Of a DNA stretch of 60,574 nt, positions 1 through 60,574 are shown piece after piece (within the stretch, counting starts at the first letter, position 1; every line of letters begins with the position of its first letter). This DNA is from Mycoplasmataceae bacterium (GTDB lineage: Bacteria > Bacillota_I > Bacilli_A > Mycoplasmatales > Mycoplasmoidaceae), in assembly GCA_031255095.1 (NCBI GenBank), contig JAIRTE010000020.1, positions 1-60,574 of the forward strand. Reading direction: 5' to 3'. A program made the translations under genes and the position numbers. Below the pieces are notes generated by a model that was not told where the DNA came from, searched no databases, and saw only the letters and a list, made by a program, of their open reading frames with translations.

Positions 1-1
1 A

Positions 2-1678
2 GAAATATCTAAAATGATTTCACTAAATTACAATAATTTAAATCTTTCAGAATTGAATATTGAAATTAATGGTGATTCAATTAAATTAACACCTAAAACT
101 AATTCTGTTTATGTGTTGACAAGTGGTAGTGCAATAGATGCAGAACCAAATTTAGTTGATGTTGCCCAAATTGTAGTAGTTAGTGGTAATACTACTTTAA
201 ATCCCAATGAAACTGTCACATTAAAATTACAGCATAGGAATGTAGATGTTGAAGACACTGGTGGTAATGGAGCTTTTACTAATATAAAATGAAAAATTAA
301 CAATAAAGGTGTAGATGCTAGCGGTAAAGCTTTTGATATACTAATAGAACTTTCGAAAAGTGATGAAAAATGATATGTAGTTAAATATGATGGTAATAAA
401 GCAACATATGGGGATAACCCTATTTATCCTAATCTAATAGGAAATGGATCTACAATTCAAAATGCTGCTAATGATACTCGTTATTGATATAAATTTTATA
501 ATAATCAATTAGAAATAGAATATAAATATGCTGTACCACTTCTCACTGGTAGATATGATAGAGACAAAGGGGGAGCAGAATATTCTGTAAACGTCGCTGA
601 ATATGACATTACATCAAATGACGATACAAAATTTTTCCTACCTATGATGCTTAACATAACTGCAGAATATCAAGTTAATGATGAAAAGTTATTGGATACA
701 ACAACAAGTCCATTACCATTGTCTTCAGAAAATTGGGAAACATTAAAATATAATGCTATGTGTGATATTAAATTAGATGGTATAGGAGGAGATGCATATG
801 TGAATACTTCTGAGCACACATGTTCTCTTGATAATGTAAGTGTTCATAATGGGATCAGTAAATATTTCGGATCTTATTTAAAAGTGCTAAAAGAAAGTTT
901 CTATGGCAAAGATAAGAAGGATTATATGATTACCGATGATGGCAAACTTGTGAGTTCAAATAAACATTATACCTATGTTGATGAAATTAAAAATGATGAT
1001 TATATGTTCCCCATGCCAATTAAGCCAAAAGAGGAAAATGAACCTATTCCAAATAATATAAGTGTTCAACCTAAAAAATCTTTTACACTTTATTATCCTA
1101 CAAAAAAAACACGTAAAATAAAAATCATTCTTCAAGCACCAGATAACGATAATGACAGAGTTAATGCTTGCTTAGATAGTAGTAACGATATTATGATTGG
1201 TAATATAAAATTAGAACAAGCATTTGAAACAAAAGTAGATAGCATAGTTGACCATTTAGGTGCCGCTGGTGGTAATGAATTCTGAGATGACTTTAATATA
1301 CAAAATGATTTAATTATTCCACTAAAATGTTATGAAAAAGAGCAACCTTATTTTGATTTTGATAATATTGATGGAAAACTTAAAAAATCATATAAAAATG
1401 GAAGTAATGATAAACTTGATTTTTTGGGCATCACACCTGTTTTATTAGATAGCGATACCGACGGTCAAAATAAGAATAAAGTATTGTGTTATGATGGAGA
1501 TGACTTAAGCTACTATAGCGACCAAAATTCTAAATATGCTAAAAGCTCTTTTAAAGTTCAGTATGTATATGTTTTTGGTGTAGCATATTATCATAATTAT
1601 ATACCTAATCCTAATAATGACAACATTGCCCATAATGAAGGTTTCCAATATCTTCACTTCCCAAATTATTTTGCTTAA
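2..1678 (+). CDS. Large surface protein, C-terminal part (5' end outside window)
   Basis: The frame is open from the first bases of the window to the TAA at 1676-1678, reading several TGA codons as Trp, so this is the last ~558 residues of a longer protein. The composition is Asn/Asp/Ser/Thr-rich, beta-prone and low in charge clusters, like the giant secreted proteins at 30772-39853. The C-terminus (aromatic, tyrosine-rich stretch, then LHFPNYFA) resembles the end of the 30772 gene (aromatic stretch, then FSYIPNYTS), so I take the two as paralogs. No membrane segment is visible in this part; export would depend on the missing N-terminus. The ATG at position 14 is probably internal. Function is unknown; a surface or adhesin-like role is inference from composition and paralogy. 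Confidence 0.8.
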
Positions 1679-1696
1679 TAAATATTAGACCTGTTA

Positions 1697-4600
1697 TTAC
1701 CCAATCAATCCCAAAATCTCTTTAATAATAGCATTTTTTCTATCTAGTCTATATCATTCTAAAGAATCAATACGATAGAACTTTCATCCTCTGCTTTCTA
1801 GATAATGTTGTCTATAGTAATCATTTTCTTTAGCTGAAAGATCTAAATTTTTATAATGATAATCATCATATTCTATTGCTAATACATATTCATTAGTCTT
1901 TCTATTCTTGATTGCTAAATTAATGTTATAACCACTTTGTTCTAGTTGTGGAATAACTTCATATTCTACTTCATTAATTTGTGATTTTAATAAACTAATT
2001 ACTTCAGATTCAAATACTGTATCAATTTTTTCTTGGATTTTATCCAATATATTTGGATTCTTATTTTCCAAATATTTATGGAAAAGTGTTTTAATAGCAT
2101 CAGAATCTAATTTATTTTGTTGTAATATTTCCACATATTTAATAAAATCACTAAATATAGCAACACCTTTAGGTAATACTTCTTTTTTAGAATTTAAAAG
2201 CATTGATGAGTGGAAAGATTTAAAGATATACATCTTTTCTCTAGAACGAGAAATAATAACATTAATTCTATTCTCTCCTCCAGCAGTGCTAACCGGACCA
2301 AAGAAAGAGTTGAAAACACCTTTCTTGTTTTTAGCATAAGTTGTTGAAATAATAATAATATCTCTTTCATCTCCTTGTACATTTTCTAAGTTTTTAACAA
2401 ACAAAGAATCATCATCTCCATTTTCTTTAACTCTTTCTAATTCTTTCTTTAATAAAATATTATCACTTTTCATAATCATTTTCTCAATTAACATTTTTTG
2501 TTTAATGTTAAATGTAACAATACCAATTGATCCATGTTTTGGATCAGCTACTATTTCCTCAAGTTTTTCAAAAACTTTTGCAGCTTCAGCATTATTAATA
2601 CCATCTTCTCATAAACCCTTTTCCACTTCAATTACTTCTATTCCTACCTTTTTTTCTGTTGGAGAATTGGCAACTACTAAATTACCATCATAGAAACAAA
2701 TATTAGAAAATTCAATTAATTCTCTTTTAGTTGAACGGTAGTGGTAATTTAACATAATATTCTTAAATTTCTTTTCAATGTATTCTAATAAAGAATTACT
2801 ATCTTGTAATTCTGATAAACCAGTAGAAATATAACTTTGATCATTTTCATCATACAAATCTTCGTATTCTTCTTTTAGTTTACCTTGTCACATAGAAGAA
2901 GGTTGCAATTGTTGTTTGTCCCCTGAAATAACTGCTGTTTTTGATAAAAAGATCAATGGAATTGATCTTTCTATTGTAACCTGTGACGCTTCATCAAAGA
3001 TAACATAATCAAATTTACTATTCTTATATAGTGTTGCGGCAGTATTGGGATTAGTAATGACAATTGGAAATGCATGGAATAATGCATTTGGATAACGTTT
3101 AATTACTCAATCCAAATTTCTTTTTAATTTATTATTAGCATGATTAATTAAATCAGAAAATTCTTTCATTAATCCTTCTTCATTCTCCAAAGCTTTTTTT
3201 AAATTAGCATTGCATCGAGCATATATTGTTTCAATATCTGCAATGACTTTCTTGCTTAATAAAGTTTTTATTTCCTTTTTAATTTCCTCAGGTTTGAAAT
3301 TAAAAACTTGTTGGTTTTTGTGTTCAAATTTTAAATATTTTTGATAATCTAAAATATCATTGTAATTGAAATTAGTGATATTGTATGTGGCAATGAATTT
3401 ATTTAATTCTAAAGTAATTAAATTATCGATTGCATTATAGAATAATTCAAATTTTTTAAAATCAAATGTTTTAATTTTGGATAGGTTGATAGCAATTTTA
3501 TGTAATATAAAATCATGGACATTTGGATTTGCTTTAATGAATTTTTTATTCGCATGTTTATTAAAAAAGCTATAATTTTTTTTAGTTTTGTCTTTTCGGT
3601 AATAAAAAATTAATTCATCCATATGTGAAGGATTAAATTTTGTTTCATTAAAATGATTAGCTAATTTCGTAATTTTTTCTATTTCTTGCAAATTAATTTT
3701 ATTAGTATTAAATAGTGTTGCATAAAAATCATAATATGTTTTTTGTTCAATAAAATCATTAATGTATTCTCAAAACTGATTTTCTTCAATAAATTTTGGT
3801 AAATTTTTAACAGCTTCATTTCATTTTTTGAATGTTTCAAATCTATCTTTTGATTTTTGTAAAAATTTTATTTGTTGAACAGTATTTTTGTTACACTTAA
3901 ATTCATTATATGAATTAAGTATTTCAAAATTTTTATCAATACTTTCTCGTATTTCATCTGCTCTTGGTTTTAAATTAATGTCATTTAATATAGTTTTTAC
4001 TTTAGAATAGAATAAATCCTTATCTGCAGTACCTTGCAGATTAAAAAGCATAATTGAAAATTTACTTAAAATATTTAATCTTTTTTCAATTACTTCAGCG
4101 GCAGTAAATTTTTCACTTATAAATAATACCCTTTTACCTTTATAAATAGCATTTGCTATGATGTTAGCAATAACTTGAGATTTACCTGTACCAGGTGGTC
4201 CTTGAATAACTGTATCATCATTCAATGATTTTTTAATTGCTAATTTTTGTGAAAAATCCAAATCAGTAATTTGTTTGATTTCTGATTCTAAGAAATCTTT
4301 ATCATCATTGTTTAATTCAATTGAAAACTTTTCATCAAGTTTTTTATAAAATTCAATTGCATTTTCGTCTTTGATCATTTCATTATACATTTCTATTAAT
4401 GATGCATTTTCACAACTAAATATTCCTAAACAACAAAAATCATCAAATTTCTCACAATAACTATCATCAAAAGATTTTAATAAATCTTCTTTACCAATTT
4501 TTTCATTTAAAAATTGACTAATAGTTGTCTTTTTAAATATTGTCTCAATTTGATCCTCTTCTGCATTATCAAAATTGATACCAATTTTTTTACACAAAAC

Positions 4601-5173
4601 TTTTACAAATGTATCAAAGTCATCACTAGGATACTGTGGAATATCAATATCAAATATATCGATGTTTTTCTTGTTTATAACTGCTAAACGAGAAAACAAT
4701 ACGTAATTGATTGTTGGTTTAATGATATCACAATCTGTTTGTAAGGAAATTTCAAAAGTAATGTTATCCACTTGTTTAACATTAATTTTTCAAAGAAATA
4801 GTGGTGAACGGAAAATATTTGAAACTTCTTTAGAAGTTTTATCACAATTACCAGTAATATATGGATAACCTAAGAACAGGTTATCAACACCAGTCTCCTT
4901 TGTTTTCTTTTCGTTGGTCTTTAAAATCGCTTTAAGTTTATTAACCTCTTTTGTTAACAATTCATTATTAGCACTAAGCTTAATAATTACTTTTTCACCA
5001 TTGAATAACTTTTTCTTATTGTTATCAATACTTAAAATATTGTAAAAATCCATTACAATAGAAGATTTTTCATTAAATCTTGTATAAAAACTTTGTGATA
5101 ATGTTTCTTTAAGGATTAATTTACGTTGCAATCCACGTAAATGTTTAATAACATCATTTTTATTTAAACTCAT
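1697..5173 (-). CDS. DUF4011-helicase-Vsr protein (Hhe-like, superfamily I helicase with nuclease domain)
   Basis: This is one 1158-residue frame once TGA is read as Trp. Residues ~60-150 carry a DUF4011-like segment (ETGVDNLFLGYPYI, then SPLFLWKI). A superfamily I helicase core follows: Walker A GPPGTGKS near residue 325, Walker B/motif II FDEASQV near 727 with ISGDKQQLQPS just after, motif V VQGDERDIIIIS and motif VI ENRINVIISRSREK. The last ~100 residues look like a Vsr/MTES_1575 restriction-endonuclease fold (VLAIEYDDYHY, then GWKFYRIDSLEWY). The same domain order is known for the single-gene anti-phage candidate Hhe (DUF4011-helicase-Vsr). ATP-driven nucleic-acid unwinding with DNA cleavage is therefore the likely activity; a defence role is inference. 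It starts at ATG 5173, ends 18 bp from the opposing surface-protein gene, and shows no break. Confidence 0.9.
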
Positions 5174-5318
5174 AACTTAATTATGTCATATAAGAGAAAA
5201 GAAGAGGACAACATTAAATTAATTTTTGCAATTCCATTACATTTTGAGCATAAAATTTCTTCAAAACTATAAGCTTTCTTTCTTAATATTATTTTTTTAA
5301 TAAAAAAATATAGAACCC

Positions 5319-5903
5319 TTAAGTTGAAGGAGTAACTTTAGCATTTATAAAAGCAAAAGATTGAACATTTAGTGTGCTCGTGCTGAACTTAATTACCATA
5401 TTGATTTTAGAATCATTAATTGAATAACTAATTTTCGGATGCATTTCAATACCATTTAAATTTTTATATACAATTCTAAAATGTTCAATATTCTTTAAAC
5501 TAAACTGATTAGTATCATATTTGAATAATTTATTTCCACGGATCAATTGACATTCATTATTCCCAAAATTAATTTCAAAATGAGGATTAGAATTAGTACA
5601 AACAATTTCATTGGCAATAGAGGCCACTATGTCTCAATATAAAAAAGCAGACAAATTAGATTCCTTATTTATATTTGCATAAACTTCATCTGCGGTCATA
5701 AAACTATCAGTTTGATCCCATAAATGCAATTTAGCTATAATTAATATTTGTTTTGCATCATTAACAGATTCACAATCAATAGCATATGTTGTTTCACCTA
5801 ATGAAGCATACTTTGTTTCATTTTTTGAACAACTAGTTAATGTCAATGCTACTCCACCTAAACATGCCAATGGGAGAAAAAATAATAACTTAATAGCTTT
5901 CAC
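5319..5903 (-). CDS. Putative lipoprotein
   Basis: The protein has 194 residues with a lipoprotein signal: basic MKAIK, a hydrophobic stretch, then the lipobox LTLTSC with Cys25 as the lipidation site. It should be exported and anchored to the outer face of the single membrane. The rest is Asn/Ser-rich with no family I recognise. The start codon is GTG at 5903 and overlaps the TAG stop of rpsT, so translation is probably coupled to the ribosomal gene. An in-frame TGA at 5634-5636 is Trp. A surface lipoprotein in an rpsT operon is unusual, but the overlap is clear in the sequence. Confidence 0.8.
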
Positions 5904-6166
5904 TACTTAACTTCAGCTGTAGTAGCATTAGATTTATTTAAGAATAAAGACATTCTTTGTTTAATGTTTTTTGCCTTGTTAGCTTTAATAATGTTTTTAG
6001 AAGCCAAAGAATCAGCTTTTTTATAAACAACAGCTAAACCCTCTTTAGTAGGGTTAGCTTTAAATTTTTTAATTTCAGTTTTCAATGCAGATTTAAAAGA
6101 TTTGTTAAAAACTCTTCTTTTATCATTTTTACGAATTGATTTAATGTTAGACTTAATATTAGCCAT
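5903..6166 (-). CDS. rpsT: 30S ribosomal protein S20
   Basis: This 87-residue, very basic protein has the S20 signature: the N-terminus MANIKSNIKSIRKND, the KSALKTEIKKF region and the C-terminal KNIIKANKAKNIKQRMS helix. S20 binds 16S rRNA early in small-subunit assembly. The length equals the family norm. A TATAAT box lies on the minus strand at 6183-6178, 11 bases before the ATG, so it may have its own promoter although the glycosyltransferase gene ends only 17 bp upstream. Its TAG stop overlaps the GTG start of the following lipoprotein gene. Confidence 0.97.
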   Translation of the reverse strand: MANIKSNIKSIRKNDKRRVFNKSFKSALKTEIKKFKANPTKEGLAVVYKKADSLASKNIIKANKAKNIKQRMSLFLNKSNATTAEVK

Positions 6167-6183
6167 ATATTAATATTATTATA

Positions 6184-7272
6184 TTATTTATCAGTGTTTA
6201 ATACTATTTTCTCATCATTTTTTCTAATTTTCTCACATTTTTTAATTAAACCTAAAAAACCTTTTGCAGAAGCATAAAAGGCAATTTTATGCAAAATATC
6301 AAGCTGATAAACATTGAAATTGCGTAAGAAAAAGAATCACTTACGGTGATATAATTTCTTAACTATATAATTCTTTTTATAGTGTTTTTTAAGTTTGTTA
6401 TTAAAAGCATTTTTAATTCTTAACTTTTTTAGTACTGGTTGGCCATTATTTAAGAATATAACTGCATGGTATAAATAAATTATTTCTTTTAATAATTTAA
6501 CTAAAATTACGTTTCTTTTTCTATTTTCCTGTTTAATCTTTTGGTTACACATTTCTAAAATAACAGTTTGTAATTTTTCAAGATTTTTTATTAATACAGG
6601 TAAACTCATAGATTGTTCATGCACACCTCATATATATTTGTATAAGTAAAAATCAGAAGGCATAATAGCAATATTATTAGAAGCTTCTATTGCTCTAAAA
6701 ATTAAAATGTTATCAGTATAAGGTGTATTGTATAGCAATGGAAAACAATTAATAACAAAATCTTTTCTAAATGTGAAACTATGCATTGTTGGTAGTGTAG
6801 AAATGTGATATTCATCAAAATTGGTAATTTTGATAATATTATTCTTTTTACCAATTTTCTTTGAAAATCAAAATTCGTCTCCTAAATAACAAGAAGTATT
6901 AGTAATAAATATATCAATATCTTTTTCAGCATAATTTTTTAATACTAAAATGTATTTAACAAATGTTTCAGTGTCAAATTGATCATCACTGTCTAATATT
7001 TTAACATATAGTGAATTAGCTAGTTTAAAACCAGTTTCCACTGCCCCACCCCAATTTAAATTTTGTTCATGGCGATGAATAGAAATATTATTATGCTGTG
7101 CTAAATAATCTCTTATTTCAGGTTCTAAAGGTATTGGTGATAAATCATCAATAATGATCACATCAAATAGATCACTATATTTATAGTCTAATGTTTCTAA
7201 AGCATTTTTAATAAATGCATGTGAATTATACGCAGGTATGATTACTGATAATATTTTTTTAGTTGGTTCCAT
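6184..7272 (-). CDS. Family 2 glycosyltransferase
   Basis: This 362-residue protein has a GT-A fold N-terminus: the strand LSVIIPAYN near residue 10, the acidic loop IIDDLSP and the metal-binding motif KILDSDDQFD near residue 85. It should transfer a sugar from a nucleotide-sugar to a membrane lipid or surface acceptor at the inner face of the membrane. The C-terminal half is helical and very basic, and I see no clear transmembrane helix. TGA codons at 6337 and elsewhere are Trp. It is the first gene of the minus-strand group with rpsT and the lipoprotein. A TATAAT box at 7330-7325 can serve it, with a leader of about 50 bases. The acceptor cannot be read from the sequence. Confidence 0.88.
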
Positions 7273-7324
7273 TAGAATAATTTTTTATTTATAAATAAAA
7301 AAAACATTTTTAAACTTTAATTTA

Positions 7325-7341
7325 ATTATATGTGTTATAAT
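7325..7341. promoter_or_regulatory. Divergent promoter pair
   Basis: A TATAAT box on the minus strand (7330-7325) faces the glycosyltransferase gene, and a plus-strand TATAAT (7336-7341) ends 8 bases before the ATG of the HAD gene at 7350. The plus-strand box is so close that its transcript would start at or next to the ATG. Confidence 0.6.
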
Positions 7342-7349
7342 ATTTACAT

Positions 7350-7886
7350 ATGGCAACTATTAAACAACCGTTGATTGTTGAAGAAAAGGAAAAACATGAC
7401 CTTATCATTAAGGCAATAAAATCTTCTAATACTCATGGACATAAACACCGTTTATTCTTAGATGTTGATGGTACTTTAGTAGCAATGAAATTTAATCCTA
7501 ATTGGAAAGATGCTAAACACTGGTGAGATCATGAAAATGAAACTACTCGTCAAAGAACTGATTTTTGTCACTGATTAAATTCAGTTTATAAAGTATTAGA
7601 TTACAATTGTGAAGTATATGTTTTAACTAACTATACTTTAGAAGAAGAAAAAGCTGAAAAAGTTAGATGAATTGATGATAACTTAAAATGTAAACATACA
7701 TTAATCTTGAATAAAGAAGGTATTTCTAAAGCTTTATATGTACAAGGTCCAAATGATATTTTAGTTGATGATACATTTAGAAACTTAATTGAATGAGATG
7801 CTGCTGGTGGTACACAATTTGCATCTCAATGAGTAATGTGTGAAAAAGGTAGAAGAGAATTAATGGAAAAAATTATTAAGGAATAG
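7350..7886 (+). CDS. HAD-family phosphatase (5'(3')-deoxyribonucleotidase-like)
   Basis: The 178-residue protein has all the HAD motifs: LFLDVDGTL (motif I, nucleophile Asp followed by the acid Asp), VLTNYT (motif II), Lys in LNKEGISK (motif III) and ILVDDTFRN (motif IV, paired Asp). Overall size and the WDHENETTRQR cap region recall the NT5C-type deoxyribonucleotidases found in Firmicutes, which dephosphorylate dNMPs. Substrate assignment is by resemblance only. The gene carries many in-frame TGA codons, so it is visible only when these are read as Trp. The promoter is the TATAAT at 7336-7341, which predicts a leaderless message. Confidence 0.8.
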
Positions 7887-7937
7887 TAATTTAATTATTA
7901 TTTAGTTGTTTGATAATTTTTCAAATTAATATTTTTA

Positions 7938-9239
7938 ATGCACTTAGAAGAATTAGCAAAAAATGCAGCAGCACACAATAATAAAGATCTAATATTAGAT
8001 CTTATTAATTTGTTAATAGAAAAACCTGATATTTTAAAATTCCCACATGATAATGTTAGTATCACTATTGATCCTGAACAAGAACCATTAGTAGTTTCTA
8101 TTACTAGATTATTAGAAGAAAATATTAAATTCACTTGTAAGAGAATTAATTTAATTAGTGAAACATTAAAAGCAGAATCTGGGATTAATGATTTCATTAA
8201 TGCCTCAATTTATTTAAAAAATATTTATGAAATAATATTTGATAAAGAATATGGTTTAATATGGTCTAAAAGTAATTTAGAGAATAAAATGGTAATTGTT
8301 GATAGTTATGAGACTATTTTATATTCTATGGTGGAAAGAATATGAACAATATTCATTAAAATATTTACTTCTAAAGAAATGGAAGAAAAATATTGTGAAT
8401 ATACCCATGATATATTTAATGATAGTAAAATGTTTGGTATATATGAAATACGATTCTTAGTTAATAATATTTATTTATATAAAATAAATGGTTCAAGTTT
8501 AGAACGCACTTGAAATATATTTCTTAAAGGAGATATATGAAAATGATTAAGTGGTCTAAGGAAAATTAGAAATGAAACAATGCATGCTAATTTTGTCGAT
8601 TTTAAAAAAATTGAAGAAGAAATAAATGCTAAATATAGTCGAGTTGTTTGTTGTTTATGCATTTTAGTTAGTTTAGTTGAAAGATTAGGTAATGTTTTAA
8701 CTAATTCCACCATTGGGTTTGAAAAATTTACTTTATGCGAACCAAAACCAAATGCTGATTTATTAAGTAAAATTGATTCTTGATTAGAAAATAAGGATCA
8801 ATTAAAAATTGATGATTCAAGATATTATTTCTTTGATGAATTTTTTTTAATTTTAAAATCTTTGAATAGAGTTAGAAATGAAAAATATTCTAGGCTTAAT
8901 TATAAACAGGCTTCTGATGCATTAAAATCTTTTTCTGAAAAACATAAAAAAACAATTAGACATGAATCACATAATAATTTTAATTATTATTATTTGGTTG
9001 CTTTTTTAGTGCAAAGGCTAAAAGTAAAAGGTAAAATAACTTTTAGTTCTGGTGCTGATATTTTGAAAGAAATTAGAATGCTAATTACTAATATTTATAT
9101 TAAAAATGAGGAAAAAAATCCTTTTTATATTGCTTTAAAAAAGAACTGATTTGTTGCATATGATGCAATTTTAGCTAAAGTATTACCACCAACACCTACT
9201 GTTGACAATACGAATCAATCTTTAACTGTTAAGGAATAG
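7938..9239 (+). CDS. Hypothetical cytosolic protein with HEPN-like RNxxxH motif
   Basis: This 433-residue, mostly helical protein has no signal peptide and belongs to no family I can name. Residues 211-216 read RNETMH inside the helix-turn LRKIRNETMHANF. That is the spacing of the HEPN RNase motif (R, four residues, H, usually R-N first). A second, diverged half around residues 305-350 (RVRNEKYSR, then TIRHESHNNFNYYYLV) looks like an echo of the same arrangement, so the protein may contain two HEPN-like halves. Four in-frame TGA codons are Trp. It follows the HAD gene by 51 bp on the same strand. The HEPN call rests on a motif only and is tentative. Confidence 0.6.
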
Positions 9240-9333
9240 ATTCAACTTGTCATTGTTTTTCGCCTTCTCAAGGTATGTCATAATGTCCTAAACCTAAATT
9301 ATTTGGCTTAACGGTACAAAAAATTTTTATTAT
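9229..9333 (-). pseudogene. Possible 3' gene remnant
   Basis: On the minus strand a 34-codon open stretch without a start reads like real protein: LGLGHYDIPWEGEKQWQVES, then IP and a stop. It uses two TGA codons as Trp, and its stop overlaps the end of the 433-residue gene. It lies just downstream of the metallophosphoesterase stop, so it could be the broken tail of a duplicated neighbour. The source gene is not in the window. Confidence 0.35.
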
Positions 9334-9375
9334 TTATTAAATAATAGATTTTTTTGTTTCTAAAATTTTTTTCAT

Positions 9376-10152
9376 TTACTTGCTTGTTTTGGATACTGAT
9401 ACCTTACTTTTTGGCTCCAACATTTCCTTATCAAATGTTTTTATTTCAAACAATCATCGAGGTTTGTTATGTTTGTCATTTGGTTCGCCATTAGTTCAAG
9501 TACCAATGACATAACTACCTTTATTCATAAAGAATTGAAATAATACAGGACTACCTGGATTAACAATACATGAATCTTTATCTTCTCTATTTCTTTTAGT
9601 TATTGCAGGACAATGTGTGTGTCCTGAAATAATATAATCAATTTTTTTATCTCCACGAGTCAAGATTCTTGTTTTATTGAACCATCTCTTTTTTAAAATA
9701 TCAATAATATCAGCATCAATATCCCAATCATAATTTTTATAATTGGTTACAGCATCTTTAGCAAAATAATAAGAGTGCATTAACAAAAAACTTTTACCAT
9801 TCAAATAAAAGATTTCATTATCATTCATTAATTCATCAAAGAAATAATGAGGATTAGTTTTTTCCATACGATCATAAAAATGCTCATAATCATCTTTATC
9901 TTTGAAATCTTTTAATGTTTTTTCACCAATATAATGATTTCCTTTAACAAAAATATCAAAATGTTTTTTTGCTTCTTCCATCGTTAAAACTGTTCCATTA
10001 CCAGATTTGTCATTAAAATCACCAGTATGAATAATTAATTCTGGTTTTTCAAGTTTTTTAATGGCTAAAAACTCAGCCATACTTCCGTGCGTGTCACCAA
10101 TAATTAATATCTTATTGTATTTCTTATTTTTTTTATATTTTTTATTAACCAT
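9376..10152 (-). CDS. Metallophosphoesterase (YfcE/MJ0936-type phosphodiesterase)
   Basis: The 258-residue protein shows the metallophosphoesterase motif series: GDTHG (residues ~18-22), HTGDFND, KGNHY, MHSYY and the late SGHTH followed by NPGS. These residues hold the two catalytic metals, and NPGS is typical of the YfcE branch, which hydrolyses phosphodiesters. The natural substrate is unknown. The chain continues past a TGA at 9496-9498 (Trp) for another 40 residues, giving an unusual Trp/Lys/Ser-rich tail compared with the ~160-180 residues usual for YfcE. It begins 45 bp after metG and is probably co-transcribed with it. Confidence 0.9.
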
Positions 10153-10197
10153 TTTATATCCTTATTATAAGACTTACAATAGCAAAAAAGTTAATAA

Positions 10198-11748
<1,551 letters not shown>

Positions 11749-11757
11749 TAACTATAT

Positions 11758-11776
11758 AAGATTATAATATAATCTT
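11758..11776. promoter_or_regulatory. metG promoter inside a perfect palindrome
   Basis: AAGATTAT, a 3-base centre and ATAATCTT form a perfect 8-bp inverted repeat. The minus-strand TATAAT (11766-11761) of metG lies in it. It may be an operator, or fortuitous in such A+T-rich DNA. A run of T follows on the plus strand, so it would also look like a plus-strand terminator, but no plus-strand gene ends here. Confidence 0.4.
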
Positions 11777-11788
11777 TTTTTGCTAGGC

Positions 11789-11908
11789 CTATTTTTTTAT
11801 AGAACCTTGCAAAGATATTATATGTTTTTTATTTCAAATTTCATAATTTCGTATGTACTTTGTTATTTTGAATCATGGTAAAAGCATATATGGTTCTACA
11901 AAAAATAG
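11789..11908. repeat. Imperfect inverted repeat, 17-18 bp arms
   Basis: The left arm at 11789-11806 ends in TAGAACC and the right arm at 11892-11908 begins GGTTCTA. The arms match over about 16 positions, with an A+T-rich loop of about 85 bp. The stretch between metG and the next lipoprotein gene (11749-12029) otherwise holds no gene I can see. The repeat could be a structured leader of metG or the trace of an insertion. Confidence 0.45.
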
Positions 11909-12029
11909 ACTAACTTACTAATTTATATTTCGTTTTGTGTAACTATGATTTAGAAGCACTTTGGTAGTGTAAACAACACATATATTCCAAAATATAAACT
12001 ATATTTGCATTAATATTTATTTTAAGATA

Positions 12030-12773
12030 CTAATTCAAAATCATCCCTTCATATATTCTTTTTATTGATGTTCAATCATTATTACAAATAGAAAAATCAT
12101 CATCATCAGCAAAATGAATGTGATATGTAGAATTAGTATCTTTTCGTATATATCAATTTTCTAAAGTAGATCTTTCCGTAACATCATTCATTGATTCTAC
12201 TAAAGTACCATTAACATCAGCTCATGCCTGCATTGTAGTTTTAAAATTGTTTGTTAGATAATTTGCTTTCGTTATTAGAGTTGTTGTATATAGCTGACTA
12301 TCATTCCAACCAATTGTAGTGGTTATTAAAGTAGCATTATTTTGTGAAAAATTAACCTTTAATGTCGTTGATTTTATGCCACTACCAGATTGTGGTGTAT
12401 CACTGAACTGGTATTGACTAATTTCACTTTGTAGTGAAGATAAAAAAGACTTTATATACAATTTAGGTAAATTTTCATTAAATAAAAGTCCCCTAGTTTT
12501 ATTAGTAGAATATAGTTTTTTATTAGTTGCATCAAGAGCTCAATTTTCGCTATTGCCATTATCTATACCTTCAACACTTGGTTCAATTTTATGAGCTGGA
12601 TCATCTAAAAAACTTTTTAACTTATTAGTGTCATTATGAGATTTACTAAAAGTAAATGATAATGGATCTTCTTGTTTAGCTTCACTTTTACAAGAAGTTA
12701 ATACTGTTGACACAATAGCAACTACACTACCCATTACGAATAATCCTGCAAATAATTTTAAGCTTACCTTCAT
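12030..12773 (-). CDS. Putative lipoprotein with phase-variation-type promoter
   Basis: The 247-residue protein has the signal MKVSLKLF, a hydrophobic core and lipobox VLTSC, so it should be a surface lipoprotein. The mature part is Ser/Thr/Asn-rich with several Trp coded by TGA; no domain is recognised. Its signal peptide resembles that of the 20023 lipoprotein (MKIGLKLF, then ILTSC), which suggests a small paralog family. Upstream, TATAAA (12787-12782) ends 8 bases before the ATG and a run of 16 A lies 14 bp further upstream. This is the layout of promoters switched by homopolymer slippage in other mycoplasmas. The C-terminus ends with a cluster of four Asp. Confidence 0.8.
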
Positions 12774-12781
12774 ACCATCTT

Positions 12782-12817
12782 TTTATATTTCATTTTTAGC
12801 ATTTTTTTTTTTTTTTT
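12782..12817 (-). promoter_or_regulatory. Promoter with 16-base poly-A tract
   Basis: On the minus strand, 16 consecutive A (12817-12802) precede by 14 bp a TATAAA box (12787-12782), which ends 8 bases before the lipoprotein ATG. The tract therefore fills the -35/spacer region, where a change of one or two bases would alter promoter strength. It is the longest homopolymer I see in the window. Confidence 0.6.
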
Positions 12818-12947
12818 GTTACCTTTAGGTAAAAATCTGCATTTTGGTGCTAAAAAATACACATATTAGTCCCAAATGTATGTAAAAAGGATAAAAATGA
12901 GTATTGCGATTTAGGGGCACCATACGCTTTGTTTGGATAAAGAAATT

Positions 12948-13313
12948 TTATTCATTATCTTTTTTCGTTTTATTTCTTTTAAAAATAATTAAAAGGAAAG
13001 CAAATATAAGAAAACATGAACCTAACACATATATTGGTATTGTATTTGTGATTAATGTATTTGGTTGAGTGGTTTGCAAAATTGTCAAATATAAATGTAT
13101 TGTTGCTTCTTTTTGAATATTGTAATCTTGTAATGTTTTTTCATTCAATAAATCTTTTCCAGCAAATACTAATTTTATTTGGTCGATTGAATAATTTTCA
13201 TGTAATTCTGTGTTGTAATACTCAGAAATCATTTGTTTCACATAAAGAATAGTTCAATCATTTTCAACAGAAAGTGTTATATATGTTTCATTTATCTTAA
13301 TAAAAACATCCAT
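12948..13313 (-). CDS. Ubiquitin-like protein with C-terminal transmembrane anchor
   Basis: The 121-residue protein aligns by eye with eukaryotic ubiquitin over residues 1-79, with roughly 30 identical positions. Landmarks are the start M-x-V-F-I-K, [21 protein letters not shown] and the run [14 protein letters not shown]. Equivalents of Lys6, Lys27, Lys48 (K53) and Lys63 (K68), and of the Ile44/His68 patch (V49, H73), are present. About seven residues are inserted between helix 1 and the DQ turn. The terminal Arg-Gly-Gly is absent; instead a spacer leads to one hydrophobic helix (residues ~92-111) and a basic tail ([10 protein letters not shown]). It cannot be conjugated in the usual way. 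The basic tail favours a cytosolic C-terminus and an outward ubiquitin fold; a tail-anchored, inward fold is the alternative. One TGA is Trp20. It lies divergently beside lon. Confidence 0.88.
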
Positions 13314-13430
13314 TACAAAATTAAATGTATATAACAAAACATAAAAATGAAGTTGCCATTATTATATTTTTCTCTCCATTTTAAGTATTTAAAAATTCTT
13401 TTTATAGTATACTATAAATAAAAAAATTTA

Positions 13431-13457
13431 TTAGCAGTCTTAATATTTGTCTGCTAA
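13431..13457 (+). promoter_or_regulatory. CIRCE-like HrcA operator of lon
   Basis: TTAGCAGTC, nine bases, then GTCTGCTAA: the CIRCE layout (9-N9-9) with 8 of 9 base pairs matching between arms. Both arms differ from the consensus TTAGCACTC/GAGTGCTAA at the inner positions. It lies 5 bp upstream of the lon -10 box. CIRCE in front of lon is known in other mycoplasmas and implies HrcA-controlled heat-shock expression. Confidence 0.75.
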
Positions 13458-13462
13458 ACATG

Positions 13463-13468
13463 TATAAT
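13463..13468 (+). promoter_or_regulatory. -10 box of lon
   Basis: TATAAT ends 6 bases before the ATG at 13475, so the transcript would begin at the start codon. This argues for the start at 13475 rather than the in-frame ATG at 13460, which would lie upstream of the -10 box. Confidence 0.65.
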
Positions 13469-13474
13469 AACAAT

Positions 13475-15820
13475 ATGCCAAGAACTCCAACTAAGAAAAT
13501 TACTGATGTTAAAGATGAAAATGCATTACCATTGATAGTTACACGTGGAATTATTTCATTTCCAGCATGTAAATTAGTTTTGGACATTGGTCGTCCTAAG
13601 ACTATTAAAGCGATAGATATGGCAATGCAAAATAACAATAACCAAATTATCGTTACTTCGCAAATCAATCCTTCAATTGATTCGCCTAAACCAAGTGATA
13701 TGTACCAATTTGGTACAGTATGTACCATTGTTAATAAGAAAGAAGCCTCTGATGGTGGTTATACAATTACTGTTAAAGGTGTTTCAAGAGCTAAATTAAC
13801 TAAAATTTATGATGGTGATATTTTCTCTGCATCCTATACGATAGTGCAATCTAATGTTAAAGATGCAGAGAAAATTGCCAACAGTTATGGAATTTTATCT
13901 AACTATGTTAATTCAAACTCATTATCAGTTAATAAAGAAGAACTAAATTTGTTAAAAAAATTATTAGCCTCTGGTAATGATCCAGTAGTAGTTTCAGATA
14001 TTATTGCCAATGCAATGCCAATTGATTTCTATGAGAAACAGGATTTTTTAGAAGAATTAAATGTTGCTAAAAGATTGGAAACATTAGTTGTTAAATGTAT
14101 TCCTGATAGTGAAAAAAATAAAATTGATTCTGCTGTTAGCAAAAAAGTTAGTGATGTTTTGGCTAAACAACAAAAAGAATTTTATTTACGTGAAAAAATG
14201 CGTGCTGTTAAAGATGAATTAGCAACTGTGAACACCAAAGAAAATGAATCAAAAGCATTTTCACAAAGAGTTCAAAATGAACCATATCCTGAATATATTA
14301 AAGAAGCAGTTTTACGTGAAATTGATAAATTGGATGCTTCACATATTCAAGAAGCTGCAATTATTAAATCTCAAATTGAATGATTATTAAACTTGCCATA
14401 CTGACAAGCAACTGTTGATAATGCTGATATTGTTGACGTTGAAAAAAAATTAAATGAATCACATTATGGGTTGGAAAAAGTTAAAAAACGTATTTTGGAA
14501 TATTTAGCACTTAAAATTAGAAATCCAAAAGCCAAAGCACCAATTTTGTGTTTAGCTGGTGCTCCAGGTGTTGGTAAAACATCTTTAGCTAAATCAATTG
14601 CTAATGCTTTAGGCAAAGTATACATTAAAATGTCTTTAGGTGGTATGCATGACGAATCTGAAATTAGGGGACATAGAAAAACATATTTAGGATCAATGCC
14701 AGGTAGAATTATTAAATGTATGAGACAAGCTAAAGTTAACAACCCTTTGTTTTTATTAGATGAAATTGATAAATTAGGTGTAGATTCTGGTAATAAAGGT
14801 GATCCTTCAAGTGCTTTATTAGAAGTTTTGGATCCAGAACAAAACTCAGAATTTGTTGATAACTTTATTGAAGAAAAATACGATTTGAGTAATGTAATGT
14901 TTGTTGCTACAGCAAACTATATTGACAGAATTCCATCTGCATTGTTAGATCGTTTAGAATTAATTGAGCTTTCTTCTTATACTGAAAGAGAAAAACTTGA
15001 AATTGCTAAAAACTATTTAGTTAAAAGAGCTAAAGATGAGTGTTTAATTAAAGATGAATTAGAATTCGATGATGCATCTTTATTATTTATAATTAGACAT
15101 TACACTAGAGAATCAGGTGTGAGAGAATTAACTCGTATTATTCAAACAGTATGCAGAAAATTTATTGTTAACTTAGCACACGATAAAACTTTAAAAGTTA
15201 AAGCTGATGAAAAATTAATTGTTGAATATTTAGGTAAAGTACTTTATGACTATACTTCTAAAGAAGATGGAGTTATTTCAGGAATTGTTAATGGTATGGC
15301 TTATACTTCTGCAGGTGGAGATTTATTAAAAATTGAAGCAACTGTGTTCCCTGGTAAAGGTAATATCATCATTACAGGTAATTTGAAAGAAACAATGAAA
15401 GAATCAGCACAGGTTGCTTTAGGTTTTGTTAGATCAAATGCTGCTGCATTTGGAATCAAAGACTTTGATTTTGCTAACAAAGATATTCACATTCATGCTC
15501 CTGCTGGTGGTATTCCAAAAGATGGTCCTAGTGCTGGTGTTACATTAACAACTGCTATTATTAGTTCTATTAGAAATGTTGTTATTCCTAATAACATTTC
15601 AATGACTGGTGAAATTACTTTAAGAGGTAAAGTGGGTATTGTTGGCGGAATTAAAGAAAAAGTAATTTCAGCATTTAGAGGTGGAGTTAATGAAATATTT
15701 TTACCAAAAGATGATGAAAGATATTTAGAAGATGTTCCAGCGGAAATTAAAGATCACATTACTTTCCATTTAATTGATAAATATACAGATATTTATGATA
15801 GTGTTTTTAAGAAAAAATAA
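13475..15820 (+). CDS. lon: ATP-dependent protease Lon
   Basis: This 781-residue LonA protein has an N-terminal LAN domain (LPLIVTRGIISFPACKL), a helical linker, an AAA+ module (Walker A GAPGVGKTS, Walker B LFLLDEIDKLG) and a C-terminal protease domain. That domain has the catalytic Ser in PKDGPSAGVT and Lys in GKVGIVGGIKEK. It degrades misfolded and regulatory proteins in the cytoplasm. Conserved Trp residues between linker and AAA+ (WLLNLPYW) are TGA-coded. I chose ATG 13475 because TATAAT ends 6 bases upstream; the CIRCE-like operator indicates heat induction. The gene is complete. Its divergent neighbour is the ubiquitin-like gene; a functional link is speculation. Confidence 0.97.
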
Positions 15821-15900
15821 TTTTTATAAGTTTGTTTGTGCACTTTATTAATTAGTAGTGCTAATACACAGTTTTTGTATCTAATACAGAAATAGTATAA

Positions 15901-15972
15901 AACTTTCAAAAGGTAGGAAATTGTCAAAAGGTAGGAAACTTTCAAAAGGTAGGAAATTGTCAAAAAGTAGAA
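15901..15972 (+). repeat. Tandem repeat, four units of 18 bp
   Basis: Units of the form AA(C/T)T(T/G)TCAAAAGGTAGGA follow head to tail. The first six bases alternate (AACTTT, AATTGT), giving a 36-bp higher-order period; the fourth unit has diverged. Read in one frame this would be NFQKVG/NCQKVG, but that frame begins right after a stop and has no start codon. It lies in the 324-bp gap between lon and the DUF4143 ATPase. Confidence 0.85.
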
Positions 15973-15977
15973 TTATT

Positions 15978-16069
15978 CATGTATGTTTTATAATGTTTCT
16001 CATGTATGTTTTATAAGACTTTTGATGTATATTTTATAATGTTTTCCATGTATGTTTTATAAACATTTT
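15978..16069 (+). repeat. Tandem repeat, four units of 23 bp
   Basis: Copies start at 15978, 16001, 16024 and 16047, each with the core ATGTATGTTTTATAA (one base changed in the third). The strict 23-bp spacing, about two helical turns, puts every core on the same DNA face, as in protein-binding arrays. They end about 65 bp before the -10 box of the DUF4143 gene. Confidence 0.85.
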
Positions 16070-16132
16070 ATTAATATGGTTTGTTTTTTAGCAATATTTA
16101 CATAAAAATACAATCTATAATGATTTTTAGCA

Positions 16133-16138
16133 TATAAT
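16133..16138 (+). promoter_or_regulatory. -10 box of DUF4143 ATPase
   Basis: TATAAT ends 6 bases before ATG 16145, the spacing seen in front of many genes here. It marks 16145 as the intended start even though that frame stops after seven codons. Confidence 0.55.
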
Positions 16139-16144
16139 TTACGC

Positions 16145-17330
16145 ATGATTACAAGACATATATATTAATGAATTAAAAGAATATGTTAATAAACCATTAA
16201 TTAAAGTAATTAGTGGTATTAGAAAATGTGGTAAATCAACATTAATGCAACAATTCATTGATGTATTAAAAAGTGAGAATAAAAATACTAATATTTTATT
16301 TATTGATTTAAATGATTTTGAAACTTTAGCAAAAATAAACACTGATTTAAAACTTAATGAATTCCTATCAAACAGTTATAAACCAAACAACATGAATTAT
16401 TTTTTTATTGATGAAATACAAGAAATAAAAAATTTTCAAATTGTCATTAACAGTTGAATAAACAAAAAGAACATTGATATTTACATTTCTGGTTCCAATG
16501 CAAAATTATTATCTAGTGAAATTTCAACTTTATTAACTGGTAAAAATATTGTAATCAAAGTATATCCATTAGTATTTTCAGAAATATATGACCAAAATAA
16601 TTTAAATATTAAAGAGCAATTCAATAATTTTTTTAAATTTGGAGGTATGCCAGGCACCTTATTATTTAATAATGAAAAAAATATTTATGAATATTTAAAC
16701 ATGATTTATAGTGATATTGTGCAAAAAGATATTATGATTAGAAATCAAATTGCTGATATTAAAGAATTAAATAATATATATCATTTTATATTTGATAATT
16801 TAGGAAACGAATTAAGTTATGTAAACATTTACAAAGAACTTAAAAAAAATGGTTCGAAACTTTCTCAAATGACTATTATTAAATATATAGATTTATTATG
16901 CCAATCATACTTAATACAGAGGATTAATAAATATGATTTATCTGGTTTAAAAATTTTAGATAATTTATGCAAATATTATCCAACTGACATTGGAATGAAA
17001 AATGCAATATTCAAAAATTTTTTGCACAATAGAGGCAAATTGTTAGAAAATATTGTATTAAATGAATTAAAATATCGAAACTATGAAGTGTATATTGGTA
17101 CTAGTAGAAACATTAACGAAATAGATTTTGTAGCTAAAAATAATGAAGAAACAATATATATTCAAGTAACAGAATATATATCTGATCTTAATTACAATCG
17201 AGAAATTTATCCATTTCTTAAAATCAAAGATTCGAATCCAAAAATTGTTCTTTCTTTAGAAGAAAATGAATTTAAAAATGAACAAGGTATACAATTTAAA
17301 AACATCATAAATTGATTGTTAAACAAATAA
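16145..17330 (+). CDS. AAA ATPase with DUF4143 domain, 5' frameshift
   Basis: This ~395-residue ATPase has Walker A SGIRKCGKST, Walker B YFFIDEIQEI, sensor YISGSNAKLL and the FGGMPG turn, then the DUF4143 half ending in a nuclease-like EIDFVAKNNEETIYIQV. Its paralog is at 53384. The promoter predicts ATG 16145, but that frame reads MITRHIY and hits TAA at 16166-16168. The rest of the protein (DIYINELKEY onward) is one frame over and open, with no ATG before 16245, which would remove the Walker A motif. Two extra bases in the ATATATAT run (16158-16165) would give MITRHIYINELKEY, a typical start. So the gene is either switched off by slippage, recently broken, or started at a rare codon. Function of the family is poorly known. 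Confidence 0.7.
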
Positions 17331-17349
17331 TTAATATTACAGAGTAATA

Positions 17350-17751
17350 TTACATTTCATCATTCAAAATTCTTTCTTTAATTTCTTCATCATTTGAAGT
17401 GTATTCGTCATTTGGAATATTGTTGCTTGGAGCATTGTGATTAGCATTTTTCTTAATAATTGCTTCAACATTATCAACAATTACTTCAAAAGTATTTACT
17501 TTATTACCTTCTTTGTTAGTGTATGAATTTTGAACAATTTTACCTGCAACAATTAAATAATCACCTTGTGCATAGTTTTTTAATACTTTTTCAGCACCTT
17601 TTTTCCAAATTTTGCAATCAAAAAAACTTGCTTTGTTTTCTTTACCATTTCATTCATCAACTGCAATAGTAAATCTTGCACCAATATTTTCACCACTACC
17701 AAATTCCATAGGGTTTTTTGTCATTCTTCCACTAATTACTAATTTATTCAT
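17350..17751 (-). CDS. ssb: Single-stranded DNA-binding protein
   Basis: This 133-residue OB-fold protein begins MNKLVISGRMTKNP and has FTIAVDEWNGK, FFDCKIWKKGAEKVLKNYAQ and GDYLIVAGKIVQNSY, the SSB core that coats single-stranded DNA in replication and repair. Trp in DEW is TGA-coded. The C-terminus is acidic (DDEEIKERILNDEM) but lacks the usual DDDIPF tip used to recruit partners. It starts 6 bp after rpsF and forms an operon with it; rpsR, usually third in this cluster, is not here. Confidence 0.95.
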
Positions 17752-17757
17752 ATATTA

Positions 17758-18378
17758 TTACTTCTTTGAAGAAGCTCTTTTTTTCTTAACAACTGTTTCA
17801 ATTTGTTCATCACTAACAACAACATCATCAGTGAAATTTGTTTCAAAACTTTCTACATCACTATCTGTATTAGCACTTGATTTAATATCTTCAATTGATA
17901 CCATACCAGTTTTTGCATTTAAGAAAGCTTCTCTATTCTTAGCATATTTAGCTTGAATAACTTCTGCAGTTTTTGCTTTTTTAGGATTTTTTGTTTGAGC
18001 AGCTCCATATTGATTATCAAAGTTACTAAACATTACACGCAATACACTATTATTTAAATACGCAATACGTTTTAATTCTTTTAAAGATTCAATTTTAGTT
18101 TTGTCAGCATCTTCAATTTCAAAAGAATAAATAATATGTACACCATTTTTTTCATGTTTAATTTCATATGCTAAAGGAACTGCCATTGCTTCTGCAACAA
18201 CACCAAATGTTTTTTCACGTAAACCAGCAACACTATTTAAACCATAATATATAGTTTTAACATTATTAAATGTTTTAATAATTTCTAATTCTTTATTTAA
18301 TTCTTGTTGAATATTTGTAAGTGCAGATTCTTTTACGATGAAATGTGCTTCGTAAAATCTATTTTTTTTCTCACTCAT
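17758..18378 (-). CDS. rpsF: 30S ribosomal protein S6 with long C-terminal extension
   Basis: The first ~110 residues are S6: RFYEAHFIVKESAL, then LREKTFGVVAEAMAVPLAYEI, HIIYSFEIED and YLNNSVLRVMF. S6 binds the central domain of 16S rRNA. The protein is 206 residues against ~95-140 in most bacteria; the extra part is charged and disordered-looking, ending in KKKRASSKK. Long S6 tails are known in mycoplasmas. A TATAAT on the minus strand (18392-18387) ends 8 bases before the ATG. The ssb gene follows. Confidence 0.95.
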   Translation of the reverse strand: MSEKKNRFYEAHFIVKESALTNIQQELNKELEIIKTFNNVKTIYYGLNSVAGLREKTFGVVAEAMAVPLAYEIKHEKNGVHIIYSFEIEDADKTKIESLKELKRIAYLNNSVLRVMFSNFDNQYGAAQTKNPKKAKTAEVIQAKYAKNREAFLNAKTGMVSIEDIKSSANTDSDVESFETNFTDDVVVSDEQIETVVKKKRASSKK

Positions 18379-18386
18379 ATATAAAT

Positions 18387-18428
18387 ATTATAGTTTTTTT
18401 TTCGAAATTAAAATTTTTTGTATATAAT
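18387..18428. promoter_or_regulatory. Divergent rpsF / rpoA promoters
   Basis: Minus-strand TATAAT (18392-18387) serves rpsF and plus-strand TATAAT (18423-18428) serves rpoA. They end 8 and 6 bases before their ATGs, so both messages should be leaderless or nearly so. Confidence 0.65.
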
Positions 18429-18434
18429 AAACAT

Positions 18435-19424
18435 ATGTTAAATTTTCGAAAATTATCTTTTAACACAAATACAACTAATATTACAAGCCAACATGCTGTA
18501 ATCAAAGTTTCTAACTTAGAAGCTGGTTTTGGTATCACTTTAGGTAACTCTTTACGTAGAACAATGTTATTATCTACTCCAGGTGTTGCTTTATTTGCAG
18601 TTAAAATTACTGATGTTAACCATGAATATCAAGCAATTAAAGGTATTGAAGAAGATGCAATGCAATTAATTTCTAATTTAAAAAACCTTGTTATTAAAAT
18701 TAACAACAGTGTTTATTCAGCTGAAGATTTAGAAAGTGCTAAAATTGAATCATGACCAGTTATGACTTTAGCTTTAAGAAATCCAGGCGAAGTTACTGCT
18801 AAAGATATTAAATTACCTCAAGGTTTTGAAATTGTTAATAAAGATTTATATATTTGTACAGTTTCAACTAGTGTTAAAATTGATGTTGATTTATATGCTA
18901 CAATTGGTCATGGTTTTAGAAGCTTTACAGTAAATGCTAAGAATATTGATTCATTAAGTTTAATTGCTGTTGATTCAAATTTTTCACCAATTGTTAACTT
19001 TAGCTATAAAGTTGAAGAAGAAAAAAATGATTTAAATAGTATTTCAGATAGTTTAATTCTTGATATTACAACTAATGGTAGTGTAACACCAGTAGATGCA
19101 TTAGTAATGGCATCTAAGATTATGACTTCACATTTTGAAGAATTATCTAATGTTAGTGATAAAATCCAAGAAATTAGAGTATTTGAACAAAAAGAAGAAA
19201 TTAAAAAACAAAAACACCTTGTTACAACTATTGATGATTTGAACTTATCATTTAGATCAGTTAACTCTTTAAAGAAAGCTGCAATTTATACTTTAAGTGA
19301 TTTAACTAACTTAACTCGTAATGATTTAAATAATGTTAATAACTTAGGTAAAAAATCAATTAAAGAAATTACTAATAAATTAAAAGAATTAAAATTACAA
19401 TTAAAACACGAATCAGAATCATAA
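18435..19424 (+). CDS. rpoA: DNA-directed RNA polymerase subunit alpha
   Basis: This 329-residue alpha subunit has the N-terminal assembly domain (GFGITLGNSLRRTMLLSTPG, a hallmark) and the C-terminal domain (DLNLSFRSVNSLKKAAI, then LGKKSIKEI) that contacts promoter DNA and activators. The ATG at 18435 is chosen because TATAAT ends 6 bases before it; longer open sequence upstream lies outside the transcript. A TGA at 18753 is Trp. infC follows after 10 bp. The usual ribosomal-operon neighbours (rpsM, rpsK, rplQ) are absent, so the cluster has been rearranged. Confidence 0.97.
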
Positions 19425-19434
19425 TTTACACATA

Positions 19435-19968
19435 GTGTCTTTTGATATCAATTACTTAATTAATGAAGAAATTACTGAACGTTCATTGTTAGTTATTAAT
19501 AGTGAAGGGGTCAACATTGGTGTTAAAACAATAGATGATGCATTAAAAATTGCTAATGAAGAAAGATTAGATTTAGTTTTATTCAAACCATCTAATGGTT
19601 CTACTCCTGCAATAGCTAAAATATTAGATTACAATAAATTTATTTTTGAACAAAAGAAGAAAGAAAAAGATGCTAAGAATGCAGTTTCAGCATCTAAAAT
19701 GAAAGAATTAATTATTAAACCACAAATATCTGATCATGATATTGAATGACAAGCACAAAAACTTTTACAATGAATTAATGCTGGTAATCAAGTTAAATTA
19801 AAGATTAAAACATTTGGTAGAGTAGGTTTTAAACAAGAATTAATTGAAGATGCTTATAACAAATTTGTCAAAATTCTATCAGTTTCTGCAAAAGTACAAA
19901 TTCCATTAAAAAAGCTTTCGCCTGTTCTATATGAAGCTATTTTTGTTAAAAATAATAAAAATAAATAA
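19435..19968 (+). CDS. infC: Translation initiation factor IF-3
   Basis: The 177-residue IF-3 has the N-domain (LINEEITERSLLVINSEGVN), the linker (KILDYNKFIFEQKKKEK) and the C-domain (LIIKPQISDHDIEWQAQK, then KIKTFGR). It keeps the 30S subunit free and checks the initiator codon. The start is GTG at 19435, 10 bp after rpoA; rare start codons are common for infC, which in other bacteria allows self-regulation. The rpmI-rplT genes that normally follow are missing; a lipoprotein gene with its own promoter comes next. Confidence 0.95.
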
Positions 19969-20022
19969 AATTTAATGGTAAAATATTTACAGACGCTAAG
20001 AATAGCAATATAAAAAAATAGT

Positions 20023-20895
20023 ATGAAAATAGGTTTAAAATTATTCGTAAGTTTGTTGTCATTAGGAACAATTTTGACATTTGTTCCATCTATTTTAACT
20101 TCTTGTGGAAACAAAGAAGAAGACAAACCTCAAGGTTTTTTTGAATCAGATGCACACATTATGACACATGATAATATTGGCATCTGTAAACAATTAATAG
20201 AAAATTTTTTGAAAAATCAGAATAATATTATTAACCCAATGGTTAATGATATTAATCTTGAAGGAGAAAATGTTGATTTCATCAAAGGATCAAAAGTCAC
20301 TCAAGAAGAACCTCTGATCACATATGCTAATTGTTTAACTACACAAACCCAAAAGGCTAAAGATTTAATTTATAATGGTAATTTTTTAAAATTAATGAGA
20401 AATTCTTTATTGCAATCATTAATAACATATTACACATCTGATATTATTACTAATGTTGTAGTAGGAGAAGAATATCATGCTGATCAAACAAAAATCAAGT
20501 CTCTTACATTATCATTAAATCTTACAAATGAAAAATTAAATGTTAGGTATGCTTATGAATTTTGAGATACAGATTATGATTTTGTTAATAATAAAAATTT
20601 TTACACTGGTAATTTTATACCTAAAAGTATTGAATATACATTTTTGTATACACAAAGTAACATTACTTGTATTGCTAAGGATGATTCTTTACCTGAGGGA
20701 AAAAGGACTATTTGACAAATATCACCTACTGATACATACACTATTTGTAATTCTACAAAATATGGTGAAAAAAATATTTTTTGAATTGAAAAACGCAATG
20801 AAGGAAGTGATCCTAATTATTTATCTGTAGAGAGTGGAATTCCACTATCATTCTATGATTGAGCGTCAATTAAAGAATTATTTTCAACAACTTAG
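20023..20895 (+). CDS. Putative lipoprotein
   Basis: This 290-residue protein begins MKIGLKLF, a hydrophobic stretch and lipobox SILTSC, giving a lipidated surface protein. The mature chain is Asn/Tyr/Thr-rich and contains several TGA-coded Trp; the family is not recognised. The signal peptide closely matches that of the lipoprotein at 12030-12773. TATAAA at 20009-20014 ends 8 bases before the ATG, so it is transcribed independently of rpoA-infC. No homopolymer tract is present at this promoter, unlike its relative. Confidence 0.8.
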
Positions 20896-20904
20896 GCAGA
20901 ATAA

Positions 20905-21126
20905 CTACAATTCTTTAATACCTGAATTTAGAAATTCCATTAAATTAATTGTTTCAATACCATTTAAATCATGTTTTGAAACAACATTTTTAGCAATTAC
21001 AATTTTTCTTCCATTTGCTTTAATTTTTAATAAATTGCCTATTTCTTTATCTGTATTATTTTCTTTTAATTCCTCACATACTTGAATAAAATAAACTTGA
21101 TTATTTAATGTTAACCTGATATTTAT
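20905..21126 (-). pseudogene. Remnant of a DUF4143 ATPase (C-terminus only)
   Basis: A minus-strand open stretch of 74 codons without a start ends at TAG. It reads NQVYFIQVCEELKE and ends INLMEFLNSGIKEL. The intact ATPase at 53384-54610 ends in the same way (LYIQVCENLADVEQ, then ...IKEVVDFLLE). Everything upstream, including the ATPase module, is gone. The remnant lies tail to tail with the 20023 lipoprotein. This adds a third, dead copy of the family within the window. Confidence 0.7.
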
Positions 21127-21159
21127 TTAAAAAAGAAAGAAAAATAAGGTTAACCTGAT
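21110..21159. repeat. Direct repeat GTTAACCTGAT
   Basis: The 11-bp sequence occurs at 21110-21120 and 21149-21159, at the point where the DUF4143 remnant is cut off. Such a short direct repeat is what recombinational deletion or target duplication would leave. Confidence 0.45.
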
Positions 21160-21161
21160 TT

Positions 21162-22025
21162 TTAATCTTTATTAAAAACTGCATTATTTAGATCTTTATT
21201 AACAATTTTGCCATTTTTTGTTAAAAACATTTCTGGTTCGGTATAGTGTTTTTTAATTAAAAAATCAGTTATAGTTGCAGAAATATCATTATTAATAACA
21301 ACTGGCATATATTCATTGATTTCAATATATTTTCGACCATATAATTTAGGTAATTTTTTAACATCATTAACAGTTTTATTAAAAAATACACTTGAAAATC
21401 CTAAATTACTATTCAAATTTATAATTGTAGCATCAGAATCTAATGTATAAATTATTTTTTTAGTAAAAACAAATTTAGTTTTACTAATATTGTTATCAGA
21501 AGTATAAATAATATATTTAAAACCACTTAAGCTTTTAAGTAGTGTTGTATATTTGTCATCATGAATAATAGTAATATTATTATCACATTTCTTTAATTCT
21601 CTAGACATAGCCGAATCATTAATAGCAACAGTAGAATTTTTATCAAGTAATGAAAATATTTTATTAATTTTAATATTATTTAAATAGTGAACAAATGGAG
21701 GAAAAAGTTCTAAACCAACTGTATTTAAACTAAATTTTAAATATTTTATTAATTCCTCAGGTTTATTGATAAAATTAAAAAATGAAATTATTTTTGCTTC
21801 TTTGCTGATATGTTTAAAATCATTAGTTTTAAGATTATATGTCAATATAATATCTGCTTTTAATGCTTCTTCTCTAGAAACAATTTTAATATGATTATTA
21901 GTGATGTAATGTTTAACAACATCACTTTTTTCAATTAAAATTTCATAATATTCGCTAAGAGATCTTAAATCATTTTCATTTAAGAAAACAACGTTTGGAT
22001 TATTTTTTAGTATTGCTAGTTTCAT
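21162..22025 (-). CDS. Hypothetical protein, weak resemblance to alanine dehydrogenase/PNT N-terminal domain
   Basis: The 287-residue protein begins MKLAILKNNPNVVFLNEND and contains SREEALKADIILTYNLK and SKEAKIISFFNFINKPEEL. This is the rhythm of the alanine dehydrogenase / transhydrogenase alpha N-terminal domain, but the Gly-rich NAD motif is not obvious. It could be a degenerate PntA-like subunit or an unrelated Rossmann-type protein. ATG 22025 starts 1 bp after the stop of the small membrane protein. The order is rpmF, small membrane protein, this gene, with almost no gaps, so it is one operon. Confidence in the gene is high, in the function low. Confidence 0.7.
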   Translation of the reverse strand: MKLAILKNNPNVVFLNENDLRSLSEYYEILIEKSDVVKHYITNNHIKIVSREEALKADIILTYNLKTNDFKHISKEAKIISFFNFINKPEELIKYLKFSLNTVGLELFPPFVHYLNNIKINKIFSLLDKNSTVAINDSAMSRELKKCDNNITIIHDDKYTTLLKSLSGFKYIIYTSDNNISKTKFVFTKKIIYTLDSDATIINLNSNLGFSSVFFNKTVNDVKKLPKLYGRKYIEINEYMPVVINNDISATITDFLIKKHYTEPEMFLTKNGKIVNKDLNNAVFNKD

Positions 22026-22026
22026 T

Positions 22027-22242
22027 TTAAGAGTGTGAAGAAATATATTCGATAACAAAAACACAAATTGTACCTAATAAACCACCAATAACCACACCCA
22101 TACTAATGATAAGTGGATTATATCATGGTAATTTATTATTTTCTAAACTTAATTTTTGAGTTGATGGTATTATATTTTGAGCAGAAATCTTTTTTGTCCC
22201 GGTGTTTGAAATCTTTTTTGTGGAAATTTTATTAGTGTCCAT
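22027..22242 (-). CDS. Small single-pass membrane protein
   Basis: This 71-residue protein has a polar N-terminus with a repeated TKKIS motif and one hydrophobic helix (IISMGVVIGGLLGTICVFVI, residues ~45-64). One Trp is TGA-coded. It starts 3 bp after rpmF and ends 1 bp before the 287-residue gene, which strongly supports it being real. It might anchor the product of the next gene at the membrane; that is inference from position. Confidence 0.65.
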
Positions 22243-22245
22243 TAA

Positions 22246-22419
22246 CTAAACAGAAATAACTTTTTTATTTTTGTAATAACCACAGTGTTTACAAACTCTG
22301 TGAGGTTCAATTGGTTTACCACATTTTTTACATACAGTTGTAGTAGGTGCAGTTAAAGCCAAATGGCTTCTACGCAAACCTTTTCTACTTTTACTTGTCC
22401 TACGTTGACCTACTACCAT
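22246..22419 (-). CDS. rpmF: 50S ribosomal protein L32
   Basis: This 57-residue basic protein begins MVVGQRRTSKSRKGLRRSH and has the four-cysteine zinc-ribbon (VCKKCGKP, then VCKHCGYY) and a KVISV tail. This is typical L32. It is the first gene of a three-gene minus-strand operon. TATAAT (22433-22428) ends 8 bases before the ATG. Confidence 0.96.
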   Translation of the reverse strand: MVVGQRRTSKSRKGLRRSHLALTAPTTTVCKKCGKPIEPHRVCKHCGYYKNKKVISV

Positions 22420-22427
22420 ATACCTTA

Positions 22428-22437
22428 ATTATATAAT
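22428..22437. promoter_or_regulatory. Palindromic bidirectional -10 element
   Basis: ATTATATAAT is its own reverse complement and supplies TATAAT on both strands. The minus box ends 8 bases from the rpmF ATG and the plus box 9 bases from the ATG at 22447. Two genes 27 bp apart thus appear to share one overlapping core promoter. Confidence 0.6.
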
Positions 22438-22446
22438 ATTTATATT

Positions 22447-23781
22447 ATGTCATCAAAAAATAGATTCTTCAAACTTATTTTTGATTGAAATCTAATAATT
22501 AAACTAGTTTTATGGAGTTTGTTATGTCTTTTTTTAGTTTTTGCTTTGTTTACATTAATGGAGGAAAAAAGTTACTATTCTAATTTAAAACATGTTGTTG
22601 ATTCAACAACTGTTGGCGATAGCAATAGTGCATTACATATTTTATGCGATGCCAATGGTGGTGAATTATCAATCAAAATAGTAAGAGAGGCAATTGGTAC
22701 AGGTCAAATAACAGCAGCAGCTGATTTAGCAAATGCTTACAATTTGTTAACTAGTTGGACTGAATATCCACATTTTTTCCCATTAATTGGTTTTTCTCTA
22801 ATGTATTTTGTTCCTGGTACTAGTGAAATACTTAAAACAACTTTACCAGTTGATGGATGAACTAATCGATGAAATAACATTACATTGGCATATAGTTATT
22901 TGTTTATTACATTGCTAATTGCTTTGGTTGCTTTAGCAATGTTGCTGATCAATGGTATTAAAGATATCGCAATGTTTAATAAAAATAAAAAAATGGATGT
23001 GATTACAATACCAGTAAAAAATTTCTCATATTTTGATTTTACAATGAAAAATGTCACAGAATTTATTATTAACTTAACATTAATTTTTGCTTTCTTTAGT
23101 TTTATTTCTACTTGTATAGTAATTATTTATTGAATTTTTTTATACATTTTTAAAGGTCTTTTAAAATTGGCAAGTAGAAATAAATTCAAAATAGATGTAA
23201 AAGAATTTGAAATTGGTAAAAATGATTTATTTTATTTAATCGGTGTCATGATATTCCAAAATACTTATACAATTGTAAAATCTTATTTTACTAATAATTT
23301 TGGTGTTAATTTAGATATTATCATGCAAATTATCTTGCCAATTGGTACTGTAACAGTAATTATTGGTCTTTTCATTAAAAATTTAATGTCTTCTAAAATT
23401 AATGGAACTAAAAAAACAATTGCTTCAATTGGTGATACTATTGCTAAAATTCAAACTTTCATAGCCTTAAATGGTAAAAAAGCTTTGCAAAGTTTTGAAT
23501 TTGTTCAAATATTGCCTTCATGATTGCAAAAATCAATTAGAGAACACAAAATGGCTGATGATAAAATTATTAAAATTTTAGATAAATGTCAAATAGTTGT
23601 CGAATACATTGAAGAGAATTTTAAAAAGAATGTCAATGACAAAAATTATTTATTATATATTGCATATTACAAATGTCAAGATTTTGACACTTTAAATACT
23701 TTTTATGCAAATATTCAAAAAGTTGTTAATTACCAGACAAGATCTACCAAACCAATTACAGTTTTACCTTCAATAGCATAG
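22447..23781 (+). CDS. Multi-pass membrane protein, function unknown
   Basis: The 444-residue protein has about five or six hydrophobic segments: near residues 18-40, 112-128, 155-172, 205-232, 260-280 and 295-315. Long soluble loops or tails follow, and the last ~110 residues are cytosolic-looking and charged. No transporter signature is seen. TGA-coded Trp residues occur at each loop boundary, so the gene looks broken if TGA is taken as stop. ATG 22447 fits the TATAAT at 22432-22437. It precedes the 23810 lipoprotein, which has its own -10 box. Confidence 0.75.
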
Positions 23782-23809
23782 ATTACCTAAATATTTATAA
23801 TATTTAGGT

Positions 23810-24694
23810 ATGAAATTAAAAGCTTTTTTACTACTTTTTTTGCCAATTAGTTTTGCTCCTTTGTTAACTGTTTCATGTACTGAAAGCACAAAATTAAAAT
23901 TAGCAACAAAACTACATTTTAGTACAGATATTAGAGATACTTACCAATTCACAAATGGTGATGATGTCAATATAAGTTTTAATGACATTGAACAACTTGA
24001 TGAAAATAATCATCCAGCCACTGCAAATGGTGTAAAAATAATCACCTCTGATTATGTGTCACCAACTGGCACTACAAAACCTGATAATGAATTTCATAGT
24101 ATACCACCTAATTTAGTAATTCAAAATAATAATCAATTAACTGGTATTTTAAAAGTTCCTTTTACTTCTGACATAAGAACCAAAACTTATAAGTTCAATA
24201 TTACGGCTTTGGCAACCTATCCTGTGGATGTAGTTTCTGAAACTAAAACAATTACTATTATTGTTAATAATAAATTACCGGATAGTATTTCAGTTTCAAT
24301 GCCTAATGAAATTGATCCTGACCAAAATACTATTATTCCTATTACTATTTCTGAGTCTGATATCACTTCTGCAAATATTGGCGACCCACTAATAATAAAA
24401 TATTTTAGTGTTATAGCTTCACCTCACCAATCTTTTTTTTCCTTAGATACAAATATAACATTAACTTGCCCTCAAAGTATACCAGGTTTAACAATTGAGT
24501 TAACAAAAGGCAATGCAAATGAAGATTTCTGTAGGGTCGAAATTAAAAAAGGGACAGGAGATTTTAATGGCACTTATAATGCTTCTATAGAAATTGATGT
24601 TGTTTTGTCATACATTGCTGCTGGTGAAGAAACACCAAGACTTAATAATGGGCATTTTAGTATATTAGTAGAAAAACCCCCAGCTCAATCTTAA
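23810..24694 (+). CDS. Putative lipoprotein with cadherin-like strands
   Basis: This 294-residue protein has signal MKLKAFLLLFLP and lipobox LTVSC (Cys23). The mature part shows repeats of the type NVSFND...NGVKI...LTGILKVPF...TKTYKFNITALA, the pattern of cadherin-like/PKD-like beta-sandwich domains in bacterial surface proteins. It lacks TGA codons. TATAAT (23796-23801) ends 8 bases before the ATG. The stop codon overlaps that of uvrC on the other strand by 4 bp. Confidence 0.8.
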   Translation: MKLKAFLLLFLPISFAPLLTVSCTESTKLKLATKLHFSTDIRDTYQFTNGDDVNISFNDIEQLDENNHPATANGVKIITSDYVSPTGTTKPDNEFHSIPPNLVIQNNNQLTGILKVPFTSDIRTKTYKFNITALATYPVDVVSETKTITIIVNNKLPDSISVSMPNEIDPDQNTIIPITISESDITSANIGDPLIIKYFSVIASPHQSFFSLDTNITLTCPQSIPGLTIELTKGNANEDFCRVEIKKGTGDFNGTYNASIEIDVVLSYIAAGEETPRLNNGHFSILVEKPPAQS

Positions 24695-26271
24695 TATTTG
24701 TTTCTTTTCTTGAAAGAAGAAATAGCATGATGATGCACCTCTTCTTGTAAATTAAATAAAAACTTAAACAAATCAGTTGATTTATCCAACTGTATAGTTT
24801 GGTTATTGAAACAAATATATTCAGTTTGATGGTAATCATTTTTTGCTAAACCAATAACATTAATATTTAAATTTAATAATTTTAAAGCTTTGATGGCTGC
24901 ATTAATTTGCAATACTGCTCCATCAACAATAATTAAATTTGGCATTGGCATATTTTTTTTGATTCTAGAACTATATTCTTTATAAACTGAATAATTAATA
25001 GCATCAAAATCACTTTTGATGTCATTAGACATAACATAAGTTTTATATAATTTTTTTTTAAAAATACCATTAATAGCACACACCATACCTCCAATTTTTT
25101 CACTATTAAAAAAATTTGAAATATCAAAAATATTTATTTCTTTTAATGTTTCATTATTAACAATTGCACTTAATTCAGCTAAACCATTATTTATAATATC
25201 CATTTTATATTTAAAACTATTAATATTAAGTTTATAAAATTCTTCACAATTTTTCAAAATAGTTTTATAAATTAGGTTAGTTTTAACTGGTTTGCCAAAT
25301 TTTATATCTTTAAAAATTGTTGAAATATTATTAGCATCTATGTCAACAATACATTTTTTGGGTAATGCATTAAAGGTTGAATAATATTGAATAAGAAATA
25401 CTTCAATAATATCAGTAATATCGTTAGTCGATATTTCCGAAATTTGTTGATGCTTCGAAAATATTTTTTTATTTTTGTACGAAAATAAAGAAATTGTAAT
25501 ATATTTGGAATAAACATAAAAGCCTAATATATCAGTTTCTGCATTATTAAAAATATTCCCTCCTTTTATACTATCACTTTTTAATAATTTAATATCATTT
25601 ATTAATTCATTAATTTTAGCTGATTGTTCAAAATTTAAATCTTTATTATAGTCTTTGATTTTATTTTCTAATGATGATAATAAAATTTTATTATCACCTC
25701 TAAAAAAATTAGCAACTTCTTTTTTAAGTTTAGCATAAATTTGGGTATCAATATTATTGATACAAGGTGCTAAACACTCTCCAATATCATAATATAAGCA
25801 TTTTTCTTTTTTAAGTGGTGAACATTTCCTAAAAGGAAAAAGTTGGTTAAGGAATTTAAATATATTAAATTTGTTAATAGCAAATGGACCATATATATTA
25901 CTATTTTTAAAACTTGAGGGATCTTTAGTATAAATGAAATGTGGATTTTTTTCATTTGTTAATACAATATATGGGTATCCTGAAGCATATCTTAACAAAA
26001 CATTATATTTTGGTTTATGTTTTGCAATTAAATTTGATTCTAAAACTAAAGATTCATTTTCATTTTGTGTAACAATACAATCAAAATCGGCAATGTTTTC
26101 TACCAACTGTTTTGTTTTGGAATCTTTTTTAACATCAAAATATTGGTGCATTCGATTAAAAAGATTTTTTGCCTTACCAATATAAATTATTTCTCCATAT
26201 TTATCTTTTCAAATGTAACAACCTGGTAGTTTAGGAATGTTTTTAAGCTTTTCTGATAAAATAATGTTCAT
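24691..26271 (-). CDS. uvrC: UvrABC excinuclease subunit C (lacks C-terminal HhH domain)
   Basis: The 526-residue protein makes the two incisions in nucleotide excision repair. The N-terminal GIY-YIG nuclease is IPKLPGCYIW, then EIIYIGKAKNL. The Cys-rich clasp reads CSPLKKEKCLYYDIGECLAPC, and the RNase H-like nuclease has IFDISNFF and NLIIVDGAVLQIN. It ends soon after QEEVHHHAISSF, the point where other UvrC proteins continue into a helix-hairpin-helix pair, so the DNA-binding tail is missing. The first 40 residues are separated by a TGA-coded Trp. It follows hemW by 16 bp. Confidence 0.95.
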
Positions 26272-26287
26272 ATAAAATATATGTATT

Positions 26288-27313
26288 TTATAATAATTCA
26301 ATCAAAATATCATTTAATTTATTTCTATTATTGGCAATTAAATGATTATTCTTAACATGGACATATTTTAACTTATTTTTGAAATATTCATATGCTAATA
26401 AATTATTTTTCTTTTTTAAATTAATACCTTTTTTTAATCTTAAACCCATAGAAATAATTTGGAAATAATATTCTTTATCATCTAATATTTTATTAATCTT
26501 GTTGTTATTTTCCCAATAATAATAGTTTCGATTTTCTAACCCATATGCACCATTGCCTATTCCAATTCAATCGTGCATTTTCCAATAACATAAATTATGT
26601 TTTGATTGATGTTTATTATCAATGCTTCAAGAAGATATTTCATAGTGTTGATATTTTTCCAACCCTTTTAGTATTAATCTTAATTCACCATCCATTTTAT
26701 CATTATCAAGTTGGTAGTTATTTTTTGCCAATATACTGTTTTCTTTTACTTCTAATGCATAAAATGACAAGTGTTTGATTTTATATTTATTTATAAATAT
26801 TAAAATATTTTTAATATCATTTAAAGTGGTATTGTTAAAACCATAAATAAAATCACAACTGATATTATTAATACCAATTTTTCTAAAAATTTTAATTGCT
26901 TTTATTACATCATTATTGTTTTGTTCTCGATTCATTTCTCTTAATATATTTTCATTTAATGTTTGTACACCTAATGAAATTCTATTAATACCATATTTTT
27001 TAAATAAGGCTACTTGTTTTTTATTAACAAATTTTGGATTACATTCAATACTAAATTCAGTATTTTTAGTTAAAAACAATGAACAGTTTTTTAAAAGTTT
27101 TTTTAAAGTATTATAGTCTAAACTATTTGGTGTGCCTCCACCAATATATAATGTTTTTAACTTTAAATTTTTTAAATCATTTAATTGATTAATAATATTT
27201 GCTACATATTCTACTTTTGTCTTTTTGCAGGCAACAGATCTAACAAAATCACAATAATTACATATCCTATTACAAAATGGAATATGAATATATAAATGTT
27301 TTGCTTTGCTCAT
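26288..27313 (-). CDS. hemW: Radical SAM protein, HemW-like
   Basis: This 341-residue protein has the radical SAM cluster motif FCNRICNYCDF (C-x3-C-x2-C), the LYIGGGTPN and NRISLGVQTLNE motifs and DFIYGFNN of the HemN/HemW family. HemW is thought to insert heme into client proteins and is often misnamed coproporphyrinogen oxidase. Heme proteins are not expected in mycoplasmas, so its role here is open. The C-terminal part (from the TGA at 26627 onward, including MHDWIGIGNGAYG) matches the HemW C-domain. It is upstream of uvrC in one transcription unit. Confidence 0.9.
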
Positions 27314-27517
27314 AAATATATTATTTCATAATCTTAAACATGTTAATTATTTTTGTTTAATTAATTCTTTTTCTCTTTCATTTTGGCTTCCACCATAAAA
27401 TTTTTGCCTAATCTTTAATATTATTCTAAGTACAATATTCATTTAAAAATATTAGTTTACTTAAATATAATTCAAAAATGCCCTAACCAAATATTAAATA
27501 AATATAATTTATTTAGC

Positions 27518-28327
27518 ATGAAAAAATTTTTATATTTATTAGGCTGAATACTTGCAATTTTTTGGGTTATTATTGGAATTTTATTTAAATTATTGAAAAT
27601 TACTACAATGTATGCAAGGCATATTAAAGATAAAACTTTGTATACTTTAGAGCAACGTCAAAATTTAGTTTCAAAAACCATTTCTATGGCTTTATATATG
27701 TTTAGAGTCAAAACTGTTGCTACAGGTTTTGAAAAATTGCCAAACAAACCAACATTATTTGTATTTAATCATAAATCTAATTTAGATGCTTTAGCAATCC
27801 TAAAAACTTTTTATTTATACAATAAGAAAAATGAAAATAAAGTTTATATTAACCTAATTGTTAAACATTCTTTAAATAAAAAGAAAAATGTCATCTATAA
27901 GGCACTTGTTTTATTGGATTGTTTCTTTTTGGAAAGAGATAACCCAAGAAGCATTTTACAAATGTATAACAAAGAAATTGAATTTATTAATGAAAAACAT
28001 TCTCTTTGTTTATCACCTGAAGGAACAAGAATATATAATGATACGTTTGGTGAATTTAAATCTCCTGCATTAAAAATTGCTTATACTAAATATCTTCCAA
28101 TTGTTCCAATAATTGTTTATGGTTCTAGTGGTTTATTTGATAGTAATAAACAATATGTTAAGCCTGGTAGAACAATATATTTAAAAGCATTAACTCCAAT
28201 TCAACCACAGAAATTTGTGGATTGTGAAATCAATGCTTTTGCTAATACTTTAAAGGATGATATGTATCAACAATATTTGCAAATTTCCAAAAACCCACAA
28301 AAACTTTTACCTAATCCCAAAGCATAA
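27518..28327 (+). CDS. plsC: 1-acyl-sn-glycerol-3-phosphate acyltransferase
   Basis: The 269-residue membrane enzyme has an N-terminal hydrophobic segment (residues ~5-27), the catalytic FNHKSNLDAL (the H-x4-D motif), FFLERDNPRS and the LSPEGTR motif that binds the glycerol phosphate. It makes phosphatidic acid from lysophosphatidic acid at the inner membrane face. The ATG at 27518 is chosen because TATAAT (27503-27508) ends 9 bases before it; a TGA Trp follows at codon 10. Confidence 0.92.
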
Positions 28328-28518
28328 TTTTATTATTTAAGGATAAATATATTAGCAAAATATTTTTCTATGTTGCCAAACCTATAAATTATTTATTTAG
28401 TATTCAATTCAAATACAGTTTAAAGCTTTCATATAATTAAAAATATTTATTATATACAAAAAAATATTAAAAAAATATTAAAGTACTAATTCTATCAATC
28501 CTTAGAATAATATTAGTT

Positions 28519-30540
28519 ATGCAAAGTAAGTTAGTTTATAAAATGATGCTTGACAAAGAAATGATTGGTAAAAAAATTAAGATACCAACATGGTTGTTAC
28601 AAAATCTTTATTTACCAGAGGCGAATTCTTATGGAAATAAAATGGTAAGTAGTGTTGGTTATTTAGCAGTTCATGCTGATTCAACTAATGCCAATGAAGA
28701 AAAATATATAGAACAAATAATATACTGAACATTTAAAAATAAACCCGAGGCGTTATTTGAACACTTGCAAGTTCTGACAACTATGACTGTTACTGCATTT
28801 ACCACAGGTACATCATGTTTACAATATATTCTAGATGTTACAGAGCTTGAAAAAGAAAAATATGGTTATATGCCTGATTTTAATTATCTTGAAAAAATTA
28901 AAAAATTATTTGATGAAAAGGAGCAAAAAGCTAAAAAAACCATTGCTGCACAAACAGATAATTTTAAAGGAATAATTTTAACACTTGGAGAAGAATTTAA
29001 TATGCCAGCTGAATATTTAGAAGGAATGAAATTAAAAGATTTGATAATTACATATATTACAGCAGCAAAAATAGATAGTTTTGTTATTCCTGATGATTGA
29101 AATAATGATAAAGCAAATCTAAGCACAGAACAACTTAAATTACTAAAAGGTAAAATACCATCTAAAGTTTTTAAGTTAGTTGAAAATATTCAGAAAAACA
29201 AAGATATGATACCAGAATTGCAAAAGGAAAAGAAAAATGTTCCTACTATTTCAAAGAAATATGAAGAATTAATATTAACTAGAAAAAATGAAGTTGAAAA
29301 AACTCTTGCTACAAAAACGAAAGAATTTAAAAAAATAATTTTAACACTTGGGAAAAAAGTCAATATGCCACCTGAACATTTAGAAGGGAAGACACTAAGA
29401 GATTTGGTAGTGACATATGCTTCAGTAGCAAAATTAACTAGTTGTGTCCTTCCTGATAATTGAGGTATTGAAGATGTAAATCTTAACGCAAAACATCTTG
29501 AAACTTTAAAAGGAAAATTACCTTCTAAAATTTTTAAGTTAGTTGAAAGTATACAAAAAAACACATATATATTTAAAGAACTAAAAAACGATGCTGATAA
29601 TATTCCTGCTGTTTTAGAAAGATATACTACAGTTCTTGATATGTGAGAAAGCACTCAAAAGCAAAGAGCAATTTTGGAAAAATATGCAAAACTTGCAAAT
29701 AAAATTAATAGTTTTTGTGGTCAAGAAATGGGTATTAGTGTTAAAAATATGCCAACAAAAATTGCTGCAAGTGCATGTTTAAATATTACTGAGGCTGCAT
29801 GTAATACATTAGGAGTAGAATGTAATAAGATATTACATAGAGTACCTAATTTATTTCCAAATACAACACAATACAACCCTGTGGTTTTAGTTGGAAAAGA
29901 ACAACAAGATATGCCCTTTGAAGTTACACAATTTGAAGGAGACCAATTATATGATTATGTAATTTCTAAATGAGAAAGAGGTGAAAAAATCCACCCATTG
30001 AAAAAATTCCAGCATTTTTCTGTATATTTGGTAAGTAAGTTTACTTCTTTATTTACTGGAAAATATAATGAACCTCATATATATATTGATAGATTTTCTA
30101 GTACTAAAACTCAATCAACAAACACACAAGATTCTACAGCCGAGCCACTAAAACCTGAAGAAACACAAATTCCTAATAAAACATTACATAAAACTAAAAC
30201 GACTGCCAAAACTCCATATGTTTCGAAATTTTCTGCTAAAACTGATGTAGGCGTATTATCTGTTTCTGATGCTTTATATACTCTTGATGCAGAAGATAGT
30301 GACTTGTCTTTAAAAGAAGGAAAAAGCACAGTAGTCATTGGAATAATAACTGAAAAACCTACAGATATGCCTGATCCAACTAAAGTTTTCCACTACCCAG
30401 TTGTTGAAGAGGTAGTTGATATTGTTGATACACCTACTGCTGCACCAATGGCTCCTAGTGATCATATTGATGAATCAAATGATTTAGAAAATCATTCTTC
30501 AGTTGAAAAAGATGTTTTGGTAGATGTTGATGGTAAATAA
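28519..30540 (+). CDS. Hypothetical protein with a 121-residue internal duplication
   Basis: The 673-residue protein has no signal peptide. Two copies of a ~121-residue module follow each other exactly 363 bp apart: IILTLGEEFNMPAEYLEG, then LLKGKIPSKVFKLVENIQKN, and IILTLGKKVNMPPEHLEG, then LKGKLPSKIFKLVESIQKN. A helical middle follows, then a Thr/Pro/Asp-rich, disordered-looking tail (residues ~530-673). Several Trp are TGA-coded. I know no family. A 14-base hydrophobic-poor composition and length suggest a cytosolic structural or effector-type protein, but nothing proves this. It lies upstream of the giant surface-protein cluster, separated by a probable terminator. Confidence 0.75.
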
Positions 30541-30703
30541 AGGATGTAAGCTATTAAAGAATCATTAATTTTTTAAAATAATACATTATAATAATTTTCT
30601 AAATTCATTGTCTAAAATATTTGAGAAATTGTCAATATTTTATTTTACTATATAAGGTATATATTAGGCTAAAATTTTAAATTTAAAAAATATTTCATAA
30701 AAA

Positions 30704-30723
30704 CCATATATATTTATATATGG
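30704..30723 (+). terminator. Possible terminator after the 673-aa gene
   Basis: CCATATA, a 6-base loop and TATATGG form a perfect 7-bp stem, followed two bases later by six T. The stem is A+T-rich, so the call is modest. Confidence 0.45.
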
Positions 30724-30771
30724 ACATTTTTTAATAAAAAAGACTCAAAAATTTTGCTATAAAATGGTTAT

Positions 30772-32895
30772 ATGAATTGAAGACGTGCTTTGAATATTTT
30801 AGGGATTAGCATGATTGCTGCAACAACAGCAACTGCTGGTATATTGATATATAATCATGTTTTAACATTTAAACAACCAATATTACAACAAGATTCTGAA
30901 AATACTAAAAATGATACTATATCATTGGAACCAATAGATTTAACTAATCCAAATAATAAGATTAAATTTAAAAGTTATAATCCAATGGCTACTGGTATTG
31001 AAGATGGTATTTATCAAATAAAACTTGATCAAGAAGATATTACGGGTATTAAAAGTTATGCTGGCAGCACTAAAATATTATCCTCATCTGTTGATGTCCA
31101 ACAAAGTCCACAATTAAATATTATTAGATCAGCATTATTAGAGCAATTTAGTTTTACCCCTATTCCTAAGGAGGGAAGCGAAGATATATATGATATGGGT
31201 AAAAATAATGGAGTATTTAAATACACTGACCAATGATATTTTTCTTGTTGGTTGTTGAGCAATGGTGATTCATATGATGAGTCTAGCGATCCAGAAAATA
31301 TAGTTGGTGTTAAAGTTAAACCTTATAGCTATTCTATAAATTATGATACTACTACTGAAGCTTGTATTGAGTGAGAATCAAGAGAATTAGGCAAAACAAC
31401 TTTACCAGAAAAAATTGTTTTACCACCTGTATACACAAATCCAAGATACATTGAAACAGTAGATGGTAATAAAAAAATACATCCTGCAAGATTAAAAACA
31501 AGTGATTTTGGGATTAAGGATATATTGCAAATTTTGGTATTGGAAGGTTCAAATTTAAATTTTACTGAATTAAATTTGCGTTTTGATAATGGTGAGTCTG
31601 GTGCAAACCACATTTCAGGTGCTTTTATTGAAGTAAAAGAAAACTCCTCTATCTATAATAATAATGGTAATAGAAGCCAAATCTTTATCAATTTAGTTAA
31701 TGCTTTGACTTTCGATGGTGCACCAATAAACTTAAAAGCTGGTGATATTAACAAAGAAATCAAATTCAAATTTAGTAATAAAGATGTATTACAAGCTAAT
31801 GAAGTAGAAGTAGACATACTTTATGATAATTTACCTGCAACAATGAAAAAAGTCAATTCTGCTAATGAAGTAAAATTATGTAAGAGTGAGGAGGCAGATC
31901 AAGCTAACATTATTCTTCAAAAAGATACTAATTCATGAAAACTTAGCTATACTGGTTTTACTAATGTACAAAGACAAGGTAATTTTTTTGAAAACATGAC
32001 AATTACTTTAAAAGCCACTTATAAAAAAAAAATTAAAAAAGATAATACTGAATTATATACAATTCCTCACACTGCTACACATAAAGTAAATATATCACGA
32101 AATGGAGTTGGCCATGAAGACCACACAATGACATTTAATAAAATTGCCAATGACGAACTTTTAAGTATAACTGATGTTAATACTACTGATTTAGTTTTCT
32201 ATAGTGAAGATAATATTAAAAATATAGAAGATAGTTTTAATGGTGTTCTTTTATCAAATAATGCAAATACAAATACAAAAAATGGTGAATACTATATTGG
32301 CAATGCCAATGATCATACATTCTGAGAAATACAAAATAAAACTACAGGCTTTGGAATTATAGATCATGACAATATTACTAATTACACAATTACTGATGGT
32401 ACAATGCCGTCTGATCCATCAATTAGCATCCCCACAAATAGTGAATTAGTTTGTTCAGGAAATGATATTGTTAAAGACATCAACCCATATGGTGTAAATT
32501 TAGGCACTAATGGTTTTATATTAGGAACTAGTGTATTAAACACAAATCCTGTTTTTGCTTGTACAGTAAAACCATCAGTAGGACAAAATTTTTATAAATT
32601 TAATGATTGAAAAAAAGATTTATCTAGTGGTGAAAAAGGCAAATATAGTTACTATGCTTCTTCACTATTTTTAGTTGATGAGTATGACAATGTATTGTTT
32701 TTAGATGTCAATGATAATAAAGTTTATACAAAAAGTTCAAAGAAACCTGGAGATGAATTCACTGGTAGCAAAGCATATGCTAAATTTGTACATTTTTATT
32801 ATTTTTTATTTGATGAAGCATCGAATGCTGATTTTTTTACAGGTGGAAATCCAAAAACACTTAAATTTTCATACATTCCAAATTACACAAGTTAA
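30772..32895 (+). CDS. Large exported protein with N-terminal signal anchor
   Basis: The 707-residue protein begins MNWRRALNILGIS, a basic start followed by a hydrophobic helix (residues ~7-28) without a lipobox Cys, so it is probably held by an uncleaved N-terminal anchor with the rest outside. The exterior part is Asn/Thr/Asp-rich and beta-prone. Its end (AYAKFVHFYYFLF, then FSYIPNYTS) matches the end of the protein at 2-1678. TATAAA (30758-30763) ends 8 bases before ATG 30772. It is first in a cluster of three on the same strand, with gaps of 2-5 bp. Adhesion or host contact is inference. Confidence 0.8.
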
Positions 32896-32900
32896 TCATT

Positions 32901-35390
32901 ATGCAATTTAAATCCAAATTATTATTAATATTTTCATTATCAACAATGTCAGTATTATCTTTTGCAGTACCTTTGCTGCAATCTTGCCAAGCAATTAAAA
33001 AAGAAGAAAATAATGATACTAAAAATAAAGTACCAGCAACAGGAGTAGGAGATTGATATGCTAACATGTGAGCTTGTGATAATAATGGTGAAGAAGACAT
33101 AATACAATTAAATTCTCCTGATTACCTTTACCCTGAATCTTATTGAATGCGAAGTGAAGAAAAAGATTCTGGTACTGGGTCTTATAGGGGTAAACTTCTC
33201 TCATTAGAATCAATTCATGATCTAACTGAATTAAAATACTTAATAAATTCATCAAAAGCTTTTTATCCATACCTAATGCATACTGCTTTCACATGTTCTA
33301 AGCAACAGATTGATGGTGAAGATGACTATGTTTATATGAGAGATTACATTGCAAAAAACAATAACGATGAAGAAACATGGAAACAAGCTATTGACTATTC
33401 TAAATATTTTGTTGATGATGTTAAAGCGGAAGAAGCGGAGGATAGAGAACTTTTCGATGGAATAATAAAATTTACAATCAAAAAATATGATGATGAACCA
33501 ACAGACAATCCAAGATTTTTACTGTATTACAAATATGATGTGAAACTTGATATACATAAAAAAATTGCAGATTTAATTAAAAAAGGTGTTAAAACCTCTA
33601 TTGATAATAATAATGGTGATTTTTTATCTGAAGAATTTAATGATTTTATTTTTACAAAAGAAACAAATAAACCACTGAGCAAAAATATAAGTTTTATCAA
33701 AGGTGGCGACGATAATGATCCTTATGCTTCATTATCTAATGGTCAATTAATTTTTAAATTAAACGATGAATTAGATTTTTGATTAGGCAATCGAAAAGAT
33801 GAAGACATTATTACTAGTGCGAGTGTTAAAAATGCTATATTAAGTAAAGTTTATACTAAACTAAAAACTTTAATTGATTTTGATGAAGATGAAATCAACT
33901 TTAATAATCTTGATTTAGTTGCTCCAAACCAAAATGAGATAACAGATCCGGAATATCTAAAAAGTGCAGGTGTAGATAAAAATTTTCAAGATAGAATATG
34001 AAGACCAACTGATGATTGTTATACTGTTTATTTAACAGGTAAGAAAAATTCTGAAATATATAGCAGTTTTTATAACAACAGTGGATATTCAACTAATAAT
34101 AAAAATTTTATTGCTATACAATTTAATGGTCACCGTCATTCTATTAATGATTGAGAAACTACATATAGCGTTAATAATGGCACTGATACTGAGATTTTTT
34201 ATTTCAAAGGTCCAAAGGATTGTATATATGAGCAAAAACCTATTCCTATTAAAAATGTTTTTTCAACTACTAAACCCACATATGGTGATTTAACAACACA
34301 AATGTTAGAACAGAATAATGATTTTTTCAAAGAAGCATATAAAAATTCATTTGACATTGATGAAATTGATGATAATTATTATAAATTCATCAAAGAATAT
34401 AGTGTTAAAAATGCTTGGTCAGGAAATACTGAAGATAATATTCAACTTAAGAAATATGATGAAGCTAACCACGAATGTTCCATAGATATAAAAGATAATT
34501 TTAAAAATGAATTTTGAGCGACTGAAACACAATTTTTTACAAGTTTGAAAAAAATAAGTGGTTTTAAAGATTTTACAATCAATCATGGTGGTATTAATAT
34601 CTTATATTCAAATATTAAACGTGACGAAAAATTAGATATAAATACTAAATATTTTTTTCCAAAATTAACTTTTATGCTTACGGATGAAAATTATGAAAAT
34701 TTCCACGATAAATTTGGTTTTTTAAGCACGGTTGATGGAAAAGTAGTTGATGGTTATGATAATATTGATGATAAAATTGTTAATGCTGCATTTTTTCCTT
34801 CTAATATTACACCTTCTAATCCTAATATGAGTGTTAAAGATAAAGAAGATTTTAAAAGTAGTTTGAAAACTTTTTTGACTGAAGAAACTAAAATAAATAA
34901 TTTACCTACAACTAATTGATCAAATAACTGAATAGATCAAGATGATGAATTTAAGAATATTTTTGATGCCAGTGAAGAAGAATTTAACAATTTTAAAAAC
35001 CATTTTTTTATAGGTAGTGAAGGTATTAAAAATCAAAATTTAAATTGAGATGAAATTAGTTTAACAATAAAAGAAGAAGGTTACATGGAAATTGATGATG
35101 AAAAAAATTTCCCATATTCTGCAACACTACCATATGATGGAAAAACTAAACATAATTATAATATTTTTAAAATTACATTTGGTGTTAAAAATACTTCAAA
35201 ACAATACTATCAGCTCCCTGAAGATAATATAGTTTTATATTATGTTAATTTGAATTTAGCTGCAAATGTGGATGTTACTAAAAATGTTAAATATTTTGAG
35301 ATGGATTACACCCCATTGCAAAGTGAAAAATGAGGAGAATTTCTTGAATATTTAAAAGAAAATAATAAAGGTGTAAATCCAGGAGCATAA
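32901..35390 (+). CDS. Large putative lipoprotein
   Basis: This 829-residue protein has a signal peptide (MQFKSKLLLIF, hydrophobic core) and lipobox LLQSC (Cys near residue 31), followed by a short charged linker (KKEENND). The mature part is rich in Asp, Asn, Lys and Phe, with no recognised domain and many TGA-coded Trp. It starts 5 bp after the previous gene and ends 2 bp before the next, so the three large proteins form one operon and may act as a surface complex. Confidence 0.8.
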
Positions 35391-35392
35391 TT

Positions 35393-38300
35393 ATGAACAC
35401 TAATATCAACAATTCCCAAACACTAAATAATAAAAAACCAAATACTCCACCTCTTAATAAAAGACAACAAGAAGAAAAGGATTTAGAAAATAGAAAGAAA
35501 AAATTTAAAATATTAATATTATTAATTATCACAATAATAATCATTATTATTGTTGCTTTATTAACTACTTGGTCTTGTTCTACAATAGCTGCTGGTAAAG
35601 ATGCAAGCAAATTAAAAGGACATTTTGGTTATCAATATCAAAGATATTTTAAGGGTAGCGAAGAGAGGGAATATCCTTCAAAAGATCATGAAACAGAAGC
35701 ACAAATCAATCTTACTGATTTTCATGCTAGAAAATTAAGTGACATGGTAGTTAAAAATGAAAGAAATGCAGTAAGAATAATTTTCCTTCCACAAGAAGGG
35801 GCAAAAAGTAGTGAAATTTATAATGAAGAAACAGGCGAATTATTTTTAAATGTGAATAATTTCCAATTATGAAATAATTCTGGTTACAATTCAGGTTTAA
35901 CAATGGAATTTAAAGCCAACTATAATTTTTCTCCTGATGTAACTAAAAATGCAGCAGATGATTCAGTAGAAGTAGATTTAGAACCCAACCGTATTGACAC
36001 TGAATGATCATTTGCCATGGAACAAGCTTTAGACAAACATGATTGTTATTTGCATTATCTTTCTGCTAACAAAAGAATTGATTTTAAAATTGATCTAAGA
36101 CCATCTGATGGTAAATTAGATTTTTATGATAAAAATGATGTCACTAAACAAAAATACTATTTTAATTTTAGCACTGATGCTATGAAAAATGGTGACAAAT
36201 TAGACTATATTACAAAAAATCCTAATCCTCAAGTATTTGATTCATTTACCATTGCACATGGTAAATACAATAATAAGAATTTAAAAAACCAAAAAATTAT
36301 CATTAAACCAAATATGAGTAACTTTTCTAATGAAGTATATAAAAAAATGATTTTGAAGATTGGTTTTGATGATAACACAATTGATAAGGGCGATAATACA
36401 TGATTTGAAGTTGTGTTTGATGTTGATAATAATGGAACAATTGCTACACAAAGTTTAGCAAGATACACTCAAAAACTACTTTCTGCTGATCCTGATACTG
36501 ATTCTAAAATTAAAGTATTAGAAGCATTAGAATTTACACATGTTAATACACATGATGATCACCAATGAGAAATATCTTTTGGTAATAACGATGCAAAATT
36601 GAAGGAATTAGCTAAAAATGTTTCTGTGGATGTGCCCTTGACTTTTGCTATTTTCTTAAAATCGAGAAATGATCAACTTGTTGATTTAATGGCAAATGAA
36701 GGTGCCCAATATTATCCTAAAATTAATATTAAACCAGTTATTTATAATTCTGAAATTACACAGGTTTTTGGTACAAGAAAAGCTAATGAGGAACAATCTG
36801 AAGACTTAAAAGAATTTTTTAATGATGTAAAAGATGCAAAAGATGCAAAAGATGTAAATGGTTACGATTACAATGATCCCACTGACATTATCAATACAAA
36901 ATTTTTTTCTTCTGAAATTGCTAATTCCCGTAATTTTTTAGTTTATAAACAAACGTTTGTTAACTTAACTGAAAATAATTTTGCTCCGAAAATTGAATAT
37001 TTGTCTAATGATCATTCTAATCTTTTAACCACAATAAAAGTAAAAAAGGCAAATAATTCAGAAACTTATTATTATATTTTTAGGGCTGGAGATTTTGACA
37101 AACCCAATATTAGACCAGGTAATAATCTTATCCTTAATATTTCTTCAGCTATAAACAATGCTGAACTAATAAATTTCGAATATGAAAATGCTGATAATTT
37201 TTATAAAAAGAAAATTATATATACCGCAAATACTGAAGTTTTTTTAGGATTAAGAGATAAGGAAAAATTAAAAAACAATGGTGACTTCATTTTGGATTAT
37301 ACTAATAATTCATCATTAACTAAAAGCCAATTGCATATTTTTGACCAACCTAAATTATCTTTAGAATCTTCTGACACAGGAAAAACAATAACAACATTTG
37401 ATGAAGAACCTAATTTTTTTTCAGATTATTTTTCTTTGAATATTACTAAAAAATTTGATACAGGCTTTGCCAGTTATACTTTTTCAAGAATTTGAACTAA
37501 TAAACTTGATAATAAATTTGCAGAACATTTTTATCCTCCTGGCAGCGCTATACCACCTGCAAACGCAGATGGTGTTCCACTGGATATCAAATTTTGTATT
37601 GAAGTTTTTGACAATGCTGGAACGAAATATAATGCTTCATGTTTTGTCAGATTATATTTGGAACAATCTTTAACTGCTGAAATTGATGATTTGTCAAGCA
37701 ATCCAGATAGTACAAATTGATATGTAAATGATCATAATATTATTACTGGAAAAGGAAATTTGGTACTTACATTAAAAGGTTCATCTTTTTCTAGAGATTT
37801 AGACAATAATCCTATTATTAGCACAATAAAACCTATTAGTGGTCCTTGGGATGGTGGTAATCTTGAAGATTTGCTGGCTGTTGATATAAAACCTGCTATA
37901 GGTAGTGAAAGTGGAGATGGATATAGAGATAGAATTTATAGTGCAATAATTTCATATACTGGAGATAAAGAAGATGATTTTACTTTTGAAATAACTTTTG
38001 GTTTTACAAATGATGCCGATCCTACGCAGCCTGACACAACATGACAATATTCAAATCGTCTGATAGTACACTACAAATTTGCCAAAACAATAGCAATTTC
38101 AACTGAACCTGGTGTAAACGATGATGCAGTATTAAGCCTTGATGGTGAAAAAAATAGATTTAAAGCAACTGTAACATTTGGTAATATGCCATTTGAAGAT
38201 ATTGATTTTGAAAATATAAAATATTTTATTGTTGATAAAAATGAGTATGATCTTGATAATGATAAAATTGATGATATCAAATTTTCAATTCCAGAATGAA

Positions 38301-39853
38301 TCCAAATTTCTAAAATTAATGAATTAAAACATACAAATATAACATTATCTGCAATTGAAGATCCACTACTATTAATTGGTAAAGATGGTGAGGATGGAGA
38401 TGAGTTTGCAAAGTATTGAGATAAAAATAGAGATCATAAATATACAATTAGGGTTGAATATACATATAATGGTACTGAGAAACTTTCATCATTATTAACA
38501 CAATCCACTTTTAAAATAGCAGCTCCAGAACATAAAATTAAGTATAGTGTTGATAATAATGTTATTGCTTCTGAATCAATTGCCTATAAATTTGTTGGTG
38601 GCACAAATGAAGAAATATCTAAAGCAGAAAACTCATTTAAACTTTCAGGTACTGATACAGTTACAAACCAAGAAATTCTTATTGATGATAAAGAAATGTT
38701 TTTTTATGCTAAAATTTCAAGTGGATCGGAAGGTAAATGAACACAGATGCTTGCAGACAAGCAAATATCTCCAGATCCTGAAAAAAATTATTTCATTGAT
38801 GAGAATGGCAATACATATTTTAAGTTAAATGCTCAAAAATATCATAATAATGATGCTGGATATGCAAATATTTTAGAATATAAAGATGCGACATCAAATT
38901 GGAAATTATCTGTACATAATTTTAAAATACCTGAACCTGCAGAAATATATGTAAGTAACGGAAAAGAAGGCACAAAAGAAAAAATTGGTGCAACATTAAT
39001 TCCTAGTGAAAATGTCTTGTTCTCAAGTATTTTAGGAAATGAAGGCGATACAAATTTCGATAAAAAAAATAAAAAATTAACAATTGATTTAACTAATGAA
39101 GAAACAAATTTATGAATAGAGGATTCGTTAAATATTAATAAGGCAATAGAAAAAATAACAAGTGTATTGAATAATTTATCACAAAAAGGCAATATACTTA
39201 ATGATGATACTGCTGGTAGTGTTAATTATACATTTGTTGAAAATAATATAGAATACATCGGTCTTGAACATGCAAGTGATGGTGATAGTAGATATTCTAA
39301 TGGATTATTGAATTTCAAAATTAAAAATGATAGTGAAAACCCATATTTTAAATGTACAGACTCAACAAATCCTTCTACAACTACCTACCCACAAATTAAT
39401 TTTGATATAACAATTAGTGTTAATTTCTTTACAACCGTAACTGATATATATGATATATATGCAAAAGTTGGTGAAATCATATATAGTGATAAGAACAAAT
39501 CAGATGATAAATATAATGCCTTGAGATCTTTAATTAAAAGAAAAGTAATTGGTACAACAACAGATGGAGGCAAAATTTATGAATATTATTTATCATTAGG
39601 TAATGTATTCTTACCAACAGGACATCAAGTTGCAACTGCTGATATTGCATTAGCATTTAATAATGCTATAGAAGAATTGATCGACAGTGTCGACGCCGAT
39701 GATGTACAAATAAGAAATTTTTTAAATTCTATATACTATCCTGAGTTAACATTAAATAACCAAACTAATACATTATTAGCTGAACAAAAAGTTGTTAATG
39801 CTCATCATGGAAAAATAGCTATATACTGAAATGAAGTATTTGTAAAAAATTAA
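35393..39853 (+). CDS. Giant surface protein, 1486 residues
   Basis: This is the longest gene of the window. The N-terminus has a ~37-residue charged cytosolic part (RQQEEKDLENRKKKFK), a very hydrophobic helix (residues ~40-58) and then WSCSTIAAG, so it is a type II-anchored or lipid-modified exterior protein. The exterior is Asn/Asp/Lys/Thr-rich with alternating beta-like strands; no catalytic motif is seen. A short Asp-Ala-Lys repeat (VKDAKDAKDAKDV) lies near residue 480. The frame ends at TAA 39851-39853, but homologous-looking coding sequence continues in another frame to 40259, so the present C-terminus may be truncated. It is the last gene of the three-gene cluster. Confidence 0.8.
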
Positions 39854-39857
39854 TAAA

Positions 39858-40259
39858 GCAAGGTTTGCATATAGTTTTAAAAATGCAAGAAAGAGAATAC
39901 AAGATGATTACAAATTCAGAATATTTTAAAATTGAAATGACAAAATGAGGGGTGAAATTGCTAAAATCCTTACATTGTTTACTGAAACAAAAAATAATTT
40001 GGACAAAGATGCTATAGCAAGAAAGGATTTTACCATAACAATGAGTAATAAATTTCAATTCGTTTAGGGAAATGTAACAGGTATAGGTACAAATGGCACA
40101 ACAGCACAAACAGTAAATTTACTTTTAAAATCACCTACCACTGAAGTTACCCCAACTACTTCAGAAATATGCAAAATTGTGGCTTATAGTGATGAAGGTG
40201 CTTGAGCAGCACCTGCAGCAAACACAACAGCAATTATTCATATAGATCCACCAGCTTAA
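39858..40259 (+). pseudogene. Decayed C-terminal extension of the giant surface protein
   Basis: After the 1486-residue gene, a different frame reads like protein for 134 codons: ARFAYSFKNARKRIQDDYKF, MRGEIAKILTLFTETKNNL, VTGIGTNGTTAQTVNLLL and ICKIVAYSDEGAWAAPAA, ending IHIDPPA. It is broken by an in-frame TAA (39927-39929 region) and a TAG (near 40066). One frameshift near 39846 joins it to the upstream gene. I read it as the former C-terminus of that gene or of a lost paralog. Confidence 0.6.
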
Positions 40260-40371
40260 AATATTTCATTTTAGCTTTGCACCTGCTTTTGCAAATATTC
40301 CAAAATTATTCAACATATAATAATTATTTTTTCTTAAACACTTAAAAAATATAATATTAATATATATTAAT

Positions 40372-43071
40372 ATGGGCAATACTTTAGAAAAAATTAATAT
40401 TTTTTCACCATCTAGGAAAATTTTAAAAAGAGCTAAGAAAATTGCAGCAGCAACAGATGCATTAAAAGATAAGTTTAAAAATTTAACAAATGGGCAATTA
40501 ACTGCTAAAACGACAGAATTTATTAAACGTATTGAAAAAGGAGAAAGTTTAGATTCAATAATGTGCGAAGCTTTTGCTACTGTTAGAGAAACAATTTTCC
40601 GTGTTAAAGGTATGTTTGCTTACAATGTACAAATAATTGGTGCAACAATTTTACATTGAGGAGATTTTGCTGAATTATATACAGGTGAAGGTAAAACACT
40701 TGTCTGTGTTTTAGCAGCATATTTGAATGCTTTATTGAAAAAAGGTGTGCATGTAGTTTCAGTTAATGAATATCTTGTAGAACGTGATGCAAGATTTTGT
40801 GCTGAATGTTTAAACCCATTAAATATTACTGTTGGATATAACCTTGCATCTTTTGATGCAGGTACTAAAAAAGAGATGTTTGCTTGCGATATTACATATA
40901 CAACAAACTCAGAATTAGGTTTTGATTATTTAAGAGATAACATGGTTAGAAACTATGAAGATAAAGTTATTAGAGGTTTAACATATGCTATTTGTGATGA
41001 AGGCGATTCAATTTTAATTGATGAAGCAAGAACTCCATTAATTATTTCTGGTCAACCAAAACAAAATGTTTCAATGTATATTGAAGTTGACCGTTTTGCA
41101 AAAACATTAGTTAAAGAAGACTATAAACGTGATTATGAAACAAATTCTATATCTCTTTCTGACACAGGTGTTATCAAAGCACAAAACTATTTTAAATTTG
41201 ACAATATTTATAATATTGAAAACTCAGATATAGTTCACAAAATTAAAAATGCTTTAATGGCTAATTATGTATTTCAAGCAGAAGTCGAATATATAGTTAG
41301 GGAAGATGAAATTTTATTAATTGATCAATTTACTGGAAGAATTATGGAAGGTAGAAGTTATAATGCTGGTTTACAACAAGCAATCCAAGCTAAAGAATAT
41401 GTTAAAATTGAACCTGAAAATGTTATTGTTGCCACAATAACTTATCAATCACTTTTCCGTTTGTATAAAAAACTTTCTGCATGTTCTGGTACTGCTTTTA
41501 CTGAAAGTGAAGAGTTTTTGAAAACTTATAACATGGTTGTTGTTAATGTTCCAACAAACAAACCAATTGTTAGAAAAGATTTGAATGACTTTGTTTTTGA
41601 TAATAAATATTCAAAATGATACCACGTGGCTGCCGAAATTGAAAAAGTCAATACTTCAACTAAACAACCAATTTTGGTTGGTACTGCTTCAGTTGAAGAT
41701 TCGCAAGAATTAGCAAGTATTTTAAGAAATAAAGGTATTCATTTTGAATTATTAAATGCCAAAAACCATGCTAAAGAAGCTGAAATTATTAAAAATGCTG
41801 GTACTTTAGGAGCTGTAACAATTTCAACTAACATGGCTGGTAGAGGAACTGATATTAAAATTACACCAGAATCTAGACAAGCAGGTGGGTTATATGTAAT
41901 TGGTACTGAAAGACATGAAAGTAGAAGAATTGATAACCAGTTACGTGGTCGTTCTGGAAGACAAGGTGATCCAGGTGTTACTAGATTCTTCATTTCGATT
42001 CAAGATACCCTATTTAAACGTTTTGCAATTGAAAAATTGCAAAAATCAGCAGATGAGTTAGATAATGATTTTTATAACTCTGGTTTCTTTAATAGATTAT
42101 TAAATTCTACTCAAAAGAAAGTAGAAAGTGTAAATTTTGATATGAGAAAGAACTTAATTGATTATGATATGGTTTTAAGTAATCAAAGAGAATTAGTATA
42201 TAAGCAACGTGATCAAATTTTATTAATTGATGATAACTCAAATACATTATTGCGTATGACAAGAGCTGTTGCAAAGGAAATTGCAAGTAAAAACATTGAT
42301 GCTGCAAATGATGTATATGTTGACGCAGTTAAAGTTGCTAATATGCTTAACTACCGTTTCTTACAAGCACAAATGATTAAGCCAACATACTTTAATGAAT
42401 GTTCAGTAGAAAATGCTACTGATAAAATTGAAAACATTTTAAATGTGATTGTTTCAACACGTTTACAATCTTTAGGTTTAAATGCTAATAACATTATTAA
42501 AGACATTATGATTCAAAATTTTGATTATTGTTGAACTAACCACCTTGACAAAATTACTAAAATTAGAGAAGGTGTAATGTTGCGTAGTTTGGAACAAAAA
42601 TCACCTCTTAATATATATGTTATTGAAGCAGATAAAAATTTTGAAATTATGAAAGATAATGTAGCCAATGGATGTATTTTAGCAATCTGTAAGTTCTTTA
42701 TTGCTGAAATTAATAAAAAAATATTTGAAGTACTTAAAGCAAAGATTAATGAAAAATATTTACTTGACTATGCTTCTACTGTTCAACAACAACACATTAG
42801 ACCTGCAGCAGGACATATGAAAATTGTTGTTGATGGGAATACAGAAAATAGTGATAAAATTGATCTAGATGCCATGATTATGCAACAAGTTACTAAAGAT
42901 AGCAAAAACATTGCTAAGGCAAAAGAATTTGAACAAACTAAATTAGATAATGCTCGTGAAATTGAAATTAAAGAAACTACAAGTATTATTAATGGTGAAG
43001 AGATTCAAAATGCAAAATACGAAAATAATTCTGATGAAACACAAGAAACAGACAAAAAAGAAGAAAAATAA
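40372..43071 (+). CDS. secA: Preprotein translocase ATPase SecA
   Basis: The 899-residue motor drives proteins through SecYEG. Motifs are YTGEGKTLV (Walker A), TTNSELGFDYLRDNM, DSILIDEARTPLIISG, VGTASVEDSQEL, TNMAGRGTDIKI and LRGRSGRQGDPG. The Walker B region reads DEGDSILIDEAR where DEVDSILIDEAR is usual; the catalytic Asp-Glu pair is kept. The C-terminus is a Lys/Glu-rich tail without the zinc-binding Cys motif. Its substrates here must include the many lipoproteins and giant surface proteins of the window. A TATAAT at 40350-40355 precedes it. Three TGA codons are Trp. Confidence 0.97.
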
Positions 43072-43073
43072 TT

Positions 43074-43604
43074 CTATTTGTGTTTCTTTCTTGTAAGTCA
43101 AAAAGTTTTATCTTTGGCATTAATATCTCTAATATATTGATATACACCTTTTAAATTATGTTCTGCTTTTTTTAAATAATAGTTGTTTGGATTTTGATAA
43201 TTACCATTTTTATTGCTTTCTAATTTATCAGCTAAATATAAAATCATCGTTAATTTTGGTGCATGTTGTGGTGGCATAACATGATCAGCTATAGCATTTA
43301 AAACTTGTTTATCAGTACAAGCAAATTTATGCCTCACAAAATTTGCTGATGCAATACCATGCAAGAGTTTTAAATTTGTTGTTTCTTTAAAATATTCCTT
43401 ATCTATTCAATGTCTCATTTTATCATCTTGAAATTCCTTGCATACATCATGATACATTGCTGCTAAAAAGGCTTTAATTGGATTAACGCCATTAATATGA
43501 GCTAATTCTTCAGCTATTTTTGCAACCATAACAGTATGTATATAACGATATTGACTCAAATATGGTTTTATTTGTTCCTTAACAAGTTTTTTAGAAAAGT
43601 TCAT
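43074..43604 (-). CDS. yqeK: HD-domain hydrolase YqeK (symmetrical Ap4A hydrolase-like)
   Basis: The 176-residue protein has the HD metal set: YIHTVMVAK, MYHDVCKE, LLHGIASANF, IADHVMPP and LYLADKLES. YqeK enzymes cleave diadenosine tetraphosphate to two ADP. Size and motif spacing are normal. Two TGA codons are Trp, one just before the C-terminal LTRKKHK. It is convergent with secA, with 2 bp between stops. TATAAA on the minus strand (43618-43613) ends 8 bases before the ATG. Confidence 0.9.
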
Positions 43605-43962
43605 TTAATTATTTTATAATATGTAGTGTTAAAGCTACATTTAAACAAAAATAAAATAACATCTTATTATATACAACAATATTAACTAAAAATATTTTAA
43701 AGTTTACAAAACCTGTTTTTTATCATTAAGTTGTAAGTTGAATTTAATAGTCCTTTTTTAAAGTCTGTTGTTGGATTATTATTGAACAATATATTTATTA
43801 TGTTTCCCTTCACTATTGTTTTAATTCAATTTATAAGAAAAGCCATTAATTAACTATGGCTTTTCGCCATTTAATACTTTTAAATTTACTCCAATTTATG
43901 AATAAACATGGCATATTTCCCCACAAAAATGCATTTTTTGTTTTTTTCATTATAATAGTGTT
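43605..43962. other. Intergenic region between divergent genes
   Basis: These 358 bp hold the yqeK promoter at the left, a perfect hairpin at 43837-43865 and the TATAAT (43951-43956) of the next gene, 6 bases before its ATG. I see no coding sequence or RNA gene in the middle. Confidence 0.6.
43837..43865. terminator. Perfect 10-bp hairpin
   Basis: GAAAAGCCAT, a 9-base loop and ATGGCTTTTC pair perfectly. The A-rich and T-rich ends make it terminator-like on either strand. No gene ends nearby, so it may shield the two divergent promoters or mark a lost gene. Confidence 0.55.
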
Positions 43963-44622
43963 ATGGAAAAGTTTTTAAACTCAGATTTTTTGAATGACAC
44001 AAAGCCAAATACTTCTTTTGCTGCTTCTTCATCAATAGCGCCTACTCCTGGTTTATCAGCAGCTGTAGCAAAAAACATTTCTGCAAAAAGTCCTATTAAG
44101 CTTGACAAAAATGTTAAAGAACAAAAATATGATTTTATTGGAAACAATGATTTTGACAAATTATTAGACCAATTAAAAAATAATAATAATTCTAATGTTT
44201 CAGCACCAACTGATGTTATGGATGATTCTTTATATTCTCTTTATGGTATTAAAATTAATACTGAAAAGAGTTTGTTTCTTAAAAAATCTATTAAATTTAT
44301 CATTGCACAATACTCATACATTAAAAATGGTAGCATTATTGAGGAAACTACAAAAATTAATTTAAATAATTTTATTTTAAAACTACAAAATGATATTTTA
44401 CATACTTTACATCAACCTAAAGGTTTAGTTTCATATGATATTGAACTTAACCCTCAAGGTATGATTATTTATTTAAAAATTAAACATAAAAAAAGAACAA
44501 TTGAAGAACACATGCATTCTAAACGTATTTTTTTAACAAATGATCAAGTATTTAAATTTATGTTAGCTGAATTTTTACAAGATCATTCTTTATTTGAAAA
44601 AGTTTTTGGTGATGTTGAATAG
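43963..44622 (+). CDS. Hypothetical cytosolic protein, 219 residues
   Basis: The first ~75 residues are Ser/Ala/Pro/Asn-rich and disordered-looking (SFAASSSIAPTPGL, then KNNNNSNVSAP). The remaining ~140 form an alpha/beta domain (IKFIIAQYSYIKNGS, YDIELNPQGMIIYLKIKHKK, FMLAEFLQDHSLF). It has no signal peptide or membrane helix. I do not recognise the family. The promoter is TATAAT at 43951-43956. It has no TGA codons. Confidence 0.75.
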   Translation: MEKFLNSDFLNDTKPNTSFAASSSIAPTPGLSAAVAKNISAKSPIKLDKNVKEQKYDFIGNNDFDKLLDQLKNNNNSNVSAPTDVMDDSLYSLYGIKINTEKSLFLKKSIKFIIAQYSYIKNGSIIEETTKINLNNFILKLQNDILHTLHQPKGLVSYDIELNPQGMIIYLKIKHKKRTIEEHMHSKRIFLTNDQVFKFMLAEFLQDHSLFEKVFGDVE

Positions 44623-44715
44623 TTTAATTAACTATTAATATTTTATTATATTAAATATTTTACTTAAAATATTTATTATTCTCATACAATATGCTTTTAA
44701 TAATATTACTAATTT

Positions 44716-47700
44716 ATGAAAAATATTAAGAAATTGGTGAACGCAATTGACATGAAATTTCGAAGACAAAGACTTGTTGAATGATTAAGAGTAGCAAAAG
44801 ATCCGAAAAACCTTGAATTAGGCAAAGATGAATATATAGAACTTTTTTTTAATCTGCCACTTAAAAATGATGAACTAATGGATCATTATATATTCTACCT
44901 ATATTTTAGTAATGTAAAATATGATCAATCTGTGATTATGGAATGTATTGAATATTTAAATTTTTTTATTTTAAGAAGAATAGGCATAGTGACTAGTATA
45001 GCACTAATGCATCCAGTAATAATAGATCAAAGATGCCTTACAGATACAGAAAATATTTCAGAAACAGATCCAGAAAAATGTGCTGCTATTTTTTTAAAAA
45101 ATAAAATAGACATGTTTCCTGAAATTTTAGAAAAAATTATTTTATCTTATACCAAAGATATTACAATGCCCGAAAAAGTGTTTGAGGAATTAAAATGCAT
45201 ATTATTTGATTTCTCTTATTTTTCCTATAAACCTGCAAATATTTCTGAACTTTTTCAAATTATTTCCGAATGTACTCCAAATAGTATTGAAATTGAAACT
45301 TGTCATAAAGTTATTAAAGAAAAAAATGTTTCAAACTATACTCTTTTAGGATTGATGATAAAAAGCTTGTTTACTAGGGAAATTGACAAACCTTTACCAA
45401 AAAGCATATTTCAAGATTTTGTATATCACTCAACATTGGCATTATATAGACATCTTTGTAATACCTCAAATCCTGAGACAAAAAAATTATTTCTAAATTT
45501 TTTGAGACCTAAAATAATTAATACCATTCCTGCAAGCATTTATGAAGACTATAAAAACTTATATTCATTAGAAACTGACGGTTCTACATTAAAGAAATTA
45601 CATACATATTTTGATTTTCAAATGGCTAATTTCCTAATAAGGCGTGAGGAAAACATAGTAAGGGAAAAATTAGTAAATTTTTTAATGGACACGGTAAGTT
45701 GTAATTATAAAAGCCTTAAAAAATTTGCTATGTCTAAATGCAAAGCATGAGATGCTTTTTATGAACGGTTAGGAGAAAGTGTTGAAAGATGTTTTTTTAA
45801 TGATGGAATAAAATTTACTGAATTAAGAGCATTTAACAAAGAAACAAAAACATGAGTTCTTACTAAAAAAGGAGAACTGCGATTTAATGAAATAAGACCA
45901 CAAATAGATGAAATAGTAGCGCATACTGAAACATGTAGAAGAAATGTAAAATTTCATATCAGAATAAATGAATTTCAAAAAATTAACGAACTTATTATCA
46001 AATATCATCAATGACTTATAGATTTTTTACCGCCAAGAGATGAAAGGCATGAGCATCAAATAATGAGTGAATTGCAAACTTTTATAAGTTTTGAAGGTGA
46101 AACACCATTGAAAGTTGAAATTAGGAAACATATAGATTTTTTAATGCAAGAAAAAGTAATGAATGCAAAAATCAAGTGACAATTACAAGGTTTATCATTA
46201 AGAAAGTTTCAATATACTGAAGAATTAAATCCTGAGAGGGAGATGGAAAACATTTTAGCTTCACTTAGGATGAAAGCACGAAGAAATACTTTTTCATACA
46301 TAAAGACAGATGTTTTAGGAACAATTAGATATATGGTTATTTATGCCGATGACCTTTATAAAATAACCAAAAATTTTGCAAGCAATAGATTTTTAGGTGA
46401 TCCAAAAATAAAAGAAACAATACAAGCTTTTGAAAAATTAAAACAAGCTGTAAATGATCAAAAAATACCGCATATTAATCCGGAATTTTTAGGTGAATTT
46501 ATTGTATCCAAATGTGAACAAGTCATTTATGATAATTCCAAAATAATTTATGAAAAAAATAAAACTTTTTTCAATTTATTACAAAGCTTTAAAAATCCCC
46601 ATAAGCAAAAAATTTTTTTAATACTTTTTATGGATTTTCTAAACGATGATGATTTATTATTAAGAGACTTGAAAGATGCAGATGAATTCTTTGAATCTTC
46701 ATCTTCACTTGCAATAAAACCATTTGAAATAATGTTAAAAAAAATTAGTGTTCTTGCATCTGATGACATGAAGAGTATCAAAGTATTTGAAGATATTGCA
46801 GAAAATAGAACTGGACTAATAATATCGAAAATTTTAGAAAAGATGATAATTGTATCTGCTAGACAAATAACATTATTAGAAGATCATAATGAAAAAATAT
46901 CTAAAGCTGTAGATGGCAAAGAATTATTAGATATATTAAAATTAAATGTCCTTAGTGATGTAAAATTGGATCCAAAATTGTTAAAAATATTACCAAATAG
47001 TCCACATGATTTAAAATTACCTGTATTTTTGATCACATCACCTCTTTGTAATGGGAATTTCAAAACATTAACTGACAAAGCAATATTGGAACAAAGAAAT
47101 AAAATTATGGAAGAATTTTCTGGATTTGATGAGGTAGATTTGCAAAATAGTGTATTTAAAAAAATAGTTCTTAAAAAAATTGAAAATATGACAAGCTATG
47201 AACTCACAAAATTAATATTAAAAAAAAGTTCAACATATCAAAAAATATTACCAAAATATTCTGCAATTGAAACACGAGATAAACTTTTAACTGAAATAAA
47301 TAATGTGCGCGGACAATTCAATAACTTAATAATTACATTAACACCGGCTGTTAAGTCACATTTACAAGAATTATTTTTAGGTAAAGATGATTTAAGTTAT
47401 TTAGATATTTCTGAATTACAAAAACGTGCAAGTGAAATAGAATTTGGTGTCAGAGTTATTACAGAAACTCACAAAAGGAAAAGAGTTGATTTATTAGCAG
47501 CTGCAACTTCATCAACGCAACATATAAGTGATGAAGATATTGAATATATGAATGTAAAAAGATTTGCATATAGTGAAAGGTGAACAGCTGAAACACCAAA
47601 AAAAATAAAAACAATATATGATTCGAGATTTTTTATATGCAATGAATTAAAAAAATTGATTAATTATCAAGAAAAATTATTTGAATATAAAAAGAATACA

Positions 47701-48201
47701 ATGGAGAAAATTTTAGGATTTGAAAGTGATGCAGAACAGATGAGTCAATATGAACAACAATTTGAAGTCACTGAAGATAGTAATTTGGATGAAATGCAAA
47801 CAACTGCTGAGGAAACTTTTGCTTATGTGCTATCAGCAAAAAAAGAATATGAAACGCTTTACAGTGCATGCAAAATAAATTTTGATGAAACTATGACTGC
47901 ATTAGATGCTGAAATTACAAAAATACAACAAGATATTAGTTTTGCACTTGATGAAAATTCTGCAGATAGAGAGTTTTATCATGAAATTATGTCTTCATTT
48001 ATAGAATTTACTGAAGAAGGAACTAAGATTATAAGAATTTTTGCAAGTAATCTAGAAAATGCTGTTTTGGATCTTTCTAAGAGCAAAACAATGGCAATAT
48101 TTAATGAAATTGAAGCTAAAAAGGTGCAACGTGCAGCTGCAGTCCAACCACAACTAACTGTAGTACAACAATGTGCAGACCTCGATCTTGATACTTTGTA
48201 A
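44716..48201 (+). CDS. Very large helical cytosolic protein, 1161 residues
   Basis: One frame from ATG 44716 to TAA 48201 with several TGA-coded Trp. It has no signal peptide and no membrane segment. The prediction by eye is almost entirely alpha-helical: Leu/Ile/Lys/Glu-rich with helices of 20-40 residues, and a C-terminal ~170 residues with coiled-coil character (MSQYEQQFEVTEDSNLDEMQ, then ITKIQQDISFALDE). Low-complexity linkers are absent. No motif of an enzyme is visible. It may be structural or scaffold-like, comparable in style to the unrecognised proteins at 28519, 49614 and 51179, but I see no direct sequence match between them. Confidence 0.75.
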
Positions 48202-48223
48202 TTATTAAATAATATTTAAAGGT

Positions 48224-49576
48224 TTATTGTTTATTTTTAGCCTTATCTCTTAATTTTTCCCTAAATTTAGCTTTAATAATTTTATCTATATGTTCATGTT
48301 TCTTTTTTTGTTTAATTTTTAATATTTGTGATTTAATTTTTTTCTTATAACATGGTTTTACTCTCTTAGTAGATTTATTATTTCTGATAACTTTTTGAAT
48401 TTCTGAATTTGTTTCTTTATCAAAAACTATTTTTTTTCTCAATCTTAATTGCAATGGTTTTGAAATAAATTCATTTTGCGTAACTAAAGAATAATTAATT
48501 TTAATACCTTTCTTGATTAATTTAGCAATCTTATTATCATCATTTTTGCAATACACAATAAAACTATCACCACCTTTTTTGTTTCTACCAACTCGACCAG
48601 AACGATGAATATATCATAATGCATCATCTGGTAAGCCATATGATATAACTAAATCAGCATAGGGTAAATCAACACCTCTACTAATTAAATCAGTTGCCAC
48701 GACATATTGATATGTATAAGAGTTTATTTCTTTAAATATCTTTCTACGTTCATGGTTTGTTAAATCCTTATGGATAAGAGCAACATTATAATTTGCTTCA
48801 ACCATTGCTTTATAAATATCATTAGCAATATTTTTGGTATTACCGAAAATAATACACAAATACGGTTTAATATTGCCTAATAAATTTTTAAGTGTTTTGT
48901 TGGCATCATAATCTTTTGTATAAACAACAGTGTGTGTAACATTATTATTTTTTCAAATGGATTTAGCATTTTGAATTATTTCCGTATTTAAAAAGAATTT
49001 TTTTAATTTGTTTGCAAATGCATCATGTAGTGTTGCAGAACAAGCAACTTTAATAATATTTTTATTGAGCATTGTGAAAATATTGTTTATATCATTCATA
49101 AAACCTAAATCAAATAGCATATCAGCTTCATCTAATATGATTTCATTAAAATTAACTGGTATTAATTTATTTTTTAATAATTCATAAACTTTATTTGGTG
49201 TTGCAACGATAATATTGGTGTTTAAAAAATTATTCTTGGTTAGATTAGAACTTGATTCACCACCAATAATTAATTTTGGATGTAATTCCATAATATGTTG
49301 CTTAAATGTCAAAATTTGAGAATATATTTGTCTACATAATTCTTTAGTGGGTGTAATAATAATTGCACAATGATTTTTATTTTCTAAAATATGGTTAAAT
49401 AATGGCAATAAATAACACAATGTTTTACCACTACCTGTTTCTGAAACAATAATAGCATTCTTATTAGAAAGCAATAAAGGCAATGTTTTGCTCTGTATTT
49501 CTGTAGTTTCAACAAATTTTAATATGCTTAAGGCATCTTTAAGTTTTTCATTTATATTTAGAATCTTAAACAACAT
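48224..49576 (-). CDS. DEAD-box RNA helicase
   Basis: This 450-residue helicase has the Q-motif region (FVETTEIQSKTLPLLL), VSETGSGKTL (motif I), ITPTKEL (Ia), ILDEADMLFDLGF (II), CSATL (III), then ATDLISRGVDLPYADLVISY (V) and RSGRVGRNKKGG (VI). It unwinds RNA in ribosome assembly or mRNA turnover. The C-terminal ~100 residues are strongly basic (KKKIKSQILKIKQKKKHEH), a likely RNA-binding tail as in CshA/CshB-type enzymes. Three stretches separated by TGA-coded Trp belong to the one frame. Confidence 0.95.
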
Positions 49577-49613
49577 TTATAATATTTTTAATAAGTTATT
49601 ATAATTATAAACT

Positions 49614-50441
49614 ATGTCAATACCATATATTGATTCAATACGTAAACTGTTAGATGATCTTCGTGCATTAACAAGAGCTGATAAATGACTTGAAGCAATC
49701 CAGCTTGCAGAAGATTATCAAAAAGAACATATTTTAAACTGGAGCGAATACACTGAAGTTGAAGATATAATTCATGCAATGAAAAAACGTTATGAAAATG
49801 ATAATAAATATTGATATGAAAGGATTATGATCACTGAAGAAACTGCTGAACATAAAATGCTTAATGAGAAATTTGCAATATCAAATTATTTATTTTATCT
49901 AGAACATTTAAGTGAATCTTTTCTATCTCCTAGACAAAAAACTGTAATTAATAAATTGCTTATGTCTGATGAAGTTGAAAATAAAGATAAAATATATATT
50001 TTAGAATCACTTAGAGATTTAAAAATTTCAACAGAACTTACATATCGTAACAGTTACATCAAAAAAAATTATATACTTAACCCCATGACTATTACTTTTT
50101 ACAAGAATGATAAAAATATTAAATATATTTTAGATTATGTTAGTACAAAGTATAAAGCTTATGCTAAAGATTCACTTTTATTGTTCTATTTTGAAAGTAT
50201 TTTAGAAGAAAATTGATATAGCTTCTTTTTTCCAATAAATGAAAATGTAAATTTTAAATTGATTGCAGATATGATGGCTAAATCAATAAAGGAATATGTT
50301 GATATTTCTAATAACGAGAAAAATATGGCTAAAGATGATGTTGAAAAATTAAAAAATACTATTAACAATCGTTTTTGCAAAGATCTTGAACAACTCTATG
50401 GGGTAAAAAGCATTGCTAATAAAAAAGAAGGAAAAAGCTAA
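49614..50441 (+). CDS. Hypothetical cytosolic protein, 275 residues
   Basis: This is a helical, highly charged protein beginning MSIPYIDSIRKLLDDLRALT, without signal peptide or membrane segment, and with several TGA-coded Trp. No family is recognised. A TATAAT (49600-49605) ends 8 bases before the ATG, and the DEAD-box gene is divergent across a 37-bp gap. The Lys-rich C-terminus ends SIANKKEGKS. Its composition resembles the 1161-residue protein upstream, but I cannot align them. Confidence 0.75.
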
Positions 50442-50480
50442 ATTATAAGCAATTTAGTCACTAATATAAAATATAATATT

Positions 50481-51134
50481 TTATTCTTCAATAAATTCAA
50501 TATCGTGGAAATCAATAACTTGTAATTGTTTTCTACCAAAAGAATTAACTTCAATAGAAGCAGTTTTATTTTGTAAATTAATTTTTTTAATGACACCAGC
50601 TTCACCTTTAAAACCACCATAAGCAATTTTTACTTTCATTCCAACATGGAAATTAAATGTTTCAGCTGAAGAAGTAACAGCACTAATTTCAGGCTTACTT
50701 TCAACATATGTGCCTGCAGTTTTTTCATATTCAGTAATTGAAATAGGAATTGGTTCAGTTTTAGAACCAACAAAACCTAAAACACCTGGAGAATTTCTAA
50801 TTGCAAATCACAATTGTTCACTCATAATTGCACTAATAAAAACATAACCAGGGAATTTATTAGTAGTGAAAGAAACTGATTTCTTGTATTTATCACCAAC
50901 AACTTCTCATTGAGTTTTTTCAGTATTTTTAATTGTTTTAGGTAATGAAGGATCGTTTTTTGGAATGTATTCAGTAATTGTTTTGATAGTTTCAAAAATT
51001 TTAATATCTTTAACTTGAGAAGTTAAATTAAAGATATCTAATTTTTCCTTTAATGAATTAATAATACCCTTTTCTTTACCACCAATAACTGTTACAATGT
51101 ATCATTGTGGTATTTGTGAATAATCCTTAGCCAT
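50481..51134 (-). CDS. nusG: Transcription termination/antitermination protein NusG
   Basis: The 217-residue protein has an NGN domain (QWYIVTVIGGKEKGIINSL, then FPGYVFISAIMSEQLWFAIR, NSPGVLGFVGS) and a C-terminal KOW domain (FHVGMKVKIAYGGFKGEAGV, ending VIDFHDIEFIEE). It couples RNA polymerase to Rho, ribosomes or the elongation complex. An insertion of ~30 residues in the NGN domain (around TEYIPKNDPSLPKTI) is longer than in most bacteria but common in mollicutes. TATAAT (51146-51141) ends 6 bases before the ATG. secE is not adjacent. Confidence 0.95.
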
Positions 51135-51178
51135 ACAATTATTATAATTAATATTTTAACATCATTAGCATATAAAGA

Positions 51179-53203
51179 TTAATTTATGTTATTTAAATCC
51201 AAGTTTAGCAATTTATTAAATCTTATTTCTGCAGCTTGTTCAGGAGTTATTACACCTTCTGCCACCATGCCAAGAGTATTTGAAGAAGTATTAGAGCTTA
51301 CATTATTCTTCTCATTGTAGAACATATTTTTTTCAAATGCAGCTAATCTGTTATATTCATGTAATGTCATCGAATTATCATGTCTAATGCCATTGCCTTC
51401 TGCATGACGTGTAATATATTCATCATCATAGTCTTTGCTATATTCACTATTGGCAATTTTCCTATTCAAAACATCAATCATTGTATTTCCATCTTGATTC
51501 ATTTTAAAATTTCCACCATTGTCATAAAGATTTGTCATCATATTTTTAGCAGGATTAAAAATACTTTTATCTTTTCTAAGTTGCGCAATTTCCTTGTAAT
51601 TAATTAATTTTGTGATGCAATTTCTTTCTAAATGTGCTATTGTATCATCAATTTTTTGCTCTTCATCACTTAAATATTTCTTTTTTGTTTCACAACTTAC
51701 AGCTGTAGAAGTAGCAACAGTCTGATATGCATAAGCTCTTGCAGTTTTTTTAGCATCTTCTAAAAAGCCTGTCTTTTCTAAAATTTCTTGTGGGAAAGAT
51801 TCATTGTCATTTTGTAATATTTTTAAATTTTCTAGTATTTGCATATTTCTTGGATCATGTGTAAGTACTTCTGGTATTGCCCTACCTTTTGTTTCTTTCT
51901 TAGCTATTTCCCTAATAGCTAAAATTGATGATTCTAAAACTGCTTTAACTTCTAAATTTGTTTCACTCAAGTAAAAATTAGAAAGTATTGTACACATATT
52001 GCAAAAATTATCAGCTTGTGTCAATAAAATATTACAATTAAACATATCTACTAAATCTTTTTGTGGTGTAGAAGTACTTGCAATATATTCTTTTTCAGCT
52101 AAAACTTGATCCATCATTCTAGTAATTGCAATTGCAGTGTTTTGTTTAACAAGAAGCATTTTCTCATTTTTTTCCATGCAATTTCATGAATTTATTAATA
52201 ATTCTGCACCATCATAATATACTTTAACATCATCTGCATGGTCTTTATTAACAACTTTAAGTTCTTTCATATTAAAACCTTTTTTAGTTATGTAATCATA
52301 CAAAAAAGCTGTATCTTGTGTTTGTTTTAAGCCATTTTTTGCTGACAATTGTCCCACATTTTTATCAAAGTGAGAAAACTTATTATTTTTATAGATTGGT
52401 CTAGCAAAAGAATTAATGAATTCACCAGTGTTTCCAACTAAAGCATCATAGAAAACACCAAAAAATGGTTTTTGATTACTGAATCTACAACCATTAACAT
52501 TATTAGTGTTGTTTATTCTTTCATAAAGACATTGTCTAGTTCGATAATTAGGTGTAGTTTTGAAATATGCAACACTTGGTCCTAAATAATTTCTTTGATC
52601 TTGAAGTATGCCTGTTGGGGCATAAATAACAAAATTAAACATATTCTCATATTTTAAAGTTTCATGAACTTTAGATTTGATATATCTAAAATTTGCACGA
52701 TTTAGGTAACTTACAGTTTCTGCATAATGTTGTTTAGGGTTGTGTACATAAAATTTTATTGATTGCAAATAATTGTATTTAGCACCTTTAATAATCACAT
52801 TATGAATGTATGTTGAACTATCCATTGTGCTTGTATTATTCTTGTATACATCATTATAATAATTTGATGCTTTAATTTCAATGCTTTGGTTATCACTACC
52901 ATAATTGCTAGCTTCAGAATAATATCGATCAACAAACCCTTTGAGGTTCGCAATCATAGTCCTAACATTGTTGATACTCATTGTAAGCCCACGTAGAGTA
53001 GGAAATTGACTTATATATTCTGAAGCTCCATAAATATCTTTGTAAAAATTAAGAAGTAAAAAAATATCTTTATAAGAAAAAGTTGTATTGTCTTGAGTTA
53101 CTTCATGAAATAATTTAGGTGTGAAATTAGATAATTCAAAATTTCCATCTAAGATTGTTTTGAATAATTTTATTTCTTGAAAAGTTAAGTTTATATTTTT
53201 CAT
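51179..53203 (-). CDS. Hypothetical cytosolic protein, 674 residues
   Basis: Two long open stretches are one frame joined by a TGA Trp at 52184-52186. There is no signal peptide or membrane segment. The N-terminal half is mixed alpha/beta and Asn/Tyr-rich (NFVIYAPTGILQDQRNYLGP is typical); the C-terminal half is helical with a Thr/Ser/Asn linker near the end (NNVSSNTSSNTLG). No known family or active-site motif is seen. It lies between nusG and the divergent DUF4143 ATPase and probably has its own promoter upstream of 53203. Confidence 0.75.
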
Positions 53204-53383
53204 TTTGAATTATTATAAAAGCGTTAATATTTTATCATTATCAAATGTGTCAAATAAAATAAATTTTATCATTATTTAACTAAATATATTACATATATTT
53301 AGTAAAAAATTTTTAAAACAATGTTTTTAAAAATGCTTATTTTTTAGGAAAAATAAACTTTTCGAATAGCTATAATTATGTTA

Positions 53384-54610
53384 ATGTTATTAGAAAGGAA
53401 CATATATTTAAAAAAATTATGCAAGGTTAGAGATGCCAAGCTAATTAAAACCTTGACTGGGCCAAGACGTTGTGGTAAAACAACGGTATTTTTGCAATTC
53501 ATTAAGATATTAAAAAAAGATATTAGAGATTACCAAATAATTTACATAAATTTTGATAAACGAGAAAATAAATATCTAATTGACATTGAACAATTAGAAA
53601 ATTACATTGATGAAAGAATAATTAGGGGCATAAAAATGTATCTTTTTTTAGATGAAATCTCAAATGTTAATGGTTTTGAAGATTTGGTAGCAAAATATTT
53701 TAAAAACAAGCATATTGATATCTATTTGAGTGGTTCAAATTCATATCTTTCTTCAACTCATTTGAAATCTAAATTTTTTAACAGAATGGTTAGTATTAAA
53801 ATGCTGCCTTTTACTTTTCATGAGTTCTATGATTTACATGCAGGTAATGAAAAATGTAAACAACAATTGTATAAAAAATATTGTCAATGTGGAGGTATTC
53901 CAATATTAATGCATTTCCTTGCTGATGAAGAATTGGTAGAAATAATTGTTAATAGCATTATAGACGGAATTTTAGGTCGACATGTTATTCCGAGATTTAA
54001 TATTAGAAACATTCTTTTATTAAAGAAAGTTTTAGAATTTGCAATGATCAATATTGGAAAATATTTTGATGCTAATGATGTAGTAGAATTTTTAGTCAAA
54101 AATAAATTTAGGCATACAAGTTGTAAAACTATTGAGACTTATATTAAATCATTGCAAGATTGTTTTATGCTTGTAACAATTCAAAAATATGATATCATTG
54201 AAGATAGAGCAGATATATATTTTTATAAAATATATGCTTTGGATATCAATGTTAGGAATTTAATTACTAATCGTGATTACAATTTTGACTTTGATATGCA
54301 GTTGGAAAATATTGTTTTGATAAATGTCTTTTTAAAATTTCAAAAAATATACACTGGTGTGTTTTCTATCATTGATGAAAATGAAAATGTGGAAATATAT
54401 GAGGTTGATTTTGTCTGCATTAACAAAACAGATAAGCTATATATTCAGGTTTGTGAAAATTTAGCTGATGTTGAACAATATTTAAAAAAGACTAGTACAT
54501 TGCAAAAATTAGATGATGGCAGAAAATTATTATTAACTAATTCAAAAGTTGAGGAACAACCTTTTGAAGATATTGAAATTAAAGAAGTTGTTGATTTTTT
54601 ACTTGAGTAA
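53384..54610 (+). CDS. AAA ATPase with DUF4143 domain (intact copy)
   Basis: The 408-residue protein begins MLLERNIYLKKL. Motifs are LTGPRRCGKTT (Walker A), YLFLDEISNVNGF (Walker B), IYLSGSNSYLSS (sensor), QCGGIPILMHF and a C-terminal nuclease-like EVDFVCINKTDKLYIQV. TATAAT (53371-53376) ends 7 bases before ATG 53384 but only 1 base before the in-frame ATG 53378, so I prefer 53384. It has no TGA codons, unlike most neighbours, possibly a sign of later arrival. Related sequences lie at 16145 (out of frame) and 20905 (remnant). Its last 12 bp overlap the end of tsaC on the other strand. Confidence 0.9.
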   Translation: MLLERNIYLKKLCKVRDAKLIKTLTGPRRCGKTTVFLQFIKILKKDIRDYQIIYINFDKRENKYLIDIEQLENYIDERIIRGIKMYLFLDEISNVNGFEDLVAKYFKNKHIDIYLSGSNSYLSSTHLKSKFFNRMVSIKMLPFTFHEFYDLHAGNEKCKQQLYKKYCQCGGIPILMHFLADEELVEIIVNSIIDGILGRHVIPRFNIRNILLLKKVLEFAMINIGKYFDANDVVEFLVKNKFRHTSCKTIETYIKSLQDCFMLVTIQKYDIIEDRADIYFYKIYALDINVRNLITNRDYNFDFDMQLENIVLINVFLKFQKIYTGVFSIIDENENVEIYEVDFVCINKTDKLYIQVCENLADVEQYLKKTSTLQKLDDGRKLLLTNSKVEEQPFEDIEIKEVVDFLLE

Positions 54611-55126
54611 TTTTATTATTTCACTTCCTGAAATACATCCTTCTCTAATAATTTCTTTTGTATCAAAATTAATAATTGTTGAAGGCAATGAACTATTTTT
54701 CTTCCCATCTACAAATATTAAATTTTTAATATTATCAAAATCTTTTTTTGCTTCAAAAACATTTTTAAATACTTCATTACCTGAAATATTGGCAGACGAA
54801 GAAAAAACTGGTCCAACGATGCTAATTAATTTTAATATATTTTTTTCATTTGGCATACGATAAGAAATATTATTTTTAATAATACTTAATCCACCAGGTC
54901 AAAATTTATTTAAAACATTAATTTCTTTTTCAGTTAAATTTTTAATCTGATTAATGTCATTTATAAATGTAATTAATTTTTTATTCTTATCTCTTTTTTT
55001 AATTTCATAAATTAATTCTGGGTTTAATGAAATAATACCTAAAACTGTATCAGTTTCTACAATGGCTGCATTATTGGATTTTATCCTATTGCAAATTTCA
55101 TTGAAATCATTTTTTCAATCAAACAT
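54599..55126 (-). CDS. tsaC: Threonylcarbamoyl-AMP synthase (TsaC/Sua5 family, short form)
   Basis: The 175-residue YrdC-fold protein makes threonylcarbamoyl-AMP for the t6A37 modification of ANN-reading tRNAs. It contains VETDTVLGIISLN, EIKKRDKNKKLITF, FWPGGLSII (usually WPGPLT), VGPVFSSSANISG and a final strand; the basic binding residues of KRxxxxP are partly changed (KKRDKNKK). It starts 3 bp after the second ABC gene and is the last gene of that operon. Confidence 0.9.
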
Positions 55127-55129
55127 ATT

Positions 55130-56932
55130 TTATTCTTCACTAAATTGTGATTCATACAATTCTTTATAAAAACCGTTTTGTTCTAATAATTCACTATGAT
55201 TTCCTTGTTCAATAATGTGTCCATCTTTAAGCACTAAAATTAAATCTGCATTTTTAATTGTGCTTAATCGATGAGCAATGACAATACTTGTTCTATTTTG
55301 TGTTAATTTATCAACTGCATCTTGAATTAATAATTCTGTTTTTGTATCCACGTTACTTGTTGCTTCATCTAAAATTAAAATAGGATTATTTTGTAATATT
55401 GCTCGGGCAATAGTTATTAATTGTTTTTCACCAGCTGAAATGGTTGTTTTTTCGTCTAATAAAGTATCATAGCCTTTATCTAGAGTGTTAATGAAATGAT
55501 CAACGTTGGCATTTTTTGCTGCAGTAATGATTGTTTCATCATCAATATGTTTTAAATTATATTTAATATTATTTTTAATTGTATCCTCAAAAATATATGT
55601 ATCTTGTAAAACCATTGAAAAAATATTTCTTAAATCTTTTTTATACATATTGTAAATTGAAACATCATCAATTAAAATATCTCCTGAATCACATTCATAA
55701 AAATGCATTAACAAATTAATTATTGTAGTTTTTCCACTACCTGTTGGCCCAACAATGGCCACTTTTTTGCCTGGTTCTATTTCAAAACTAATATTTTTTA
55801 ATATTTGTTTATTTTCATTGTATGAAAAAATAACATTTTTGAAAGTGATTTTGCCCTTAATTTCTTGTTCACATTTTATTTTATCTTTTTCAATTTTTTC
55901 TTCTTCTAAGTCTAAAAAATCAAATATTTTTTCTGAAGTTGCAAAAGTCATTTGAATGGAAGAAATATTTTGTGCTAGTTGCTGCAAAGGATTGTTGATC
56001 AAATTTGCAAACAATAAAAATGTAGGCAATAAAGAAATACCATACATTTTTTCAAAAGTGCCATTCGAAATTAAAATTGCACATACAAATAAAGCTAATA
56101 CTAAACCTAAATATCTAAAGAATAATGAAATTGGAATTGGAAAAAATGAAAAAAAGTTTGTCAGTGCATTATTTTTTTCTAATTTATTATTTATTTCATT
56201 AAAAGATGCTTTTTCACTTTCATTAGCATTAAAAATTTTTACAACATTTAAATTATTGAAATTTTCATCAATTTTTCCATTTAATTTTCCTAAATCAGCT
56301 TGTTGCTTAACAAAATATTTTTGTGAGAATTTTATAATTGGGAAAACAGTGAATATTATTAAAGGAATAGTGGCAATAATAATTAATCCTAATTGTCAAG
56401 AAGTTACTAACATAGCAATCATTAATCCAATAATAAAAAATACATTGCTTATTGTATTAGAGATTGTATAAAATGACATATTAAATGTATCGATATCATT
56501 AGTTAAAATACTTGTTGTTTCACCAATTTTTTTAGAATCAAAATATTTTAATGGAATTTTATTAATTTTATTACTTACGTCATTTCTAAAACTTCATGTG
56601 AGTTTAGCTGAAATTTTAGCAATAAAAAATGAGCTGATTGCATTATTTAAAAAAATAATTACATAAAATAACAGCAGTATACCACAATACAACATTACAT
56701 TATTTACATCTATAGAATAGGTTCCAACATTATTAACATCTGGTTTAACAAAATTTTGAATTATTTTTTGTAGCATAATCGGAGAAAGACAATTAAGAAT
56801 TGCTGAAATTAAGCCTAAAATAATACAAAAAATAAACAACAATTTGAAACCTTTAGCATAGTTTCATAGCATTAAAACAGTTTTTTTAAAGTTTTTAATT
56901 TTCTTTTTTTGTTGTGGTTGAAATGGTGGCAT
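55130..56932 (-). CDS. ABC exporter subunit, canonical ATPase site
   Basis: The 600-residue half-transporter has an N-terminal six-helix transmembrane domain (residues ~25-325) and a nucleotide-binding domain: Walker A VGPTGSGKTT, signature ISAGEKQL (divergent from LSGGQ), Walker B PILILDEATSNVD with the catalytic Glu, and the switch His in IVIAHRLST. Together with the gene at 56934-58661, 1 bp upstream, it should form a heterodimeric exporter of lipids, drugs or peptides. TGA-coded Trp occurs in the first 30 residues and the transmembrane region. The substrate is unknown. Confidence 0.93.
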
Positions 56933-56933
56933 A

Positions 56934-58661
56934 TTATCTTAATTCGTCAGGATTGATTTGTGAATAAACAATGTCTTTATAAATTTGGCAATTATTTAGC
57001 AATTCATTGTGTGAACCAATTCCCACTATTTCTCCTTTCTCTAAAACAATGATCTTATCAGCATTTAAAATTGTGTTAATTCTTTGAGCAATAATGATTT
57101 TGGTTGTTTCTTTTAAATCACGTGCTAAATTTTCTCTTAAAATTAGATCAGTTTTGTAATCTAATGCTGAAAAACTGTCATCAAAAATTATTACGGGTGT
57201 ATTTTTAGCAATTGCTCTAGCAATTGAAACACGTTGCTTTTGACCACCTGATAAATTAGTAGCATTTTGGGAAATAATTGTTTGATATTTATCATCCAAT
57301 TTTTCAATGAAATCAGCACATGCAATTTCTGCAGCATTTTTAGCAACGGTCATATTTTTATTATCTATCCCATAACAAATGTTATTTAATATTGTATCAT
57401 TAAATAATGCTGCTTTTTGCGGAACAATGGTAAGTATTTTAGAAATATCTTTTTGTGAATATTCTTTAATGTTGACATTATTAATTTTTATTTCTCCAGA
57501 AACAACATCATAAAACCTTGCCATTAGCATAGCCAAAGTAGTTTTACCACTACCATTTGCTCCAATAATAGCAATTGTCTGCCCAGTACCAATACTAAAA
57601 TTCAAGTTTTTTAATATTGGTTCAGCTGCATTAGGATAACCAAAAGTTACATTGTTAAATTCAATAGATTTAAAATCATCATAGAATATATCAAAAGATT
57701 GATATTTAATTGTTACTTCAGTTTCTAAAATTTCATTAATTCTTTTAGCACTCACCAAACCTCTAGGTAAAATTACAAATAACATAATTAACATTAAAAA
57801 AGATATAAAAATAATTGCTGCCAATTGTACAGTACCATTAATGCTTGCTAAGTCAATTGCATTAAGCAAACCAACTCAGAACAATAGCAATACTTGCAAA
57901 GAACTAAATAAATCAATTAGAGGCATAGCAAATCCTCACATCGAATTTGTAAATAAAGTATTTTTAGTCATGCAATCATTTACATCAATAAAATTTTTTT
58001 TTTCATGTTCTTCAGCATTAAATGCTCTGATTACTCTAATACCTGCAATTTGATTTCTAGAAACTTTGTTTAATTTATCAATCAGTTTTTGCATAACCTT
58101 TGTTTTAGGTAATGTAAAAATTAATAATACCATAATACACAAAAAAAGTGTTGTAATTGTTATTATTACTGGATAAATTAGTATTGTTGAAACTGAAATA
58201 TTGGAATGTAAAAAGAATTTTAAGATACCAACAGATAACATCATTGGAGCGAATAATCCCATTCTTAATAATGTTGTCATTGAGTTTTGCACCATAGTTA
58301 CATCGTTACTACATCTTGTAATAAGAGAATTTGTGGAAAATTTATTAATTTCATTATTCGAAAAACTATTAATTTTTTCGAACACTTTTTCTCGTAAAAT
58401 TTTCGAAAATCTTGCTCCAACAACTGCAGATAAATAAAAAGTTGTAACTAATATTGCAAAATCGACCACAACTAAACATATCAGCATTCCACCATTAAAA
58501 ATAATTGCACTCAAAGATTCGTTTTTAGTAACACTACTAGTAATTTTTTCAATTCAATCAGGAATCGTAATTTCAATATATACTCTTGCAGCTAAAAAAA
58601 CTATCAAAATCGAGAAAAATATCCATATTTTTTTATCAAAATATTTGAGTAATTTAAACAT
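56934..58661 (-). CDS. ABC exporter subunit, degenerate ATPase site
   Basis: This 575-residue half-transporter has six predicted helices and an ATPase domain: Walker A IGANGSGKTT, signature LSGGQKQR, Walker B PVIIFDDSFSALD where Asp replaces the catalytic Glu, and IIAQRINTI with Gln in place of the switch His. These changes are typical of the non-catalytic half of heterodimeric exporters such as BmrCD or TM287/288. It precedes its partner by 1 bp. TATAAT lies on the minus strand at 58684-58679. Confidence 0.93.
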
Positions 58662-58690
58662 AATCTAATGGTGAAATTATTATACCTTTT

Positions 58691-59014
58691 TTATCCTAAA
58701 AAAGGAATAAAAGTATTAATTATCATTAGTAATATTAATAAAACAATCAATATTGCACCACCCCAAATTGCTATTGGTTTTATTTTTTTTCACAACTTTT
58801 TTTGTTGTTTCACAATAAAAGATTCTTTTTCTTCATCTTTTTTATCTTCTTTTTCCTTTTCCTTTTTGTTTTTAGGATCTTTTTTATCACCTACTTGATT
58901 TTCATTATCTTTAACTCTCCTTAAGCCAAACAAACCAATTTCAAGTTCACCTTCAGAATCTTCTTCCTTATTACTCCTTGCAAGATCTTTAATTAAGCTT
59001 CAAAGTCCAGCCAC
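58691..59014 (-). CDS. Small membrane protein with charged linker
   Basis: This 107-residue protein starts with GTG at 59014, 8 bp after rplS. The N-terminus is VAGLWSLIKDLARS, then a long Lys/Glu/Asp linker (around residues 38-65) and one C-terminal hydrophobic helix (IWGGAILIVLLILLMIINTF). Two Trp are TGA-coded. The charged part is probably cytosolic. Function is unknown; its place between rplS and the exporter operon suggests co-transcription. Confidence 0.65.
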
Positions 59015-59022
59015 AACTTAAA

Positions 59023-59367
59023 TTACATTGTAATTTTTTTCTTAGAATTTCTAATGTAAGAAATATAATTTCTTCTAACTGGTGTATGTTTAAGAAATTT
59101 TACATCAACAACTAATGGTGAGTGTAAAAAGAAAGATTTTTCAACAAAAACACCAGAAACATCTTTTCTAACAATAAAAGTAGTTTGTAAACCTTCACCT
59201 CTAACACGCATTACAATACCTTCAAATTTTTGAATACGTGTTTTATTACCTTCAATAATTTTTTCAGATACAACTACTCAATCACCTGTATGTACATCCA
59301 AAACATTAGCCTTTAATTGAGAAGCTTTAACATCATTTAAGATTTGACCAATATTTAATTTGCTCAT
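59023..59367 (-). CDS. rplS: 50S ribosomal protein L19
   Basis: The 114-residue protein has the L19 features VHTGDWVVVSEKIIEGNKTR, RVRGEGLQTTFIVRKDV, FFLHSPLVVDVK and VRRNYISYIRNSKKKITM. L19 sits at the subunit interface of the large subunit. The single Trp is TGA-coded. TATAAT (59387-59382) lies 14 bases upstream of the ATG. The usual partners rimM and trmD are absent. Confidence 0.97.
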
Positions 59368-59748
59368 ATGTGTATATATTTATTATATATTTTTGGTTAT
59401 AAAATGTTTGTTATGTCTTGTTTTAGAGACAAAAATCCATATAAATAGTTTAATTTTTTCTCAAAAGAGGTCTTTTTTAGAAATTTAAAAATATTTTTTA
59501 CATTCAATAGAATTTAAAAAGTGTCCGCAAATTTTACAAAATGTAGGAAAATTATGCATTTTTACTTATCTTTGATAAGTAATAAAATTTTTCTCAAAAA
59601 AATGTCCGTTTTTTGACGTTTTTCTTGTAGTATAGGTATGGAAAGAATTAATAATAAAATCAATTTCTATTTAGTTTTAAAACAAAACTATATTAATATT
59701 ATAGATTTTTTATTTATGAAAGGAGATAGAAGGAAAATATAATCTACA
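59368..59748. other. Intergenic region between rplS and the coiled-coil gene
   Basis: These 381 bp contain the rplS promoter, a hairpin at 59562-59582 and the TATAAT (59738-59743) of the next gene. An ATG at 59716 opens a seven-residue frame (MKGDRRKI) that stops over that TATAAT; it probably has no role. Nothing else is recognised. Confidence 0.55.
59562..59582. terminator. Perfect 9-bp hairpin
   Basis: TTACTTATC, loop TTT and GATAAGTAA pair perfectly, with A+T-rich flanks ending in a T run on the plus strand. It lies in the divergent region and does not follow a gene, so its role as a terminator is uncertain. Confidence 0.45.
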
Positions 59749-60432
59749 ATGAAGAGTTCAAATAAAAATATGAATAAAAAAGTAATTGTAGATTCAGAAG
59801 TTCTAGATTCAACACAAAGAAAAAGAATTGGGGCCAAGGAAAAATTATCCTTATCTGGCATTGAAATTAATAAGATTATTGATACTGTTAGTATAGATAA
59901 AACTCACAAACATAAAACAAAACCTACTACACCACCTCAACCTCCAGTTGATTCTGATGTTACTGTTGAAGATGAAAAAGAAGGTGCTACCAAAAAATCA
60001 AGAAGTAAAACAAAACCAAAAAAGAAAAAAAGTAATAATAGCAAATATGTATTAAAATCAGATTTTAAGGTACTGGAATCAGATTTTAAAGTATTGAAAT
60101 CAGATTTTAAGGTATTGAAATCTGATGTTGAACATTTAAAAATTGAGGTTGAAATTTTAAAAACAGATGTCGAAATTTTGAAAACCGATGTTCAGCAATT
60201 GAAATCTGATGTTGAACATTTGAAAACAGAGGTTGAAATTTTGAAAGCTGATGTTCAGCAATTGAAAACTGATGTTCAACATTTGAAAACCGATGTTGAA
60301 ATTTTAAAAAAAGAGTTTAGGGCTTTTGTAGAAGAACAAAGAGCTATTAATTATAAGAATGCTCAGGATATTGCTGACATGAAAAGTAATATCAATAAAA
60401 TTCTTGATCTTTTGACAAAAGATAAAAAATAG
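59749..60432 (+). CDS. Heptad-repeat coiled-coil protein (DUF16-like architecture)
   Basis: This 227-residue protein has a basic, low-complexity N-terminal ~100 residues (KTKPTTPPQPPVDSDVTVED, then KKSRSKTKPKKKKS). Twelve exact heptads follow, encoded by 21-bp repeats at 60055-60306 with the pattern K-(T/S)-D-(V/F)-x-x-L (KSDFKVL, KTDVEIL, KTDVQQL). The C-terminal tail is FVEEQRAINYKNAQDIADMK. Such an uninterrupted Leu/Val heptad run should form a parallel coiled coil, probably trimeric as in the DUF16 proteins of M. pneumoniae, which it resembles in layout. There is no signal peptide. TATAAT (59738-59743) ends 5 bases before the ATG. Repeat number may vary by slippage. Confidence 0.8.
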   Translation: MKSSNKNMNKKVIVDSEVLDSTQRKRIGAKEKLSLSGIEINKIIDTVSIDKTHKHKTKPTTPPQPPVDSDVTVEDEKEGATKKSRSKTKPKKKKSNNSKYVLKSDFKVLESDFKVLKSDFKVLKSDVEHLKIEVEILKTDVEILKTDVQQLKSDVEHLKTEVEILKADVQQLKTDVQHLKTDVEILKKEFRAFVEEQRAINYKNAQDIADMKSNINKILDLLTKDKK

Positions 60433-60500
60433 CAAAATTTGCCAAAATACACCACAAAAATATTCAAAGTATATTTATAAATAAATATAAAAAATTTTTC

Positions 60501-60527
60501 TTAGCACTAACAGTATAAAAGTGCTAA
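60501..60527 (+). promoter_or_regulatory. CIRCE operator of dnaK
   Basis: TTAGCACTA, nine bases, AAGTGCTAA: CIRCE with only the innermost pair changed from the consensus TTAGCACTC-N9-GAGTGCTAA. It lies 8 bp upstream of the -10 box, the same layout as at lon, and points to HrcA heat-shock control. Confidence 0.9.
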
Positions 60528-60535
60528 TTCATCAC

Positions 60536-60541
60536 TATAAT
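60536..60541 (+). promoter_or_regulatory. -10 box of dnaK
   Basis: TATAAT ends 8 bases before the ATG at 60550, which predicts a leaderless message. Confidence 0.65.
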
Positions 60542-60549
60542 ATTTTTGT

Positions 60550-60574
60550 ATGGCAAAAGAAATCATTTTAGGAA
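60550..60574 (+). CDS. dnaK: Chaperone DnaK, first codons only
   Basis: The window ends after M-A-K-E-I-I-L-G, which matches the start of DnaK (usually followed by IDLGTTNS). The CIRCE element directly upstream supports the call. Eight codons alone cannot prove it. Confidence 0.8.

Follow-up and report, generated by a model that had tools for sequence, protein, structure and literature searches.

The window, meaning the whole 60,574-nucleotide stretch of DNA analyzed here, encodes a small ubiquitin-like protein on its minus strand. The open reading frame runs from 13313 to 12948 and comprises 121 codons plus a stop when translated with code 4, a single in-frame TGA being read as tryptophan; the plus strand across 12948-13313 is interrupted by stops throughout. 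The gene, its parts and its immediate neighbors are as follows:

12948..13313, minus strand: CDS P0001, 121 aa, code 4, with an N-terminal ubiquitin domain, a transmembrane helix and a basic tail; stop at 12950-12948 (translation, PF00240, AlphaFold2)
13080..13313, minus strand: ubiquitin beta-grasp domain, residues 1-78 (PF00240 over residues 3-76, AlphaFold2 pLDDT >90, Foldseek)
13254..13256, minus strand: TGA codon specifying Trp20 in the mollicute code; Trp is absent from ubiquitin itself
13041..13079, minus strand: Thr-rich uncharged linker, residues 79-91, replacing the RLRGG tail (hydropathy and charge readout, alignment)
12981..13040, minus strand: transmembrane helix, residues 92-111 (Kyte-Doolittle 2.66 over 19 residues; AlphaFold2 helix 94-120)
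12951..12980, minus strand: basic C-terminal tail of 10 residues, predicted to be cytoplasmic (positive-inside rule; 5 K/R vs 2 D/E)
12030..12773, minus strand: neighboring lipoprotein-like ORF (MKVSLKLFAG...SC motif), no Pfam family in a Pfam search
13460..15820, plus strand: neighboring Lon protease, divergent from the ubiquitin gene (Pfam Lon domains)

A promoter scan gives a result at chance level.

Residues 1-76 of the encoded protein are a genuine ubiquitin domain. PF00240 matches residues 3-76 with an E-value of 4.5e-14 and 52.4 bits, against a curated Pfam cut-off of 25.4; the control for the ubiquitin search gives no match in any of 14 well-known genomes. Single ubiquitin chains of the PDB match the protein at about 1e-9 to 1e-10 by phmmer, and the best 60 phmmer PDB matches are ubiquitin chains or engineered ubiquitin variants. 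AlphaFold2, run with an alignment of bacterial relatives, predicts strands and helix in the succession typical of the beta-grasp fold, at pLDDT 91-98 over residues 1-80, and a separate helix at 94-120 beyond the ubiquitin domain. The best PDB matches of this model by Foldseek are ubiquitin, mostly at an rmsd of 1.6-1.8 Å and a target TM-score of about 0.88. The above-threshold Pfam match and the beta-grasp fold place the protein in the ubiquitin superfamily, as the initial annotation had proposed, and the structure prediction it had called for recovers the expected fold.

Aligned with human ubiquitin, the domain is identical at 35 of 74 residues (about 46%), close to the roughly 30 identities counted by hand beforehand, and at 20 of 32 over positions 40-71; hydrophobic residues are kept at all 14 core positions examined. 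Lys48 and Lys63 are retained, as had been noted, Lys11, Lys29 and Lys33 are lost, and six residues are inserted after the ubiquitin helix. Within the Ile44 patch, R42K, I44V, G47 and H68 survive, position 70 is changed (V70Y) and Leu8 is without an equivalent.

The conjugation tail is gone. Where ubiquitin proper ends in RLRGG, the window protein reads TILQT, lacking both glycines and Arg72, and the transmembrane helix follows. The source genome (G000) has no match to the E1/ThiF family (PF00899), for which control searches match 12 of 14 genomes. Because the glycines are lost and no E1-like gene is found in the same genome, the protein is not a conjugated modifier; conjugation is excluded for the window ubiquitin. 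ThiS/MoaD, Bil and other prokaryotic conjugation systems have the beta-grasp fold in common with it; however, the ThiS/MoaD/Bil systems depend on an E1-like enzyme and on a Gly at the C-terminus, and the window case has neither. Eukaryotic membrane-anchored proteins of the HERPUD/TMUB type carry a ubiquitin-like (UBL) domain that is tied to the membrane and not conjugated. The window protein is likewise a membrane-tied, unconjugated UBL, with a sequence nearest to Pfam ubiquitin and not to other Pfam UBL families.

An order-wide search of 320 genomes finds matches only in G000, G012 and G030, all of one genus, in which the gene is present in 3 of 36 members; in a phylum sample, 4 of 392 genomes match, the window genome included. 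Both relatives share the plan of the window protein, supplying the mollicute orthologs that the initial annotation had suggested looking for, and both carry TGA Trp codons of their own. In G012 (L082, JAITFD, isolate Nm470_bin9), the ubiquitin domain, transmembrane helix and RKRHR are followed in frame by a Peptidase U32 domain. An in-frame TAA directly precedes the ATG, so this protein is without a signal peptide; a TTG at the fusion point of ubiquitin and U32 is a possible internal start. The matching U32 protein of G028 stands alone and lacks a signal peptide. In G030 (L079, JAITWZ, isolate Zx50_bin17), an 80-residue linker separates the ubiquitin domain from the transmembrane helix, which is followed by RKRQRNK. 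A tandem ubiquitin within that linker, suggested by eye, was rejected, the profile scoring -1.4 bits vs 8.2 for the best of 200 shuffles and AlphaFold2 giving low-confidence helices. F4, T14, T55, D58 and Y59 are kept across the three mollicute proteins, a conservation that is in part structural; I44Y occurs in both relatives and H68D in one of them.

A ubiquitin match in G028 (E 0.05) overlaps a ribosomal protein L15-like ORF and was dismissed as spurious. A SUMO-protease partner (PF02902) was rejected as well, the family being confined to G029, where the ubiquitin search gives no match. The genomic neighborhood is not conserved: the three mollicute ubiquitin genes lie in three different surroundings, none is beside lon in the relatives, and a ubiquitin gene adjoins none of 29 related lon loci. 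As a separate observation, G029 encodes two C48 (Ulp1/SUMO protease family) peptidases above cut-off (L091, L092).

In place of Gly-Gly, as initially recognized, the window protein carries a transmembrane helix and a basic tail. Mean Kyte-Doolittle hydropathy over the 19-residue core 92-110 is 2.66, a transmembrane-like value; the 10 residues after the helix carry +5/-2 charges, and the stretch before it is uncharged. Basic tails are conserved in the G012 and G030 proteins, the K/R counts after the helix being 5, 4 and 5 in the three, with an uncharged N-terminal side. Signal-peptide and transmembrane calls here and below follow simple hydropathy rules and not a trained predictor. The complete open frame spans no more than 136 codons, and residues 1-40 contain no hydrophobic stretch; the roughly 15 codons upstream of Met1, where ubiquitin begins, are too few to encode a signal peptide. 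The basic tail that follows the helix in all three proteins and, in G012, the normally cytosolic U32 domain downstream of it favor an inside C-terminus and hence an outside ubiquitin domain. We moderately prefer this predicted topology, with a cytoplasmic tail and an outward-facing ubiquitin domain; the lack of a signal peptide is a cue against it. N-tail translocation could export an N-terminal domain of 80 residues that precedes a transmembrane helix, but this is unusual, and ubiquitin folds fast.

To our knowledge, ubiquitin is usually regarded as absent from bacteria, with the exception of BfUbb (Bacteroides fragilis Ubb). BfUbb is 63% identical to human ubiquitin and is soluble, with a cleaved signal peptide (PMC3352274; PMC5705921). 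The initial claim that no bacterial protein is so like ubiquitin does not hold, given that BfUbb is 84% similar to the human protein (PMC5705921) and that most of the 82 bacterial loci described below are nearer to ubiquitin than the window protein is. The two proteins are alike in their apparent eukaryotic origin, in lacking a terminal Gly-Gly and in fold, the BfUbb structures 8hm1 and 8hm3 being among the best Foldseek matches. For the window protein, the positive-inside rule and the U32 fusion favor a location outside the cytoplasm. BfUbb differs in its N-terminal signal peptide, soluble mature form and higher identity to human ubiquitin, whereas the window protein is anchored, has no signal peptide and is about 46% identical. 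The window protein is a real, nonconjugatable, membrane-anchored mollicute ubiquitin, a variant of the BfUbb kind, whose function we infer.

We scanned for further bacterial ubiquitins with the three mollicute domains as query, using patterns that required either TL[QK]DY[NS]IQ or an alternative motif; Gln57 is over-represented in the result as a consequence. The scan finds 82 loci across many phyla, 80 of which were kept and read (L011-L090). A signal-peptide-like stretch precedes MQIFVK... in 67 of the 80, a C-terminal transmembrane-like stretch is present in 25, many with basic tails, and in none does the ubiquitin domain end in RGG. Export, as predicted from these stretches, is the rule among bacterial ubiquitins. 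Because named isolates carry members (Leeia oryzae DSM 17879, Chromatocurvus halotolerans DSM 23344, Collinsella massiliensis, Frisingicoccus caecimuris DSM 28559 and Lactococcus laudensis DSM 28961), the wider set is not an artefact of metagenome-assembled genomes (MAGs). These exported proteins resemble the window protein in having ubiquitin at the mature N-terminus, no Gly-Gly and often a C-terminal transmembrane helix with a basic tail; they differ in their signal-peptide-like stretches, in the long extra domains that most of them carry and in lying mostly nearer to ubiquitin. Closest to the mollicute plan among the other bacteria is that of a Bifidobacteriaceae MAG (L024:3350-4441), in which ubiquitin, about 260 P/T-rich residues, a transmembrane helix and RRRRRERQ follow one another, with no signal peptide. 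L072:3-584 encodes two ubiquitin-like domains in tandem and then a C-terminal transmembrane helix; the second copy, at 27 bits, is real. The open-access literature searched describes BfUbb and gives no account of exported ubiquitins in mollicutes or over a range of phyla. The wider set of Gly-Gly-less, mostly signal-peptide-bearing bacterial ubiquitins thus appears to be little described, and as a finding it outweighs the window gene.

Capture from a eukaryote is the simplest reading of the origin of the ubiquitin domain, as the initial annotation had it. Homology to eukaryotic ubiquitin is full-length, with a parabasalid as the proposed donor type, but the signature of the window protein is mixed (35 matches to human ubiquitin vs 33 to the presumed Trichomonas sequence), so its donor cannot be named. 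H12, T20, R22, D25, N54, Q57, S60 and D64, present in many bacterial ubiquitins, are residues that we take to be those of Trichomonas vaginalis ubiquitin; N54, Q57, S60 and D64, presumably Trichomonas residues, are also kept in the G030 protein. The only naturally single-ubiquitin PDB chain that passes 1e-40 with the bacterial consensus is 5xy3_m (‘Ubiquitin, putative’), which we take to be a chain of the T. vaginalis ribosome. The ubiquitin phylogeny proposed at the outset groups the window protein with L014, L024, L050 and L082 at 92/86, although the tree is weak, being built from 73 columns; the five have EN at 18-19 in common and partly also KEA at 63-65. For the three mollicute ubiquitins, the AU test does not reject a clade (p 0.26); the free tree, however, keeps them apart, and a single capture in the genus was set aside. 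In the Lon tree, G012 and G030 are sisters and G000 lies elsewhere, giving at least 2 changes of the ubiquitin trait. A viral origin was also dropped, since a scan of viral contigs returned 110 pattern matches and no relative.

As to function, we tentatively favor, at not quite an even chance, a captured, nonconjugatable ubiquitin displayed on the cell surface as a binding module toward a protist host or competitors. In this reading, bacteria would have acquired a ubiquitin domain of eukaryotic origin, the conjugation tail would have disappeared, and the mollicute lineage would have added a C-terminal membrane anchor. The domain would be exposed on the outside, as is predicted for those ubiquitins elsewhere in bacteria that carry signal peptides, and would serve as a surface binding module, most likely against ubiquitin-recognizing proteins of a protist (flagellate) partner or against neighboring bacteria, acting by occupancy, as a decoy or adhesin, and not by tagging. 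Against surface display stand the need for export without a signal peptide, harder still for the roughly 340-residue N-terminal part of L024, and the Ile44 patch, whose lack of conservation among the three mollicute proteins disfavors the simplest decoy version.

The two congeneric MAGs that carry the gene have isolate codes, Nm470_bin9 and Zx50_bin17, which we take to denote a termite-gut MAG series. The passages of PMC9137090 that were searched do not settle that meaning. Mycoplasmatales are listed among the putative endosymbionts of termite gut flagellates, and gene exchange among flagellate symbionts is described (PMC11257099). The protist-associated niche guessed at initially is therefore plausible, and this niche, together with the comparable plan of L024, favors the binding of host proteins. 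Neither Ank_2 (ankyrin) families nor the TLC ATP/ADP-translocase family is found in the genus, the TLC search having been run without a positive control, so gene content does not show intracellular life. A broader version, in which gut-flagellate symbionts of several phyla took host-type ubiquitin, stripped its tail and display a nonconjugatable mimic that engages host ubiquitin-handling proteins, with the gene passing among co-resident symbionts, is conceivable but somewhat doubtful.

An internal membrane adaptor, tail-anchored with its ubiquitin domain in the cytoplasm and acting as the bacterium's own interaction module with no host role, we regard as doubtful. The lack of a signal peptide in the three mollicute proteins and L024 suits it, as do the fast folding of ubiquitin, which disfavors N-tail export, and the drift of the surface patches for eukaryotic partners while the core and D58-region residues are kept; the topology deduced from the basic tails and the U32 fusion is opposite to the one it needs. 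A domesticated or drifting relic, with a role unrelated to ubiquitin surfaces or in slow decay and a patchy distribution produced by gain and loss, would fit the 3 of 36 genus members, the long branches in the ubiquitin tree and the unconserved surface patches. It is improbable, however, given intact frames in three deeply diverged species (Lon is about 55% identical across the genus), the retained hydrophobic core and the new W codon. The secreted, Gly-Gly-less BfUbb inhibits other B. fragilis strains (PMC5705921), and PDB entry 8hm3 is titled ‘Complex of PPIase-BfUbb’; both point to antagonism, in which a surface-held ubiquitin would bind a target on competing bacteria. BfUbb, however, is made with a signal peptide and is free and soluble (PMC5705921), whereas the window protein is anchored and only about 46% identical to ubiquitin, which makes such a module quite improbable here. 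Contamination or mis-binning of eukaryotic DNA, to which an assembly in 52 contigs, probably a MAG, might be open, is very unlikely because two further species of the genus carry homologs with TGA Trp codons and the same plan at unrelated loci; the gene itself uses TGA for Trp, lies amid mollicute genes (MetRS, the lipoprotein-like ORF and Lon) within a contig of 60.6 kb, from a genome of 997 kb that is 93% complete and 0.6% contaminated, and has a GC content (0.23 over 13000-13399) as low as that of the surrounding region (20-32%).

The locus thus places a membrane-anchored ubiquitin in a small-genome, wall-less bacterium. If the outward display that we favor is correct, bacteria would repeatedly have turned ubiquitin into a binding domain that works outside the cell, and the testable question becomes its binding target, whether host ubiquitin receptors, proteases or other bacteria.

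Elsewhere in the window, three large plus-strand ORFs of 673, 707 and 1486 aa (28519-30540, 30772-32895 and 35393-39853) have no Pfam match at 0.001. A minus-strand gene at 1697-5173, possibly a defense gene, has a product of 1158 aa that combines helicase AAA domains with a REase_MTES_1575 nuclease domain at the C-terminus. In G012, a [FeFe]-hydrogenase large subunit (L002:2-1444), here in a mollicute, is encoded directly upstream of the ubiquitin gene.
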